Assembly (NCBI RefSeq): GCF_025215495.1
Contig: NZ_CP104302.1
Span: 3,162,001-3,226,000 of the forward strand
Length of the DNA: 64,000 nt
Source: Mycolicibacterium brumae
GTDB lineage: Bacteria; Actinomycetota; Actinomycetes; Mycobacteriales; Mycobacteriaceae
Reading direction: 5' to 3'
Part shown: positions 1-64,000 of the stretch, piece by piece
How positions within the stretch are numbered: position 1 is the first letter of the stretch
How the letters are laid out: every line of letters begins with the position of its first letter
Position numbers and translations under genes: made by a program
Notes under the pieces: generated by a model
The model's input: the letters and a program-made list of their open reading frames with translations, nothing else
Database searches by the model: none
What the model was told of the DNA's origin: nothing

Positions 1-89
1 TGCTCGTCATCGTGGCGGCGGTCTGGCTGCTGCTGATGGTGCCGGCGCTGGTCACCCTCGGAATGCACATGGCAGAAAGGTTCCTCTAA
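1..89 (+). CDS. sdhC: Succinate dehydrogenase cytochrome b subunit, C-terminal end (partial)
   Basis: The last 28 codons of a membrane protein are in frame from position 3 to the TAA at 87-89; the rest lies left of the window. The visible part is one hydrophobic helix (about 20 residues rich in V, L, A, M) and a short tail ending ERFL, as expected for the last transmembrane segment of the haem b subunit of complex II. The TAA is directly followed by the ATG of sdhD with no spacer, so the two anchor subunits should be translationally coupled. The assignment leans on the sdhD-sdhA-sdhB genes that follow. Confidence 0.8.
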   Translation, partial: LVIVAAVWLLLMVPALVTLGMHMAERFL

Positions 90-557
90 ATGAGCACGCC
101 GTGGAGCCCGCATCACCGCGAGGGCCGCATCGCCCCGGTGCTGGAGAAGGAATTCGACCGGCCGGCCGCTCTGGACCACCCGCGCGCCCCGCGCAAACCG
201 CGCGGCATCCCGTACTTCGAGAAGTACGCGTGGCTGTTCATGCGGTTCTCCGGGGTCGCCCTGGTCTTCCTGGTCATCGGCCACCTGTTCATCATGCTGA
301 TGTGGTCCGACGGCGTGTACCGGATCGACTTCAACTACGTCGCCGAGCGCTGGGCCTCGCCGTTCTGGCAGATCTGGGACATGTCGCTGCTGTGGCTGGC
401 GATGGTGCACGGCGCCAACGGCATGCGCACCATCATCGGCGACTACGCCCGCAAGAACACCACCAAGTTCTGGCTGAACTCGGTGTTGCTGCTGGTCACC
501 GGCTTCACCTTGGTGCTGGGCAGCTACGTCCTGGTGACGTTCAACCCGAACATCTAA
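90..557 (+). CDS. sdhD: Succinate dehydrogenase hydrophobic membrane anchor subunit
   Basis: 155 aa membrane anchor of complex II, which holds the SdhAB catalytic dimer at the inner face of the plasma membrane and takes part in quinone reduction. After a polar N-terminus of about 45 residues there are three hydrophobic stretches (about residues 48-72, 93-112 and 128-152). The first carries the conserved-looking RFSG and VIGHLF words; the His there is a plausible haem or quinone-site residue. The ATG at 90 abuts the sdhC stop, and sdhA begins 19 nt downstream behind a GGAGGGG ribosome site. Family and context agree; individual haem ligands are inferred. Confidence 0.9.
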   Translation: MSTPWSPHHREGRIAPVLEKEFDRPAALDHPRAPRKPRGIPYFEKYAWLFMRFSGVALVFLVIGHLFIMLMWSDGVYRIDFNYVAERWASPFWQIWDMSLLWLAMVHGANGMRTIIGDYARKNTTKFWLNSVLLLVTGFTLVLGSYVLVTFNPNI

Positions 558-576
558 CCCTCGGAGGGGACACTCG

Positions 577-2331
577 ATGATCCAGGAACACCGCTACGAC
601 GTCGTCATCGTGGGCGCCGGAGGCGCCGGGATGCGCGCCGCCGTGGAGGCCGGCCCCCGGGTCCGCACCGCCGTGCTGACCAAGCTCTACCCGACCCGCA
701 GCCACACCGGCGCGGCCCAGGGCGGCATGTGCGCCGCGCTGGCGAATGTCGAGGAAGACAACTGGGAGTGGCACACCTTCGACACCGTCAAGGGTGGCGA
801 TTACCTCGCCGACCAGGACGCCGTCGAGATCATGTGCAAGGAAGCCATCGACGCGGTGCTGGACCTGGAGAAGATGGGGATGCCGTTCAACCGCACCCCC
901 GAGGGCCGCATCGACCAGCGCCGATTCGGCGGCCACACCCGTGACCACGGCAAGGCCCCGGTGCGCCGGGCCTGTTACGCCGCCGACCGCACCGGCCACA
1001 TGATCCTGCAGACGCTGTACCAAAACTGCGTCAAGCACGACGTGCAGTTCTTCAACGAGTTCTACGCGCTGGACCTGGTGCTCACCGACACCCCGTCCGG
1101 CCCGGTGGCCACCGGCGTCATCGCCTACGAGCTCGCCACCGGCGACATCCACATCTTCGCCGCCAAGGCGATCGTGTTCGCCACCGGCGGGTCGGGCCGG
1201 ATGTACAAGACCACCTCCAACGCGCACACTCTGACCGGCGACGGCCTGGGCATCGTGTTCCGCAAGGGACTGCCGCTGGAGGACATGGAGTTCCACCAGT
1301 TCCACCCGACCGGCCTGGCCGGACTGGGCATCCTGATCTCCGAGGCGGTGCGCGGCGAGGGCGGCCGCCTGCTCAACGCCGACGGCGAGCGGTTCATGGA
1401 GCGCTACGCCCCCACCATCGTCGATCTGGCCCCCCGCGACATCGTGGCCCGCTCGATGGTGCTGGAAGTGCTCGAAGGCCGCGGCGCCGGGCCGAACAAG
1501 GACTACGTCTACATCGACGTGCGCCACCTCGGCGAGGACGTGCTGGAGGCCAAACTCCCCGACATCACCGAGTTCGCCCGCACCTACCTCGGCGTCGACC
1601 CCGTCACCGAACTGGTGCCGGTCTACCCGACCTGCCACTACGTGATGGGTGGCATCCCCACCAACGTGGCCGGACAGGTGTTGCGCGACAACAACAATGT
1701 CGTGCCGGGCCTGTACGCGGCCGGCGAGTGCGCCTGCGTCTCGGTGCACGGCGCGAACCGGCTTGGCACCAACTCGCTGCTGGACATCAACGTGTTCGGC
1801 CGCCGGGCCGGCATCGCGGCGGCGAAGTACGCCGAGAGCCACGACTTCGTCGAGATGCCGCCGGAACCGGCCGACATGGTCATCAACTGGGTCGGCGACA
1901 TCCTCAGCGACCACGGCCACGAGCGGGTCGCCGACATCCGGACCGCCCTGCAGCAGTCGATGGACAACAACGCCGCGGTGTTCCGCACCGAGGAGACCCT
2001 CAAGCAGGCGCTCACCGATATCCACGCGCTCAAGGAGCGCTACTCCCGGATCACGGTGCACGACAAGGGCAAACGCTTCAACTCCGATCTGCTGGAGGCC
2101 ATCGAACTGGGCTTCCTGCTGGAGCTGGCCGAGGTCACCGTCATCGGCGCGCTGACCCGCAAGGAGTCCCGCGGCGGACACGCCCGCGAGGACTACCCCA
2201 ACCGCGACGACGTCAACTTCATGCGCCACACCATGGCGTACAAGGAAGGTTCCGACCTGCTGTCCGACATCCGGCTGGACTACAAGCCCGTCGTCCAGAC
2301 CCGGTACGAGCCGATGGAGCGGAAGTACTGA
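577..2331 (+). CDS. sdhA: Succinate dehydrogenase flavoprotein subunit
   Basis: 584 aa FAD subunit that oxidises succinate to fumarate in the TCA cycle. The dinucleotide-binding motif GAGGAGMRAA is at residues 12-21, and SHTGAAQGG follows with His43 as the expected covalent FAD attachment site. The substrate/FAD-domain word HQFHPTG starts at residue 240 and HGANRLGTNSLLD near 391. Length is normal for the family. The start is supported by an upstream GGAGGGG. The TGA at 2329-2331 overlaps the sdhB ATG by one base, so SdhA and SdhB are coupled, as expected for subunits made in equal amounts. Confidence 0.97.
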   Translation: MIQEHRYDVVIVGAGGAGMRAAVEAGPRVRTAVLTKLYPTRSHTGAAQGGMCAALANVEEDNWEWHTFDTVKGGDYLADQDAVEIMCKEAIDAVLDLEKMGMPFNRTPEGRIDQRRFGGHTRDHGKAPVRRACYAADRTGHMILQTLYQNCVKHDVQFFNEFYALDLVLTDTPSGPVATGVIAYELATGDIHIFAAKAIVFATGGSGRMYKTTSNAHTLTGDGLGIVFRKGLPLEDMEFHQFHPTGLAGLGILISEAVRGEGGRLLNADGERFMERYAPTIVDLAPRDIVARSMVLEVLEGRGAGPNKDYVYIDVRHLGEDVLEAKLPDITEFARTYLGVDPVTELVPVYPTCHYVMGGIPTNVAGQVLRDNNNVVPGLYAAGECACVSVHGANRLGTNSLLDINVFGRRAGIAAAKYAESHDFVEMPPEPADMVINWVGDILSDHGHERVADIRTALQQSMDNNAAVFRTEETLKQALTDIHALKERYSRITVHDKGKRFNSDLLEAIELGFLLELAEVTVIGALTRKESRGGHAREDYPNRDDVNFMRHTMAYKEGSDLLSDIRLDYKPVVQTRYEPMERKY

Positions 2332-3113
2332 TGAGCGCACCAGTTCTCGACAAACCCGAAGCCGGCGATCCCCCGCTGCCGCCCGTGCCCGACGGCGCGG
2401 TGATGGTCACGCTGAAGATCGCCCGGTTCAACCCCGAGGATCCCGACGCCGCCGGCTTCCAGAGTTACCGGGTGCCGTGCCTGCCCAGTGACCGGCTGCT
2501 GAACCTGCTGCTGTATGTGAAGGGCTACCTGGACGGCACGCTGACGTTCCGCCGGTCCTGCGCGCACGGCGTGTGCGGCTCGGATGCCATGCGGATCAAC
2601 GGCGTGAACCGGCTGGCCTGCAAGGTGCTGATGCGAGACCTGCTGCCCAAGAACAACAAACCGCTGACCATCACCATCGAGCCGATCCGCGGGCTGCCCG
2701 TGGAGAAGGACCTGGTGGTCAACATGGAGCCGTTCTTCGACGCCTTCCGCGCGGTGAAGCCGTACCTGATCACCACCGGCAACGCCCCGACCCGCGAGCG
2801 CATCCAGTCCCAGACCGACCGGGCCCGCTTCGACGACACCACCAAGTGCATCCTGTGCGCCTGCTGCACCACCAGCTGCCCGGTGTACTGGAACGAAGGC
2901 TCCTACTTCGGCCCGGCCGCCATCGTCAACGCGCACCGGTTCATCTTCGATTCGCGCGACGAGGCCGCCGCCGAGCGGCTCGACATCCTCAACGAGGTCG
3001 ACGGGGTGTGGCGCTGCCGCACCACCTTCAACTGCACCGACGCCTGCCCCCGCGGCATCCAGGTGACCAAGGCGATCCAGGAGGTCAAGCGGGCGCTGAT
3101 GTTCGCCCGCTGA
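2331..3113 (+). CDS. sdhB: Succinate dehydrogenase iron-sulfur subunit
   Basis: 260 aa electron-transfer subunit of complex II. An N-terminal plant-ferredoxin-like domain holds the [2Fe-2S] cysteines in SCAHGVCGSDAMRINGVNRL and the following AC (about residues 76-99). The C-terminal domain has CILCACCTTSCPVY (about 173-186) for [4Fe-4S], and FNCTDACPRG with the upstream WRC for [3Fe-4S]. The ATG is at 2331 inside the TGATG overlap with sdhA; in-frame codons upstream belong to an overlapping shadow frame and are not used. The 3' end, from the last two codons onward, is repeated imperfectly in the following intergenic region. Confidence 0.96.
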   Translation: MSAPVLDKPEAGDPPLPPVPDGAVMVTLKIARFNPEDPDAAGFQSYRVPCLPSDRLLNLLLYVKGYLDGTLTFRRSCAHGVCGSDAMRINGVNRLACKVLMRDLLPKNNKPLTITIEPIRGLPVEKDLVVNMEPFFDAFRAVKPYLITTGNAPTRERIQSQTDRARFDDTTKCILCACCTTSCPVYWNEGSYFGPAAIVNAHRFIFDSRDEAAAERLDILNEVDGVWRCRTTFNCTDACPRGIQVTKAIQEVKRALMFAR

Positions 3114-3228
3114 CGACCGAGGTCGACGAAGGAGACCGAGGGAGGAAGCGGGCGATCTGGTGCTGCCCGCTGACGAGCGAGGTCGAAGCCGGCGCCGCCC
3201 GCTGACGCCCCTTCGCCCACTGACGAGC
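3105..3228 (+). repeat. Direct repeats copied from the 3' end of sdhB
   Basis: The stretch starting GCCCGCTGACGACCGAGGTC at 3105, which spans the sdhB stop codon, recurs at 3165 with one mismatch over 22 bp (60 bp away). A shortened third version starts at 3215 (GCCCACTGACGAGCG). A fragment GCCCGCTGACG also lies at 3197. This looks like tandem slippage of the gene end; no function can be read from it. Confidence 0.7.
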
Positions 3229-3320
3229 GCCGCTTTTTGCACGAGCGCCACTTTCCGCCCACCCCGTCCTGGGGAAACACGTGCGAGAAGCGGCGCTCGT
3301 GCAATAAGCGGCGCTCGTGA
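3222..3320. repeat. Long imperfect inverted repeat with internally duplicated arms
   Basis: The left arm (3222-3255) and right arm (3287-3320) are reverse complements over about 33 bp with only a few mismatches. Each arm contains the word ACGAGCGCC-CTT twice. The loop is about 30 nt. Transcribed RNA would form a long hairpin between sdhB and the PTS genes. It could end sdh transcription, act in the PTS leader, or be a dispersed palindromic repeat; no T-tract is present. Confidence 0.75.
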
Positions 3321-3387
3321 AGCTTCCCAGGGTCGGTTCCAGCCCGCGACCTCCAAACCTCCACATTCGCACCGCTCCCCGGTGAGA

Positions 3388-4188
3388 ATGTCGGACATGT
3401 CCGCTATCACCGATCTGCTCGACGCGAGCCGCATCGCGCTCGACGTCGACGCCCCGGACTGGCAGTCCGCCATCCGCGCCGCCGGGGCCCTGTTGGAACA
3501 CGACGGCGTCGCCGAGCAGGCCTACACCGACTCGATGATCGAAAACGTCGAGACCAACGGCCCCTACATCGTCGTCGCGCCGGGTTTCGCGTTCGCGCAC
3601 GCCCGGCCGTCGGAGGCCGTGCGCCGCACCGGGATGTCCTGGATCCGACTGGCGTCCCCGGTCGCGTTCGGGCACAAGAGCAATGACCCGGTCACGCTGG
3701 TGGTGGCGCTGGCCGCCACCGACACCGGCGCCCACAACAAGGCGATGGCCGAGCTGGCAAAACTGTTGGGCGACAAGACCCGTCGCGCCAAGCTCGACAC
3801 CGCCGCCACCCCCGAGGAACTCCTCCAGGTGATCGCCGGTGAGCCGGAGCCCGCGACCGTGCCCGTCGTGCCGACCGAACCCGATGTGGGCGGGCGCCGC
3901 ACCAACAACCTGATCCTCACCGTCTGCGGAAATGGCCTGGGCACCAGCCTGTTTCTGAAAAACACCCTGGAGCAGGTGCTGACCGCGTGGGGCTGGTCGC
4001 CGTTCTTGACCGTCGAGGCCACCGACACCATCTCGGCCAAGGGCAAGGCCAAGGACGCCGACCTGATCCTCACCTCCGGCGAAATCGCCCGGACCCTCGG
4101 CGATGTGGGCGTGCCAGTCCGAGTGATCGAGAACTTCACCTCCACCGCCGAGATCGACGCGGCGCTGCGCGAGTCCTACGACGTCTAA
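3388..4188 (+). CDS. Ascorbate/galactitol-type PTS fused EIIA-EIIB component
   Basis: 266 aa cytoplasmic phosphotransfer protein that should pass phosphate from HPr to a sugar taken up by the EIIC encoded next. Residues about 1-150 are a PTS EIIA type-2 domain; AFAHARPSEAV carries the expected phospho-His. After a Pro/Val-rich linker, residues about 172-266 are an EIIB domain of the lactose/ascorbate-like fold with the Cys loop TVCGNGLGTS. In E. coli the Ula system has these as separate proteins (UlaC and UlaB). The ATG at 3388 is preferred; GTG at 3382 and ATG at 3397 are in-frame alternatives. No EI, HPr or ascorbate catabolic genes lie nearby, so the substrate is open. Confidence 0.85.
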   Translation: MSDMSAITDLLDASRIALDVDAPDWQSAIRAAGALLEHDGVAEQAYTDSMIENVETNGPYIVVAPGFAFAHARPSEAVRRTGMSWIRLASPVAFGHKSNDPVTLVVALAATDTGAHNKAMAELAKLLGDKTRRAKLDTAATPEELLQVIAGEPEPATVPVVPTEPDVGGRRTNNLILTVCGNGLGTSLFLKNTLEQVLTAWGWSPFLTVEATDTISAKGKAKDADLILTSGEIARTLGDVGVPVRVIENFTSTAEIDAALRESYDV

Positions 4189-4199
4189 GGAGCCCGGAA

Positions 4200-5747
4200 A
4201 TGGGATGGCTTGCCAGCTTCGCCGAATTCATCGTCAACGAGATCCTGGCGGTTCCCGCCTACCTGATCGGCATCATCACCGCCGTCGGCCTGATCGCGCT
4301 GCGCAAGTCCACCGGCCAGGTGATCGGCGGCGCGCTGAAGGCCACGCTGGGCTTCCTGCTGATCGGCGCGGGCGCCACCCTGGTGGTGAAATCGCTGGAA
4401 CCGTTGGGGGTGATGATCTCCGGGGCGGCCGGCCAACAGGGCGTGGTGCCCACCAATGAGGCCATCGTCGGCATCGCGCAGCAGGAGTTCGGCGCGCGGG
4501 TGGCCTGGCTGATGATCCTCGGCTTCGCGATCAGCCTGGTGCTGGCGCGGTTCACCCCGCTGCACTACGTCTTCCTGACCGGGCATCACATCCTGTTCAT
4601 GGCGACCCTGCTGACCATGGTGCTGGCCACCGGCGAGCTCCCCGCCTGGGCGGTGATCGTCCTCGGCGGGTTCCTGCTGGCGGTGGTGATGGTGTCCCTG
4701 CCGGCCATCTCCCAGCCCTGGACCCGACGGATCACCGGCGACGACTCCATCGCCATCGGGCACTTCGGCACCCTGGGCTACATCGCCTCCGGCATCACCG
4801 GACGGTTCGTCGGCGGCGCCAAGAGCAAGTCCACCGAGGACCTGAAACTGCCCGAGGGGCTGCGCTTCCTGCGCGATTCGATGGTCGCCACCGCGCTGTC
4901 GATGGTGCTGATGTACCTGGTGGTGTCGCTGATCTACCTGAGCCGGGTCGGCGGCGACACCGCGTTCACCGCCTACGCCGACGACACCGGGGCCGGCGCG
5001 GCGACCGGCGTCGGCAACTTCCTGATGAAGGGGGTCACCGAGGGCCTGAGCTTCGGCGTGGCCGTCGCGGTGATCCTGTTCGGCGTCCGGACCATCCTGG
5101 GCGAGTTGGTGCCGGCCTTCCAGGGCATCGCCGAGCGGGTGGTGCCCGGCGCGGTCCCGGCCCTGGACGCGCCGATCGTCTTCCCGTACGCGCAGAACGC
5201 GGTGCTGATCGGCTTCCTGTCCAGCTTCGCCGCCGGACTGGTCGGGCTGGCGGTGCTGTCGCTGTGGCTCGGCCCGGCGTTCGGGTTGGTGCTGGTGCTA
5301 CCCGGACTGGTGCCGCACTTCTTCACCGGCGGCGCGGCGGGCGTGTACGGCAACGCCACCGGCGGGCGGCGCGGCGCGATCGCCGGCGGTTTCGTCAACG
5401 GCCTGCTGATCACCTTCCTGCCCGCGCTGCTGGTGCAGGTGATCGGCATGATCGGCAACACCACCTTCGGCGACACCGACTTCGGTTGGTACGGCATCCT
5501 GCTCGGCAACGCCGCCAAGCTGGGCTCCTGGCCGGGCGCGGTGGTGATGGTGCTGATCGGGGTGCTGCTGCTGGTGCTGGCGGTGCTGGTGCAGCGCAAG
5601 CTGGTGGACACCGGGTGGGACCCGTCACCGGGCCGGGAGATGCCGGTCGCGGCTGGCGCGGACAGCGCGCCGGTTCCGGCGGGCCGCAGCTACCCGAAGA
5701 TCCCGCCGCCGGCCGGAGCGCCCAAGCCGCCTCCCCCGCCGCAGTAA
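4200..5747 (+). CDS. Ascorbate-type PTS EIIC permease (UlaA/SgaT family)
   Basis: 515 aa integral membrane transporter, the EIIC partner of the EIIA-EIIB protein 11 nt upstream (AAGGAG ribosome site overlapping the upstream stop). About ten to twelve hydrophobic segments cover residues 10-470. Recognisable UlaA-like words are LKATLGFLLIGAGA, LTGHHILFMATLL and PHFFTGGAAGVYGNATGG. The last ~45 residues form a Pro-rich cytoplasmic tail (ending PKPPPPPQ), longer than usual for this family. The pair probably forms its own transcription unit. Ascorbate is the family substrate in enteric bacteria, but the sugar here is inferred only from family. Confidence 0.87.
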   Translation: MGWLASFAEFIVNEILAVPAYLIGIITAVGLIALRKSTGQVIGGALKATLGFLLIGAGATLVVKSLEPLGVMISGAAGQQGVVPTNEAIVGIAQQEFGARVAWLMILGFAISLVLARFTPLHYVFLTGHHILFMATLLTMVLATGELPAWAVIVLGGFLLAVVMVSLPAISQPWTRRITGDDSIAIGHFGTLGYIASGITGRFVGGAKSKSTEDLKLPEGLRFLRDSMVATALSMVLMYLVVSLIYLSRVGGDTAFTAYADDTGAGAATGVGNFLMKGVTEGLSFGVAVAVILFGVRTILGELVPAFQGIAERVVPGAVPALDAPIVFPYAQNAVLIGFLSSFAAGLVGLAVLSLWLGPAFGLVLVLPGLVPHFFTGGAAGVYGNATGGRRGAIAGGFVNGLLITFLPALLVQVIGMIGNTTFGDTDFGWYGILLGNAAKLGSWPGAVVMVLIGVLLLVLAVLVQRKLVDTGWDPSPGREMPVAAGADSAPVPAGRSYPKIPPPAGAPKPPPPPQ

Positions 5748-5825
5748 CAATTGCATCATTAATCCCATCCGTAACAGCGCGCCGCCGCGGGATCGGCCCT
5801 ATCCTCGCCTACTCTGCTGTTCACA

Positions 5826-7061
5826 ATGGGGACCTCACGATCACGCACCAGCAGGCTGTCCGCGCTGACCGCAGCGCTGCTCATGGTCGTCGCTCCGGTG
5901 CTGTTCGCGCCGAGCGCGATCGCCGACCCCGAACCCGACGCCCCCGCGGTACCGGAGTGCCCGTACAAGGTCAGCACCCCGCCCGCCGTCGACGCCTCCG
6001 AGGTGCCCAAGCCCGGTGACCCGACCCCCGGGCCGCTGCCGGTCCCGGTCAAGACCGTCGGCGGCGACGCGCTGAGCAACTGCGGAATCATCACCGCCGA
6101 GGGCGCCGGTCCCGCGCCCGAGGACGTCTCCGCCGAGGCCTGGCTGCTGGCGGACCTGGACACCGGCGAGATCATCGCCGCCCGCGACCCGCACGGCCGG
6201 CACCGCCCGGCCTCGGTGATCAAGGTGCTGATCGCCATGCAGTCGCTCAACGAGCTCAATCTGAACAAGCCGGTCGCCGGCACCATCGAGGACGCCCGCA
6301 CCGAGGGCAGCAAGGCCGGGGTGAACCCGGGCGGCACCTACACCGTCAACGATCTGCTGCACGGCCTGCTGATGGTGTCCGGCAACGACACCGCCACCGC
6401 TCTGGCCGGTCAGCTCGGCGGCATGCCCGCCACCATGGGCAAGATCAACACCCTGGCCAGCCAGCTCGGCGCCCGGGACACCCGCGCGGCGACCCCGTCG
6501 GGCCTGGACGGCCCCGGCATGAGCACCTCCGCCTACGACGTCGGCCTGTTTTACCGCTACGCCTGGTCGAACCCGGCGTTCGCACAGATCGTCGGCACCC
6601 GCAGCTACTTCTTCCCGGGCGACCCGGAGCGGCCCGGGTACGAGATGGAGAACGACAACAAGCTGCTGCACAACTACCCCGGGGCTCTCGGCGGCAAGAC
6701 CGGCTACACCGACGACGCCGGGCAGACCTTCGTCGGAGCCGCCGAGCGCGACGGTCGACGGCTGGTCGCGGTGCTGCTGCGCGGCACCCGGGTGCCGATC
6801 GCGCCGTGGGAGCAGGCCGCCCGGCTGCTGGACTACGGGTTCGGCACCGAGCCGGGCACCTCGGTCGGCCAACTCGTCGAGCCGGATCCGGCGCTGGTCG
6901 CGCCCGAGCCCGACGTCGCCGAAGACACCGCCATCAAGGCCCTCGACCTGCTTCCGGCCGCCGACGCCACCCCGGTTCGGGTGGGTGTCGGGGTGGTCGG
7001 CTCGCTGGTGGTGTTCGCGCTGATCATGGGCGCCCGGTCGTTCAATCGCCGCGCGATCTAG
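5826..7061 (+). CDS. dacB1: D-alanyl-D-alanine carboxypeptidase (PBP, S11 family)
   Basis: 411 aa penicillin-binding protein that trims the terminal D-Ala from peptidoglycan stem peptides outside the membrane. An N-terminal signal sequence ends near the AIADPEP site. The catalytic triad of motifs is complete: SVIK (Ser130, Lys133), SGN (Ser185-Asn187) and KTG (Lys291-Gly293). A C-terminal hydrophobic segment (about 383-402) followed by NRR should anchor it. Its position after the sdh region matches dacB1 of M. tuberculosis (Rv3330). The ATG at 5826 gives a sensible signal peptide. Confidence 0.93.
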
Positions 7062-7077
7062 CCGGACGATCCCGATC

Positions 7078-7152
7078 GTCAAAATGTGCACGAAAACGCA
7101 CGGCCAAAGGGCAATGCGCCCTCGGCACCCCCGATTTCGCGCACACTTTGAC
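7078..7152. repeat. Imperfect palindrome between convergent genes
   Basis: GTCAAAATGTGCACGAAA at 7078 is matched in inverted orientation by TTTCGCGCACACTTTGAC at about 7135-7152 (16 of 18 pair). Inside lies a smaller hairpin, AGGGC-AATGC-GCCCT at about 7106-7120. The element sits between dacB1 (+) and the HExxH gene (-), where a bidirectional terminator would be useful; it may equally be a dispersed palindromic repeat. Confidence 0.6.
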
Positions 7153-7239
7153 GCGGACCCGTCAACGAGCCCGCTGCGCAAACCTCCGCAGGCTCCGGTT
7201 TCGCTCGCGACCCAGCGCACGCTCGGCATTGCTTGCGGT

Positions 7240-7989
7240 CTAGCGGTACCCACCGTCGGACAGCCCGGCGTCGACCTCCATCGGATGCGGGCGCCCGGTC
7301 GTGGCCGCGTACAGCTGGCCGGCCGCGTAATCGGCGACCATCCGGGCCGCGCCGCGCACCGCCCACTGCTGGGCGTGCCGTTCTTCGTGGTGCAGCAGCC
7401 GGTCCAGGCTCAGTGAGCCGGCCCGCAGCACGCCGTCGTCGCGGGCGAAACACGCTCGCCCGCAACCGATATTGGCGCGCAGCGCCTCGACGGGATCCCC
7501 GGCTGCGGCGACATTGACCGCGAACACATCGCCCCAGGTGGTGCCGCCGCGGAAGCTGACCGCCGACAACACCGGGCCACCCACCCCCATCAGCATGCCG
7601 TTGGGGGTGGTGGCCAGCGCGCCGCCCCGATTCACCGCCAGGGCAGCCCGCGGGTAACTCCACCGGTTGCGGCGCTGGCGAGCCGCGATGCGCCGAACCT
7701 CGGCAACCGAGTACGGCGTCTCGGCGAAATCCCCGGGGGCGCCGGCGGCGCGGTACCCGGTTCCGGCGTTGAGCACATAGGTCATCAGGACCGCAGCGGC
7801 GATGTCACCGGCGCTCGAGCCGGCCGGGATCGCGAAGAAGGACTTTCCGGCCGGATCGGTGATCTCGGTCAGCGCGTCCAGCACCGCGAAGGAATCCGCG
7901 GTGATCCGGCAGCGATCGGCGATGGCGGCCAGGGCCGGCGGGCCGACACCGCGCCGGCCCGCGTTCTCCCGCCACTGCGCCAGCCTCAC
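7240..7989 (-). CDS. Hypothetical protein with an HExxH metallopeptidase-like motif
   Basis: 249 aa protein of unknown function. It starts with GTG at 7989, overlapping the stop of the nitronate monooxygenase gene as GTGA, so the two are translationally coupled. A HEERH motif at residues 201-205 (within LLHHEERHAQQWA) has the form of a zinc-protease HExxH; it is followed by an Ala-rich helix and a C-terminal GRPHPMEVDAGLSDGGY word. No signal peptide or membrane segment is obvious, though MGVGGPVLSAVSF is hydrophobic. Gly/Ala content is high. Whether it binds metal or cleaves anything is unknown; I do not recognise the family. Confidence 0.75.
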   Translation of the reverse strand: MRLAQWRENAGRRGVGPPALAAIADRCRITADSFAVLDALTEITDPAGKSFFAIPAGSSAGDIAAAVLMTYVLNAGTGYRAAGAPGDFAETPYSVAEVRRIAARQRRNRWSYPRAALAVNRGGALATTPNGMLMGVGGPVLSAVSFRGGTTWGDVFAVNVAAAGDPVEALRANIGCGRACFARDDGVLRAGSLSLDRLLHHEERHAQQWAVRGAARMVADYAAGQLYAATTGRPHPMEVDAGLSDGGYR

Positions 7990-8882
7990 AGCACCTCGGC
8001 GCCCACCCGCCGCAGCAGCGCGGCCGCGTCCTCGGCCAACGAGGCGACCACCTCGGCGGCCGGTCGCGACGATCGCACCGATCCGACGCCCTGACCGGCG
8101 TTGACGGGCAGCGCGGTCCCGGCGGCGTCGATCAGCACCCGCTCCGGCTGCGACGCCGGCCAGCGGTAGCCCGCGGCGACGTCGAACTCGGCGGTCAGGG
8201 CGGTCTGCGCGGAGCCCGCGCCCAGCAGCAGGTCCCGGTCCCCCGGCCTGGTCAGCGCCTCGGCGCAGGTGGTCAGCACAGTGCCCAGCCACGCTCCGGC
8301 GGCCCCAGCGGCCAACACCGCGGCAAGTGCCCGGCCGGTGGACACCCCGCCGGCGGCCAGCACCGGGACGTCGACGGCGTCGAGCACCTCCGCCAGCAGC
8401 GGCAGCGTGCCGATCCGTGGCTCCCCGTGCCCGCCGCCCTCGGCCCCGCGCGCCACCAGCACGTCGACGCCCGCACCGGCGGCCCGTCGGGCGGCGTCGA
8501 CGTCGGCGACTTGAGTCACCGCCAGCGCCCCCGCGTCGTGGGCGCGGCAGACCCAGGAGAACTCGTCGCCGAAGCTGACGCTCAGCGCCGTCGGCGCGAC
8601 CGCCAGCGCGGTGTCCAGCAGCGCCGGATTGTCCGTCATCACCCAGTGCACCAGCCCGATGCCGAACGGCCGCGGCCCGCCCAACGGGCCGAGCTCGAAC
8701 AGTTCGGCCAGTTCGGTGGCCAACGCCTCGGGGGTGGCCGCGCTGCCCATCCCGATCATGCCCAGACCGCCGGCCGCGGTGACCGCCGCGGCGAGCCGGC
8801 CCCCGGCCGCGCCACCCATCGGCGCGTTGACGATCGGCAGCGCGAGCCCCATCCGGCGGCTCCAGGGTGTGGAAATCGACAT
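7986..8882 (-). CDS. Nitronate monooxygenase / 2-nitropropane dioxygenase family protein
   Basis: 298 aa FMN-dependent TIM-barrel enzyme predicted to oxidise alkyl nitronates such as propionate 3-nitronate. Visible family features are the N-terminal PIVNAPMGGAAGGRLAAAV, the loop GMIGMGS, the word ARGAEGGGHGE (residues about 140-150, equivalent to the GAEAGGH flavin/active-site motif), and VLAAGGVSTGRALAAVLAAGA for phosphate binding. The ATG at 8882 is used; the gene is divergent from the guanidinium exporter unit and overlaps the next gene by 4 bp. Substrate is inferred only at family level. Confidence 0.88.
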   Translation of the reverse strand: MSISTPWSRRMGLALPIVNAPMGGAAGGRLAAAVTAAGGLGMIGMGSAATPEALATELAELFELGPLGGPRPFGIGLVHWVMTDNPALLDTALAVAPTALSVSFGDEFSWVCRAHDAGALAVTQVADVDAARRAAGAGVDVLVARGAEGGGHGEPRIGTLPLLAEVLDAVDVPVLAAGGVSTGRALAAVLAAGAAGAWLGTVLTTCAEALTRPGDRDLLLGAGSAQTALTAEFDVAAGYRWPASQPERVLIDAAGTALPVNAGQGVGSVRSSRPAAEVVASLAEDAAALLRRVGAEVL

Positions 8883-8934
8883 GCCGGGGACGCTACCCGG
8901 ATTTGCTACGGTCGCGGTGTCACCGGAGATGACA

Positions 8935-8981
8935 CCGGACGAGGGGCGCGCCGTACCCGGACAGCGACAAGACGGGCGCAG
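8935..8981 (+). promoter_or_regulatory. Guanidine-III (ykkC-III) riboswitch
   Basis: The run CCGGACGAGGGGCGCGCCGT followed by ACCCGG-ACAGCGACAAGACGGGCGC is a close match to the guanidine-III consensus as I remember it (CCGGACGAGGNGCGCC, GUACCCGG, then AGGACAAGACGG and GCGC). The GCGCC/GGCGC pairs would form the pseudoknot. The ribosome site GCGGAGG lies just after the last helix, 6 nt before the exporter ATG, so ligand binding can plausibly control its exposure. Guanidine-bound folding would switch the gene on. Confidence 0.9.
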
Positions 8982-8993
8982 CGGAGGCGCCTC

Positions 8994-9311
8994 ATGGCTT
9001 GGTTCGTGTTGATCGTCTCGGGCGCCCTGGAAGCGGTGTGGGCCACCGCGCTGGGTCGCTCCGACGGACTGACCCGCGGCGTCCCGACGGCGGTGTTCGG
9101 CGTCGCTCTGATCGCGTCGATGCTGGGTCTCGGCTACGCCATGCGCACCCTGCCCACCGGCACCAGTTACGCGGTGTGGGTGGGCATCGGCGCGGCGCTG
9201 ACCGTCGGCTACGCCATGGCCACCGGCGGCGAATCGGCGTCACCGGTCAAGATCGCGCTGCTGGTCATGCTGATCGGCGCGGTGGTGGGGCTGCAGCTCG
9301 TCGGTCAGTGA
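8994..9311 (+). CDS. gdx: SMR-family guanidinium exporter (SugE/Gdx type)
   Basis: 105 aa, four-helix small multidrug resistance protein. The essential acidic residue of helix 1 is Glu13 in SGALEAVWATALG, and the SugE/Gdx-type pattern (W and G near Glu) is present. Helix 2 carries GVALIASMLGLGYAMR and helix 3 TSYAVWVGIGAALTVGYA. The ATG at 8994 has GGAGG upstream. The guanidine-III riboswitch directly in front shows that the likely substrate is guanidinium exchanged for protons, rather than quaternary ammonium compounds. It should work as an antiparallel dimer in the membrane. Confidence 0.93.
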   Translation: MAWFVLIVSGALEAVWATALGRSDGLTRGVPTAVFGVALIASMLGLGYAMRTLPTGTSYAVWVGIGAALTVGYAMATGGESASPVKIALLVMLIGAVVGLQLVGQ

Positions 9312-9323
9312 GGATCAGTGAGG

Positions 9324-10400
9324 TCAGTGACGCCGGTTGCGCCACCGCGACCAGCCCAGCGCGCCGGCGGCGCCGGCCAACGCCGCGGCGGCCGCCTGGG
9401 CGGGAGCCAACGGCGCCGGAGCGATGACCCGGTTGTTGATGACGGCAGGCTCCGACGGCGGTTCGATGACGTCCTCGGCGCGGTTCTCCCGTGCGGTGGC
9501 CGCCCACGCGGTGGCGAACAACACCAGACGCGCGGTGACGTAGGCGAACACCATCAGACCCAGCACCGGGCCGAACGTCGCCCCGGCGGGGCCGGTCAGC
9601 ACCGACTTCAGGTAGATCGAGGCGACCTGCTTGAACGCCTCGAATCCCACCGCGGCGATCAGGCCGGCGCGCAGGCAGGACCGGATGCTGGCGTGCTCGC
9701 GCGGCAGCCGGGCGATCATCCAGGAGAACATCATCCACGCCACCAGCACCGAGATCAGCAGCGACGCGGTGCGCAGCAAGGCCGAGGTCAGCGGCGAGTC
9801 GGGCACGCCCAGCCAGTCCAGCAGATTCGCCAACAGCGGGGTGTTGCGCAGCGCGGTCAGGCCGATGGTCAGCGCCAGCGCCAGCCCGGTGGTCGCCAAC
9901 GCGAGCAGGTCCGACAGCTTGCCGCGAACGAACGTCGGCTTCACGCTGCGGTACTGGCCCCACATCTGGGTCAGCGCCTCGCGGACGTTGGCCATCCAGC
10001 CCAGCCCGGCCCACAACGCGGTCGCCAGACCGATCACACCGACCGAGGTGCGCGACGCGATCGCCGAGTCCATCAGGTCGATGACCTGGGTGCCCAAGTC
10101 GCCGCTGATTGACGAGCGGATCTGATTCTCGATGTGGTCCAGTAGCTCCGGGTGGTTGACCAGCACGAAACCGCCGGTGGCGAAGCCGACCATCAGCAGC
10201 GGGAAGATCGAGAAGATCGTGTAGTAGGTGATGCCCGCGGCGTAGAAATCGCCTTTGCTGTCGTTGTAGCGCAGCTGGGCGCGCCACACGTGGTCGAACC
10301 AATGCCAACGCGTGCGCAGCCGGTCCAGCAGGCCGGGCTTCTTCTCCTCGATCTGCGCAGTCTCGGTCTGCGCGGTTTCGGTCTGCGCGGTTTCGGTCAT
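9324..10400 (-). CDS. YihY/BrkB-family (UPF0761) inner membrane protein
   Basis: 358 aa membrane protein with about six transmembrane helices between residues 50 and 300 and the family words DFYAAGITYYTIFSIFPLL and GPVLGLMVFAYVTARLVLF. It matches the YhjD-like Rv3335c neighbour of trpS in M. tuberculosis. The family was once called ribonuclease BN, but that activity belongs to another gene; the true role is unknown. The N-terminus contains a perfect pentapeptide repeat (TETAQ three times, then IEEKK) encoded by a 15-bp tandem repeat at about 10362-10397. The gene starts 16 bp after the trpS stop, so the two may be co-transcribed. Confidence 0.85.
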   Translation of the reverse strand: MTETAQTETAQTETAQIEEKKPGLLDRLRTRWHWFDHVWRAQLRYNDSKGDFYAAGITYYTIFSIFPLLMVGFATGGFVLVNHPELLDHIENQIRSSISGDLGTQVIDLMDSAIASRTSVGVIGLATALWAGLGWMANVREALTQMWGQYRSVKPTFVRGKLSDLLALATTGLALALTIGLTALRNTPLLANLLDWLGVPDSPLTSALLRTASLLISVLVAWMMFSWMIARLPREHASIRSCLRAGLIAAVGFEAFKQVASIYLKSVLTGPAGATFGPVLGLMVFAYVTARLVLFATAWAATARENRAEDVIEPPSEPAVINNRVIAPAPLAPAQAAAAALAGAAGALGWSRWRNRRH

Positions 10401-10416
10401 CGCCGAACTCCCTTGG

Positions 10417-12265
<1,849 letters not shown>

Positions 12266-12342
12266 GCTCGGAGACTATCCAGGACGCCTCCGACACCGCG
12301 TGCCCGATACCGGCGGTACCGGGCCATTGCTACAGTCGGCTT

Positions 12343-13179
12343 ATGAGGCCCGTTCGCGATCCCATCCACGAAGGCTCCGGCGAGCCGGTCGTGCTGCTGC
12401 ACCCGTTCATGATGAGCCAGAACGTGTGGAAGGACGTCGCGCCGATCATGGCCGCGACCGGCCGGTTCGAGGTGTACGCGCCGACCATGCCCGGCCACAA
12501 CGGCGGGGTGAAATCGCGGTTCTTCCTCGACACCGCCGAACTCGCCGACGACATCGAGCGGCGGATGGACGAGCTGGGCTGGGAAACCGCGCACATCGTC
12601 GGGAACTCGCTGGGCGGCTGGGTGGCCTTCGAGCTGATGCGCCGCGGCCGGGCCCGCACCCTCACCGCGATCGCGCCAGCCGGCGGCTGGCACCACCTGT
12701 CGCCGGTGAAGTTCGAAATCGTCGGCAAGTTCGTCGCCGGCCTGCCGGTGTGGATGGTCGCCAAGGTGCTCGGCCAGCGGGTGCTGCGGTTCCCGTTCAC
12801 CCGGTGGTTCGCCAGCGTGCCGATCAGCTCCACCCCCGAGCGGCTGCCCGAGGCCGACCTGCCGAACATCATCGACGACGTCACCAACTGTCCGGCCTAC
12901 TTCCAGCTGCTGGTCAAGGCGCTGCTGCTGCCCGGACTCGCCGAACTGGCAAACGCCGACGCCCCGACCAACCTGGTCATCTGCGACAAGGACCGGGTGC
13001 TGCCGCACCCGCGGTTCACCCGTCAGTTCATGCGCGAACTGCCCCCGGAGCACGTCGTCACCCACCTGAACCGGTCCGGGCACATCCCGATGTTCGAGGA
13101 CCCGGAGCGGACCGCGAAGCTCATCATGGGCTTCATCGAGGAGCACGCCGGATCCGACCGCGGCCAGCGGCCCGCCTGA
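12343..13179 (+). CDS. Alpha/beta hydrolase
   Basis: 278 aa single-domain hydrolase. The oxyanion region is VVLLHPFMMSQNVWKD, the nucleophile elbow is GNSLGGW with Ser89, an Asp is available in VICDKDRVLP (near 213), and His in RSGHIPMFEDP (near 247). No signal peptide. It corresponds by position to the hydrolase genes next to metC/metA in M. tuberculosis (Rv3337/Rv3338). The substrate is unknown; the cap region between the elbow and the Asp is long and hydrophobic, suggesting a lipophilic ester. The ATG at 12343 is the first in-frame start consistent with the fold. Confidence 0.85.
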   Translation: MRPVRDPIHEGSGEPVVLLHPFMMSQNVWKDVAPIMAATGRFEVYAPTMPGHNGGVKSRFFLDTAELADDIERRMDELGWETAHIVGNSLGGWVAFELMRRGRARTLTAIAPAGGWHHLSPVKFEIVGKFVAGLPVWMVAKVLGQRVLRFPFTRWFASVPISSTPERLPEADLPNIIDDVTNCPAYFQLLVKALLLPGLAELANADAPTNLVICDKDRVLPHPRFTRQFMRELPPEHVVTHLNRSGHIPMFEDPERTAKLIMGFIEEHAGSDRGQRPA

Positions 13180-13235
13180 CAGGCGCCCTACGGGCCGGTG
13201 GCTACGCCCGGCACTGTTGCGATATTCTGCAAATC

Positions 13236-13352
13236 GGTCATGAGCGCCAGCATCAAGCCCCGGCTTGCTGGCCGGCAACCCTCCATCCGCGGTGGGGTGC
13301 CCCGGGTGATGACCAGGTTGAGTAGCTCCGGCTACACGGCAAGCGCGGGTCC
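13236..13352 (+). promoter_or_regulatory. SAM-IV riboswitch
   Basis: The leader in front of metZ matches the actinobacterial SAM-IV aptamer: GGTCATGAGCGCCAGC, then AAGCCCCGGCTTGCTGGCCG, GCAACCCTCC, GGTGGGGTGCCCCGGGTGAT and GACCAGGTTGAGTAGC, ending in the pseudoknot partner GCAAGCGCGGGTC. It agrees almost base for base with the mycobacterial SAM-IV sequence I remember. The aptamer ends about 44 nt before the metZ GTG. High SAM should lower expression of the methionine genes; an expression-platform helix near the ribosome site is inferred. Confidence 0.95.
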
Positions 13353-13392
13353 GGCACCACACTTCCTCCGGGCCCCTGAGGCGAAGGAGTAA

Positions 13393-14688
<1,296 letters not shown>

Positions 14689-14697
14689 GGGCGCGAG

Positions 14698-15825
14698 GTG
14701 ACCATTTTCGAGATTCCCACGACCGCCATCCTGCCCGCCGAGGGCGAGATCGGCGTCGTCAACATCGGCGCCCTGACGCTGGAGAACGGGGCGGTGCTCG
14801 ACGACGTCAGCATCGCCGTGCAGCGCTGGGGCGAACTGTCGCCGACCCGCGACAACGTGGTGGTGGCGCTGCACGCGCTGACCGGCGACTCGCACCTGGT
14901 CGGCCCGGCCGGTCCGGGGCACCCCACCCCCGGTTGGTGGGACGGCATCGCCGGACCGGGCGCCGCGATCGACACCGACCGCTGGTGCGTCATCGCCACC
15001 AATGTGCTGGGCGGCTGCCGCGGCTCCACCGGCCCGGGCTCGCTGGCCCGCGACGGCCGGGCCTGGGGCTCGCGGTTCCCGCAGGTGACCGTCCGCGACC
15101 AGGTGGCCGCCGACGTCGCGGCGCTGGCCGCCCTGGGCATCACCGAGGTGGCGGCACTGCTGGGCGGCTCGCTCGGCGGCGCGCGGGCGCTGGAATGGGC
15201 CGTCAGCCATCCGGATGCGGTGCGCGCGGCGCTGGTGGTGGCGGTCGGCGCACGGGCCACCGCCGATCAGATCGGCACCCAGACCAGCCAGATCGCGGCC
15301 ATCAAGGCCGACCCGAACTGGTGCGGCGGGGACTATCACGGCACCGGCCGCAGCCCGGACACCGGACTGGCGATCGCCCGCCGCTTCGCGCACCTGACCT
15401 ACCGCGGCGAAACCGAACTCGACGACCGATTCGGCGACGGCGCCCAGGGCGACGAGGATCCGCTGTCCGGCGGCCGCTTCGCGGTGCAGAGCTACCTGGA
15501 GTACCAGGGCGACAAGCTGGTCGGCCGGTTCGACGCCGGCACCTACGTGGCGCTCTCGGACGCCCTGAGCACCCACGACGTCGGCCGCGGCCGCGGCGGG
15601 GTGGCCGCCGCGCTGCGCGGTTGTCCGGTGCCGACGGTGGTCGGCGGCATCACCACCGACCGGCTGTACCCGCTGCGGCTGCAGCAGGAGATGGCCGAGC
15701 TGCTGCCCGGCTGCGCCGGCCTGGAGATCATCGACTCCCCCTACGGGCACGACGGGTTCCTGATCGAGGCCGACACGGTGGCCGCGCTGGTCCGCCGCAC
15801 GCTGGCGCTGGCGGAGCAGCGGTGA
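14698..15825 (+). CDS. metX: Homoserine O-acetyltransferase
   Basis: 375 aa alpha/beta-hydrolase-fold acyltransferase that acetylates L-homoserine with acetyl-CoA, the first committed step to methionine. Catalytic Ser158 is in [14 protein letters not shown]; the Asp is in [12 protein letters not shown] and the His in YGHDGFLIE near the C-terminus. The N-terminal half has the characteristic [14 protein letters not shown] and [18 protein letters not shown]. The GTG at 14698 is 9 bp after metZ and preceded by GAGG. The last four bases (GTGA) overlap the start of the methyltransferase gene. Confidence 0.95.
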
Positions 15826-16544
15826 GCGCGCCGCGCTCACTGTCCTTCGGCGCCCAAGCCGCCGCCTACGAGCGGGGCCGCCCGTCGTACCCGCCGGAGG
15901 CCATCAACTGGCTGCTGCCGCCCGGGGCGCGCGACGTGCTGGATCTGGGCGCGGGCACCGGGAAGCTGACCACCCGGCTGGTGGAACGCGGGCTGAACGT
16001 GGTGGCCGTCGACCCGATCACCGAGATGCTCGACGTGCTGCGGACGTCGCTGCCGGACACCCCGGCGCTGCTGGGCACCGCCGAGGAGATCCCGCTGCCC
16101 GATGACAGCGTCGACGCGGTGCTGGTGGCCCAGGCGTGGAACTGGTTCGACCCGGAGCGGGCGATCCCCGAGGTGGCCCGAGTGCTGCGCCCCGGCGGCC
16201 GGCTGGGCCTGGTGTGGAACACCCGCGACGAGCGGCTGGGCTGGGTGCACGAGCTCGGCGAGATCATCGGGCACGAAAGCGACCCGGCCCGCTACGCCTC
16301 CGGGTTGGCGCCGACGTTCACCGACGTGCGGCAGCACCGGGTGGAGTGGACGAACTACCTCACTCCGCAGGCCCTGATCGACCTGGTGTCCTCGCGCAGC
16401 TACTGCATCACCTCGCCGGCGCAGGTGCAGTCGCGGGTGCTCGGGCGGGTCCGGACGCTGCTGGCCACCCACCCGGCGCTGGCCAACTCACCGGGCATCG
16501 CGCTGCCGTATGACACGGTGTGCATCCGGGCGACACTGGCCTGA
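15822..16544 (+). CDS. Class I SAM-dependent methyltransferase
   Basis: 240 aa protein with SAM-binding motif [16 protein letters not shown] (residues about 41-55), an acidic motif [13 protein letters not shown] and a post-motif [15 protein letters not shown]. It starts with GTG inside the metX stop (GTGA overlap), so it is the third gene of the metZ-metX unit, as Rv3342 is in M. tuberculosis. The methyl acceptor is not known. Being encoded with methionine genes fits SAM use, but this is an inference. Confidence 0.88.
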
Positions 16545-16550
16545 GCGCCG

Positions 16551-17114
16551 ATGGCCGAGCTGACCTGGACCGATCGGGAGTTCACCGGCGCGGATTTCCG
16601 CGACGACGACCTCGCCGGGCTGGTCACCGAACGCACCGTGTTCGACGGCTGCGACTTCACCGGGGCGACGCTGACCGAGTCCCGGCACACCGGCTCGGCG
16701 TTTCGCAACTGCGTCTTCACCCGCGCGACGCTGTGGCATTCGACGTTCACCGGCTGCTCGATGATCGGCTCGGTGTTCAACGACTGCCGGCTGCGACCGG
16801 TCACCTTCGCCGAGGTGGACCTGACGCTGGCCACCCTCGCCGGCGCGGACCTGCGCAAGGCGCAGCTGGCCGGGAGCCGGCTGCGGGAAGCCTCACTGGT
16901 GGAGGCGGACCTGCGGGAGGCGAACCTGACCGGCGCGGACCTCAGCGGCGTCCGGGCCCGCGGGGCCAAATTCGACGGCGCGGATCTGCGTGGCGCGAAA
17001 GCCGACCCGGACCTGTGGACGATGGCGTCGCTGCGCGGCGCGAAGATCGACCTCGTCCAGGCGCTGGCGTTCGCCGCCGCCCACGGTCTGGTGGTCAGCG
17101 GGTCTGGGGCCTAG
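16551..17114 (+). CDS. mfpA: Pentapeptide repeat protein, MfpA-type DNA gyrase modulator
   Basis: 187 aa right-handed beta-helix of A(D/N)LXX-type pentapeptide repeats covering residues about 8-150. It lines up well with M. tuberculosis MfpA (Rv3361c) as I remember it: the words GSAFRNC, TLWHSTF, CSM-GSVF, CRLRP and AVAFAAAHGL-type C-terminus recur. MfpA mimics double-stranded DNA, binds gyrase and gives low-level fluoroquinolone protection. It begins 6 bp after the methyltransferase stop. The GTPase 'conservon' genes that accompany mfpA in M. tuberculosis are absent here, so it seems to be carried by the met unit. Confidence 0.9.
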   Translation: MAELTWTDREFTGADFRDDDLAGLVTERTVFDGCDFTGATLTESRHTGSAFRNCVFTRATLWHSTFTGCSMIGSVFNDCRLRPVTFAEVDLTLATLAGADLRKAQLAGSRLREASLVEADLREANLTGADLSGVRARGAKFDGADLRGAKADPDLWTMASLRGAKIDLVQALAFAAAHGLVVSGSGA

Positions 17115-19858
17115 CTCTTCTTCCGCAGCAGGAACTTGCTCTCGCCCTTGAGCCGGATGTGCCAGCGGACCCAGCCGACGTAGACCGCGCTGATCAGGAT
17201 CAGCATGCCGATGTTGGTCCACCATGCTCCGGCGGTGTGATACCAGAAATGGTCGTCGGGCAGGATCGGCGGCCCGACCAACTCGGTCAGGTTGATCGTC
17301 GAGGCCGAGGAGCCGAAGCCCCAGCGGGCCGGGGTGATCCAGGACAGCTGGTCGAGCACCGGACGGCCGGTGACCGGAATCAGACCGCCGGAGAACACCA
17401 GCTGACTCATCACCGCCACCACCAGCAGCGGCATGATCTGCTCGGCGGATTTCGCCAGCCCGGACAACGCCAGGCCGGTCATCGCCGCGGCGATGCAGGT
17501 CATCGACAGGTCGACGTACATCTCCAGATCACGGCTCGGGATGAACGCCCCGTGTTCCACCACGCACCGCATGACCGCTTGACCGGCCGAGTCCAGCACG
17601 GGCTGGCCGTCGGAGCCGAGTTTCGGTCGGCACTCGCCGTCGCCCCAACCGTTGCCGATCAGCGCGATGGTCATCACGATGGACGACTGGATGATGGCGA
17701 ACACCGTGAAGACCGCGATCTTGGCCAGCAGATACGCGCTGGTGGACAGGCCGACGGCCTGCTCACGGCGGAAGATGGCCCGTTCGCCGATCAGCGCGCG
17801 GATGGTCAGCGCGGTGCCCATGAAGATCGCGCCCACGTTGAGCATGACCAGGATCTGGCCGGGCTCGTTCGGGGACTCACCGCCCTGGATGGCCGGAATC
17901 GGCACACCGAAGCCGATGCTCGACCCGTCGGGCCCGCCACCGGGCACCGACAGTGAGAGCACACCCATGATGAACGGCAGGAACAGCAGGAACGCGCTGT
18001 AGCCGCGGTCGGCGAGGATCAGTTTGATCTGCCGCCGGGCCACCGTGGAGAACTGCCGCAGCAGGCTCGTCTTGGCGGGTTTACCCAGGTCGGTTGGTGT
18101 TTGAGCGGGTGGCGCCGCCGGCGCCGGGCCGGAGCGGGCCAGGTAGTTGCGGCCGGCCGAATCCGGGTCCGAGGCGACCGTGGAGAAGATGTCGGCCCAG
18201 TTGGTGGTGCCCAGCTGCGGCCCGATCTGCGACGGCGGCCCGAGGAACGCGGTCTTGCCGCCTGGGGCCAGCAGCAGCACCTGGTCGCAGACATCGAGGT
18301 AGGTCAGCGAGTGGGTGACCACCAGCACCACGCGGCCGGCGTCGGCCAGCTGGCGCAGCATGGTCATGACGGCGCGGTCCAGCGCCGGGTCCAGGCCCGA
18401 CGTCGGCTCGTCCAGGATCAGCAGCGACGGGCCGGTCAGCAGCTCCATGGCCACCGACGCGCGCTTGCGCTGGCCACCGGAGAGCTTGTCCACCCGGGTG
18501 TCGCGGTGCTTGGTCATCTCGAGTTCCTCGAGGACCTGGGTGACGACCTGCTCGCGGTCTTCCTTGTTGGTGTCCGGCGGCAGCCGCAGTTCGGCGGCGT
18601 ACATCAGCGCCTGGTGCACGGTCAGCTGCGGGTGCACCACGTCGTCCTGGGGCACCATCCCGATCCGGGAGCGCAGCGAGGCGTACTCGGCGTGGATGTC
18701 GTGGCCCTCGAAGGTGACGGTGCCGGTCGTCGGGGAGGTGAGGCCGGCGACCTGGCGGGCGAAGGTCGACTTGCCCGCGCCGGACGGGCCGATCACCGCG
18801 GTCAGGGTGCCCGGCCGCGCGTTGATCGAGATGTTGTCCAGCAGGGTCTTGTTGCCCTCGATGGTCCAGGTCAGGCCGCGGACCTCCAGGCCACCGGTGG
18901 TGGCGTCGGCGGTGGTCGCGGCCTTGCGCGACAGCGTGGCCCCGTCGAAGACGAGGTCGATGTTGCCGATGGTGACCACGTCGCCGGGCCGCAGCGACGC
19001 CGACTCGACCCGGTGGCCGTTGACGAACGTGCCGTTGATGCTGCGGTTGTCCAGGATCTGCGCGCCGGCGCCGTCGACCACCAGCGAGGCGTGATGCCGG
19101 GAGGCCAGCACATCGGGGATGACGATGTCGTTGTCGGTGGCGCGGCCGATCTTGATCGCCCCGGCCGGCGCGTCCGGCGCCCGTCCGGGCCGCAGGATCT
19201 TCAGCATGCTGGTGGCCATGTTGGCTCCACCGGCGCCGCTGGGCGCGCTGACCGGCGGTCGGGGGGTCGCGGCCGGGCCCATCATGGTCGGCGTGCCCTG
19301 CGACGACGGCGGCGCGGGCGGGGCCGGCGGCACGGGCGGGCGCGGGTTCGCGCCGCTGGGGTACGGCTGGCGCGGCGGGTACGGCTGCGCGCCGCTGGGC
19401 GGGAACGACGGCGGGGGCGCCGGGCGGGTGCCGGTCTGAGTGGGGCCCGAGTACGGCCGCTGCTGGCCACCCGTCGGGTACCCGGGCGGCGCCGACGGCG
19501 CCGCGATGTGGATGGAGCTGGTGGGGGTGCGGCCGGCCGACCCGGTGTGCCGGCCCACCGCGAAGCCCAGCGTGGGGCCGTCGGGGTTGCCGAGGTTGAT
19601 GGTCAGGCCGTCGCGAATGTCCACCGTCGGGGTCCGGCGGCCGTTGACGTACATCCCGTTGAGCGATCCGTTGTCGACGGCGACCCAGTGGCCGCGGTCG
19701 AAGCGCAGGATCAGGTGCGCGCGGGAGATCAGCGGGTGGGCGACGCGCACGTCGGCGCGTAGATCCCGGCCGACGACGATGTCACTGCCTGGGGCGAAGT
19801 TGCGCTCGGAGCCTTCGTAACGGACGGTCAGGGTCGGCGCTGCGGCTGGTGCGGTCAT
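17111..19858 (-). CDS. FHA-domain ABC transporter, Rv1747-like
   Basis: 915 aa membrane exporter with regulatory N-terminus. Order: FHA domain 1 (residues about 10-100, VVGRDLRADVRVAHPLISRAH), a Pro/Gly-rich disordered linker (about 110-215), FHA domain 2 (about 225-310, IGRATDNDIVIPDVLASRHH), an ABC ATPase (Walker A GPSGAGKS near 357, signature LSGGQRKR, Walker B LLILDEPTSGLD) and an ABC-2 membrane domain of about six helices (620-905). M. tuberculosis Rv1747 has the same layout and its FHA domains bind phospho-threonines placed by a Ser/Thr kinase. Start: ATG at 19858, where the first FHA begins. The stop overlaps mfpA's end by 4 bp in convergent orientation. Confidence 0.93.
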   Translation of the reverse strand: MTAPAAAPTLTVRYEGSERNFAPGSDIVVGRDLRADVRVAHPLISRAHLILRFDRGHWVAVDNGSLNGMYVNGRRTPTVDIRDGLTINLGNPDGPTLGFAVGRHTGSAGRTPTSSIHIAAPSAPPGYPTGGQQRPYSGPTQTGTRPAPPPSFPPSGAQPYPPRQPYPSGANPRPPVPPAPPAPPSSQGTPTMMGPAATPRPPVSAPSGAGGANMATSMLKILRPGRAPDAPAGAIKIGRATDNDIVIPDVLASRHHASLVVDGAGAQILDNRSINGTFVNGHRVESASLRPGDVVTIGNIDLVFDGATLSRKAATTADATTGGLEVRGLTWTIEGNKTLLDNISINARPGTLTAVIGPSGAGKSTFARQVAGLTSPTTGTVTFEGHDIHAEYASLRSRIGMVPQDDVVHPQLTVHQALMYAAELRLPPDTNKEDREQVVTQVLEELEMTKHRDTRVDKLSGGQRKRASVAMELLTGPSLLILDEPTSGLDPALDRAVMTMLRQLADAGRVVLVVTHSLTYLDVCDQVLLLAPGGKTAFLGPPSQIGPQLGTTNWADIFSTVASDPDSAGRNYLARSGPAPAAPPAQTPTDLGKPAKTSLLRQFSTVARRQIKLILADRGYSAFLLFLPFIMGVLSLSVPGGGPDGSSIGFGVPIPAIQGGESPNEPGQILVMLNVGAIFMGTALTIRALIGERAIFRREQAVGLSTSAYLLAKIAVFTVFAIIQSSIVMTIALIGNGWGDGECRPKLGSDGQPVLDSAGQAVMRCVVEHGAFIPSRDLEMYVDLSMTCIAAAMTGLALSGLAKSAEQIMPLLVVAVMSQLVFSGGLIPVTGRPVLDQLSWITPARWGFGSSASTINLTELVGPPILPDDHFWYHTAGAWWTNIGMLILISAVYVGWVRWHIRLKGESKFLLRKKS

Positions 19859-19927
19859 CGGGACCAACTCTAACGGTTGACACCGGCGAGCCGAGTCCCC
19901 GCCGACGGCAATGGCAGAATGTCGCCC

Positions 19928-20776
19928 GTGGCAGCGACGGTCTTGGACGGCAAAGCGACCCGCGACGAGATCTTCGTCGACCTCACTCGCCGGGTGGCGG
20001 CGCTGACCGCCGACGGCCGCACCCCGGGGCTGGGCACCATCCTGGTCGGCGACGATCCCGGCTCGCAGGCCTACGTGCGCGGCAAGCACTCCGACTGCGC
20101 GAAGGTCGGCATCAACTCGATCCGTCGGGACCTGCCCGCCGACATCACCACCGACCAGCTCAACGCCGTCATCGACGAGCTCAACGCCGACCCGGCCTGC
20201 ACCGGCTACATCGTGCAACTGCCGCTGCCGAAACACCTGGACGAGAACGCCGCGCTGGAGCGCATCGACCCGGACAAGGACGCCGACGGGCTGCACCCGA
20301 CGAACCTGGGCCGGCTGGTGCTGGGCAAGGACGCCCCGCTGCCGTGCACGCCGCGCGGCATCGTCGCGCTGCTGCGCCGCTTCGAGGTGCCGATCGCCGG
20401 TGCGCACGTAGTGGTGATCGGGCGCGGTGTGACCGTCGGCCGGCCGCTGGGCCTGCTGCTCACCCGCCGCAGCGAGAACGCCACCGTCACGCTGTGCCAC
20501 ACCGGCACCCGTGACCTGGAATCGCTGACCCGCCAGGCCGACATCGTGGTGGCCGCCGTCGGCGTGCCGCACCTGGTGACCGCCGACATGCTGAAACCGG
20601 GCGCCGCCGTCGTCGACGTCGGCGTGTCACGGGTCGACGGCAAGCTCACCGGGGATCTGCACCCGTCGGTGTGGGAGGTGGCCGGACACGTGTCCCCCAA
20701 CCCGGGCGGTGTCGGCCCGCTGACCCGGGCGTTCCTGCTGACCAACGTCGTCGAACGGGCGGAGTCGCAGGCGTGA
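19928..20776 (+). CDS. folD: Bifunctional methylenetetrahydrofolate dehydrogenase/cyclohydrolase
   Basis: 282 aa NADP-dependent enzyme that interconverts 5,10-methylene-, methenyl- and 10-formyl-tetrahydrofolate in the cytoplasm. Seen: [14 protein letters not shown] with the catalytic Lys, [20 protein letters not shown], the Rossmann word [17 protein letters not shown], and the C-terminal [17 protein letters not shown]. The GTG at 19928 (VAATVLDGK) is chosen because it lines up with the start of M. tuberculosis FolD; ATG at 19919 is an in-frame alternative. The gene is divergent from the FHA-ABC transporter and its stop overlaps the DUF3017 start. Confidence 0.96.
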
Positions 20777-21054
20777 ACTGGCAGGCCGAGGCGCGCGCCC
20801 AATGGCCGATCCTGACCGTGTTCGGGATCTTCGTCGGCGCGTTCGCCTTGGTCGCCGTCGGGTTCTGGCGGCGCGGGGCGCTGCTCATCGGCATCGGGGT
20901 GGCGGTGGCCGCGGCGTTTCGGCTGGTGCTCTCCGATGAGACCGCAGGGTTGCTGGTGGTGCGCGCCAAACCGCTGGACTTCGCCACCATGGTGACCGCG
21001 GCGGCGGCCATGATGCACATCGCAGCCACCATCGACCCGCTCGGCACCAACTAG
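20773..21054 (+). CDS. DUF3017 small membrane protein
   Basis: 93 aa protein with three hydrophobic segments (about residues 11-30, 33-52 and 66-85) separated by short polar turns. It starts at GTG 20773 within the folD stop (GTGA), so it is translationally coupled to folD, as is Rv3355c in M. tuberculosis. No function is known for this actinobacterial family; no catalytic residues are evident. Confidence 0.85.
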
Positions 21055-22631
21055 AGCAGCACCACCATGAGCTGCGCGACGAACACCTTGGCGATCATCG
21101 ACACCGGGAACAACACCGCGTAGCCGAGCGCCAGCCGCTGGTCGGGCACCTTGCCGTAGGCGTAGGCGTAGGGCGCCGGGTTCAGCTGGGACCCGGTCAG
21201 CCCGCCAAGAGCGCGCGCGGTGCCGAACTTCAGCACCGTGCGCAGCCCGACCACGCAGATCAGCGCGTGCGTCACGGCCAGCACCAGGCCGAGCGCCACC
21301 AGCGCCACACCATTGTCCGCCAGCGCGGCCAGCAGCCCGCCGCCGGCGCTCAGCCCGACCGCGGACAGGAACACCAGCAGGCTGAACTGGTTGAGCGTGT
21401 TGGCGACGTTGCCGGGCAGCGTCCAGATGATCGGCCCGGTGCGCCCGATCGCGCCCAGCACCAGCCCGAGCACCAGCGGCGCGGTCGCGGTGCCCAACGC
21501 CAGGACTCCCCCGCCGGGCAACGGGATCTGCGCGAACGCCAGCACCAACCCGAGCGCCAGGCCCAACCCCAGCCCGACGCCGTTGATATCGCCCGCGGTG
21601 CGCTCGGAGTCCCCCAGCGCGGTGGTGATCTCCGGCAGCGCGGTGCGGGCGGCGGTGACCCGCAGCCGGTCGCCACTGGCCAGGACAAGGTCGGGAGTGG
21701 CGATGATGTCGACGTCGCCGCGGCGGACCCGGGACACCACCGCGTCGAAACGCTCCTCCATCCGCAGCTCGTGCAGCGGCCGCCCGACGTAGCGCGGATT
21801 GGACAGGGTGATGCGGCGGAAGTCGATCTCGTGGCGGTCCAGCCACGGCTCGTCGGCGACCGGGCGGCCGAGATCGGCGATCAGCCGCTGCACGGCGTCG
21901 GCGCGCGCGGTGACGGTCAGCAGGTCCCCGTCGGCCAGCGCCTCGGCGTCGTGCGCGACGACGGTCCGCCCGGCCCGGGTCAGCCGGGACACCACGGCCT
22001 GATAGCGCTCGTCGAGGCCGTGCACGGTGAGCCCGGGGTCGCCGACGATGGCCAGCGTGCGCACCACGATCGGCTCAACCTTCTGCTGGTCTTCCGGCGT
22101 GGGTTTGCGCCGGCCCGCGGAGATCAGGTACGCGCAGGCCAGGATGGTCAGCAGCACGGTGATCGGGTAGGCGACGGCGTAGCCGATGGCCGGCTCCACC
22201 GGTGGGACGCCGTCGACGGCGAGTTGGCCCTGCACCGCGCCGAGGGCCGCGGTCGCGGTGCCGGCGCCCGAGAACGCCCCCGCGATGGTGGGGATGTCCA
22301 GGCCCAGCGCGCGGCCGGCGGCCAGCCCGGCGCCGGCCATCGCGACGATCGCCAGCAGCGACACCAGCACCGGCTTCCAGCCCGTGCGCAGCGCGTTGAC
22401 GAACGACGGTCCGGCCGCGATCCCGACCATGTAGCAGAACACGCACAGCGACAGCGACGTGACGATCGGCGGCAGCGCGACGTCGGGCTCGGCGGCGGCC
22501 AGCGCCAACGCCACGAACAGCGCGCCCGCCGGCCCGAAAGACACCGGGCCGAAGCGGATTCGGCCGAACAGGCTGCCGACGCCGACGCAGACGAACAGGG
22601 TGAGCAGGGGGCTTTCGACGAACCACCGCAT
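21051..22631 (-). CDS. AspT/YidE-type membrane transporter with TrkA-C domains
   Basis: 526 aa protein built as two halves of membrane helices around a cytoplasmic core. Residues 1-170 have about five helices with AFSGAGTATAALGAVQG and a GYAVAYP word, residues about 190-345 hold two TrkA-C-like regulatory segments (DGDLLTVTARADAVQRL and SGDRLRVTAARTALPEI), and residues 355-526 repeat the helical domain with QFSLLVFLSAVGLSAGGG and GSQLNPAPYAYAYG. This is the Asp:Ala exchanger superfamily layout. The substrate cannot be told. Its stop overlaps the DUF3017 stop region by 4 bp, convergently. Confidence 0.85.
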   Translation of the reverse strand: MRWFVESPLLTLFVCVGVGSLFGRIRFGPVSFGPAGALFVALALAAAEPDVALPPIVTSLSLCVFCYMVGIAAGPSFVNALRTGWKPVLVSLLAIVAMAGAGLAAGRALGLDIPTIAGAFSGAGTATAALGAVQGQLAVDGVPPVEPAIGYAVAYPITVLLTILACAYLISAGRRKPTPEDQQKVEPIVVRTLAIVGDPGLTVHGLDERYQAVVSRLTRAGRTVVAHDAEALADGDLLTVTARADAVQRLIADLGRPVADEPWLDRHEIDFRRITLSNPRYVGRPLHELRMEERFDAVVSRVRRGDVDIIATPDLVLASGDRLRVTAARTALPEITTALGDSERTAGDINGVGLGLGLALGLVLAFAQIPLPGGGVLALGTATAPLVLGLVLGAIGRTGPIIWTLPGNVANTLNQFSLLVFLSAVGLSAGGGLLAALADNGVALVALGLVLAVTHALICVVGLRTVLKFGTARALGGLTGSQLNPAPYAYAYGKVPDQRLALGYAVLFPVSMIAKVFVAQLMVVLL

Positions 22632-22730
22632 TGTCGCTCCGTCGGCCGAGGGACCGTGACGGGAGCATCACATCACATCCTGCGGACCGGTGCTGGTTAT
22701 CCGCGAGCGGCTGCTGGGATCATCGTCGCC

Positions 22731-23195
22731 ATGTTCAACGTGCTGTTCTACTCACCCCGGATCGCGCCCAACACCGGCAACGCGATCCGGATGGTGGCCG
22801 GCACCGGGGCGCAGCTGCATCTGGTCGAGCCGCTGGGCTTCGACCTGTCCGAGCCGAAGCTGCGTCGGGCCGGACTGGACTACCACGACCTGGCGTCGGT
22901 GACGGTGCACCCGTCGCTGCCGGCGGCCTGGTCGGCGCTACTGCCCGCGCGGGTGTTCGCGTTCACCGCGCACGCCCGCACCCGGTTCACCGATATCGCC
23001 TACCGCCCCGGCGACGTGCTGATGTTCGGCCCGGAACCGACCGGGCTGGACGCCGAGACGTTGGCCGACGAGCACATCACCGCCACCGTGCGGATCCCGA
23101 TGCTGGCCGGCCGCCGGTCGCTGAACCTGTCGAACGCCGCGGCGGTGGCGACCTATGAGGCCTGGCGGCAGCAGGGTTTCGCCGGCGCGGTGTGA
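22731..23195 (+). CDS. trmL: tRNA (cytidine/uridine-2'-O-)-methyltransferase, SPOUT family
   Basis: 154 aa SpoU/TrmL-type enzyme that 2'-O-methylates the wobble base of certain leucine tRNAs. It has the compact SPOUT form: FYSPRIAPNTGNAIRM at the N-terminus (motif 1 Asn and Arg), LMFGPEPTGLD (motif 2) and VRIPMLAGRRSLNLSNAAAVATYEAW (motif 3, the SAM knot). It is the gene called spoU (Rv3366) in M. tuberculosis. ATG at 22731 lies directly before the conserved first strand. Confidence 0.92.
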   Translation: MFNVLFYSPRIAPNTGNAIRMVAGTGAQLHLVEPLGFDLSEPKLRRAGLDYHDLASVTVHPSLPAAWSALLPARVFAFTAHARTRFTDIAYRPGDVLMFGPEPTGLDAETLADEHITATVRIPMLAGRRSLNLSNAAAVATYEAWRQQGFAGAV

Positions 23196-23198
23196 GGG

Positions 23199-23843
23199 TT
23201 ACCAGTTGTTCCAGTGGCTGAGCTGCTCGGCGGGCAGCCGGGCGGCCTTCTTGAAGTCGACGCCTTTGGTGTAGGCGATCGGGAACATCCCGCCCTGGAC
23301 GTAGCGGTCATACGGGATGCCGAGCAGTTCGGCGGCTTGACGCTCACCGTCGCCGATCAGGTGCAGCGTGGTCCACGCCGAGCCGAGCCCGCGGGCCCGC
23401 AGCGCCAGCATGAAACTCCACACCGCGGGCAGCAGTGAGCCCCACAGCCCGGCGCTCATCCCGGCCTCCAGCCCCTCCGGGCGCCCCTCGACGCACGGGA
23501 TCATCAGCACCGGGGCCTTCTCGAAGTTCTCGTTGAGGTACGTCGAGGAGTTGCGCACCCGGACCATCTGCTGGTCACGCTGCTCGTCGCGGGTGGCGGC
23601 CAACCCCTTCGCCAGGTACGGAGTGGCGTTGACCCGGTAGATGTCGGCCAGCGCCTTCTTCTTCTCCGCGTCGTCGACGAAAACCCATTGCCAGCCTTGG
23701 GCATTGGACCCGGTCGGGGCCTGCAACGCGATGTCCAGGCATTCCATCAGCACCTCGCGCGGCACCGGGCGGTCGAAGTCCAGTCGTTTGCGCACCGAGC
23801 GGGTGGTGGTCAGCACTTCGTCGGGAGTCAATTCCAGGGCCAT
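23199..23843 (-). CDS. Nitroreductase family protein (Rv3368c-like)
   Basis: 214 aa FMN-dependent oxidoreductase with the nitroreductase fold. RSVRKRLDFDRPVP at the N-terminus binds the FMN phosphate; ALQAPTGSNAQGWQWVFV and GSAWTTLHLIGDGERQAAELLGIP are family landmarks. It ends 3 bp from the trmL stop in convergent orientation and is divergent from the split-barrel protein gene, 23 bp apart, exactly as Rv3368c and Rv3369 are arranged. The physiological substrate is unknown. Confidence 0.9.
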   Translation of the reverse strand: MALELTPDEVLTTTRSVRKRLDFDRPVPREVLMECLDIALQAPTGSNAQGWQWVFVDDAEKKKALADIYRVNATPYLAKGLAATRDEQRDQQMVRVRNSSTYLNENFEKAPVLMIPCVEGRPEGLEAGMSAGLWGSLLPAVWSFMLALRARGLGSAWTTLHLIGDGERQAAELLGIPYDRYVQGGMFPIAYTKGVDFKKAARLPAEQLSHWNNW

Positions 23844-23866
23844 GTCGCGAGACTACAGTCGTCGGC

Positions 23867-24277
23867 ATGGCCGCCGAATTGAATGACGAAGTCACCCAAC
23901 GTCTTACCGACGATCTGCACGGCTGGCTCACCACGGTGGCGAAATCCGGGCAGCCGGTCCCCCGCCTGGTCTGGTTCCTGTTGCAGGGGTCGGAGGTGGT
24001 GCTGTACTCGTACCCCGACGCCGCGAAGGTCCGCCATATCCGCAACAACCCGCGGGTGAGCCTGAATTTGGATTCCAACGGCGACGGCGGCGGGATCATC
24101 GTGGTCGGCGGGGTGGCGACGATCGACCCGGAACCGGTGGATCCGCGCACCGACGAGCCGTACTGGAACAAGTACGGCGCGGTGTCCGATATGTCCGGTC
24201 TCACCGAGCTGATGGGTGACCTGACCACCCGGATCCGGATCTCCATCGACAAGGTGTGGACCACCCCGACGGTGTAG
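23867..24277 (+). CDS. Pyridoxamine 5'-phosphate oxidase-like split beta-barrel protein (Rv3369-like)
   Basis: 136 aa protein of the flavin/deazaflavin (F420) oxidoreductase class B type. PRLVWFLLQGSEVVLYSYPDAAKVRHIRNNPRVSLNL has the typical strand-turn pattern in which a basic KxxHIRxNP word contacts the cofactor phosphate. Mycobacteria have many such proteins that use F420 or FMN; which one applies here cannot be read. The ATG at 23867 faces the nitroreductase start, so one short region serves both. Confidence 0.87.
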   Translation: MAAELNDEVTQRLTDDLHGWLTTVAKSGQPVPRLVWFLLQGSEVVLYSYPDAAKVRHIRNNPRVSLNLDSNGDGGGIIVVGGVATIDPEPVDPRTDEPYWNKYGAVSDMSGLTELMGDLTTRIRISIDKVWTTPTV

Positions 24278-24278
24278 C

Positions 24279-27200
24279 TCAGCGGAAATCCCGGGAGTGG
24301 GAGCCCACCGACAATTCCAGCGGGCTCATCCCGTCGGCGACGACGGTGACCGCGCCGCTGGCGTTCTGCACGATGCCGCGGATCAGCAGCGCCGACGCGG
24401 TCTGGGCCAGCCGCCGGTGCCGCGCCCACAGCCCCGGCGAGCACAGCACATTGACCATGCCGGTCTCGTCCTCCAGGTTGACGAAGGTGACCCCGCCCGC
24501 GGTGGCCGGGCGCTGCCGGTGGGTGACCGCGCCGGCCACCAGCACCCGAGAGCCGTCGGGAACGCCGAGCAGCCGGTCGGCGGCGATCACTCCGCGCTCG
24601 TCGAGCCCGGCGCGCAGAAATTCGGTGGGGAAACTGTCCGGGGACACCCCGGTGGCCCACACGTCGGCGGCGGCCAGCTCCAACCGGCTCATCCCGGGCA
24701 GGCTCGGCGCCGGCGCGGCGGTCCCCACGCCGGGCAGCCGGTCGGGGCGTTCGGCCGCCGCCGCGCCCGCCGCCCACAGCGCCTGCCGGCGGTCGGCGCC
24801 GAAGCAGGCCAGCGCGCCTGCGGTGGCCAGCGACTCGGTCTGGGCCACGCTGAGCTGGACCCGGCCGGTCAGATCCAGCAGCGAGCGAAACGGCCCATGG
24901 GCTTCGCGTTCAGCAGTCAGCCGATCCGCCAGGTCCTCGCCGATGTGGCGGACCGCGGCCAGCCCCAGCCGGACCTCCGTGCCGCGGTTCTCCAGCCCGG
25001 CGTGCGTACCGCTGGCGTTCACGCACGGGCCGTGCACCTTCACCCCGTGCCGACGGGCGTCGGCCACCAGGGACTGCGGCGAGTAGAAGCCCATCGGCTG
25101 GGCGCGCAGCAGCGCCGCGCAGAACGCCGCGGGGTGGTGCAGCTTGAGCCACGACGAGTAGAACACCAGCGAGGCGAAGCTCAGCGCGTGGCTTTCCGGG
25201 AAGCCGAAATTGGCGAAGGCCTCCAGCTTTTCGTAGATCCGCTCGGCCAGTTCGCCGGTGACGCCGTGCAGCCGCTGCATGCCCTCGAAGAACCGGCCGC
25301 GCAGTCGGCGCATCCGCTCGGCGGAACGTTTGGACCCCATCGCCCGGCGCAACTGGTCGGCCTCGGCGGCGCTGAACCCGGCGCAGTCCACCGCCAGTTG
25401 CATCAGCTGTTCCTGAAAAAGCGGGACCCCCAGGGTCCTCTTCAACGCCGGCTCCATGGACGGGTGATCGCAGACCACCGGGTCCAGCCCGTTGCGGCGA
25501 CGGATGTAGGGGTGCACCGAGCCGCCCTGGATCGGACCGGGTCGGATCAGCGCCACCTCCACCACCAGGTCGTAGAAGATCCGCGGTTTCAGCCGCGGCA
25601 GGGTGGCCATCTGGGCGCGGGATTCCACCTGGAACACCCCGACCGAATCGGCGCGCTGCAGCATTTCGTAGACCGCGGGTTCGCTCAGGTCCAGTTTGGC
25701 GAAGTCGACGTCGACGCCCTCGTGTTCGGCGACCAGGTCCTTGGCGTAGTGCAGCGCCGAGAGCATGCCCAGGCCGAGCAGATCGAACTTCACCAATCCG
25801 ATGGCCGCGCAGTCGTCTTTGTCCCACTGCAGCACGCTGCGGTTCTCCATCCGGGCCCATTCCACCGGGCAGACGTCGGCGATGGGCCGGTCACAGATCA
25901 CCATGCCGCCGGAGTGGATGCCCAGATGCCTCGGCAGTCCCCGGAGTTGGCCGGCCAGCTCCAGCACCTGATCCGGGATGCCCTCGGTGTCTTTGGCCTC
26001 GCCGCCCCAGCGGCTGACCTGCTTGCTCCAGGCGTCCTGTTGCCCTTGGGAGAACCCCAGCGCGCGGGCCATGTCCCGCACCGCGCTGCGCCCGCGGTAG
26101 GTGATGACGTTGGCGACCTGCGCGGCGTGGTCTCGGCCGTAGCGCGAGTAGACGTACTGGATGACCTCTTCGCGACGGTCGGATTCGATGTCGATGTCGA
26201 TGTCCGGCGGTCCGTCGCGGGCCGGGGACAGGAACCGTTCGAACAGCAACTCGTTGCGGATCGGGTCGACCGCGGTGACCCCGAGCGCGTAGCAGACCGC
26301 GGAGTTGGCCGCCGAGCCCCGACCCTGGCACATGATGTCGCGCTCGCCGCAGAACGCGACGATGTCGTGCACCACCAGGAAGTAGCCGGGGAAACCGAGG
26401 GCGGCGATGATGTCGAGTTCCCGATCGATCTGGGCGTAGGGCTGCGGGGCGGATGCCCGCGGCCCGTAACGGCGGGCCGCGCCCTCGTCGACCAGTCGGC
26501 GCAGCCAGCTGTCCTCGGTGTGGCCAGCGGGAACCTCGAACGGCGGCAGCCGCGGCGCGATCAGCGCCAGCCCGAAGGCGCACTGCTCCCCCAGTTCCGC
26601 GGCGGCGGTGACGATTTCGGTCCCGAACAGGGCGGCCATCTCATCGCCGGAGCGCAGGTGCGCGCCGCCGAGCGGGGCCAGCCAGCCGGCGGCGGACTCC
26701 AGGGACTCGCGGGCCCGGATGGCGCCCATGGCCGCGGCCAGCCGTCCCCGGTCCGGGGTGGCGAAATGCGCTCCGGTGGCCGCGATGACCCCGACCCCGA
26801 ACCTCGGGGCGAGCGCGGCCAGCGCGGCGTTGTCCTCGTCGTCGCGAGGCTGACCGCGATGGGTCAACTCGACGCTGACCCGCGCCGCGCCGAACCGGTC
26901 GACCAGATCGGCCAGCGCGGCGGCCGCGGCGTCCGGGCCGCCGGCTGCCAGCGCCGCGCGGACGTGTCCCTTGCGGCAGCCGGTGAGGATGTGCCAATGC
27001 CCGCCGGCCACCTCGGTCAGGGTGTCGAAGTCATAGCGCGGCTTGCCCTTGGACCCACCGGACAGGTGCGCGGCGGAAATCTGCCGGGACAGCCGCCGGT
27101 AGCCCTCCGGGTCGCGGGTCAGCACCAGCAGATGCGGACCCGGCGGGTCGGGGGCGTCGGTGCGCTCGGACGGCCCGGGGTCCAGCGACAGTTCGGCCCC

Positions 27201-27533
27201 GAACACCGTCGGCAGTCCCACCTCGCGGGCGGCCTCGGCCAGCCGGACCACCCCGTACAGGCCGTCGTGGTCGGTCAGCGCCAGCGCCCGCAGTCCCAGC
27301 CGGGCCGCCTCGGCCGCCAGTTCCTCCGGCGAGCTGGCCCCGTCCAGGAAGCTGTAGGCCGAGTGCGCGTGCAGTTCGGCGTACGGAACCCGGCCGGCTC
27401 GCGGAGCGCGGGGTTGGGGTTCGGGCCGGGCGGCCGAGGTCAGCGGCAGCCCCGCGCGCCGGACCTCGGGGGGCTTCCCGTCGAGCACCCGGCGCATCTC
27501 CGCCCAGGTCGGCGGCCCGTTGTGCCATCCCAT
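24279..27533 (-). CDS. dnaE2: Error-prone DNA polymerase III alpha subunit DnaE2
   Basis: 1084 aa C-family polymerase of the mycobacterial mutasome; with ImuA' and ImuB it performs damage-induced translesion synthesis. An N-terminal PHP domain starts at YAELHAHSAYSFLDGASSPEEL (near residue 51). The catalytic acidic triplet is in PDIDIDIESDRREEVI (near 444), followed by the finger and (HhH)2/OB regions ending TFVNLEDETGMVNVLCSP. It is shorter than replicative DnaE1, as expected. ATG at 27533; the LexA box starts 13 bp upstream of it, so SOS induction is direct. The stop lies 1 bp from the neighbour's stop. Confidence 0.96.
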   Translation of the reverse strand: MGWHNGPPTWAEMRRVLDGKPPEVRRAGLPLTSAARPEPQPRAPRAGRVPYAELHAHSAYSFLDGASSPEELAAEAARLGLRALALTDHDGLYGVVRLAEAAREVGLPTVFGAELSLDPGPSERTDAPDPPGPHLLVLTRDPEGYRRLSRQISAAHLSGGSKGKPRYDFDTLTEVAGGHWHILTGCRKGHVRAALAAGGPDAAAAALADLVDRFGAARVSVELTHRGQPRDDEDNAALAALAPRFGVGVIAATGAHFATPDRGRLAAAMGAIRARESLESAAGWLAPLGGAHLRSGDEMAALFGTEIVTAAAELGEQCAFGLALIAPRLPPFEVPAGHTEDSWLRRLVDEGAARRYGPRASAPQPYAQIDRELDIIAALGFPGYFLVVHDIVAFCGERDIMCQGRGSAANSAVCYALGVTAVDPIRNELLFERFLSPARDGPPDIDIDIESDRREEVIQYVYSRYGRDHAAQVANVITYRGRSAVRDMARALGFSQGQQDAWSKQVSRWGGEAKDTEGIPDQVLELAGQLRGLPRHLGIHSGGMVICDRPIADVCPVEWARMENRSVLQWDKDDCAAIGLVKFDLLGLGMLSALHYAKDLVAEHEGVDVDFAKLDLSEPAVYEMLQRADSVGVFQVESRAQMATLPRLKPRIFYDLVVEVALIRPGPIQGGSVHPYIRRRNGLDPVVCDHPSMEPALKRTLGVPLFQEQLMQLAVDCAGFSAAEADQLRRAMGSKRSAERMRRLRGRFFEGMQRLHGVTGELAERIYEKLEAFANFGFPESHALSFASLVFYSSWLKLHHPAAFCAALLRAQPMGFYSPQSLVADARRHGVKVHGPCVNASGTHAGLENRGTEVRLGLAAVRHIGEDLADRLTAEREAHGPFRSLLDLTGRVQLSVAQTESLATAGALACFGADRRQALWAAGAAAAERPDRLPGVGTAAPAPSLPGMSRLELAAADVWATGVSPDSFPTEFLRAGLDERGVIAADRLLGVPDGSRVLVAGAVTHRQRPATAGGVTFVNLEDETGMVNVLCSPGLWARHRRLAQTASALLIRGIVQNASGAVTVVADGMSPLELSVGSHSRDFR

Positions 27534-27545
27534 CCGAACAGTTTA

Positions 27546-27561
27546 TCGAACAAATGTTCTA
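27546..27561. promoter_or_regulatory. LexA (SOS) box upstream of dnaE2
   Basis: TCGAAC-AAAT-GTTCTA matches the mycobacterial SOS box TCGAAC-N4-GTTCGA at 11 of 12 defined positions. It lies 13 bp in front of the dnaE2 ATG, so LexA binding should block transcription initiation. The repeat array begins about 55 bp further upstream. Confidence 0.92.
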
Positions 27562-27617
27562 GTTGATGAGGATGTGTGGCCCGGATCTCGAGCGCTCAGG
27601 GGTGGGGCGCGGCTCGA

Positions 27618-27996
27618 GTGAAGGCTCATGGACGCCAGTGAGACCGGCGGCGGGCCCGGTCATCGAGTGAGGAACCAGGTACGTCAGTGAGACGTGAGGG
27701 CGGCGGCCCTCATCGAGCGAGGAACCACGGACGCCAGTGAGACGCCAGGGATGCCAGTGAGACGTGACGGCGGGGCCGGTCATCGAGTGAGAATCTAGGG
27801 ACACGTCGTTCGAGTAACCCCCACCCGTATTTCTCACTCAACGCAGATCGCCGCCCTCACGTCTCACCGAGCTACCTCAGTTCTCAAACGCCTACCTGAC
27901 GCCTCACTCGATGAGCGACCCCGCCACCAGTTCTCACAAGCCGCCATCACGCCTCACTCGATAGACCACCTCGCCAAACGCCTCCCCGCCCCTCAC
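27618..27996. repeat. Helically phased palindromic GTGAG/CTCAC array A (upstream of dnaE2)
   Basis: This fills most of the 549-bp gap between dnaE2 and the SRPBCC gene. GTGAG-type pentamers start at 27667, 27687, 27717 (GCGAG), 27737, 27757 and 27787; mirrored CTCAC/CTCAA words start at 27833, 27863, 27883, 27903, 27933 and 27953. Spacings are 20,30,20,20,30, then 46, then 30,20,20,30,20. Pentamers 1, 3 and 6 of the left half sit in CATCGAGTGAG-like boxes, the others in CAGTGAGAC. Weaker extra units lie at 27618, 27638 and 27992. The dyad centre (about 27812) carries ACACGTCGTTCGAG. No credible ORF is present. Confidence 0.9.
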
Positions 27997-28082
27997 TCGA
28001 CACGCCAAAGAACGGCCGCAAAGCCGCGCCCGGCAACCCACCCCCTGGCAACCCGCGGCAAAACGTGGCAAGAATTGGGGTG

Positions 28083-28553
28083 ATGTCCCCCGAACAGATC
28101 TCCGCAACCCGAAACATCCCCGCCCCCGCCGCCGACATCTTCGCGATCCTGGCCGATCCGGCGCGCCACCACGACACCGAACCCAGTGACTGGGTCCGCG
28201 AAGCCGTCGACGCCGAGCCGATCACCGCCGTCGGGCAGACCTTCAACATGAACATGTACCTGCAGCAGATCGGCGGCGCGTACGTGATGGAGAACCTGGT
28301 GAGCGTCTTCGAGCCGGACCGGGCGATCGCCTGGCGCCCCGGCATGGTGGGGCCCGACGGGACCGCCACCCCGGGCGGCTGGCAGTGGCGTTACGACCTG
28401 ACCCCGGGCGACGGCGAAACCGAGGTCACCCTGACCTACGACTGGTCCGAGGCCACCCCGGAGGCCCGCGCCAACGTCCCGCAGTGGCCGCCGTTCCCAC
28501 AGTCCTATCTGGAGAAGTCGCTGGCCGCGCTGGAACGCGCCGCCACCAGCTGA
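28083..28553 (+). CDS. SRPBCC (START-like) family protein
   Basis: 156 aa protein of the polyketide-cyclase/START-like fold, a hydrophobic-pocket domain. Typical signs are the N-terminal SATRNIPAPAADIFAILADPARHHD and the C-terminal EVTLTYDWSEATPEAR and QSYLEKSLAALERA helix. ATG at 28083 is chosen; GTG at 28065 is an in-frame alternative. A second, broken copy follows 48 bp later. Ligand and function are unknown. Confidence 0.85.
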   Translation: MSPEQISATRNIPAPAADIFAILADPARHHDTEPSDWVREAVDAEPITAVGQTFNMNMYLQQIGGAYVMENLVSVFEPDRAIAWRPGMVGPDGTATPGGWQWRYDLTPGDGETEVTLTYDWSEATPEARANVPQWPPFPQSYLEKSLAALERAATS

Positions 28554-28601
28554 ACCCACCCGACGGTGGCGCCCGAGGTCCCCGGGCACAACAATGGTGC
28601 G

Positions 28602-28996
28602 GTGACCGCCGAGCAGCTCTCCGCGATCCGAACCATCGCCGCCACGCCCGCCGAGAGCCGATCACCGGCGTCGGCGAGATCTTCACCGTCAACATGTATT
28701 TGGAGCCGTTCGGCGGCGACTACGTGATGAAGAACCTGGTGACCGCGTTCGAGCAGGACCGGACCATCGCCTGGGAGCCCGGGCTCCACAAAGAAGGCGC
28801 CGAGTTCGCCCCCGTCGGCCACTGGTGGCGCTACGACCTGGAGCCCGTCGAGGGCGGCACCCGAGTCACCATGACCTACGACTGGTCCAAGATCCCGCCG
28901 TCGTTCCGCGAGATCATGGTCGGTGTTCCGCCGTTCGCCCCGTCCTACCTGGATGAGTCACTGGCCACCCTGGACCACACCGTCACCGGTGCCTGA
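28602..28996 (+). pseudogene. Broken second copy of the SRPBCC gene
   Basis: From GTG 28602 one frame reads VTAEQLSAIRTIAATPAE, parallel to the start of the intact upstream copy. Just after it (near 28655) the frame is lost, and a different frame continues with EPITGVGEIFTVNMYLEPFGG through TYDWSKIP to a TGA at 28994-28996, parallel to the rest of the paralogue. Compared with the intact copy, a segment of about 26 codons (IFAILADPARHHD to AVDA) is missing together with a frame change. The most economical reading is a tandem duplication followed by a roughly 80-bp frameshifting deletion. Confidence 0.85.
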
Positions 28997-29060
28997 AGTC
29001 CCGCGCACAGGCGCCTTCCTACCCTGGTGAGCGCCCGCCGGCGCGGGCCATAGTCGAACA

Positions 29061-30440
29061 GTGGAACAGCTTTCCGTCCTCGACGCCGGGTTCCTCCAAC
29101 TCGAGGACACCGACCCGAACGTCAGCCTGGCCATCGGCAGCGTGACCATCCTGGACGGCCCGCTGCCGGATTTCGACGAGCTGGCCGCCACCATCGCCGA
29201 GCGGCTGGTGAGCGCGCCGCGGCTGCGCCAGGTGGTGCGCACCCACACCCTCGACATCGAGGCGCCGGAATGGGTCGACGCGCCCGAGCTGGACATGGGC
29301 AGGCATCTGCGCCGCGCCGCGCTGCCCTCTCCCGGCGACGACGGCGAGCTGTGCGCGTTGATCGCCGAGATCATGGAGCGCCGCCTGGACCGGGACTACC
29401 CGCTGTGGGAATGCTGGGTGATCGAAGGCCTGGCCGGCGGCCGCTGGGCGCTGCTGACCAAGGTGCACCACTGCCTGGCCGACGGGGTGTCCGCGGCGGC
29501 GATGATGGCCGGTTTCAACGACGGCGGCAACGCCACGTCGTTCGCCGGCCATCTGACCGCCGGCGGCCAGCACCAGCATGACCACGACCACGACCACGCC
29601 GCGCCCGGGATCGGCCTCAACCCGTTGGACTGGGGCAAGGCGGCGCTGGATCTGGCCGCCGGCGCGGCGCACCTGGCCGTCCAGTCGGCGCGCGGGACCG
29701 CCGAGATCGTCACCGGGATCTTGCGCCCGGCCCCGGAATCCACTCTCAACGGCCCGGTCGGGGCGCTGCGCCGGTACGGCGTCGGACGCGCGTCGATCAC
29801 CGAGATCAAGGCGATCGCCAAAGCCTTCGACGCCAGTTTCAACGACGTCGCGCTGGCCGCGGTCACCAACGGCTACCGGCAGGTGCTGCTGCACCGCGGC
29901 GAAACGCCCCGCCGAGACTCGCTGCGCACGCTGATCCCGGTGTCGGTGCGCGACACCACCGCGCTGCACACCCCGGACAACCGGGTGTCGCTGATGCTTC
30001 CGCTGCTGCCCGTCGACCAGGCCACACCCGTCGAGCAACTCAGGACGCTGCGGCTGCGGATGCGCCGGTCCAAGTCCAGCGGGCAGCGCCAGGCCGGGGC
30101 AGGCATCGTCGGGATGGCCAACCGGCTGGCGCCGTTCGCGCTGACCGCCTGGGCGGTCCGCGCGGCCAGCCTGCTGCCGCAGCGCAATGTCTGCGGACTG
30201 GCCACCAACGTGCCCGGGGTCAGCGAGCCGGCCCGCATCCTCGGCCGGCCGGTGCTCGAGGTGTGGCCGATCCCGCCGTTGGCGCTGCGGCTGCGGGTCG
30301 GCGTGGCGATGCTGTCCTACGTGGATCGGCTGAGCTTCGGCATCACCGCCGACTACGACTCGACCCCGGACATGAAGGTCATGGTCGACGGCATCGAGTC
30401 GGCGCTGGCCGAACTGTCGGCGCAGGCGCCAGTCTCCTAG
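29061..30440 (+). CDS. Wax ester synthase/diacylglycerol acyltransferase (WS/DGAT) family protein
   Basis: 459 aa acyl-CoA-dependent O-acyltransferase of the type that makes triacylglycerol or wax esters in mycobacteria. The catalytic HHxxxDG motif is HHCLADG at residues 136-142. The N-terminal LSVLDAGFLQLED and C-terminal NVPGVSEPARILGRPV and ITADYDSTPDM words are family landmarks. An unusual His/Asp-rich run (HQHDHDHDH, near residues 173-181) follows the active site. GTG at 29061 is the start. The 3' end overlaps the permease stop by 4 bp, convergently. Confidence 0.92.
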   Translation: MEQLSVLDAGFLQLEDTDPNVSLAIGSVTILDGPLPDFDELAATIAERLVSAPRLRQVVRTHTLDIEAPEWVDAPELDMGRHLRRAALPSPGDDGELCALIAEIMERRLDRDYPLWECWVIEGLAGGRWALLTKVHHCLADGVSAAAMMAGFNDGGNATSFAGHLTAGGQHQHDHDHDHAAPGIGLNPLDWGKAALDLAAGAAHLAVQSARGTAEIVTGILRPAPESTLNGPVGALRRYGVGRASITEIKAIAKAFDASFNDVALAAVTNGYRQVLLHRGETPRRDSLRTLIPVSVRDTTALHTPDNRVSLMLPLLPVDQATPVEQLRTLRLRMRRSKSSGQRQAGAGIVGMANRLAPFALTAWAVRAASLLPQRNVCGLATNVPGVSEPARILGRPVLEVWPIPPLALRLRVGVAMLSYVDRLSFGITADYDSTPDMKVMVDGIESALAELSAQAPVS

Positions 30441-31984
30441 GTGTGCGGCGCCGGGGCGACGTCCTTCGGCAGCGTCTCGCCGCGGAAGAAGCCCGGGTTC
30501 TTGGTGCGCCAGTAGAACATCAGCACCACCCCGATCAGCAGCGTGCCGAAGCCCAGGAAGAACACCAGGCCGATGCCGCCGATCGCCGCGCCGCTGCCGT
30601 TCTCCGGGTTCATGCTCTCCCGGATCGCGATGACGAACACCGCCGCCAGCATCACACCGCCGAGCACCGGGCACAGGAACTGATAGATGAAGTTGCGCGC
30701 GCTGGTGAAGCACTGCCGACGGAAGTACCAGACGCAGGCGAACGCGGTGATGCCGTAGTACCAGCAGATCATGATGCCCAGCGCCGCGATGGTGTCCCAC
30801 AGGAACTGCTCGGACAGCAGCGCGGTGACCGAGTAGAACACCGAGGTGACCACGCCGGCGACGACGGTGGCGAACCAAGGCGACAGGAACCGCGGGTGGA
30901 TCTCGGCGAGCTTCTTCGGGAACGCCCCGTAGGCCCCCATCGCCAGGATGGTGCGGGCCGCGGGCAGGAAGGTGGTCTGCAGGCTGGCGATCGCCGAGAC
31001 GAAGATCGCCAGCAGTAGCAGCGGGCCGAACGCGTGCCCGAGCACCGGGTCGGCCAGCACCGCGAACACGTTCTCGGTGTTCTCCGGGTTGCCCAGCCCC
31101 AGCCCGGTGTCCCCGACGCCGGCGAACATCATCACCGCGACGGCCACCAGCAGGTAGGTCGCCAGGATCGACAGCACGCACAACAAACCGGCCCGGCCCG
31201 GGGTGCGGGTCGGATCCTTGGACTCCTCGCCCAGGGTCAAGGTGGTGTCCCAGCCCCAGAACGCGAAGATGGAGCCGGTCAGGCCGACGACAAACGCGCT
31301 CAACGCCAGACCGGTGAACGGGTTGAACCAGTCGATGTCGAAGGACAGGCTGGCCGGCGCGGTGCCGTCGACCGCCTTGGAGATGGCGATCACCGCGAAC
31401 CCGACCAGCACCACCATCTGGAAGGCGACCAGCACGTACTGCACCTTCTGGCTGGTGGTGATGCCGCGGCCGGCCACCCAGGTGGCCACCGCCAGCAGCA
31501 GCACCGTCGCGACGATATTGATCAGCCGGTTGTCCGGCAGTTCTCCGATGGACGGGTTGTTGAACACCCTGGCCAGCAGCAAGAACAGGAACTCCATCGC
31601 GATCGCGGCCAGGTTCGACAGCACGATCACGGTGGCGATCACCATGCCCCAGCCGCACATCCAGCCGACGTAGGGCCCAAAAGCCTTGGTGGACCAGGTG
31701 AACGACGCGCCGCAGTCCGGCACCCGGGAGTTCAGCTCGCGGTAGGCGTAGGCGGTGAGGAACATCGGGATGAAGCCGGCGATCATGATCGCCGGCATCT
31801 TCAGGCTGACCGCGGCGACGATCAGGCCGATGCTGGCCGTCAGCGTGTATCCGGGGGCGACCGTGGAGATGCCCAGGATGGCGCCGGTGAAGGTGCCGAC
31901 CTTGCCGGCCGCCAGACCCTTGGAGTGGACGCCGGCCTCCTCCTCGATGCGATGCAGGGCGTCGAGGTCGGCCTTCTCATTCAT
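30437..31984 (-). CDS. APC-superfamily amino acid/amine permease
   Basis: 515 aa permease with about twelve transmembrane helices. The first helix region ILGISTVAPGYTLTASIGLI and the loop PDCGASFTWSTKAFGPYVGWM are typical of the amino acid-polyamine-organocation superfamily. Its ATG at 31984 overlaps the end of the upstream USP gene by 8 bp, and that gene in turn overlaps the amine oxidase gene; a primary amine is therefore a reasonable substrate. Direction (uptake with H+) is inferred from the family. Confidence 0.88.
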   Translation of the reverse strand: MNEKADLDALHRIEEEAGVHSKGLAAGKVGTFTGAILGISTVAPGYTLTASIGLIVAAVSLKMPAIMIAGFIPMFLTAYAYRELNSRVPDCGASFTWSTKAFGPYVGWMCGWGMVIATVIVLSNLAAIAMEFLFLLLARVFNNPSIGELPDNRLINIVATVLLLAVATWVAGRGITTSQKVQYVLVAFQMVVLVGFAVIAISKAVDGTAPASLSFDIDWFNPFTGLALSAFVVGLTGSIFAFWGWDTTLTLGEESKDPTRTPGRAGLLCVLSILATYLLVAVAVMMFAGVGDTGLGLGNPENTENVFAVLADPVLGHAFGPLLLLAIFVSAIASLQTTFLPAARTILAMGAYGAFPKKLAEIHPRFLSPWFATVVAGVVTSVFYSVTALLSEQFLWDTIAALGIMICWYYGITAFACVWYFRRQCFTSARNFIYQFLCPVLGGVMLAAVFVIAIRESMNPENGSGAAIGGIGLVFFLGFGTLLIGVVLMFYWRTKNPGFFRGETLPKDVAPAPHT

Positions 31985-32852
31985 CGTCGGCTCCCGGGCT
32001 CGGCACCACCACGACCGGCACCTCGAGCACCCGCAGCATCTTGGCTGCCGTCGACCCGAGGAACAACCGCCGCGGCTGGGCCAGCCGACTGGAGCCGACC
32101 ATCAGCAATTGCCCGTCATGCCAGGACAATTCCGCGGTGGCCTCCTCGACGGTGCCGCCCTCGCCGACCTCGGCGGTGACCGCGTACCCCTCCGGCAGCG
32201 CCGCGCGCGCCGCCTCCAGGGTGTTCTGGGCGTGCGCGCGGGCCGCGTCCCGCAGTTCGGCGGCGCGCTCCCCGCGATGCCCCTCCGGGTCCAGCGCGAC
32301 CAACGACAGCAACCGCAGCGGAACCGCGCCGGCCTCGGTGTAGCGCACCGCGGTTTCCAGCAATCGGGTGGCGCCCGGGCGCCTGCCGATCGCGCAGGTG
32401 ATCTCATCGACGCGGGCGACCTCCGAGTCCCGCAGGCCGCGCGGGGTGAGCGCCACCGGAAGCGGCGCGGTGTGCACCAGTTCGTTGACGACGGTGCCCA
32501 GGGTGTGGCCGGGCAGCAGCCCACCGCCGGTGCCGCCCACCACGATCATCTCCGCGTCGTTCTCGGTGGCGTCGGCGATGAGCTCCTCGACGACCGACTC
32601 CCCGACCCGTAATCTGCTCTCGCCCAACAGATCCGGATCGACGGCGGCCTGCGCCTGCTCCAGCCAGGCCCGGAACTGCTCGGCCAGCACCTCGTTGTAG
32701 TCGCCGGGGGTCAGCGCCACCGACGTCGGCGATTCGGGGCGCATCACCATCGTCACGTCGACCACCCCGCCGAAGCTGCGGGCCAGTCGCTGGCCGAGCA
32801 TCAGCGCGTCGGCGCCGCCGGGGGTGTCCAGGTACGCGACCAGGATCCGCAT
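31977..32852 (-). CDS. Universal stress protein, tandem-domain type
   Basis: 291 aa cytoplasmic protein with two USP folds. Domain 1 (residues about 1-140) starts RILVAYLDTPGGADALML and contains MIVVGGTGGGLLPGHTLGTVVNELV; domain 2 (about 148-286) ends LLMVGSSRLAQPRRLFLGSTAAKMLRVLEVPVVVVP. The glycine-rich G-x-x-G-(9)-G-S/T ATP motif is recognisable in the second, less regular in the first. Its ATG shares one base with the amine oxidase stop (TGATG) and its 3' end overlaps the permease gene, so it is an integral part of an amine-use operon, an uncommon setting. Confidence 0.88.
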   Translation of the reverse strand: MRILVAYLDTPGGADALMLGQRLARSFGGVVDVTMVMRPESPTSVALTPGDYNEVLAEQFRAWLEQAQAAVDPDLLGESRLRVGESVVEELIADATENDAEMIVVGGTGGGLLPGHTLGTVVNELVHTAPLPVALTPRGLRDSEVARVDEITCAIGRRPGATRLLETAVRYTEAGAVPLRLLSLVALDPEGHRGERAAELRDAARAHAQNTLEAARAALPEGYAVTAEVGEGGTVEEATAELSWHDGQLLMVGSSRLAQPRRLFLGSTAAKMLRVLEVPVVVVPSPGADDE

Positions 32853-34786
32853 CAGGACTCCCCGTGGCAGCAGGCGCCGCCGGTCTTCGGCGTCGGCGCG
32901 ACGTCCAGCGAGGGGTTGCGGTCGAAGAACCCGACCGGCTTGAGCCAGAAGCTCACGGTGTCCACGGGCATGATGGGCCAATCCTCCGGTCGGGTGATGT
33001 GGTGGATGCCGAACACGTACCAGAGCACGACGTCGGTGTTCTCGATATTTCGGTTCGCCTTCGTCCACTCCGCCAGCCCGGTGTCCTGGGCGCTCTGGGT
33101 GACGAATTCGCCTGCCGGCCAACGCTCGTCGGGCCGGTTGGGGGTGACCCACAGGGTGTGCTCGATGGCGCGGCAGCGGGCCAGGATCGGCGACTCCGGG
33201 TCGAACATCGCCGGGAACGCCCCGCCCGGCACCAACTTGTAGGCCGGGTTCGTGCCCAGCCCGTTGGTCTTGTTGTCGTTGACCACCTTCCAGGCCCGCT
33301 GGGTCGCGAAGTTCATGTCCTGCTTGCCTTCGGATTCGGTGCGCAGCGCGGTGTTTCGCTGCCGCAGCGACAGCCCGTACGGGTTGTCCGGGCCGGTCGG
33401 CAGGATCTCGGTCTCGCTGGCGTAGACGGTGTTCTCGGTTCCGTCGACGTCCAGGTCCATTCGGGCGACCAGGAAATGCTGGTGGTAGGGGGCGTAGGTG
33501 CGCTGGTCCACCAGGGTGCCCGACGGGTGGGCCTGGCCCTCCGGGAAGTGGCTGACCACCATGATGCCGGTGGCGCGCACCTCGCATTCGATGTTGCCGT
33601 CCTGGTAGAAGCGCCAGTAGGTGAGGTACTCGTAATTAGCGACGGTGACGTGGAAGCTGACCGTCAGCCGCCGCATCCGGCGGACCTCGGCGCCGTCGTG
33701 GTGGTCGACGTGCTTCCACAGCACGGCGTTGTCTTCCTCGTGAATGCAGACGGCGTTCTTGATGGTGTACGGCTCGCCCTTGCTGTTGTGCAGGGCGGCG
33801 TCCAGGTACCGGATCTCGCCCAGGCAGTCACAGCCGAGTTCCAGCGAGGTGGTCATGAAGCCCAGGCCCCACTCGCCGATGTCGAACGCGGTGCGCCGGT
33901 AGTGGTCGACGCAGTGATCCCGGTAGGGCACCATCATCTCGGCGAAGCTCAGCCGATTGGCGATCGAGCGCACATTGCCGTTGTCGTTGTAGGTGATGGC
34001 GTGCAGGGTCATGCCCTCGCGCCAGTTGAATCCGACCCGCAGCGACCAGTTCTGCCACTGCAGCAGGTTGCCGTCCAGGGTGAACGACGGGCCGTCGGGC
34101 TGGGTGATCTCCAGCGGCTCGAGCTTCCCGCGGGTGGAGGCGTTGCGAATGCGCTCCGGAACATGCTGGGGCACATACTCGCCCATCACCTCGGGCCGAT
34201 CGACGGAGAAAGTCTCCTGGATCTCCAGCAGCTCCATGGTGTTCATGTCGATGATCGGGTGGAAACCGTTGACCGGCCCGGCGTAGCCGTTGGCGCCCGG
34301 CGCGGCCTTGACCCAGGCGTCCACCCAGCCCAGTCGGCGGTCCCGGTACTGCTCGGGCATCACCGCCTTGCCGTAGGTCCAGGCGTCCATGAACACCAGG
34401 CTCATGTCGGTGACCCCGCGCTTGGCCAGCGCCGCGATGACGTCGGGGTGCGCCCGCAGCATCTCGTCGGCTTCCAGCCACTCGTCGACGGTGAAGTTGG
34501 GCTGCACGCCCGGGATGTGCGTCCAGGACAGCACTTCACCGCTGGTCAGCGACACCCGCCCCTGATAGGTGGCGTTGGCGGCCCGGTCCAGCACCGTGGC
34601 CACCACCGTGCGCTCGGGGACCACGCCGTCGGCGTCGAACGCCGCGACCTCATCCTTCGACGGCTCCACCAGCTCAATTGAGGTGTATCGCCACCCCGGG
34701 GACTCCACCTGGTGGGCGGACCGGAGCAAATCCGCCACAGCGGTGAACTCGTCGGCCGAGAGCGGGTCGAGCGGATGGAAGGACAC
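32852..34786 (-). CDS. Copper-containing primary amine oxidase
   Basis: 644 aa quinoprotein that oxidises primary amines to aldehydes, ammonia and H2O2. Tyr385 in TVANYEYLTYW fits the T-x-x-N-Y-(D/E) motif whose Tyr becomes topaquinone. Copper-ligand histidines are in YHQHFLVARMD and in FGIHHITRPEDWPIMP near the C-terminus; the catalytic Asp is likely in the FMDAWTYG region or nearby. Start: GTG at 34786 has AGGAGA 7 nt before it; the longer frame beginning with TTG at 34801 would swallow this ribosome site. No signal peptide, so the enzyme is cytoplasmic. First gene of an operon with a USP and an APC permease. Confidence 0.95.
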   Translation of the reverse strand: MSFHPLDPLSADEFTAVADLLRSAHQVESPGWRYTSIELVEPSKDEVAAFDADGVVPERTVVATVLDRAANATYQGRVSLTSGEVLSWTHIPGVQPNFTVDEWLEADEMLRAHPDVIAALAKRGVTDMSLVFMDAWTYGKAVMPEQYRDRRLGWVDAWVKAAPGANGYAGPVNGFHPIIDMNTMELLEIQETFSVDRPEVMGEYVPQHVPERIRNASTRGKLEPLEITQPDGPSFTLDGNLLQWQNWSLRVGFNWREGMTLHAITYNDNGNVRSIANRLSFAEMMVPYRDHCVDHYRRTAFDIGEWGLGFMTTSLELGCDCLGEIRYLDAALHNSKGEPYTIKNAVCIHEEDNAVLWKHVDHHDGAEVRRMRRLTVSFHVTVANYEYLTYWRFYQDGNIECEVRATGIMVVSHFPEGQAHPSGTLVDQRTYAPYHQHFLVARMDLDVDGTENTVYASETEILPTGPDNPYGLSLRQRNTALRTESEGKQDMNFATQRAWKVVNDNKTNGLGTNPAYKLVPGGAFPAMFDPESPILARCRAIEHTLWVTPNRPDERWPAGEFVTQSAQDTGLAEWTKANRNIENTDVVLWYVFGIHHITRPEDWPIMPVDTVSFWLKPVGFFDRNPSLDVAPTPKTGGACCHGES

Positions 34787-35034
34787 CAGAAATCTCCTCA
34801 ATCAATAGATGGAATCGATAAGGCCGTGAGGCCGATCAAGGGGCGGGCCAGACGTGCGCATTCCTCACGTGTGTCATCCCGACGGCGGAGCCATGGGAAA
34901 CAGTCTCACCCCGATTCGCGCTTTGAGCATGACAATCCGCGCAATTGGGTCGCCGCTGTCCCCCGAGGGCACTGCCCTGCTCCGCGGCGCGGTCACCGCG
35001 GAATGTCCCGCGGCGGCCATGCCATGATCGGCGG

Positions 35035-35967
35035 ATGCTGGTCACGCTGACGATGAATCCGGCGCTCGACATCACCGCCGACGTGGACGAGGTTCGGCCG
35101 AATCACAAGCTGCGGCTGCACAGCACCCGCCGTGACGCCGGCGGCGGTGGGGTGAACGTCGCCAAGGTCGCGCATGTGCTCGGGACGCCGGTGCGCGCGA
35201 TCTTCCCGTGCGGCGGCGCGTCCGGCGATATCGTGCGCCGGTTGCTGGTCGCCGCGGGCGTGCCGATCGACCCGGTGCAGATCAGCGAGCCGACCCGGCA
35301 GGGCATGGCGGTCAATGAGCTGACCAGCAGCGACCAGTACAGTTTCGTGCTCCCCGGCCCGGTGCTGACCGATCCGGAGCAGGTCGAGTGTCTGCAACGG
35401 CTGCGGGACCACGCCCCCGACGCGGATCTGGTGGTGGCCAGCGGCAGCCTGCCGCCGAGCGTGCCCGACGATTTCTACCAGCGGGTCGCCGATATCTGCG
35501 CCGAGTTCGGCGTGCGGTTGATCCTGGACACCTCCGGCGAGGGGCTCAATCGGCTCCGCGCCGGGGTGTTCCTGATCAAGCCCAGCCTGCGTGAGCTGCG
35601 CGAGTTCTGCGGCGAGGAGTTGCGCGCCGAGGCCGACCAGGTCGCCGCCGCCCGGGCGCTGGTGGTCTCCGGGCGCACCCGCTATGTGCTGGTGTCCAAG
35701 GGCGGCGACGGCGCGTTGCTGGTCGACGCCGAGTCGGCGCTGCGCTTCCCGGCCGTCCCGGTGGCCCCGGGCAGCGGCGCGGGCGCCGGCGACGCCATGG
35801 TCGCCGGGACCGCGGTGGGATTGGCGTCGGGTCAGGGACTGGCCGAGGCGGTGCGGCTCGGAACCGCCTGCGGCGCCGCGGCGTTGCTCACCCCCGGCTC
35901 GTCGGCCTGCACGCACGCCGACGTCGGGCGACTGCTCGCCCACGTCGCGCCGGCCCGGGAGGTTTAG
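35035..35967 (+). CDS. pfkB: PfkB-family 1-phosphofructokinase/6-phosphofructokinase
   Basis: 310 aa ribokinase-like sugar kinase. MNPALDITADVDEVRPNHKLR and GGGGVNVAKVAHVLG at the N-terminus and GSGAGAGDAMVAG with the catalytic Asp near residue 253 are characteristic of the phosphofructokinase branch. It is divergent from the amine oxidase operon and convergent with a tandem USP gene. In M. tuberculosis pfkB (Rv2029c) belongs to the DosR dormancy regulon next to USP genes, and a similar grouping appears here. Fructose-1-phosphate versus fructose-6-phosphate specificity cannot be told. Confidence 0.9.
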   Translation: MLVTLTMNPALDITADVDEVRPNHKLRLHSTRRDAGGGGVNVAKVAHVLGTPVRAIFPCGGASGDIVRRLLVAAGVPIDPVQISEPTRQGMAVNELTSSDQYSFVLPGPVLTDPEQVECLQRLRDHAPDADLVVASGSLPPSVPDDFYQRVADICAEFGVRLILDTSGEGLNRLRAGVFLIKPSLRELREFCGEELRAEADQVAAARALVVSGRTRYVLVSKGGDGALLVDAESALRFPAVPVAPGSGAGAGDAMVAGTAVGLASGQGLAEAVRLGTACGAAALLTPGSSACTHADVGRLLAHVAPAREV

Positions 35968-35976
35968 CCGGGCTCC

Positions 35977-36849
35977 CTACGCCCTCGCGACGATCACCGG
36001 CATCCGGGCGGCCTGCACCACCGCGGTGCTCACCGAACCCAGCAGCATGCCGGTGAACCCGCCGCGGCCGTGGCTGCCCACGACAACCAGCTGCGCGTAC
36101 TCGGATTGCTCCACCAGCGTGCGAGCGGGCTTGTCCCACACCACGATTCGGCGGACGGCGACATCGGGGTAACGTTCGGCCCAGCCGGCCAGCCGTTCGG
36201 CGAGCACCTCCTGGCCGCGCTGCTCGAACTCGGCGAACTCCCGGCCCGGCATCGACAGCACATCGGTGTCGCTCATGGCGTGCACGGCGACCAGGTCGAC
36301 CCCACGCAGCGAGGCCTCCTCGAACGCGATCGCGGTGGGCGCCTCCGAGGCCGGCGAACCGTCGATGCCGACCAGCACCGGCGCCTTGGCGGGATTCTGC
36401 ATCTGCGGGTCCTCGTCGTGGACCACCGCGACCGGGCAGTGCGCGTGCCGCACCATGGTCGAGCTGACCGAGCCGAGCAGGCCCCGCGCCACGGCGCCGC
36501 GGCCCCGGCAGCCGACCACCACGATGGCCGCCTCCTTGGACAGGTCGATCATCGTGGACAGCGTCGGGCCGCTGATCAAGTCGGTGCGGATCTCGATGTC
36601 GGGCGCGGCTTCGACCGCGGTGGCCTCGGCGTCGGCGAGTTGCTCGCGGCCCTGGCTTTCCTGCCATTTCAGGTAGCCGTCGGGCATCGGCGCTTCCGGC
36701 CACGCCATCATCACCGGCGGGCTCAGCACATTGACCAGACGCAGTGGCAGTGAATGGGATTGCGCGTATCTGGCGGCCCAGTCGACGGCCACCCGCGAGG
36801 ACGGTGACCCGTCGACGCCGACCAGGACGGTGCGTTGCGATGCGGACAT
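35977..36849 (-). CDS. Universal stress protein, tandem-domain type (dormancy-regulon-like)
   Basis: 290 aa protein with two USP domains, each carrying a full ATP-binding motif: VVVGCRGRGAVARGLLGSVSS near residue 125 and VVVGSHGRGGFTGMLLGSVST near residue 262. It opens TVLVGVDGSPSSRVAVDWAA. ATG at 36849 has GAAGGGAG upstream and is preferred over the longer frame. It faces the pfkB gene tail-to-tail and shares a 125-bp intergenic region with the acg-like nitroreductase, where a DosR-like site is seen. Confidence 0.93.
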   Translation of the reverse strand: MSASQRTVLVGVDGSPSSRVAVDWAARYAQSHSLPLRLVNVLSPPVMMAWPEAPMPDGYLKWQESQGREQLADAEATAVEAAPDIEIRTDLISGPTLSTMIDLSKEAAIVVVGCRGRGAVARGLLGSVSSTMVRHAHCPVAVVHDEDPQMQNPAKAPVLVGIDGSPASEAPTAIAFEEASLRGVDLVAVHAMSDTDVLSMPGREFAEFEQRGQEVLAERLAGWAERYPDVAVRRIVVWDKPARTLVEQSEYAQLVVVGSHGRGGFTGMLLGSVSTAVVQAARMPVIVARA

Positions 36850-36925
36850 GAGTATCGACTCCCTTCCACCTGCGACCCTACTTGTCCGGTGGCCGTCGGC
36901 CCGGAGGATGTGGTCACCAGCTTCC

Positions 36926-36939
36926 GGGTCCAATGACCC
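36926..36939. promoter_or_regulatory. Candidate DosR-type operator
   Basis: GGGTC-CAAT-GACCC is a perfect inverted repeat with the GGGnC-N4-GnCCC layout of DosR (DevR) boxes (strong consensus GGGAC-N4-GTCCC). It lies in the divergent region between the USP (start 36849) and acg-like (start 36975) genes, both members of families that DosR controls in M. tuberculosis. The inner A/T pair is swapped relative to the strongest sites, so this is a candidate only. Confidence 0.5.
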
Positions 36940-36974
36940 TGGCCGCGGGCCGACGGCTCGCCGAGGATGGCCAC

Positions 36975-37955
36975 ATGGCAGATCGTGAGTTGATCGAAGA
37001 GGCCGTGACGCTGGCGTCCCGGGCGCCGTCGCTGCACAACAGTCAGCCCTGGCGGTGGCTGGCGTTTCGCGGCGGGTTGGCGTTGTTCCTGGACCGCAAG
37101 CGGATCGTCGGCAGCACCGACGAGGGTGGCCGGCAGGCGGTGATCAGCTGCGGGGTGATGCTCGACCACCTGCGGGTGGCCGCCGCCGCGGCCGGCCAGC
37201 GCGCCGAGATCGAGCGGTTCCCCGACGCCGGCGACCCGGACCTGCTGGCCACCGTCACCTTCACTCCCGCCCAACCCACCGCCGCCGACCGCAGCCGCGC
37301 CGACGCGATCCTGGCCCGGCGCACCGACCGGCTGCCGATGTTCGCCCCGCCGGAGTGGGACATCGTCGCCGCCGCGCTGGGCGGCGCCGTCGGCGCGCCG
37401 GCCGATTCCGGGGTCCGGCTCGACGTGCTCGACGACGGGTTGCGCCCGGAGTTGGGCAGAGCATCGTCGATGACCGAGGTGGTCCGCCAGTTCGACCCCG
37501 GCTACCAGGATGAACTGCAGTGGTGGACAACGCCGTTCGAGTATCCGGAGGGCATCCCGCGGACTTCGCTGGTGTCGGCCGGCGAATCCTACCGAGTGGA
37601 GGTCAACCGCAGCTTCCCGATCGAGGACCGCGCCGAGCGGCGCGTCGGGGTGGTCGAGGACGAGGCCCGGATCCTGCTGCTGAGCACACCCGGAGACACC
37701 CGCGCCGACGCGCTCGCCGCCGGTGAGGCGCTGTCGGAGGTGCTGCTGGAGTGCACGGTCGCCGGGCTGGCGACCTGCCCGGTCACCCACCTGACGGAGT
37801 TGCCGGACGCCCGGTCCACGCTGGCCGAGCTGGCCGGGGTGGACGCCGTGCCGCAGGCGCTGATCCGGGTCGGCCGCGCCCCGTCGGATCCGCTGGCCGA
37901 ACCCATTCCGCTCACCCCGCGCCGTCCGATCGAGGACATGCTGCGCTTCGCCTGA
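36975..37955 (+). CDS. Acg-family nitroreductase-like FMN-binding protein
   Basis: 326 aa protein with two diverged nitroreductase halves. ASRAPSLHNSQPWRW at residues 10-24 and ARRTDRLPMFAPPEWD near 114 are Acg/Rv3131-like, and the C-terminal ECTVAGLATCPVTHLTELPDARSTLAEL mirrors the nitroreductase substrate lid. In M. tuberculosis Acg (Rv2032) sequesters FMN and is dormancy-induced. ATG at 36975 is preferred because the upstream part of the frame is non-conserved-looking and overlaps the candidate operator. Confidence 0.88.
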   Translation: MADRELIEEAVTLASRAPSLHNSQPWRWLAFRGGLALFLDRKRIVGSTDEGGRQAVISCGVMLDHLRVAAAAAGQRAEIERFPDAGDPDLLATVTFTPAQPTAADRSRADAILARRTDRLPMFAPPEWDIVAAALGGAVGAPADSGVRLDVLDDGLRPELGRASSMTEVVRQFDPGYQDELQWWTTPFEYPEGIPRTSLVSAGESYRVEVNRSFPIEDRAERRVGVVEDEARILLLSTPGDTRADALAAGEALSEVLLECTVAGLATCPVTHLTELPDARSTLAELAGVDAVPQALIRVGRAPSDPLAEPIPLTPRRPIEDMLRFA

Positions 37956-37963
37956 GAGCGCGC

Positions 37964-38542
37964 TCAGGAGTCGTGCGGGGCCCAGCCGCCCCAGTCCTCG
38001 CCGTCGAACACCCGGCCGGCCGGAATCTCGAAGTTCTGCAGGAACACCTGCAGCGCCGGCTGGCTCTGGAAGTGCAGCGCCGTCATCGCCTCGACGATCT
38101 CGGGCGTCATCGGGTCGTGGTCGGCGGGCTTCTGCGCTGGGATCAGTTCGAGCGCCAGCGCCATCTCCAGTTGGTAGAAGGTGAAGTCGCCGTAGGGACG
38201 TTTCGGGTCGGCGCCGGGGATGTCGTCGCCGGCGTACGGGTCGGAGAGCTCCCAGCTCATCGCCGCCAGCAGGGTCCGGTGCTCGGCGGTGAACGCGAAG
38301 TCACCGTCGTCGGGCAGTTCGTCGACGTAGAACGAGTACTCGAAGTCCCGCGGAGGGCGGCGGTAGCGGTAGTTCCCGGGCGGGCAGTCGCCGTACACCG
38401 CGGCGATCCGCAGCAGGTGGATGTCGTCGGGCTCGGTCACCCAGTCCGGGCTGAAGCAGGGCGCGCCCACCTCGGCCAGATCCCAGCCGATCCGGGCCTG
38501 TCGCAGTCGTTCGGTGTGTCGGTTCTCCCAGCGGATACGCAC
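37964..38542 (-). CDS. Conserved hypothetical protein
   Basis: 192 aa acidic protein of unknown function, rich in aromatic residues (for example RRPPRDFEYSFYVDELPDDGDF and FTFYQLEMALALELIP). No signal peptide, membrane segment or known motif. It ends 8 bp from the acg-like gene (convergent) and its start faces the thioesterase gene 17 bp away. The GTG at 38542 has GGAGG only one base away, so the exact start is uncertain. The codon usage and clean third-position GC suggest a real gene. Confidence 0.7.
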   Translation of the reverse strand: MRIRWENRHTERLRQARIGWDLAEVGAPCFSPDWVTEPDDIHLLRIAAVYGDCPPGNYRYRRPPRDFEYSFYVDELPDDGDFAFTAEHRTLLAAMSWELSDPYAGDDIPGADPKRPYGDFTFYQLEMALALELIPAQKPADHDPMTPEIVEAMTALHFQSQPALQVFLQNFEIPAGRVFDGEDWGGWAPHDS

Positions 38543-38559
38543 ACCTCCAACATAGAGCC

Positions 38560-39447
38560 ATGACCGATCCGCTGGAGGACATCCTGGCGCTGTTGCGCCC
38601 GGTCTCGACCGGCCCGAACCGCTATCTGGGGCCGCAGCCCGACGACGGGGTGCCGCGGGCCCGGGTGTACGGCGGGCAGGTCGCCGCGCAGGCCGCGCTG
38701 GCCGCCGCCGACACGGTGAGCGGGCGACGGCTGCACAGTCTGCATGTGACGTTCCTGCGGCCCGGCGATCCGGCGCTGCCGCTGCGCTACGAGGTGACCC
38801 CGCTGCGCGACGGCCGCACGCTGTCCACCCGTCGGGTCACGGCCACCCAGGACGGCCGCTACCTGATGGAGGCGATGGCCTCCTTCATCGAGCCGATGGA
38901 CGGCCACGAGTTCGCCGCGCGGATGCCCGACGTGGCGGCGCCGGAGTCGCTGCGGACCGCGGCGGAGTGGCTCGCCCCGGAGGAGTCCGGTCCGCACAAC
39001 GCCACCGAGGTGTACTGGATGACGGCGTTCGACCTGCGCTACGCCGACCCCCCTCCGTTGCGCAGTGTGTTCGCCGATCCGGACCGGCAGCGGACGGACG
39101 GCGACGCGCTGTGCCGGGTGTGGCTGCGGGTCGCGGAAAACCCGCCCGCCGAACTGCTTTCGGACCCGCTGCTGGCCACCGGCTTGCTGATCTACCTGAC
39201 CGACTGGGCGGTGCTGGACGCGGTGCAGGTGGGCGTCGGCCGCAGCTGGAAGGACATGTTCACCATGGCGTCGCTGGACCACGCGCTGTGGTTCCACCGG
39301 CCGGCGGATTTCTCCGACTGGCTACTGTTCGACCACCGCAGCCCGTCAGCCGCCGCCGGCACCGGCCTGGCGCGCGGCGACGTCTTCAACCGCGATGGGT
39401 CGCTGGTCTGCACGGTGGCCCAGGAAGGCTACTTCGGACCGAAATGA
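38560..39447 (+). CDS. tesB: Acyl-CoA thioesterase II (TesB family)
   Basis: 295 aa double hot-dog thioesterase that hydrolyses acyl-CoA to fatty acid and CoA. N-terminal hot-dog: RVYGGQVAAQAALAAADTV and LHSLHVTFLRPGDPALPLRYEV; C-terminal hot-dog: TDWAVLDAVQVG and ASLDHALWFHRPADFSDWLLFDHRSPSAAAGTGLARG, with the catalytic Asp of SLDHALWFH and partners Ser/Gln expected. Length is normal. The TGA overlaps the iunH ATG by 4 bp, so both are co-translated. Confidence 0.93.
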   Translation: MTDPLEDILALLRPVSTGPNRYLGPQPDDGVPRARVYGGQVAAQAALAAADTVSGRRLHSLHVTFLRPGDPALPLRYEVTPLRDGRTLSTRRVTATQDGRYLMEAMASFIEPMDGHEFAARMPDVAAPESLRTAAEWLAPEESGPHNATEVYWMTAFDLRYADPPPLRSVFADPDRQRTDGDALCRVWLRVAENPPAELLSDPLLATGLLIYLTDWAVLDAVQVGVGRSWKDMFTMASLDHALWFHRPADFSDWLLFDHRSPSAAAGTGLARGDVFNRDGSLVCTVAQEGYFGPK

Positions 39448-40457
39448 GCGCAGTGCTAAGAGTTTTCGCCGACCTCGACACCGGGGTCGACGACGCGATG
39501 GCGTTGGCCTACCTGCTGGCCAGCCCGGAGGCCGAACTGGTCGGGGTGGCCTCCACCGCCGGCAACGTCGGGGCGCAGCGGGTGTGCGCCAACAACCTGG
39601 CGTTGCTGGAGCTGTGCGGCCGTCCGGACATTCCGGTGTCACTGGGATCTCTTGTCCCGCTGAGCATTCCGCTGCGCACCGCGGAGGACACCCACGGTCC
39701 GGCCGGCCTCGGCTACGCGGCGCTGCCCGCCGCGCACGCCGGGCCCACCGACTACGACGCCGCGACGGCCTGGGTGCGGGCGGCCCGCGCGCACCCGGGT
39801 GAGCTGATCGGGCTGGCCACCGGGCCGCTGACGAACCTGGCGCTGGCGCTGCGCGCCGAACCGGGGTTGCCGGGGCTGCTGCGCCGGCTGGTGATCATGG
39901 GTGGGGCGTTCGACTACCGCGGCAACACCACCCCGGTCTCGGAGTGGAACATCGCCGTCGACCCGGAGGCCGCCGCCGAGGTGTTCGCCGCCTGGGGCGC
40001 CGCGGTGGCCGGCGGGCACGCCGGCGAACTGCCGATCGTGTGCGGGCTGAACATCACCGAGCGGATGGCGTTGCGCCCGCCGTACCTGGCGGAGTTGGCG
40101 GCCGCGGCCGGGGCGCCCGGCATCCCGTCGGCCAACCCGCTGATCCGGGTGCTGTCCGACGCGCTGCGGTTCTATTTCGAGTTCCACGACTCGGTCGGCG
40201 AGGGCTACCTGGCGCATGTGCACGATCCGTTCGCCGCGGCGGTGGCACTGGATCCGGGGCTGGTGAACACCCGGGAGGCCACCGTGGACGTCGAGTTGGA
40301 CGGGTCGCTGACCCGCGGCATGACCGTCGCGGATTGGGCCGGGCACTGGGGCCGGCCGCCGAACGCCCGGATCGCCGTCGACGGCCCGGTCCAGGTGTTC
40401 TTCGATCGGTTCCGGGACCGGGTCGGACCGTTCGCCGCCGGCCTGGCTCACTCATAG
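39444..40457 (+). CDS. iunH: Inosine-uridine preferring nucleoside hydrolase
   Basis: 337 aa Ca-dependent N-ribohydrolase that splits nucleosides into base and ribose for purine/pyrimidine salvage. The family signature is intact: FADLDTGVDDAMAL near residue 8 (DxDxxxDD for Ca and ribose binding), ATGPLTNLALAL near 130, MGGAFDYRGNTTPVSEWNIAVDPEAA near 151, and HVHDPFAAAVAL near 255 with the catalytic-site Asp and His. It starts in an ATGA overlap with tesB and its 3' end overlaps imuB's 3' end by 10 bp (convergent), the same layout as Rv3393/Rv3394c. Confidence 0.94.
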   Translation: MSAVLRVFADLDTGVDDAMALAYLLASPEAELVGVASTAGNVGAQRVCANNLALLELCGRPDIPVSLGSLVPLSIPLRTAEDTHGPAGLGYAALPAAHAGPTDYDAATAWVRAARAHPGELIGLATGPLTNLALALRAEPGLPGLLRRLVIMGGAFDYRGNTTPVSEWNIAVDPEAAAEVFAAWGAAVAGGHAGELPIVCGLNITERMALRPPYLAELAAAAGAPGIPSANPLIRVLSDALRFYFEFHDSVGEGYLAHVHDPFAAAVALDPGLVNTREATVDVELDGSLTRGMTVADWAGHWGRPPNARIAVDGPVQVFFDRFRDRVGPFAAGLAHS

Positions 40458-42001
40458 CTGCCCTCCAGGTACCAGCGCCGACGCCGGTAGCACAGCAGCA
40501 ACGCCGCGCCCGGCTCCCCGTCGAGCAGCACCTGGGCCCGCGCGGTCCGGCCGGGGGCGGCCTGCGGGTCCCACCAGCGCTCATCGACCGGCCACGGCCC
40601 GGCCCACCACGCCAGCGTCCCGGCGTAGCGGCCGGCCAGCCGAGCGGGTGCGGAGCTGAACAGTCCCCGACCGGTGACGTGCACCGCGGCGCCGTCGCCG
40701 TCGAGCAGGTCCACCGGGTCGTCGAGCAGCACCGCGGGCGCGGGTTCGGGCAGCCGGCCCGGCCAGGGCTGATCCGCGACGTTGCGGATCACCGGCTCGT
40801 CGCCGAGCGGGGCCAACGCGATCTGATCCGACGGGCCGCGGCCGCCGCAGCGCACCGGGATCTGCACCGCCTCGGGCCCGAGCAGGCCCTGCACCCGGAC
40901 CAGCGCGCGCCGGGCCCGGGCCCGGTCGGCGTCCCCGGCGCCGCCCCACAGCGGCAACTGCAGCGCCGCCGCGGAGATCACCTCGACCGGCTCTAATCGC
41001 AGCACCGCGACCGGGCCGGCCAGCCGGTCCGGCCCGCGCCGGTTCAGCCAGCCGTCGAGCTGCCAACGCACCCGGTCGGCGGTGGAGTCGGCGGTCAACG
41101 GTTCTGCGCACCGCCAGACCCGGACCAGTTCGGCCCCGGTGTCGGTGACGGCGTGAATGGCCAGCCGGGTGCAGCCGACCCCGGCGGCCTCCAGGCCCCG
41201 GTGCAGGGTGGTGGCCAGCGAGCGGCCGGCGAACGCGGCGGCGTCGACGCGGTCGATCGGTGGGTCGCAGCGCAGTTCGACGGTCAGTTCGGCGGGTGGT
41301 TCCCGGCCGGCGGGCGGGCGCATCGGTTCGGCGCCGGCCATCCGGTGCGCGATCACCGCGTCGGCGCCGAACCGGGTGGCCACCTCGGCCCGGCCCAGCG
41401 CCGCGAACTGGCCGAAGGTGCGAATCCCCATCCGCCACAACAGGTCTGTCAGATCGGCTCGGCCCGGGTCGGACAGCCCGGGTTCGGCGGCCAGTTCCCG
41501 GATCGACAGTCCGGCCAGGAACTCCGCGTCCCGCCCGGGTTCGACAGCCACGCCGGCGCGGGCGGCCAGCACGGCGGTGGCCAGTTGCCCGGCGACGCCG
41601 ATCTGGCATTCGGCGCCGGCGGCGGCCACCGCGTCGGCCAACCGCTCCCCCGCCAGCGACTCGGACCCGAAGTAGCGGGCCGGCCCGCCGGCTGCGGCCA
41701 CCAGCAGCCCGGGCCGCAGCACCTCGGCCCGGGGTATCAGGTCTTCGACGGCGACGGCCACCGTTTCGAAGAACCGGGCGTCGCGCGCGAGGTCGGCGGC
41801 GGCGATGTGCACGCTCGGGCAGCGAGCCTGGGCCTCCCGGCGGCGCAGCCCGCGCCGGACGCCGGCGGCCCGCGCCGCGGCCGAGCAGGCGATCACCCGG
41901 TTGGCGCAGGTGACCGCGATCGGGGCGGTGGCGGGCAGCTCGGCAGCGGCGGCCGCCGCCACCGCCGGCCAGTCCATGCACCAGAGCGCCAGCACCCTCA
42001 T
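40448..42001 (-). CDS. imuB: ImuB, inactive Y-family polymerase-like mutasome adaptor
   Basis: 517 aa protein that links DnaE2 to the beta sliding clamp during SOS mutagenesis. The N-terminal 350 residues follow a Y-family polymerase plan ([50 protein letters not shown] helix-hairpin region), but the SxDE acidic pair needed for catalysis is not recognisable. The clamp-binding motif is QLPLW near residue 349, as in M. tuberculosis ImuB. The C-terminal part ([22 protein letters not shown]) is the ImuB-C region. The ATG overlaps the imuA' stop by 4 bp (ATGA). Confidence 0.95.
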
Positions 42002-42666
42002 GCCGGGGCCGCCACCCGGACCCCACGACCGCGGGCCCGCACCGCCAGCCGCACCCCGGCCAGCCGCCCGCGGCCCGGGGCGGGGACCGTCGTCTCATAG
42101 CCGCGCACCCGCGCGTCCAGCCGCAGCGCCGGGCCGGGCCAGTCGCCGTCGACGACCACCAGCGCCGCGCCGCGGTGCCGAAGCCGCCCGGACACCACCC
42201 GAGCCCGCGACGGGGCGACCGCCGCGCCGCGCAGCCCCAGCAGCACCAGGTCCATGCCGTCGACCAAGACTGCGGCCACCTCCACCGGATCGGCCCCGGG
42301 ATCCGGGACCACCGCGATCCGACTCAGGTCCGCGCCCATCTCGGCGGCGGCCAGCAGCCCCACTCCGGGCAGGCCGACGATGGCCGCGTGCCCGCCGGCC
42401 GCGGTCACCGCCGCGGCCATGCTCAGCGGCAGCGAACGCGCCCCGGAGACCACCGCCACGCCGCCCCTCGGCAACCCGTCGGGAAGGACCCCGAGCAGCG
42501 ATTCCGGGACCGGCAGCAAACTTTCTTGCGCCGAGGCCGACGGTTCCGAGGCGATAACCGGGGTGGCCGCACGGTGTCCGGCGCCCACCTTCCCGGAGAT
42601 CGCCGCCATCCGCTGACGCAGCTGTTCCAGCTGGTCAGAGCGATCTTCCCGGATAGCAACCACCAT
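41998..42666 (-). CDS. imuA': ImuA', RecA-like mutasome protein
   Basis: 222 aa partner of ImuB and DnaE2. It has a truncated RecA-like core: [31 protein letters not shown] replaces a Walker A, and [16 protein letters not shown] resembles a strand of the core; classic ATP-binding residues are degenerate, as known for actinobacterial ImuA'. ATG at 42666 (MVVAIRED) is preferred; an ATG at 42699 would add eleven residues and leave the SOS box only 6 bp upstream. Ends in an overlap with imuB, so both form one SOS-induced unit. Confidence 0.9.
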
Positions 42667-42705
42667 CGCCGACAACCTCCGCGCACACCGAACATCCACC
42701 CATGT

Positions 42706-42721
42706 TCGAAACTATGTTCGA
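42706..42721. promoter_or_regulatory. LexA (SOS) box upstream of imuA'-imuB
   Basis: TCGAAA-CTAT-GTTCGA matches the mycobacterial SOS consensus TCGAAC-N4-GTTCGA at 11 of 12 positions. It is centred about 48 bp upstream of the chosen imuA' ATG. No other gene is close on its other side; the second repeat array begins about 170 bp further upstream. Confidence 0.92.
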
Positions 42722-42893
42722 TAAATGGAGTAAACACCCGGCCACCGACAAGCGTCAAGGAGTTCAGGACGCGATCACAGCGCCGACCGCAGACTTACGG
42801 CGCGTCGTGCGGCGTGTCGCGGGCGGGCATCCCCGCGCCCCGGAGGCCGCGTCTCACACCCTCCGGAGGCCGCGTCTCCACCGCGCGAAACGC

Positions 42894-43233
42894 GTGAGGC
42901 GGAAGTGACGCCGGGGGCGATGCGCGAACTCTTCGGCCATCGACTGAGAAGTGACGCAGGTTGGTGAGAAACCTCGGCGGCCCTGGCCATCGACTGAGAA
43001 GTGACGCACGCCAGTGAGACATGACGCAGGTCAGTGAGACGTGACGGCGGCCTTTCTCATCGATTGAGAACTGACGTACACGTTGTTCGAGGCGGGCATG
43101 CGTGAGTTCTCAATCGATGAAAAACGCATCCCTGGTGTCTCACCGGCGTGCCTGAGGCCTCACTGACGTACCTCACTTCTCACTCGATTAGCTTGTGCGC
43201 CAACACTTCTCACAAACCGCCGCCAGTTCTCAC
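42894..43233. repeat. Helically phased palindromic GTGAG/CTCAC array B (upstream of imuA')
   Basis: Occupies the 626-bp gap between imuA' and guaA. (C/G/T)TGAG pentamers start at 42944, 42964, 42994, 43014, 43034 and 43064; mirrored CTCAA/CTCAC words at 43109, 43139, 43159, 43179, 43209 and 43229. Spacings are 20,30,20,20,30, then 45, then 30,20,20,30,20, the same as in array A. Pentamers 1, 3 and 6 (left) lie in CATCGANTGAGAA boxes, mirrored on the right as TTCTCANTCGAT. The 20-mer CCATCGACTGAGAAGTGACG occurs twice, 50 bp apart. The dyad centre (about 43088) carries ACACGTTGTTCGAG. A further GTGAG lies in phase at 42894. No credible ORF. Confidence 0.92.
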
Positions 43234-43289
43234 TCGATCGCCCGACCCGCAGGATGGCCCACCGGAGCCCCGGCCGAAGGCGGCCGGCG

Positions 43290-44876
<1,587 letters not shown>

Positions 44877-44901
44877 AGTCTAGGAGGCGGCCCCCCGACA
44901 G

Positions 44902-46668
44902 CTATGCGCCGCCCGACAACCCGACGTCCGCCGGCTGGGCTTTCCGCACCGGCTCGATCGGCAACCGGCGCAGCGCGCCCGGCGCCTCGGCGGGCACCAC
45001 CGGCTTGTTCGGCGCGATCGGGTCCAGCTTGACGTAGGACTCGCCCTGCGCCGGGCGCTGATCGACCTGACCCTTGTTCGGCCACAGCGACGCGGCGCGT
45101 TCGGCCTGGGCGGTGATGGTCAGCGACGGGTTCACGCCCAGGTTCGCCGACACCGCGGCGCCGTCCATCACGTACAGCGTCGGATAGTTGTGCACCCGCT
45201 GGTAGGCGTCGATGACGCCGTGCTCGGCGTCGTCGCCGATCACCGCGCCGCCCAGGAAGTGCGCGGTCAGCGGGATGTTGAAGATCTCGCCCCAGGTGCC
45301 GCCTGCGACGCCGTCGATCTTCTCCGCGATCCGGCGGGTGACCTCGTTGCCGGCCGGGATCCAGGTCGGGTTCGGCTCGCCGTGGCCCTGCTTGCTGCTC
45401 ATGATCCGCACGCCGGCCTTGGTCTTCTTGGTGAAGGTGGTGATCGAGTTGTCCAGGTGCTGCATCACCAGCGCGATGACGGTGCGCTCGCTCCACCGCG
45501 ACGGGTTGAGCAGCCGGGCCATCTTCTTGGGATCGGAGCGCATCTGGTTGAGCAACTGCTTCCAGCGCGCCTCGTCGGTGCCCTCGGGGCCGTCGCCGTC
45601 GGTCATCAGGGTCTGCAGCAGGCCCATCGCGTTGGAGCCCTTGCCGTAGCGCACCGGCTCGACGTGGGTGTCCGGCGTCGGGTGGATCGAGGAGGTGATC
45701 GCCACGCCGTGGGTCAGGTCCAGGTCGCTGCCCACCTCGAGGCGACCGGCGCCGACGATGGACTCCGAGTTGGTCCGGGTCAGCACGCCGAGCATCTCCG
45801 ACAGCTTCGGCAGCCGGCCGGTGTCGCGCATCTTGAACAGCAGCTTCTGGGTGTTGTAGGTGCCGGCCGCCAGGATCAGATGCTTGGCGGTGAAGACCTT
45901 CTTGCCGCGGCGCGCCTTGCGGCCGGTTCGGAAGGTCTGCACCTCCCACACACCGTCGCCGCGCTGGCTGAACTTGGTCACCGTCGTCATCGGGAAGACC
46001 TGCGCCCCAGCGGATTCCGCGAGCCCCAGGTAGTTCTTCACCAGGGTGTTCTTGGCGCCGTGTCGGCAGCCGGTCATGCACTCGCCGCACTCGATGCACC
46101 CGGTGCGGGCCGGGCCGGCGCCGCCGAAGTACGGATCCGGCACCGTCTTGCCCGGTTCCTTGACCCCGTCGCGGCCGAAGAACACCCCGACCGGGGTGTG
46201 CACGAAGGTGTCCCCGCAACCCATCTCGTCGGCGACGGCCTTCATCACCTTGTCGGCGTCGGTCATGGTGGGGTTGGTGACCACCCCGAGCATCCGCTTG
46301 GCCTGCTCGTAGTGCGGCATCAGCTCCGAGCGCCAGTCGGTGATGTGCGCCCACTGCTTGTCGACGAAGAACGGCTCCGGCGGCACGTACAGGGTGTTGG
46401 CGTAGTTCAGCGACCCGCCGCCCACCCCGGCGCCGGCCAGGATCATCACGTTGCGCAGCGCGTGGATGCGCTGGATTCCGTAGCAGCCGGCCTGCGGCGC
46501 CCACAGGAACTTGCGCAGGTCCCAAGACGTGGCGGCGAACTCCTCGTCGGTGAACCGTCGGCCGGCCTCCAGGACGCCGACGCGATAGCCCTTTTCGGTC
46601 AGCCGCAGCGCGGAGACGCTGCCGCCGAAGCCGGAACCGACGATGAGAACGTCAAAATCCGTGTCCAT
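44902..46668 (-). CDS. choD: GMC oxidoreductase annotated as cholesterol oxidase ChoD
   Basis: 588 aa flavoprotein. FAD motif VLIVGSGFGGSVSALRL at residues 8-24, RNVMILAGAGVGGGSLNYAN near 72, a Cys-rich loop GCIECGECMTGCRHGAKNTL near 190, and the C-terminal flavin-contact region ALYVMDGA-like word TLYVMDGAAVSANLGVNPSLTITAQAE. It is the positional equivalent of Rv3409c, the fourth member of the mycobacterial gua cluster. The name implies oxidation of cholesterol to cholestenone, but in mycobacteria this step is mainly done by another enzyme, so the real substrate of this protein is uncertain. ATG at 46668. Confidence 0.9.
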   Translation of the reverse strand: MDTDFDVLIVGSGFGGSVSALRLTEKGYRVGVLEAGRRFTDEEFAATSWDLRKFLWAPQAGCYGIQRIHALRNVMILAGAGVGGGSLNYANTLYVPPEPFFVDKQWAHITDWRSELMPHYEQAKRMLGVVTNPTMTDADKVMKAVADEMGCGDTFVHTPVGVFFGRDGVKEPGKTVPDPYFGGAGPARTGCIECGECMTGCRHGAKNTLVKNYLGLAESAGAQVFPMTTVTKFSQRGDGVWEVQTFRTGRKARRGKKVFTAKHLILAAGTYNTQKLLFKMRDTGRLPKLSEMLGVLTRTNSESIVGAGRLEVGSDLDLTHGVAITSSIHPTPDTHVEPVRYGKGSNAMGLLQTLMTDGDGPEGTDEARWKQLLNQMRSDPKKMARLLNPSRWSERTVIALVMQHLDNSITTFTKKTKAGVRIMSSKQGHGEPNPTWIPAGNEVTRRIAEKIDGVAGGTWGEIFNIPLTAHFLGGAVIGDDAEHGVIDAYQRVHNYPTLYVMDGAAVSANLGVNPSLTITAQAERAASLWPNKGQVDQRPAQGESYVKLDPIAPNKPVVPAEAPGALRRLPIEPVRKAQPADVGLSGGA

Positions 46669-46715
46669 CGGTTCAGTATGGCCGCGGGCCCGACGGGCGG
46701 GCTAGAAAGGCAAAC

Positions 46716-47864
46716 CTAACTAGTTACCGACAGTCCGACCTTCTGGAATTCCTTCAGGTCGCAGTAGCCGGCCTTGGCCATCGCCCGGCGCAACCCGCCG
46801 ACCAGGTTCAACGTCCCGTACGGATCGTCGGACGGCCCGCTGAGCACCTGCGCCAACGACGGCCGCTGGCCGTGCTCCACCTGCAGCAGCGCGCCGCGCG
46901 GCAACGACGGGTGCGCCGCCGCCGACGGCCAGTACCAGCCGTCGCCCAGCGCCTCGGACGCGGCGGCCAGCGGCGTGCCCAGCACCACCGCGTCGGCGCC
47001 GCAGGCGATGGCCTTGGCCAGATCGCCGGAGGTGTGGATGTCACCGTCGGCCAGCACGTGCACGTACCGGCCGCCGGTCTCGTCCAGGTACTCCCGCCGG
47101 GCGGCGGCCGCGTCGGCGATCGCGGTGGCCATCGGCACGCTGATGCCGAGCACCTCGGCGCTGGTGGTCACCCCGGCCGTCGAGCCGTAGCCGACGATCA
47201 CGCCGGCTGCGCCGGTGCGCATCAGGTGCAGCGCGGTGCGATGGTCGAGCACGCCGCCGGCCACCACCGGCACGTCGAGCTCGGAGATGAAGGTCTTGAG
47301 GTTCAGCGGCTCGCCGTCGGAGGCGACCCGCTCGGCGGAGATGATGGTGCCCTGGATGACCAGCAGGTCGATGCCGGCGGCCACCAGCGTCGGGGTCAGC
47401 GCCGCCGCGTTCTGCGGGCTGACCCGAACCGCGGTGGTCACCCCGGCATCCCGGATCCGGCTCACCGCGGCGCCGAGCAGCTCCGGGTCCAGTGGCGCGG
47501 CGTGCAGCTCCTGCAGCAGCCGGGTGGCGGCGGCGGACGCGAATGGCCCGTCGGCGTCGGTGGCGGCGGTCTCCACCACCTGGGCGATCTTGGCGTCGAC
47601 GTCGGCGTGCCGGCCGATCAGGCCCTCGCCGTTGATCACTCCGAGCCCACCGAGGCGGCCCAGCTCGATGGCGAACTCGACCGACACCAACGCGTCGGTG
47701 GGATGCGCGAGCACCGGGATCTCGAACCGGTAGGCGTCCAGTTGCCAGGCCGTGGAAACGTCCTGCGAGGACCGGGTGCGACGGCTCGGCACGATATTCA
47801 CGTCATCGAGTTCATAGGTGCGACGGGCGGTGCGGCCCATCCCGATCTCCACCAGATCACGCAT
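46716..47864 (-). CDS. guaB3: IMP dehydrogenase-like protein GuaB3 (GMP reductase/IMPDH family)
   Basis: 382 aa TIM-barrel protein related to IMPDH but without CBS domains. It opens VEIGMGRTARRTYELDDVNIVPSRRTRS. At the position where GuaB2 has the catalytic Cys (GPGSICTTR), this protein has GYGSTAGVTTSAEVLG, so the Cys is missing; that is normal for the actinobacterial GuaB3 group. Its activity is not settled. It starts 15 bp after the guaB2 stop, indicating one operon. Confidence 0.93.
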   Translation of the reverse strand: MRDLVEIGMGRTARRTYELDDVNIVPSRRTRSSQDVSTAWQLDAYRFEIPVLAHPTDALVSVEFAIELGRLGGLGVINGEGLIGRHADVDAKIAQVVETAATDADGPFASAAATRLLQELHAAPLDPELLGAAVSRIRDAGVTTAVRVSPQNAAALTPTLVAAGIDLLVIQGTIISAERVASDGEPLNLKTFISELDVPVVAGGVLDHRTALHLMRTGAAGVIVGYGSTAGVTTSAEVLGISVPMATAIADAAAARREYLDETGGRYVHVLADGDIHTSGDLAKAIACGADAVVLGTPLAAASEALGDGWYWPSAAAHPSLPRGALLQVEHGQRPSLAQVLSGPSDDPYGTLNLVGGLRRAMAKAGYCDLKEFQKVGLSVTS

Positions 47865-47879
47865 GTTGAGTTCAGCCCC

Positions 47880-49448
<1,569 letters not shown>

Positions 49449-49528
49449 TCATCCTATCGGCGTCCCCTGAGCCCGTGCGACGTCGGTGTCGGTGGCGCGA
49501 TGTCGGCCCGGCTGCGTAGGGTAGAGCC

Positions 49529-49936
49529 GTGCGCGACTACCTCCCCCCGGGCCTGCCGCCCGATCCGTTCGCGGACGATCCGGTCGATCCGACGTCGGCG
49601 CTGGAGGCTCTGGAGCCCGGCGAGCCGCTGGACGCCCACGAACGTTCGGCGGTCGAGGCCGACCTCGCCGACCTCGCCGTCTACGAAGCGCTGCTGGCGC
49701 ACCGCGGGATCCGCGGGCTCGTGGTCTGCTGCGACGACTGCCAGGCCGACCACTACCACGACTGGGACATGCTGCGCGCGAACCTGCTGCAGCTGCTGGC
49801 CGACGGCACCGTCCGCCCGCACGAGCCGGCGTTCGATCCGGAACCCGACGCCTACGTCACCTGGGATTACTGCCGCGGCTACGCCGACGCGTCGCTGAAC
49901 GGCGCCACCTCGGACTCCGACGGCTACCGCCGCTGA
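49529..49936 (+). CDS. DUF5319 protein (Rv3412-like)
   Basis: 135 aa acidic soluble protein. A Cys/His cluster CCDDCQADHYHDWDMLRANLLQLL near residue 67 suggests metal binding, and AYVTWDYCRGYADASL near 109 is the second conserved-looking block. It is divergent from guaB2 and convergent with rsdA, like Rv3412. Starts with GTG at 49529. Function unknown. Confidence 0.85.
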   Translation: MRDYLPPGLPPDPFADDPVDPTSALEALEPGEPLDAHERSAVEADLADLAVYEALLAHRGIRGLVVCCDDCQADHYHDWDMLRANLLQLLADGTVRPHEPAFDPEPDAYVTWDYCRGYADASLNGATSDSDGYRR

Positions 49937-49938
49937 CC

Positions 49939-50994
49939 TCAGCCCTGCGCGTCGGTTGGCTCCGCGCCCGGGGTCTCGACGACCTCCGACGGCACGACTT
50001 CTTCGGCCGGCGCCTGCTCCGCCGCGTCTTCCGGCGCGGCCGGCTCCACCACCGCGCGCTCCTGCGACGACGTCGCCGCGACCGTGCTGGTGACGTGCGC
50101 CGAACTGGTCGGCGCCGCCGTGCTGGTCGCCGCGGCGCTGGACTCCACGGTCGTGGTCGCCGACGGCTGCGTGCTCGAAGGCTGTGTGGTCGTCGGCTCC
50201 GCCGAGGTGGGCTCCGTCGTCTCCGACGGCGAGGTCTCGGTGGACGAGGTCTCGGTGGACGACGGCTCCGTGCTCGAAGGCTCGGTGGCCGAGGTTTCCG
50301 ACGGCGACGTCTCGGTCGTCGACGACTCGGTGGCCGAGGTCTCCGAGGCCGACGTCTCCGAGGTCGTGGTGTCGCTGAGCACCTCGGTGCTGCTGGTCGG
50401 CGCCACGGTGGCCTGCGGGTCGCGGTTCTCCACCTTGACGCTCAGCTGATCCCACTCCTGCTGCAGATCCTGCTTGACGGTCTGGTCGCCGACGGAGGCG
50501 ACCTGGGTGCTGAGCACCTCGAGCTTCTCCTGCGCCTGTTCCCACTGGCCGTCGTCGATGAGCTGGCGCACCTGCGCCATCTCGGTCTGGGCGGCCAGGG
50601 CGACCTTGTCGTCGCGCACCGACTGCGCCTCGCCGAAGATCGCGCTGCGCAGCCCGTAGAGGCTGTCGCCGGGTCCGGCGCCGTGGATCACCGCGCCGAA
50701 ACCACCGAGCACCATCATCGCCGCGGCCAGCGATCCGACCAGCCGCAACCCGTGCCGCGGCTTCTGCCGGTTCTGCTGGGCCAGGCCCTCGCGCAGGGCG
50801 GCGACGGCCTCGCTCTCGGTGACGACGTCGTCGTGGCTGTGCAGCCGGACGTCATCGCGCCAGCCCGACAGCAGGTTGATCAGTTCGATGTCGGCGGCGT
50901 CATTGGCGACGATCCGCCGCTCGGCGGCCAGCGCGTCGAGCAACCCGTCGGTGCGGGCGATGTCATCCAAGCTCTCCGGCTCAGGCATGGCCAT
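49939..50994 (-). CDS. rsdA: Anti-sigma-D factor RsdA
   Basis: 351 aa membrane protein. The cytoplasmic N-terminus (residues 1-80, LDDIARTDGLLDALAAERRIV) should bind SigD; one transmembrane helix follows at about 87-107 (LVGSLAAAMMVLGGFGAVI). The extracytoplasmic part has a helical region (QTEMAQVRQLIDDGQWEQAQEKLEVLSTQV) and then a long Ser/Thr/Glu/Pro-rich tail (about 195-310) of repeats like SETSATE and SSTEPSSTET. Start: ATG at 50994 (or 50988), overlapping sigD by 14 (or 8) bp. Known biology: RsdA releases SigD after regulated proteolysis. Confidence 0.93.
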   Translation of the reverse strand: MAMPEPESLDDIARTDGLLDALAAERRIVANDAADIELINLLSGWRDDVRLHSHDDVVTESEAVAALREGLAQQNRQKPRHGLRLVGSLAAAMMVLGGFGAVIHGAGPGDSLYGLRSAIFGEAQSVRDDKVALAAQTEMAQVRQLIDDGQWEQAQEKLEVLSTQVASVGDQTVKQDLQQEWDQLSVKVENRDPQATVAPTSSTEVLSDTTTSETSASETSATESSTTETSPSETSATEPSSTEPSSTETSSTETSPSETTEPTSAEPTTTQPSSTQPSATTTVESSAAATSTAAPTSSAHVTSTVAATSSQERAVVEPAAPEDAAEQAPAEEVVPSEVVETPGAEPTDAQG

Positions 50995-51559
50995 ATCCCG
51001 TCGACGTGACTTCTCCGCGCAGCTTCGCCAGCGCGCGGTGCTGGGCGACCCGCACCGCGCCGGCGGTGCTGCCAACCGCTTCGGCGGTTTCCTCCGCCGA
51101 CATTCCGACCACCACCCGCAGGATCAGGATCTCGCGCTGCTTCTCCGGCAGGATCTGCAGCAGTTTGTCCATCCGGGCCGCGGCGTCAGCGTCGATCGCC
51201 CGCTGTTCGGGCCCGGAATCCAGGGAGAACCGCTCCGGCACCTCGTCGGTGGGGTCGGATTTGTTGCGGGCCGAGGCCCGGTGGGCGTCGGCGACCTTGT
51301 GCGCTGCAATGCCGTACACGAAGGCCAGGAAGGGTCTCCCCTGATCCTGGTAGCGCGGCAGCGCCATCATGGCGGCCAAGCAAACCTCCTGTGCGACGTC
51401 ATCAGCTGAGAGACCGCTGCGCTCCGCGGTGCCGATGCGCGCCCGGCAATACCGGACTACAACGGGGCGGATGGTCTCCAGCACTTCCCGAAGGGCATTT
51501 CGATCGCCGGCGACCGCTTCAGCGACCGCAGCGTCGAGACGCTCTCCTGGAATAGTCAT
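50981..51559 (-). CDS. sigD: ECF-type RNA polymerase sigma factor SigD
   Basis: 192 aa sigma-70 family, ECF group. Region 2: GDRNALREVLETIRPVVVRYCRARIG and LSADDVAQEVCLAAMMALPRYQDQGRPFLAFVYGIAAHKVADAHR. Region 4: LLQILPEKQREILILRVVVGMSAEETAEAVGSTAGAVRVAQHRALAKLR with its helix-turn-helix. ATG at 51559 is used; the reading frame and a SigD-like sequence (VRLVTLEIPPS) continue upstream, so a slightly earlier start is possible. The TGA lies inside the start of rsdA, so sigma and anti-sigma are coupled. Confidence 0.94.
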   Translation of the reverse strand: MTIPGERLDAAVAEAVAGDRNALREVLETIRPVVVRYCRARIGTAERSGLSADDVAQEVCLAAMMALPRYQDQGRPFLAFVYGIAAHKVADAHRASARNKSDPTDEVPERFSLDSGPEQRAIDADAAARMDKLLQILPEKQREILILRVVVGMSAEETAEAVGSTAGAVRVAQHRALAKLRGEVTSTGYGHA

Positions 51560-51647
51560 CGACGGCGGTATCTCCAACGTTACGAGCCGGACTGTCCCCG
51601 GCGGCGCGGCACCAGCCAACAATAACGGCAGGCTCGCCGCTGCCCGG

Positions 51648-52421
51648 TCAGCCGCGCCACACCCCGCCGCGGTGACACACCAAATCGGCTGCGTTGTCGC
51701 GCAGCACAACGAGTTCGGCGGGTGTGTGCCCGTCGGCGCCGATGCCGATCAGCAGGCTCGACACCGCCCAGCGCAACGGGATGAGTTCGTGCCGTCCGGT
51801 CTGCTCGAGGGCCTCCTCGGCCTGCGCGCGCGCCACGGCGAGGTCCCCGGCGCAGCACAATGCGGCCGCCAGCACCACCCGGCTCTTCACCCGGTGCCGG
51901 ATCGACGGCAGCCCGTCGGCGGTGTCGATGGCCGCGCGCGCGTGCCGCACGGCGGCGGCGCCGTCGCCGGTGGCCATGGCCAATTCGGCGCGGACCCACC
52001 CCAGTCGCACGGTCAACCGGCTCGCCTCGGCGTCGCGGAGGGTGTGGGCGGCGAGGTCCAGCAGCCGGGCCGAGGCCGGGAATCGACCCAGCCCGAGGGC
52101 GTCGGCGGCGAGCCCGGTCAGCGCGTCGGCGCGAGAGTCGATATCGACGGCGCCCCGCAGCGCCCGGCCGTCCCAGCCGCGGGCCAGCGCGTGCCAGCCC
52201 AGCTGACGCAATAGTGAGGCGCGGGTGCTGCGGGCCAGGGAGCCCAGCGCTCCGGGATGGTCCAGCAACATCTCCAGCTCCGTCTGGGCGATGGCGTAGC
52301 GGCCTTGGCCGGCGGCCGCGACGGCGCGCAGCCACCGGTTGCGGGGAGTGTCGGCGGGCGGCAGCGGCCAGCGCTGCGGCGAATCGCCGAAGGCGGCGTC
52401 GGCCAGATTCCCCTTTTCCAT
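51648..52421 (-). CDS. Helical-repeat (TPR-like) hypothetical protein, Rv3415c-like
   Basis: 257 aa Ala/Leu/Arg-rich protein made almost wholly of helices in repeated pairs (for example NRWLRAVAAAGQGRYAIAQTELEML, ADALTGLAADALGLGRFPASARLL and SRVVLAAALCCAGDLAVARAQAEEALEQ), as in TPR-type scaffolds. It lies between sigD and whiB3, divergent from whiB3, the same place as Rv3415c. ATG at 52421; a GTG one codon upstream is also possible. Partner unknown. Confidence 0.82.
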   Translation of the reverse strand: MEKGNLADAAFGDSPQRWPLPPADTPRNRWLRAVAAAGQGRYAIAQTELEMLLDHPGALGSLARSTRASLLRQLGWHALARGWDGRALRGAVDIDSRADALTGLAADALGLGRFPASARLLDLAAHTLRDAEASRLTVRLGWVRAELAMATGDGAAAVRHARAAIDTADGLPSIRHRVKSRVVLAAALCCAGDLAVARAQAEEALEQTGRHELIPLRWAVSSLLIGIGADGHTPAELVVLRDNAADLVCHRGGVWRG

Positions 52422-52776
52422 CACAGCGAACGTTAACAGTTCGCATATCCGAAGTTACGGACATATCACCCGGCTGGTGACAAATGCCCGGCTTACGCCG
52501 GGACCCTCACCCCGCTATTCGGCATACCCGCAGGTCAGTTCTCCGGTGTGTAGCATCCCGCGGACCGCGATAGACCGAAAAACGATGAACGTGACGTAAA
52601 TTCTCGGCCTGCTCATATGCGATTCGGCACAGTATCCGGCTATTGACGTGATTTCGCGCGCCGCCCTACCTTGTGTGCATCGAGACGGTCACCGGCGACC
52701 GGATTCGGAGCACTGTCACATCGACCCACCACTCGGGGCATCAGGAATCGCCCACGAGGAGAGGGGAACTTCCCAA
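52422..52776. promoter_or_regulatory. Divergent control region of the Rv3415c-like gene and whiB3
   Basis: 355 bp without a gene. Near the left end is an inverted repeat ATATCCG-AAGTTA-CGGACATAT at about 52446-52467 (one base inserted on the right arm), a plausible operator for either gene. The middle holds less GC-rich sequence around 52585-52660 suited to a whiB3 promoter. A ribosome site GAGGAGAGGGG lies at 52756-52766, about 10 nt before the whiB3 ATG. Longer leader regions are usual for redox-controlled whiB genes. Confidence 0.5.
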
Positions 52777-53067
52777 ATGCCACAGCTTCAGCAACTTCCG
52801 GGACCCAACGCCGACATCTGGGACTGGCAGATGAAGGGCGTGTGCCGGGGCGTCGAGTCCTCGGTGTTCTTCCATCCCGACGGCGAGCGGGGCCGGGCCC
52901 GCACCGCCCGCGAGAACCGCGCCAAGGAACTGTGCCGGCAGTGCCCGGTGATCACCCAGTGCCGCAGCCACGCGCTGTCGGTCGGCGAGCCGTACGGGAT
53001 CTGGGGCGGACTCAGCGAATCCGAGCGTGAGCTGATGCTCAAGCGCGGTATCCGTCGCACCGCCTGA
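52777..53067 (+). CDS. whiB3: WhiB3 redox-sensing transcription factor
   Basis: 96 aa iron-sulfur protein of the Wbl family. Four cysteines that ligate the [4Fe-4S] cluster are Cys23, Cys53, Cys56 and Cys62 (GVCRG ... LCRQCPVITQC), followed by the beta-turn GIWGGLSESERELM and a basic C-terminus KRGIRRTA for DNA contact. It matches M. tuberculosis WhiB3 through MPQ-QLPGPNADIW, FFHPDGERGRART and EPYGIWGG. WhiB3 interacts with the principal sigma factor and controls lipid and redox genes. ATG at 52777 is supported by the ribosome site and by the conserved N-terminus. Confidence 0.95.
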   Translation: MPQLQQLPGPNADIWDWQMKGVCRGVESSVFFHPDGERGRARTARENRAKELCRQCPVITQCRSHALSVGEPYGIWGGLSESERELMLKRGIRRTA

Positions 53068-53109
53068 ATCAGCCGTCAGCCCCCCCGATGCGCGTGACAG
53101 GATGATCGC

Positions 53110-53892
53110 GTGTTCTCCCGTCACGCCCTGGTCCGCACCCCGTCTCCTCGCCTGGCCGAAGGCATCACCACCCACATCGAGCGCTCCCCCGTCGACGTCG
53201 AATTGGCCTACCAGCAGTGGCAGGGCTACGTCGCCGCGCTGAACGAGGCCGGATGGGTGACCCACCAGGTCGATCCCGCGCCGGATTGCCCGGACTCGGT
53301 GTTCGTCGAGGACACCATGGTGGTCTACGACGACCTGGCGGTGATCTCCCGTCCGGGGGCCAAATCCCGCCGACCCGAAACCGAGGCCGCCGAGGAGGCG
53401 GTGCGCGCCCAGGGTTACCGGATCGCGCACATCGAGAAGCCGGGCACCCTCGACGGCGGCGACGTGCTCAAGCACGGCGGAACCGTGTGGGTCGGCATCG
53501 GCGGCCGGACCAACGAAGAGGGTGTCGAGCAGCTGCGGGCCCACCTCGAGCCGATGGGCGCCGAGGTCATCGGGGTGCCGCTGACCAAGGTGCTGCACCT
53601 GAAGTCGGCGGTGACCGCGCTCCCCGACGGCACCGTGATCGGTTATCCCCCGCTGGTGGACGATCCTGGCGTGTGGGGTGAGAAGTTCCTGGCCGTCACC
53701 GAGGAGCCCGGCTCACACGTGGTGCTGCTGGCCGACGATCTGCTGCTGATGTCGTCGTCGGCGCCGCTGACCGCCGAGATGCTGCGCGCCGCCGGCTATC
53801 GCGTTGTGACGGTGGACATCTCCGAGTACGAGAAGCTCGAGGGTTGCGTCACCTGCCTGTCGGTTCGGCTGCGGGGACGCCCGAGCGACTAA
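53110..53892 (+). CDS. Dimethylargininase / arginine deiminase-like hydrolase (DDAH family)
   Basis: 260 aa amidinotransferase-fold enzyme expected to hydrolyse N-omega-methylated arginines to citrulline and methylamines. Catalytic residues seen: acidic pair in DSVFVEDTMVV (Glu67/Asp68), DGGDVL near 115, His163 in KVLHLKSA and the nucleophile Cys249 in EGCVTCLSVRL. Length is typical. GTG at 53110, 42 bp after whiB3 on the same strand. The gene is not in this place in M. tuberculosis; together with the IS element and di-iron gene to its right it seems to belong to an inserted block. Confidence 0.9.
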   Translation: MFSRHALVRTPSPRLAEGITTHIERSPVDVELAYQQWQGYVAALNEAGWVTHQVDPAPDCPDSVFVEDTMVVYDDLAVISRPGAKSRRPETEAAEEAVRAQGYRIAHIEKPGTLDGGDVLKHGGTVWVGIGGRTNEEGVEQLRAHLEPMGAEVIGVPLTKVLHLKSAVTALPDGTVIGYPPLVDDPGVWGEKFLAVTEEPGSHVVLLADDLLLMSSSAPLTAEMLRAAGYRVVTVDISEYEKLEGCVTCLSVRLRGRPSD

Positions 53893-53936
53893 CTCGCCGC
53901 GGCGGAATTTGTCAAGGTGTTTGAGTCCAGTGGGTG

Positions 53937-54947
53937 TTAGGCAGCTGTCGTCTGGTCCTCCGGTTCGGCTGGTTTGGGTGGGTTGATCGCGGCGGTCTCG
54001 GGTAGGTCGATGATCTTGGGTGCGCGGTCTTGGCTGAAGCGGTGCCGGTGGCGTGCTCGGGCCTCGGCGAGCACAATCCGCCGCTGGGTGTCTTTCTCGG
54101 CGGCGAGGCCGTAGAAGACGTCGGCGGGGGTGTGCAGGCCGATGCCGCTGTGCCGATGCTCGTGGTTGTACCAGTCCACGAACTCATCCATGAAATCCCT
54201 TGCGTGATGGATGGATTCGAACCGGTCCGGAAACGTCGGCGCGTACTTGAGGGTCTTGAACCACGACTCGCTGTAGGGGTTGTCATTGGAAACCTTGGGC
54301 CGCGAATGCGAGCGGGTCACCCCCAGATCGCAGAGCAGGCCGGCGACGGTGTTGCTCGTCATCGAGGTGCCCCGGTCGGCGTGCACGACGTGTGGGATGC
54401 CGTAGGTTCCGAAGATCTGCTCCATCATCTCTTTGGCCAGCACACCGCATTCGCGGGCGTGCACGTGCACCCCGACGATGTAACGCGAGTAGATGTCGAT
54501 CATCACGTAGGCGTCGTAGTAGAGGCCCTTGGCCGGGCCGCGCAGCTTGGTGATGTCCCAGGAGTACACCTGCCGGGGCGCGGTGGCCACCAACTCCGGG
54601 CAGACCGCCTTGCGGTGCCGGGCCAGCCGGCGCCGCTCCTTGACCTGCTTGTTCTCGTTCAGCAGGCGATACATCGTCGACACCGAGCACAGGTAAGTGT
54701 CCTCATCGAGCAACGTGGCCCACACCTGGATCGGGGCGGCATCGACGAACCGGGCACTGTTGAGCACCTCCACCACCCGAGCGCACTCGGCGGCGGACAG
54801 CTTGTTGACCGGCGCCGCGGGCGCCCGCGCCGGCCCGGCCGGCGCGGGTGCGGCCCGCCGCAGCGCGGTCGAGCGGTGCATCCCGGTCAACACCGCCGCA
54901 GCCCGGGTCGTGACATGCAGGCCGCGCAGAGCGGTCCAGGTGTCCAT
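53937..54947 (-). CDS. IS3-family transposase, catalytic ORF B (DDE)
   Basis: 336 aa integrase-core protein. A helical N-terminal HTH_21-like region (STMYRLLNENKQVKERRR) leads to the rve domain: first Asp in VYSWDITKLRG, second in VVHADRGTSMTSN, and the Glu in NDNPYSESWFKTLKY, so the DDE triad is complete. The tail HRHSGIGLHTPADVFYG is typical of IS3-type ORF B. ATG at 54947 overlaps the ORF A stop by one base (TGATG), suggesting coupled re-initiation rather than a -1 frameshift. The gene appears intact. Confidence 0.93.
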   Translation of the reverse strand: MDTWTALRGLHVTTRAAAVLTGMHRSTALRRAAPAPAGPARAPAAPVNKLSAAECARVVEVLNSARFVDAAPIQVWATLLDEDTYLCSVSTMYRLLNENKQVKERRRLARHRKAVCPELVATAPRQVYSWDITKLRGPAKGLYYDAYVMIDIYSRYIVGVHVHARECGVLAKEMMEQIFGTYGIPHVVHADRGTSMTSNTVAGLLCDLGVTRSHSRPKVSNDNPYSESWFKTLKYAPTFPDRFESIHHARDFMDEFVDWYNHEHRHSGIGLHTPADVFYGLAAEKDTQRRIVLAEARARHRHRFSQDRAPKIIDLPETAAINPPKPAEPEDQTTAA

Positions 54948-55381
54948 CAGCGCTTGGTCGGCTTGGTCGGCGGCTCCGCGCTCTCGGAGAGACTTTCCAA
55001 GAGCGCGTGTGCTTTTCCCATGATGTCCAGGGCGGCTTCGGTGGTGGCCAGCCGCTTGGTGGTCTTGTCGAGTTCGCGCTTGAGGCGGGCGATCTCAGCC
55101 TGCTCGGCGGTCAGCCGCCCGACCTTGGCACCGGCCGGTTTGCCCTCCAACACCCCGGCGTCGCGCTGCTTGCGCCACTCGCTGATCAGCGACGAGTACA
55201 AGCCCTCACGGCGCAGGTAGGCGCCACCATCATTGGTTTCACAGGCCTGCTCGTAGGCCACCAGATGCGCCAGCTTGTCGGCCGGGCTGAACGTGCGCCG
55301 CCGCTGCGGCCCATCCGAGCGCGGATGCGTGGAATCCATCTGCACATTCTCCCCAGCCACAGCCAGGTTGGAAATCGTCAT
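54947..55381 (-). CDS. IS3-family transposase, ORF A (HTH and leucine zipper)
   Basis: 144 aa DNA-binding partner of the transposase. RRTFSPADKLAHLVAYEQACETNDGGAYLRREGLYSSLISEWRKQR is a helix-turn-helix of the IS3 ORF A type, followed by a coiled coil (LTAEQAEIARLKRELDKTTKRLATTEAALDIM, residues about 90-121) for oligomerisation. ATG at 55381; the right terminal repeat lies about 47 bp upstream, so the promoter must sit within the element's end. Confidence 0.9.
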   Translation of the reverse strand: MTISNLAVAGENVQMDSTHPRSDGPQRRRTFSPADKLAHLVAYEQACETNDGGAYLRREGLYSSLISEWRKQRDAGVLEGKPAGAKVGRLTAEQAEIARLKRELDKTTKRLATTEAALDIMGKAHALLESLSESAEPPTKPTKR

Positions 55382-55436
55382 CGTTAAGTCGATCCGTATC
55401 TCGCCCTGCAGGCGGATTTGCTATGAACCACTGGAC

Positions 55437-56546
55437 TCAACTCACCCTGACACGCAGGGCGGCGATCACCTGGTCGACTTCGGCTACACGGTCGGCCATT
55501 TCGGCGTTCGCCTTGTCCAGCGCCTCGGCCTGATCCTCGTCGGCTTTCATCAGCGCATCGATGTCGAAGGCTGCCATGTCGAGCACACCCATGTCGGTGA
55601 ACGCGGCCTGCACCTTGGGCCCCCACAGCCCGATGTCTTTGACGATCGGCACGATTCGGCTGAACAGGTGCGAGCGGAACTGGATCATCACCGGTGAGTT
55701 GTCCACCCACTCCGAACATTCCTTGACGTTCAGGCCGAGGGTCTCGAACACCTCCTCACCGCGGAACCGGTCACGCATCAGGTAGCAGGCGTCGACGACG
55801 AACTCCTCCCGCTCGCCGCGCTCGACGTCGGTGAGCGCAGAGTAGTAGTCCTTCAACGAGATTCGACCGAACGCGACGTGGCGGGCCTCGTCCTGCATGA
55901 CGTAGGCCAGCACGCTCTTGGCCAGCGAGTCCGGGGCGGCCAGGTCTCGCAGCACTCCGAAGGCGGCCAGCGCGAGCCCTTCGATGAGCACCTGCATGCC
56001 GAGATAGGGCATGTCCCAACGGGAATCGTTGAGGGTGTCGTCGAGCAGCGCGGTCAGGTTCGAATTGATCGGGTACACCAGCCCGACCTTGTCCTGCAGG
56101 AACTTGGAGAACGTCTCGACGTGGCGAGCCTCGTCCATGGTCTGGGTGGCCGCGTAGAACTTGGCGTCCAGGTCCGGGACCACCTCGACGATCTTGGCGG
56201 CGCACACCATCGCGCCCTGCTCGCCGTGCAGGAATTGGGAGAACTGCCAGGCCTGGGAGTGCTGGCGCATCTCGGAGCGTCGGGCTTCGTCGGCGGCTTC
56301 CCACGCCGGGCTGCCGAACAGCGGGTGGAACATGTCGGGCAGCCCGACCGGGTTCATCGGGTCGACGTCCTGGCCCCAGTTGATCCGCGACTGGGCGTCC
56401 CACTGTTTGTCCTTGCCCTTCTGGTACAGCGAGAGCAGCCGCCCGCGGCCGTCGTCGTACTCCCAGGTGAACCGCGCGTCACCGACGCTGGGGATCTCCA
56501 TCGAGTACGGGTCCGGGATTTCGGTGTACTTGTCCCTGGTGGTCAT
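55437..56546 (-). CDS. Ferritin-like di-iron oxidase/oxygenase family protein
   Basis: 369 aa protein of the ferritin-like/R2-like superfamily. The carboxylate-bridged di-iron ligands are visible in order: Glu109 in LHGEQGA, Glu139-x-x-His142 in TMDEARHVETF, Glu189 in VLIEGLAL and Glu220-x-x-His223 in MQDEARHVAFG. ATG at 56546 has GAGGGGGCA upstream. The final TGA (55437-55439) lies inside the terminal repeat of the IS element, so the last residues may have been created by the insertion. Substrate unknown; N-oxygenase or hydroxylase activity is possible for this superfamily. Confidence 0.85.
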   Translation of the reverse strand: MTTRDKYTEIPDPYSMEIPSVGDARFTWEYDDGRGRLLSLYQKGKDKQWDAQSRINWGQDVDPMNPVGLPDMFHPLFGSPAWEAADEARRSEMRQHSQAWQFSQFLHGEQGAMVCAAKIVEVVPDLDAKFYAATQTMDEARHVETFSKFLQDKVGLVYPINSNLTALLDDTLNDSRWDMPYLGMQVLIEGLALAAFGVLRDLAAPDSLAKSVLAYVMQDEARHVAFGRISLKDYYSALTDVERGEREEFVVDACYLMRDRFRGEEVFETLGLNVKECSEWVDNSPVMIQFRSHLFSRIVPIVKDIGLWGPKVQAAFTDMGVLDMAAFDIDALMKADEDQAEALDKANAEMADRVAEVDQVIAALRVRVS

Positions 56547-56614
56547 GACTGCCCCCTCGGCGCGGGATGTGACTCTCCTCACAATGCGCTCTGATCGGGC
56601 GGGCGTCAACGACA

Positions 56615-56645
56615 GCGCCCCCGGTCCGCTTCGGACCGGGGGCGC
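56615..56645. terminator. Strong hairpin terminator downstream of groEL1
   Basis: GCGCCCCCGGTCCG at 56615-56628 and CGGACCGGGGGCGC at 56632-56645 form a perfect 14-bp stem with a 3-nt loop. It lies 15 bp beyond the groEL1 stop and 69 bp before the start of the di-iron gene on the same strand. There is no U-tract, as is common in actinobacteria. It should end most groESL1 transcripts. Confidence 0.8.
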
Positions 56646-56659
56646 CACGTGGTGCGTTC

Positions 56660-58276
<1,617 letters not shown>

Positions 58277-58323
58277 AGTCTTCTTCCCTCTTGGGCCATT
58301 TCAGTCGGGCCGTTCAACGCGCA

Positions 58324-58365
58324 CCGCCCCGGAGATGCCCGCACACGCGAGAACCTCCGGGGCGG
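58324..58365. promoter_or_regulatory. Hairpin in the groES-groEL1 intergenic region
   Basis: CCGCCCCGGAG at 58324-58334 and CTCCGGGGCGG at 58355-58365 form a perfect 11-bp stem with a 20-nt loop, 12 bp beyond the groES stop. Between two genes of one operon such a hairpin can act as partial terminator, 3' stabiliser of groES mRNA or processing site, allowing different GroES and GroEL1 levels. Function is inferred. Confidence 0.6.
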
Positions 58366-58377
58366 AACACGATTCGC

Positions 58378-58680
58378 TTACTTGGAGATGACAGCCAGCA
58401 CGTCGCGAGCCGACAGGATCAGGTATTCCTGACCGCCGTACTTGATCTCGGTGCCGCCGTACTTGCTGTAGATGACAACGTCGCCCTCCGACACGTCCAG
58501 CGGAATCCGCTCGTCGCCGTCCTCATTCCAGCGGCCGGGGCCAACTGCGACGACGGTGCCTTCCTGCGGCTTCTCCTTGGCGGTGTCGGGGATGACCAGG
58601 CCGGACGCGGTGGTGGTCTCGGCCTCGTTGGCCTGAACGAGGATCTTGTCCTCGAGCGGCTTGATGTTCACGCTCGCCAC
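58378..58680 (-). CDS. groES: 10 kDa co-chaperonin GroES
   Basis: 100 aa lid subunit for the chaperonin. It agrees with mycobacterial GroES nearly throughout: [40 protein letters not shown] (mobile loop) and [20 protein letters not shown]. Start: GTG at 58680 ([12 protein letters not shown]) by comparison with the known N-terminus; a GAAGGGGC ribosome site lies about 10 nt before it. First gene of the groESL1 operon, behind a CIRCE operator. Confidence 0.97.
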
Positions 58681-58812
58681 GATGTGGAGCCCCTTCACTT
58701 CTGAGGTTGTGGCCCGGGGCTACCCGGACCGCTTGTTACCAGGTATCGGCAGTTGGCCGCTCCCCACGCGCCGTCGTCGCGGGTGCCGACACAGGGGACG
58801 TCCGCCTGCCGC

Positions 58813-58845
58813 CTAGCACTCTATACAGGAGAGTGCTAGCACTCA
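58813..58845. promoter_or_regulatory. CIRCE operator (HrcA) with an extra half-site
   Basis: CTAGCACTC-TATACAGGA-GAGTGCTAG (58813-58839) is a full CIRCE element (consensus TTAGCACTC-N9-GAGTGCTAA). It is followed without gap by another GCACTC, giving the perfect palindrome GAGTGCTAGCACTC at 58831-58844, so three half-sites are present. It lies about 135-165 bp upstream of groES. HrcA repression relieved by heat shock is the expected control. Confidence 0.92.
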
Positions 58846-58934
58846 ACCCCGGGAGGTGGCTAATCTGGGCGCGCTCGCTCACGGCGAACGCAGACTCGGC
58901 CACCCGGCCCGCCCCCGCCTAGATGACTTAAATG

Positions 58935-58949
58935 ACTAGTGCGACTAGT
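58935..58949. promoter_or_regulatory. Candidate autoregulatory operator of the toxin-antitoxin pair
   Basis: Two copies of the palindrome ACTAGT (58935-58940 and 58944-58949) are separated by GCG, 9 bp centre to centre, in the 30 bp before the antitoxin ATG. Type II antitoxins usually bind such symmetrical sites near their promoter. The region is clearly less GC-rich than its surroundings, consistent with a promoter. Confidence 0.5.
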
Positions 58950-58971
58950 CCGATCATCCTAGACTTGTCCT

Positions 58972-59208
58972 ATGCGCACCATCACGAGCACCGAAGCGAA
59001 GGCGAAGTTGAATGCTGTGCTGTCCGAGATCCAGAAAAGCGGGAGTCCGATCACCATCACGTCACACGGTCGGCCGGTCGCGGTGATCACCCCCGTGACA
59101 CCACGAGTGCGGACGTTTGGCCAGCTTCCCGGCCTTGAGATTCCCGATGACTTCGACGCCCCTCTCCCCGAGGACGAGATCGCCGCGTGGGAAGTCGCCG
59201 AATCATGA
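58972..59208 (+). CDS. Phd/YefM-type antitoxin
   Basis: 78 aa protein with an N-terminal Phd/YefM DNA-binding fold (TSTEAKAKLNAVLSEIQKSGSPITITSHGRPVAVITPV, residues 5-42) and an acidic C-terminal tail (LEIPDDFDAPLPEDEIAAWEVAES) expected to wrap around the toxin. ATG at 58972; the TGA overlaps the toxin ATG by 4 bp. The product should neutralise the PIN toxin and repress its own promoter. Confidence 0.92.
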   Translation: MRTITSTEAKAKLNAVLSEIQKSGSPITITSHGRPVAVITPVTPRVRTFGQLPGLEIPDDFDAPLPEDEIAAWEVAES

Positions 59209-59600
59209 CCTCCATCCTTCTCGACACCAACGCACTGCTCTGGTTGGTGAAATCGCCCGAGTTGGTGGCGCAACCAGCGCTGGAGGCGATCGGGAATCCC
59301 GCGAATGAGCTGTACGTCTCAGCAGCGTCGGCGTGGGAGATTTCCATCAAGACCCGACTGGGACGGTTCGACGGGTCGGGCATCCTGTCGGGTTGGTCCG
59401 ACACTCTCGCAGCGATGGCAGCCCAAGACCTGGCCATGGACTCGGCGGACGCCACGCTGGCGGGGCAGCTGAATTGGAACCATCGCGATCCGTTCGACCG
59501 GATGATCGTCGCCCAAGCAACGCGGCGCGGGTTGGCGATCGCCACGAGCGATCGGACCATCCGGGACGGAGCGATGACTCCGATCATCGCGACGAAGTAA
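59205..59600 (+). CDS. vapC: PIN-domain ribonuclease toxin (VapC family)
   Basis: 131 aa PIN-domain protein. The acidic Mg-binding residues are Asp7 (LLDTNALLW), Glu45 (SAWEISIK), Asp98 (HRDPFDRMIVAQA) and Asp116 (ATSDRTI). VapC toxins cleave tRNA or rRNA to slow growth when the antitoxin is degraded. ATG at 59205 overlaps the antitoxin stop (ATGA). The pair sits next to groES in an accessory segment that interrupts the groES-tsaD order of M. tuberculosis. Confidence 0.93.
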   Translation: MTSILLDTNALLWLVKSPELVAQPALEAIGNPANELYVSAASAWEISIKTRLGRFDGSGILSGWSDTLAAMAAQDLAMDSADATLAGQLNWNHRDPFDRMIVAQATRRGLAIATSDRTIRDGAMTPIIATK

Positions 59601-59673
59601 CGCCTTCAAACGTGTTTTACCTGGTGTTTTCCCGCTGATCAGACTTGTCGGACCCCGGGTATAGCGTGAGGTC

Positions 59674-61305
59674 ATGTATCAGGTTGAGGCCCACACACCG
59701 CAGGAGCTCCGCTCCCTCGGTGATGCGGCCTTGATCGACGCGATCGCGGTTTCGGCGCGTGCCGCCGCGGCGGTGGAGGCCCATCACTTGGCGGCGATCG
59801 CCGAGCTGACGCGCCGGCGGCTGGGCGCCGAGCAGCATCCGAGTTGGGGCTGTGATGACTGGGACGCCGCGGCCGCCGAGATCAGCTGCGCGTTGACGGT
59901 CAAGCACGGTCGGGCCATGGTGTTGATGGAACGCGCGATCGCGCTGGCGGAGGTGTTGCCGAAGGTCGGGGCGCTGTTTCTGGCCGGACAGATCACCGCG
60001 TTGACGGCGATGAGCGTGGTGTCGCGGACCCGCCTGGTCAACGACCCGGCTGCGCGGGCGCAGGTGGACTCGGCGATCGCGGCGAAGATCACCGGCTGGG
60101 GCCCACTGTCGAAGCAGAAACTCGAAGCCGCCCTCGACACGGTCGTCGCCGCGATCGACCCCGACGCGAAATACCGCTCCCGCTCCACGGTGGCGGGCCG
60201 GGAGATCAATATCGGCGACCCCCGCGCCGACGGGACGGACCTCAGGACCATCTGGGGCCGATTGAGCGTGGCCGACGCCGCGCTGCTCGATGAAGCCCTC
60301 AACGCGATGGCCCGCGGTGTGTGCGAGGACGACCCACGGACGTTGGCGCAGCGCCGCGCCGACGCGATGGGCGCCTTGGCGGCGCATCTGGATCATCTGG
60401 CGTGCGCGTGTGAGGACCCCGACTGCTCGGCCAAGACCGGGGGCCACCCCGCGACGCGGGTGGTGATCCACGTGGTCACCAACGCCGCCATCGCGCCCGC
60501 GAAGACGAGGACCACCGCGCAGGCCGGCGAGAGCCCCGAGCCCGAGGTGGCCGCGCCGGAGGTGGCCGCGCCGGAGGTGGCCGAGGGGCCGGGATCGCAC
60601 CCGGCCTCGCCTGCCCCGTCCCCGCCGCAGGAGCCTTCCCCGGTTCCGGTGGCGTTCATCGCGGGTCGCGTGGGTGGGTTGATCTCCACCGAGGCATTGG
60701 CCGCGCTGATCGCCCTGGGCGCCACGGTCCGCACCGTCACCACCCCCAAGCAGGGCCTGCAGCCCCGGTACCGGCCCTCGACGGCACTGGATGAGTTCAT
60801 CCGGACCCGGGATCTCACCTGCCGGTTCCCCGGCTGCGACAAGCCCGCCGTGCGCGCCGACATCGACCACGGCCACCCCTGGGGCGATGGTGGGCACACC
60901 CACCCCAGTTCCCTGCTCACCCGCTGCCGACTGCACCATCTACTCAAGACGTTCTGGGACGGCTGGTCCGAAACGCAGCATCCCGACGGCACGCTGGACA
61001 TCACCACCCCCACTGGCCACACCTACACCACCAAACCGTTCGCCAGCGTGATGTTCCCGGGGTGGGACACCAACACCGGAGTCGCCCCGCCGCCGGGCAA
61101 ACCGCGCCGAAAACGCGGACCCGGGCACACCCTGATGATGCCCACCCGAAAACACCCCCGGGCACAGACCCGAGCCCGACGCGTTGAGCGCGAACGCGCG
61201 CTCAACCACGCCGCCCTCGACGCCGAAGAGGCCGCCGCGCGAGCAGCCGCCGTCGCGGCCAACCGGCCCCCACCACCCGGCCGCAACGACCCACCACCCT
61301 TCTGA
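59674..61305 (+). CDS. DUF222 / HNH endonuclease domain protein (13E12 family)
   Basis: 543 aa protein of the family linked to the 13E12 repeats of mycobacteria. DUF222 covers residues about 15-290 (helical, with VEAHHLAAIAELTRRR and ITALTAMSVVSRTRLV). A low-complexity linker follows with a triple repeat (PEVAA, PEVAA, PEVAE) at about residues 291-306. The HNH nuclease region is near 385-435: TCRFPGCDKPAVRADIDHGH, then PWGDGGHTHPSSLLTRCRLHHLLK, with zinc-type cysteines and the HxxxP/H residues. The C-terminus is basic (KPRRKRGPGH). Actual nuclease activity of the family is unproven to my knowledge. Confidence 0.9.
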   Translation: MYQVEAHTPQELRSLGDAALIDAIAVSARAAAAVEAHHLAAIAELTRRRLGAEQHPSWGCDDWDAAAAEISCALTVKHGRAMVLMERAIALAEVLPKVGALFLAGQITALTAMSVVSRTRLVNDPAARAQVDSAIAAKITGWGPLSKQKLEAALDTVVAAIDPDAKYRSRSTVAGREINIGDPRADGTDLRTIWGRLSVADAALLDEALNAMARGVCEDDPRTLAQRRADAMGALAAHLDHLACACEDPDCSAKTGGHPATRVVIHVVTNAAIAPAKTRTTAQAGESPEPEVAAPEVAAPEVAEGPGSHPASPAPSPPQEPSPVPVAFIAGRVGGLISTEALAALIALGATVRTVTTPKQGLQPRYRPSTALDEFIRTRDLTCRFPGCDKPAVRADIDHGHPWGDGGHTHPSSLLTRCRLHHLLKTFWDGWSETQHPDGTLDITTPTGHTYTTKPFASVMFPGWDTNTGVAPPPGKPRRKRGPGHTLMMPTRKHPRAQTRARRVERERALNHAALDAEEAAARAAAVAANRPPPPGRNDPPPF

Positions 61306-61411
61306 CCGAAGCCCCGGCGTCCGCCCTGGTTGACTCCGCCTGTGATGACTGTCATATATTAATTATCTCACTGACTAATACCTCGCGGTCGACCACCGAA
61401 GGCGGCACCAG
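61306..61411 (+). promoter_or_regulatory. AT-rich putative promoter of the SDR-ThuA-NIPSNAP group
   Basis: In a region above 65 percent GC, positions 61345-61378 (GTCATATATTAATTATCTCA and flanks) are strikingly AT-rich. TGATGACTGTCA and TGACTAATA near it could hold -10/-35 elements or a repressor site. This is a compositional signal only. Confidence 0.45.
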
Positions 61412-62173
61412 ATGGATCTCGGTCTCACCGGCAAGCGCGCGCTGATCACCGGGGGCAGCCGCGGCATCGGCCTGGCGATCGCCCGCACCCTGCTCGCCGA
61501 AGGCGCGTCGGTGGCGATCTGCGCCCGCGACGGACAGCGGCTCGCCGACACCGCCGCCGAACTCGCCGAGCACGGCACGATCTTCCACCACCCCGCCGAC
61601 GTCAGCGACGAGGCGGCGGCCGCCGGGTTCGCGCACGCGGCCGCCGAGGCGCTGGGCGGGCTGGACATCGTCGTCGCCAACGCCTCGGCCTCGGTCGGCC
61701 AGGGCCCCACCGCCTGGGAGGACAACTTCCGCACCGACCTGATGAGCTTCGTGCGAATCATCGAATCCGCCACCCCGCACCTCGCGGCCAGCGACGCGGC
61801 CGCGGTGGTCGCCATCACCAGCACCTCCGCGCTGGAGGCCGGAATACTGCCAACCGCCAACAGCTTCGGCGCGATGAAGGCGGCCATGCTGCAACACTCC
61901 GCCGCGCAGGCCCGCCAGTTGGCGCCCCAGGGCATCCGGGTCAACTCCGTGTCGCCGGGCCCGGTCTACTTCGACGGCGGGGTGTGGGAGCAGATCAAGA
62001 ACGGCATGCCCGAGCTGTATGAGGCCGCCGTCGCGGGCACCGGGCTCGGCAAGCTGGCCAGCGACGTCGACATCGCCAACGCCGTGGCCTTCCTGGCTTC
62101 GCCCGCCGCCGGCCAGATCACCGGCGCGAACCTCGTCGTCGACGGCGCCTTCACCAACCGGTTCGACTTCTAA
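61412..62173 (+). CDS. Short-chain dehydrogenase/reductase (SDR) with altered active site
   Basis: 253 aa Rossmann protein. NAD(P)-binding TGGSRGIG is at residues 13-20, NAS at 90-92, and ITSTSA with the catalytic Ser at about 137-139. The usual YxxxK is FGAMK: Phe152 replaces the catalytic Tyr, while Lys156 is kept. The C-terminus ITGANLVVDGAFTNRF is classical SDR. It begins a run of three + strand genes (SDR, ThuA-like, NIPSNAP) after an AT-rich promoter-like stretch at 61345-61378. Reductase activity is doubtful without the Tyr. Confidence 0.9.
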   Translation: MDLGLTGKRALITGGSRGIGLAIARTLLAEGASVAICARDGQRLADTAAELAEHGTIFHHPADVSDEAAAAGFAHAAAEALGGLDIVVANASASVGQGPTAWEDNFRTDLMSFVRIIESATPHLAASDAAAVVAITSTSALEAGILPTANSFGAMKAAMLQHSAAQARQLAPQGIRVNSVSPGPVYFDGGVWEQIKNGMPELYEAAVAGTGLGKLASDVDIANAVAFLASPAAGQITGANLVVDGAFTNRFDF

Positions 62174-62188
62174 CCGGATGGGCGCGCG

Positions 62189-62953
62189 GTGAGCCGCGTC
62201 GAGGCGGTCCTGGTCTGCGGCGGCCAGTGGCACGACTTCGAATACGCCCGCCGAGAACTGCTCGGCGAACTCGCGGAATTCGAATCGGTTCGCACCCGGG
62301 TCTACGACGGCTACCAGGCCGTCGACGCGCTGCCCGACGCCGAGCTGCTCATCACCTACACCTGCAACCTCGTCCCGACCCCGGAGCAGACAGCCGCGCT
62401 GACCGAATTCGTGGGCCGCGGCGGTCGGTGGCTGGCGCTGCACGCCACCAACGCCGCCATCGTTCCCGCCGCGGACGGCGCCGACCACCTGTTCAGCACC
62501 CCGCCGCTGCCCGGCGACCTCCCGGAACTGCTGGGCAGTCGGTTCCTGGGACACCCGCCGATCAAGCCGTACACCGTCACCCCCGCCGCGCCGGAACATC
62601 CCCTGGTCGCCGGCATCGCCCCGTTCACGGTGACCGACGAGCTCTACGTCAGCGAACTGCGCCCACCGCTGCAGGTGCTGCTACACACCGAATTCAGCGG
62701 TCGGTCACCCGGATTCGAGCACGGTCACACCGTCGACGACGAGCCCCGTCCGGTGCTGTACCTCAAGAACCACGGCCGGGGCGCCGTCTGCTATTTCACC
62801 CTCGGCCACTGCCGGGGCCGCTTCGATCTGCAAGACCTCGGCGTCGAGGACACCGGCCAGGTCGACCGGGGCAGCTGGACGACGCCCGAGTTCCGCGTGA
62901 TCCTGCGCCGCTGCCTGCGCTGGGCGGCGTACGGAACCCATCGAGAGGATTGA
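62189..62953 (+). CDS. ThuA-like domain protein
   Basis: 254 aa protein with a class I glutamine-amidotransferase-like fold of the ThuA (trehalose utilisation) family. Family-like words are LVCGGQWHDFEYARREL, LLITYTCNLVPTPEQTAALTEFVGRGGRWLALHATNAA, and VLYLKNHGRGAVCYFTLGHCRGRFD near the C-terminus. The nucleophile of true amidotransferases is not evident. GTG at 62189, 15 bp after the SDR gene. Likely acts with SDR and NIPSNAP neighbours on one substrate, perhaps a sugar derivative; this is inference. Confidence 0.85.
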   Translation: MSRVEAVLVCGGQWHDFEYARRELLGELAEFESVRTRVYDGYQAVDALPDAELLITYTCNLVPTPEQTAALTEFVGRGGRWLALHATNAAIVPAADGADHLFSTPPLPGDLPELLGSRFLGHPPIKPYTVTPAAPEHPLVAGIAPFTVTDELYVSELRPPLQVLLHTEFSGRSPGFEHGHTVDDEPRPVLYLKNHGRGAVCYFTLGHCRGRFDLQDLGVEDTGQVDRGSWTTPEFRVILRRCLRWAAYGTHRED

Positions 62954-62956
62954 GCC

Positions 62957-63505
62957 ATGGAACCGTTCCCGCTATTGGAACTGCGGCAGTACACCGTCCG
63001 GCGGGGCGCCCGCGAGGAGTTCATCGAACTCTTCGAGAGCGAACTCGTCGACCCGCAGCAAGCCCTGGGCATCCAGGTGCTCGGGCAGTTCCGCGACCTC
63101 AACGACCCGGACCGATTCGTCTGGCTGCGCGCCTTCCCCGGACTCACCGAGCGCGCCCGGGCGCTCGGCGCGTTCTACGTCGACAGCGCGGCCTGGAAGA
63201 CGCACGGCGGCGCCGCCACGTCGCTGCTGGCCGACTTCACCGATGTGCGCCTGCTGCGCGTGGCGACACCGGGCCTGGCGCCCAGCGGGCGCCCCGGCGC
63301 GCGGCTACGGGCAAGGATCCGGGACGCCGACGCACCCGACCACGAGACGGCGATGGCGATGGCGACCTACGAAACCGAGACGGGCCCAAACGATTTCCCG
63401 ATGCCGGTGCGCAGCACACCGGTCACGGTCGACTTCGCATGGACCGACGACGCCGACGAAGACCCCGGGCGGCTGGCGCCTACCGAACGATCATGGCTTC
63501 GCTGA
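62957..63505 (+). CDS. NIPSNAP-family protein
   Basis: 182 aa protein of the NIPSNAP dimeric alpha/beta-barrel type: [22 protein letters not shown] at the N-terminus and [39 protein letters not shown] in the first repeat are characteristic. The second half is shorter and more polar. Starts 3 bp after the ThuA-like stop and overlaps the tsaD 3' end by 26 bp, convergently. Function unknown; members in catabolic operons often accompany oxidoreductases. Confidence 0.85.
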
Positions 63506-64000
63506 CCGGCAATCCCGGGTTGCTGGCCACCGTCAACTCCGACGGTCCGGCGCCCGCGGCGATCAGGTGGGCGGCGTAGGAGGCGATCATCGCGCCGTTG
63601 TCGGTGCACAGCCGGGCCGGCGGCACTCGCAGCGTCAAACCTACTGCCGCGCAACGTGCTTCGGCGAGCTCCCGCAGTCGGGAATTGGCGGCGACACCCC
63701 CGGCGATCAGCAGCGTGGACACCCCCAGGTCGGTCGCGGCGCGGACGGCCTTGCGGGTGAGCACATCCGCCACGGCCTCCTGGAAGCCGGCGGCCACATC
63801 CGCCCGATCCGCCTCGGGGTGGGCCTCCAGATGCCGGGCCACCGCGGTCTTGAGGCCGGAGAAACTGAAGGCGTACGGGTCGTCGCGCGGACCGGCCATG
63901 CCGCGCGGGAACGCGATCGCGTCGGGATCGCCGTCGCGGGCCAACTCGTCGAGCACCCGACCGCCGGGGTAGCCGAGGCCGAGCAGCCGCGCGATCTTGT
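63480..64000 (-). CDS. tsaD: tRNA N6-threonylcarbamoyladenosine transferase TsaD (partial, C-terminal part)
   Basis: The 3' 173 codons; the 5' part lies beyond the right edge. The visible frame reads [20 protein letters not shown] at the edge, then [29 protein letters not shown] and [13 protein letters not shown], the last being the metal/nucleotide-binding region of the Kae1/TsaD family. The enzyme transfers the threonylcarbamoyl group to A37 of ANN-decoding tRNAs. In M. tuberculosis (gcp, Rv3419c) it is next to groES; here accessory genes separate them. Confidence 0.96.

Follow-up and report, generated by a model that had tools for sequence, protein, structure and literature searches.

BIME/REP sequences of enterobacteria are dispersed extragenic palindromes, mosaics of short units that lie mostly 3′ of genes. 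MITEs are non-coding elements with inverted repeats and defined ends. For M. tuberculosis, TRIT terminators have reportedly been described (Gardner 2011, RNIE). The name TRIT appears in the part of PMC3526491 covered here, and the part of PMC2267715 covered here presents Myt-1 and Myt-8 as stem-loop families of M. tuberculosis.

We analysed an array of short boxes (array B) in a 64,000-nucleotide stretch of the Mycolicibacterium brumae chromosome (NZ_CP104302.1, positions 3,162,001 to 3,226,000), hereafter called the window. Array B is flanked by guaA and imuA', both on the minus strand (Table 1). The name imuA' was given from the position of the gene before an IMS-family imuB and from homologues in the genus; the gene product had no Pfam match. 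Like BIME/REP, the array belongs to a set of dispersed extragenic palindromic units present in many copies (27 places). However, its phased 20-bp boxes face one centre, whereas BIME/REP consist of individual hairpins in alternating orientation, and no RAYT-type gene (Y1 transposase, PF01797) was detected in the M. brumae genome. The array shares with MITEs its non-coding nature, inverted repeat, defined ends and presence or absence between genomes, but differs from them in its multi-box arms, in the lack of a target duplication signal and in the lack of a cognate autonomous partner within the array loci read. The TRIT terminators, compared by description only, may correspond to a short palindrome of the genus described below, as palindromes at gene ends; the long 12-box form, with no robust covariation between its arms, differs from them. 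Myt-1 and Myt-8, again set beside the array by description only, resemble it as short repeated stem-loop families of mycobacteria. No description of this box array was found among the papers listed by searches of the open literature, including the covered parts of PMC3526491, PMC2267715 and PMC9024992. A named sequence collection, in which records very near the M. brumae genome may be absent, gave seven single, chance-like matches and none in mycobacteria, and a scan of viral sequences with the array gave no match.

Table 1. Features of arrays A and B and their surroundings, in window coordinates.
Feature	Position	Strand	Remark
Array B	42937..43240		One dispersed box-array copy, 302 bp by chained boxes
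Array B, left arm	42938..43069	+	Six boxes, TGAG at 42945, 42965, 42995, 43015, 43035, 43065
Array B, centre	43070..43107		Carries the oriented family centre word ACACGTTGTTCGAG
Array B, right arm	43108..43239	-	Six mirrored boxes, CTCA at 43109, 43139, 43159, 43179, 43209, 43229
Degenerate extra box	42895..42912	+	50 bp beyond the left arm of array B
guaA	43293..44876	-	Stop codon 52 bp from the right end of array B
imuA'	41998..42699	-	Start 237 bp from the left end of array B
SOS-type box	42706..42721		Upstream of imuA', outside the array
Array A	27634..27999		Second copy in the window; divergent neighbours are dnaE2 and an SRPBCC-type (PF10604) gene
SOS-type box	27546..27561		Upstream of dnaE2, outside the array

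Phased boxes in array B and their copies in the genome

Each arm of array B holds six boxes, TGAG on the left and mirrored CTCA on the right. The steps between them are 20, 30, 20, 20 and 30 bp up to the centre and 30, 20, 20, 30 and 20 bp after it. The box positions listed in the first-pass annotation were exact when read as nTGAG and CTCAn. With type 1 defined as CATCGAnTGAG and type 2 as GTGAG without CATCGA, the order of the boxes is 1,2,1,2,2,1, then mirrored. Together, the arms make up an inverted repeat of 142 nt with 73% complementarity. Six five-box chains occur in the window and none occurred in 200 first-order Markov simulations; the phasing of array B is beyond chance.

The annotation had presented array B as the second copy of a unit with exactly the geometry of array A. 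However, array A lacks one left box (CGAG in place of TGAG at −70) and the distance across the centre is not equal. Counted from the T of the inner TGAGA to the final A of its mirror word TCTCA, the centre is 48 bases long in array B and 49 bases long in each of the remaining 20 class I copies (see below), among them array A. Nor are the copies limited to two. BLAST of array B against the 3.99 Mb single-contig genome yielded 84 matches at E ≤ 1, which were merged to 27 array places. The centre is of class I (AGGGACACGTTGTTCGAGTAACCCCCACCC-like) in 21 of them and of class II (CCGCCCTGGTGTTCCA-like) in six. Six further, weak BLAST places were inspected, of which five had no phased chain and one (L039) had a single three-box run. 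A geometric pattern of the array, allowing up to two mismatches, matched the genome 23 + 27 times, and its reversed control did not match at all.

All four inner boxes (0, 30, 50 and 70 from the centre) were in place in 37 of the 42 class I arms. The five exceptions were the left arms of L005 and L012 and the right arms of L002, in which the order of boxes differs, of L028, and of L030, which is cut by an insertion sequence (IS). The next 30-bp interval was 29 bp in several class I arms. Among 19 class I copies, identity between copies was 0.941 (left) and 0.891 (right) for the boxes, against 0.564 and 0.612 for the spacers. The earlier claim that spacing is kept while the intervening sequence drifts was supported, with boxes 89–94% and spacers 56–61% alike. 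The centre is itself conserved.

Array turnover between species and a shorter palindrome of the genus

When a member of a young subfamily (L021) was used as query, it matched one of 60 genomes of the genus, that of M. brumae itself. The geometric pattern (up to two mismatches) matched in 18 of 396 genus genomes. Besides M. brumae, a second species (G474), whose GuaA is 90% identical to that of M. brumae, had 16 + 14 matches (none for the reversed control), and the other 16 genomes had one or two each. After merging of matches, G474 carries 11 arrays. With steps of 19–21 or 29–31 bp allowed and 20 and 30 preferred, the distance across the centre was 45 in eight of the 11 chains; in the other three, one or both halves of the chain fail to reach the centre. 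The inner spacing of 30, 20, 20 and 30 bp recurs, and the arms are often longer, growing by 50-bp steps. The claim of conserved spacing thus stands and is strengthened by this species, in which the spacing is kept nearly always at other sites. One of the 27 M. brumae sites (L008) had both flanks at a G474 array, in a test that sites with strongly diverged flanks would escape.

Several M. brumae sites are empty in G474. Both flanks were matched with no array between them for array A, L016, L031, L033 and L035, and for L003 and L010 the G474 stretches contained just one of the two flanks. At L033 the gap is 11 bp in G474 versus 311 bp in M. brumae, and G474 also lacks the SRPBCC gene next to array A. 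The gap between imuA' and guaA of G474 contains no array; in that genome an array flanks guaA at its opposite end, a position without one in M. brumae. Between the SOS box and array B, M. brumae has a 16-bp sequence repeated directly at a spacing of 23 bp (42840-42878), which was not seen in the G474 gap. The annotation had proposed comparing the region upstream of imuA' across mycobacteria. At 29 other imuA' loci of the genus, no array was placed by the geometric pattern or by a model of the short palindrome (R1, below; E ≤ 0.1), the pattern being the better test because R1 misses array B itself. An SOS-type box (up to two mismatches) lies near the imuA' start in all 29 of these other species.

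Two stray matches of the pattern (L105 and L117) turned out to be shorter palindromes, in which TGTG/TGAG boxes follow each other at a distance of 20 bp. One of them, used as query, matched in 47 of 116 genus genomes, and the model R1 was built from 22 of those short-element loci. With at most 72 candidates scored per genome, R1 matched at E ≤ 0.01 in at least 55 of 60 genomes of the genus, and RAYT genes were found in 10 of the same 60. In a sample of the order, six of 81 matched at E ≤ 0.001. Five of these belong to the genus and the sixth, G159, has a single weak match; none of four matched in other genera of the family. The short element consists of two 39-nt half-sites (AGTGTGCGYYSASGGCKTYSAGTGTGCGYYSAGGGCGRR-like) with two boxes per arm, at the same 20-bp step as in the long arrays. 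Its loop was 14 nt in 56 of the 59 elements kept from 62 examined (three had been removed before counting, and R1 had been trained on 22 of the 62), a spacing that is partly imposed by ungapped-leaning searches and the half-site scan.

On the centres of the long arrays, R1 matched in register but weakly, with a best E of 1.8e-4 in G474 and of 0.0015–0.004 in M. brumae; it gave no match to array B at E ≤ 1. The best R1 matches of the M. brumae genome were short elements away from the arrays. From these sequence comparisons, the long array is probably an enlarged, lineage-specific form of the short palindromic element.

Other short repeats were seen in the course of the searches. A few palindromes of the genus type (L273, L274, L275) occur in M. 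brumae apart from the long arrays. In five genus genomes (L161, L162, L163, L164, L168), a short element apparently occupies one shared site, in the opposite orientation in L162, between flanks that we take to be aspartokinase and leuA. Another genome (G450) contains a further intergenic repeat, distinct from these, in two copies with similar flanks (L107 and L120); its TCTCA boxes are spaced by 20 bp.

Gene context and candidate functions

Of the 27 M. brumae arrays, 13 lie between convergent, 10 between tandem and three between divergent genes, and one was unclassified. These calls come from a home-made codon caller, which left one of 27 M. brumae sites and eight of 40 genus sites unclassified; an earlier, cruder caller had given 12 convergent, eight tandem and four divergent arrays with three open, and L030 and probably also L033, called tandem, look convergent from their ORFs and matches. 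The 11 arrays of G474 comprise seven convergent and four tandem cases. Among 40 genus elements, 18 were convergent, 12 tandem and two divergent, seven overlapped a called ORF and one was unclassified. For background, gaps of at least 50 bp in the G474 stretches (n = 112) were convergent in 21, tandem in 56 and divergent in 35 cases, and the remaining gaps within these 40 genus loci in 3, 17 and 14 cases, respectively. Compared with the G474 gaps, the convergent excess was significant both for M. brumae (13 of 26 classified; Fisher's exact test: p = 0.0016) and for the genus elements (18 of 32 classified; p = 6e-5), and the latter also exceeded the gaps of their own loci (p = 3e-5). Thus, the arrays favour the 3′ ends of genes, as a terminator would, with three of the 26 classified M. 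brumae arrays between divergent genes. Array B fits a role at 3′ ends, since it adjoins the guaA stop codon, but array A does not fit such a role, since it lies between divergent genes. The 3′-end bias is also expected if insertions are tolerated mainly there.

The explanation that we favour, plausible although somewhat short of probable, is that the array is a lineage-specific, enlarged mycobacterial interspersed palindromic element of the REP/BIME kind, whose boxes are bound by protein and which forms a two-way barrier to transcription at gene ends. In each arm, 20-bp boxes follow one another in tandem, with a 30-bp step before each CATCGA-type box, and face the conserved centre; copies come and go as whole units, with a preference for gene 3′ ends. 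Each box may be a DNA site occupied by one protomer of a sequence-specific protein. The two-sided array may then act as a roadblock-type bidirectional terminator or insulator against RNA polymerase arriving from either side. At array B, such a barrier would close the guaA transcript short of imuA'.

A possible, if doubtful, alternative is a MITE devoid of host function, in which the boxes would be sites for a transposase acting in trans and the rigid spacing would be the footprint of the transpososome. The unit has terminal inverted repeats and defined ends, as this alternative predicts. Ten of the 18 class I copies measured by chained boxes are 302 or 303 bp long, and in these ten copies, which were picked by length, the likeness just inside the ends (0.53 left, 0.76 right) falls to 0.33 and 0.35 just outside. 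Presence or absence between species, the young subfamily of copies 87–95% identical to L021, and the spacing of arrays along the chromosome (CV 0.95 versus 0.95 simulated) are also consistent with a MITE. The annotation had itself raised a common transposable palindrome scattered at random, and the unit is indeed multi-copy and dispersed. Against a MITE, no target duplication signal was seen (18 copies, 3.17 versus 3.34 permuted, p = 0.81; a very short duplication could escape this test). The conservation of the array centre also argues against a MITE, as does the count of called ORFs, which were placed within the array at two of the 27 places. One of these overlaps L019, and the other is that of the IS interrupting L030.

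The latter ORF (L030:1696-3051) encodes a Mutator-family (PF00872) transposase, and a short direct repeat of array sequence is present at both junctions. An IS-borne array was considered and rejected, as this transposase is read as inserted into the array. A macrodomain-type spacing was likewise rejected, because the chromosomal spacing looks random.

An RNA-level intrinsic terminator or stabiliser, in which one long hairpin would end or protect transcripts from both sides, appears improbable. The array B transcript is predicted to fold strongly (−173 kcal/mol, z = −12.8), and the convergent-gap bias would suit such a hairpin; however, an inverted array of like boxes is expected to fold well anyway. 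Folding energies of own versus swapped arms gave p = 0.11 and 0.041 by strand in 19 copies, with a nominal advantage in the older 12 (p = 0.058 and 0.018). No such excess was found in the younger seven copies (p = 0.95 and 0.93) or in the 59 genus elements (p = 0.82 and 0.69). The identity of own-arm spacers was 0.520 versus 0.514 when permuted (p = 0.31; 19 class I copies, L010 and L030 left out), that at variable positions of the 59 genus elements gave p = 0.92, and a two-sided change was seen in two of seven predicted pairs. The covariation between mirrored arms that the annotation had put forward as a test was therefore not robustly present. We read the constraint as falling on the DNA boxes, with a weak residual RNA case in the older copies; the strong fold of array B and the nominal advantage of the older copies leave an RNA role some standing.

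Rfam gave no match at the arrays, either in the window at gathering score or in nine loci at E ≤ 1. Elsewhere in the window, a SAM-IV riboswitch (13236-13351) and a Guanidine-III riboswitch (8914-8982) scored above the Rfam gathering thresholds.

It is scarcely credible that the array is specifically devoted to SOS regulation of the mutasome genes imuA'-imuB and dnaE2. An SOS-type box does lie about 215 bp from array B and another about 75 bp from array A. However, the remaining 25 of the 27 arrays are more than 500 bp from every one of the 25 SOS-like sites of the genome (up to one mismatch; 10 for the control), the next nearest being L007 at about 1 kb; G474 has no array at either matching site, and none was placed at the 29 other imuA' loci. 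The link to the imuA'-imuB SOS promoter made in the first-pass annotation thus falls, already contradicted by these counts and empty sites, and the array behind imuA' does not have the appearance of a switch reserved for DNA damage (SOS). Most of what the annotation had named as refuting its reading was observed, namely arms without robust covariation, imuA' loci free of the array in the relatives covered, and a palindrome dispersed in many copies. Since the arrays beside imuA' and dnaE2 are just two among many, a false SOS lead is removed.

The way in which mycobacterial transcripts are terminated at the ends of genes is a matter of debate. Within the favoured explanation of a protein-bound barrier, a more specific form, which we consider rather unlikely as a whole, is that a putative protein binds the 20-bp boxes serially and builds two facing filaments over 300 bp, so that the DNA-bound array, and not an RNA hairpin, would halt RNA polymerase in the gap separating convergent genes. 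In this view, the two-box element would be the genus-wide version, enlarged in this clade. A bound protein is suggested by a genus-wide palindrome that prefers convergent gaps and keeps its DNA boxes while lacking robust covariation at the RNA level, and the array offers a site at which this can be tested.
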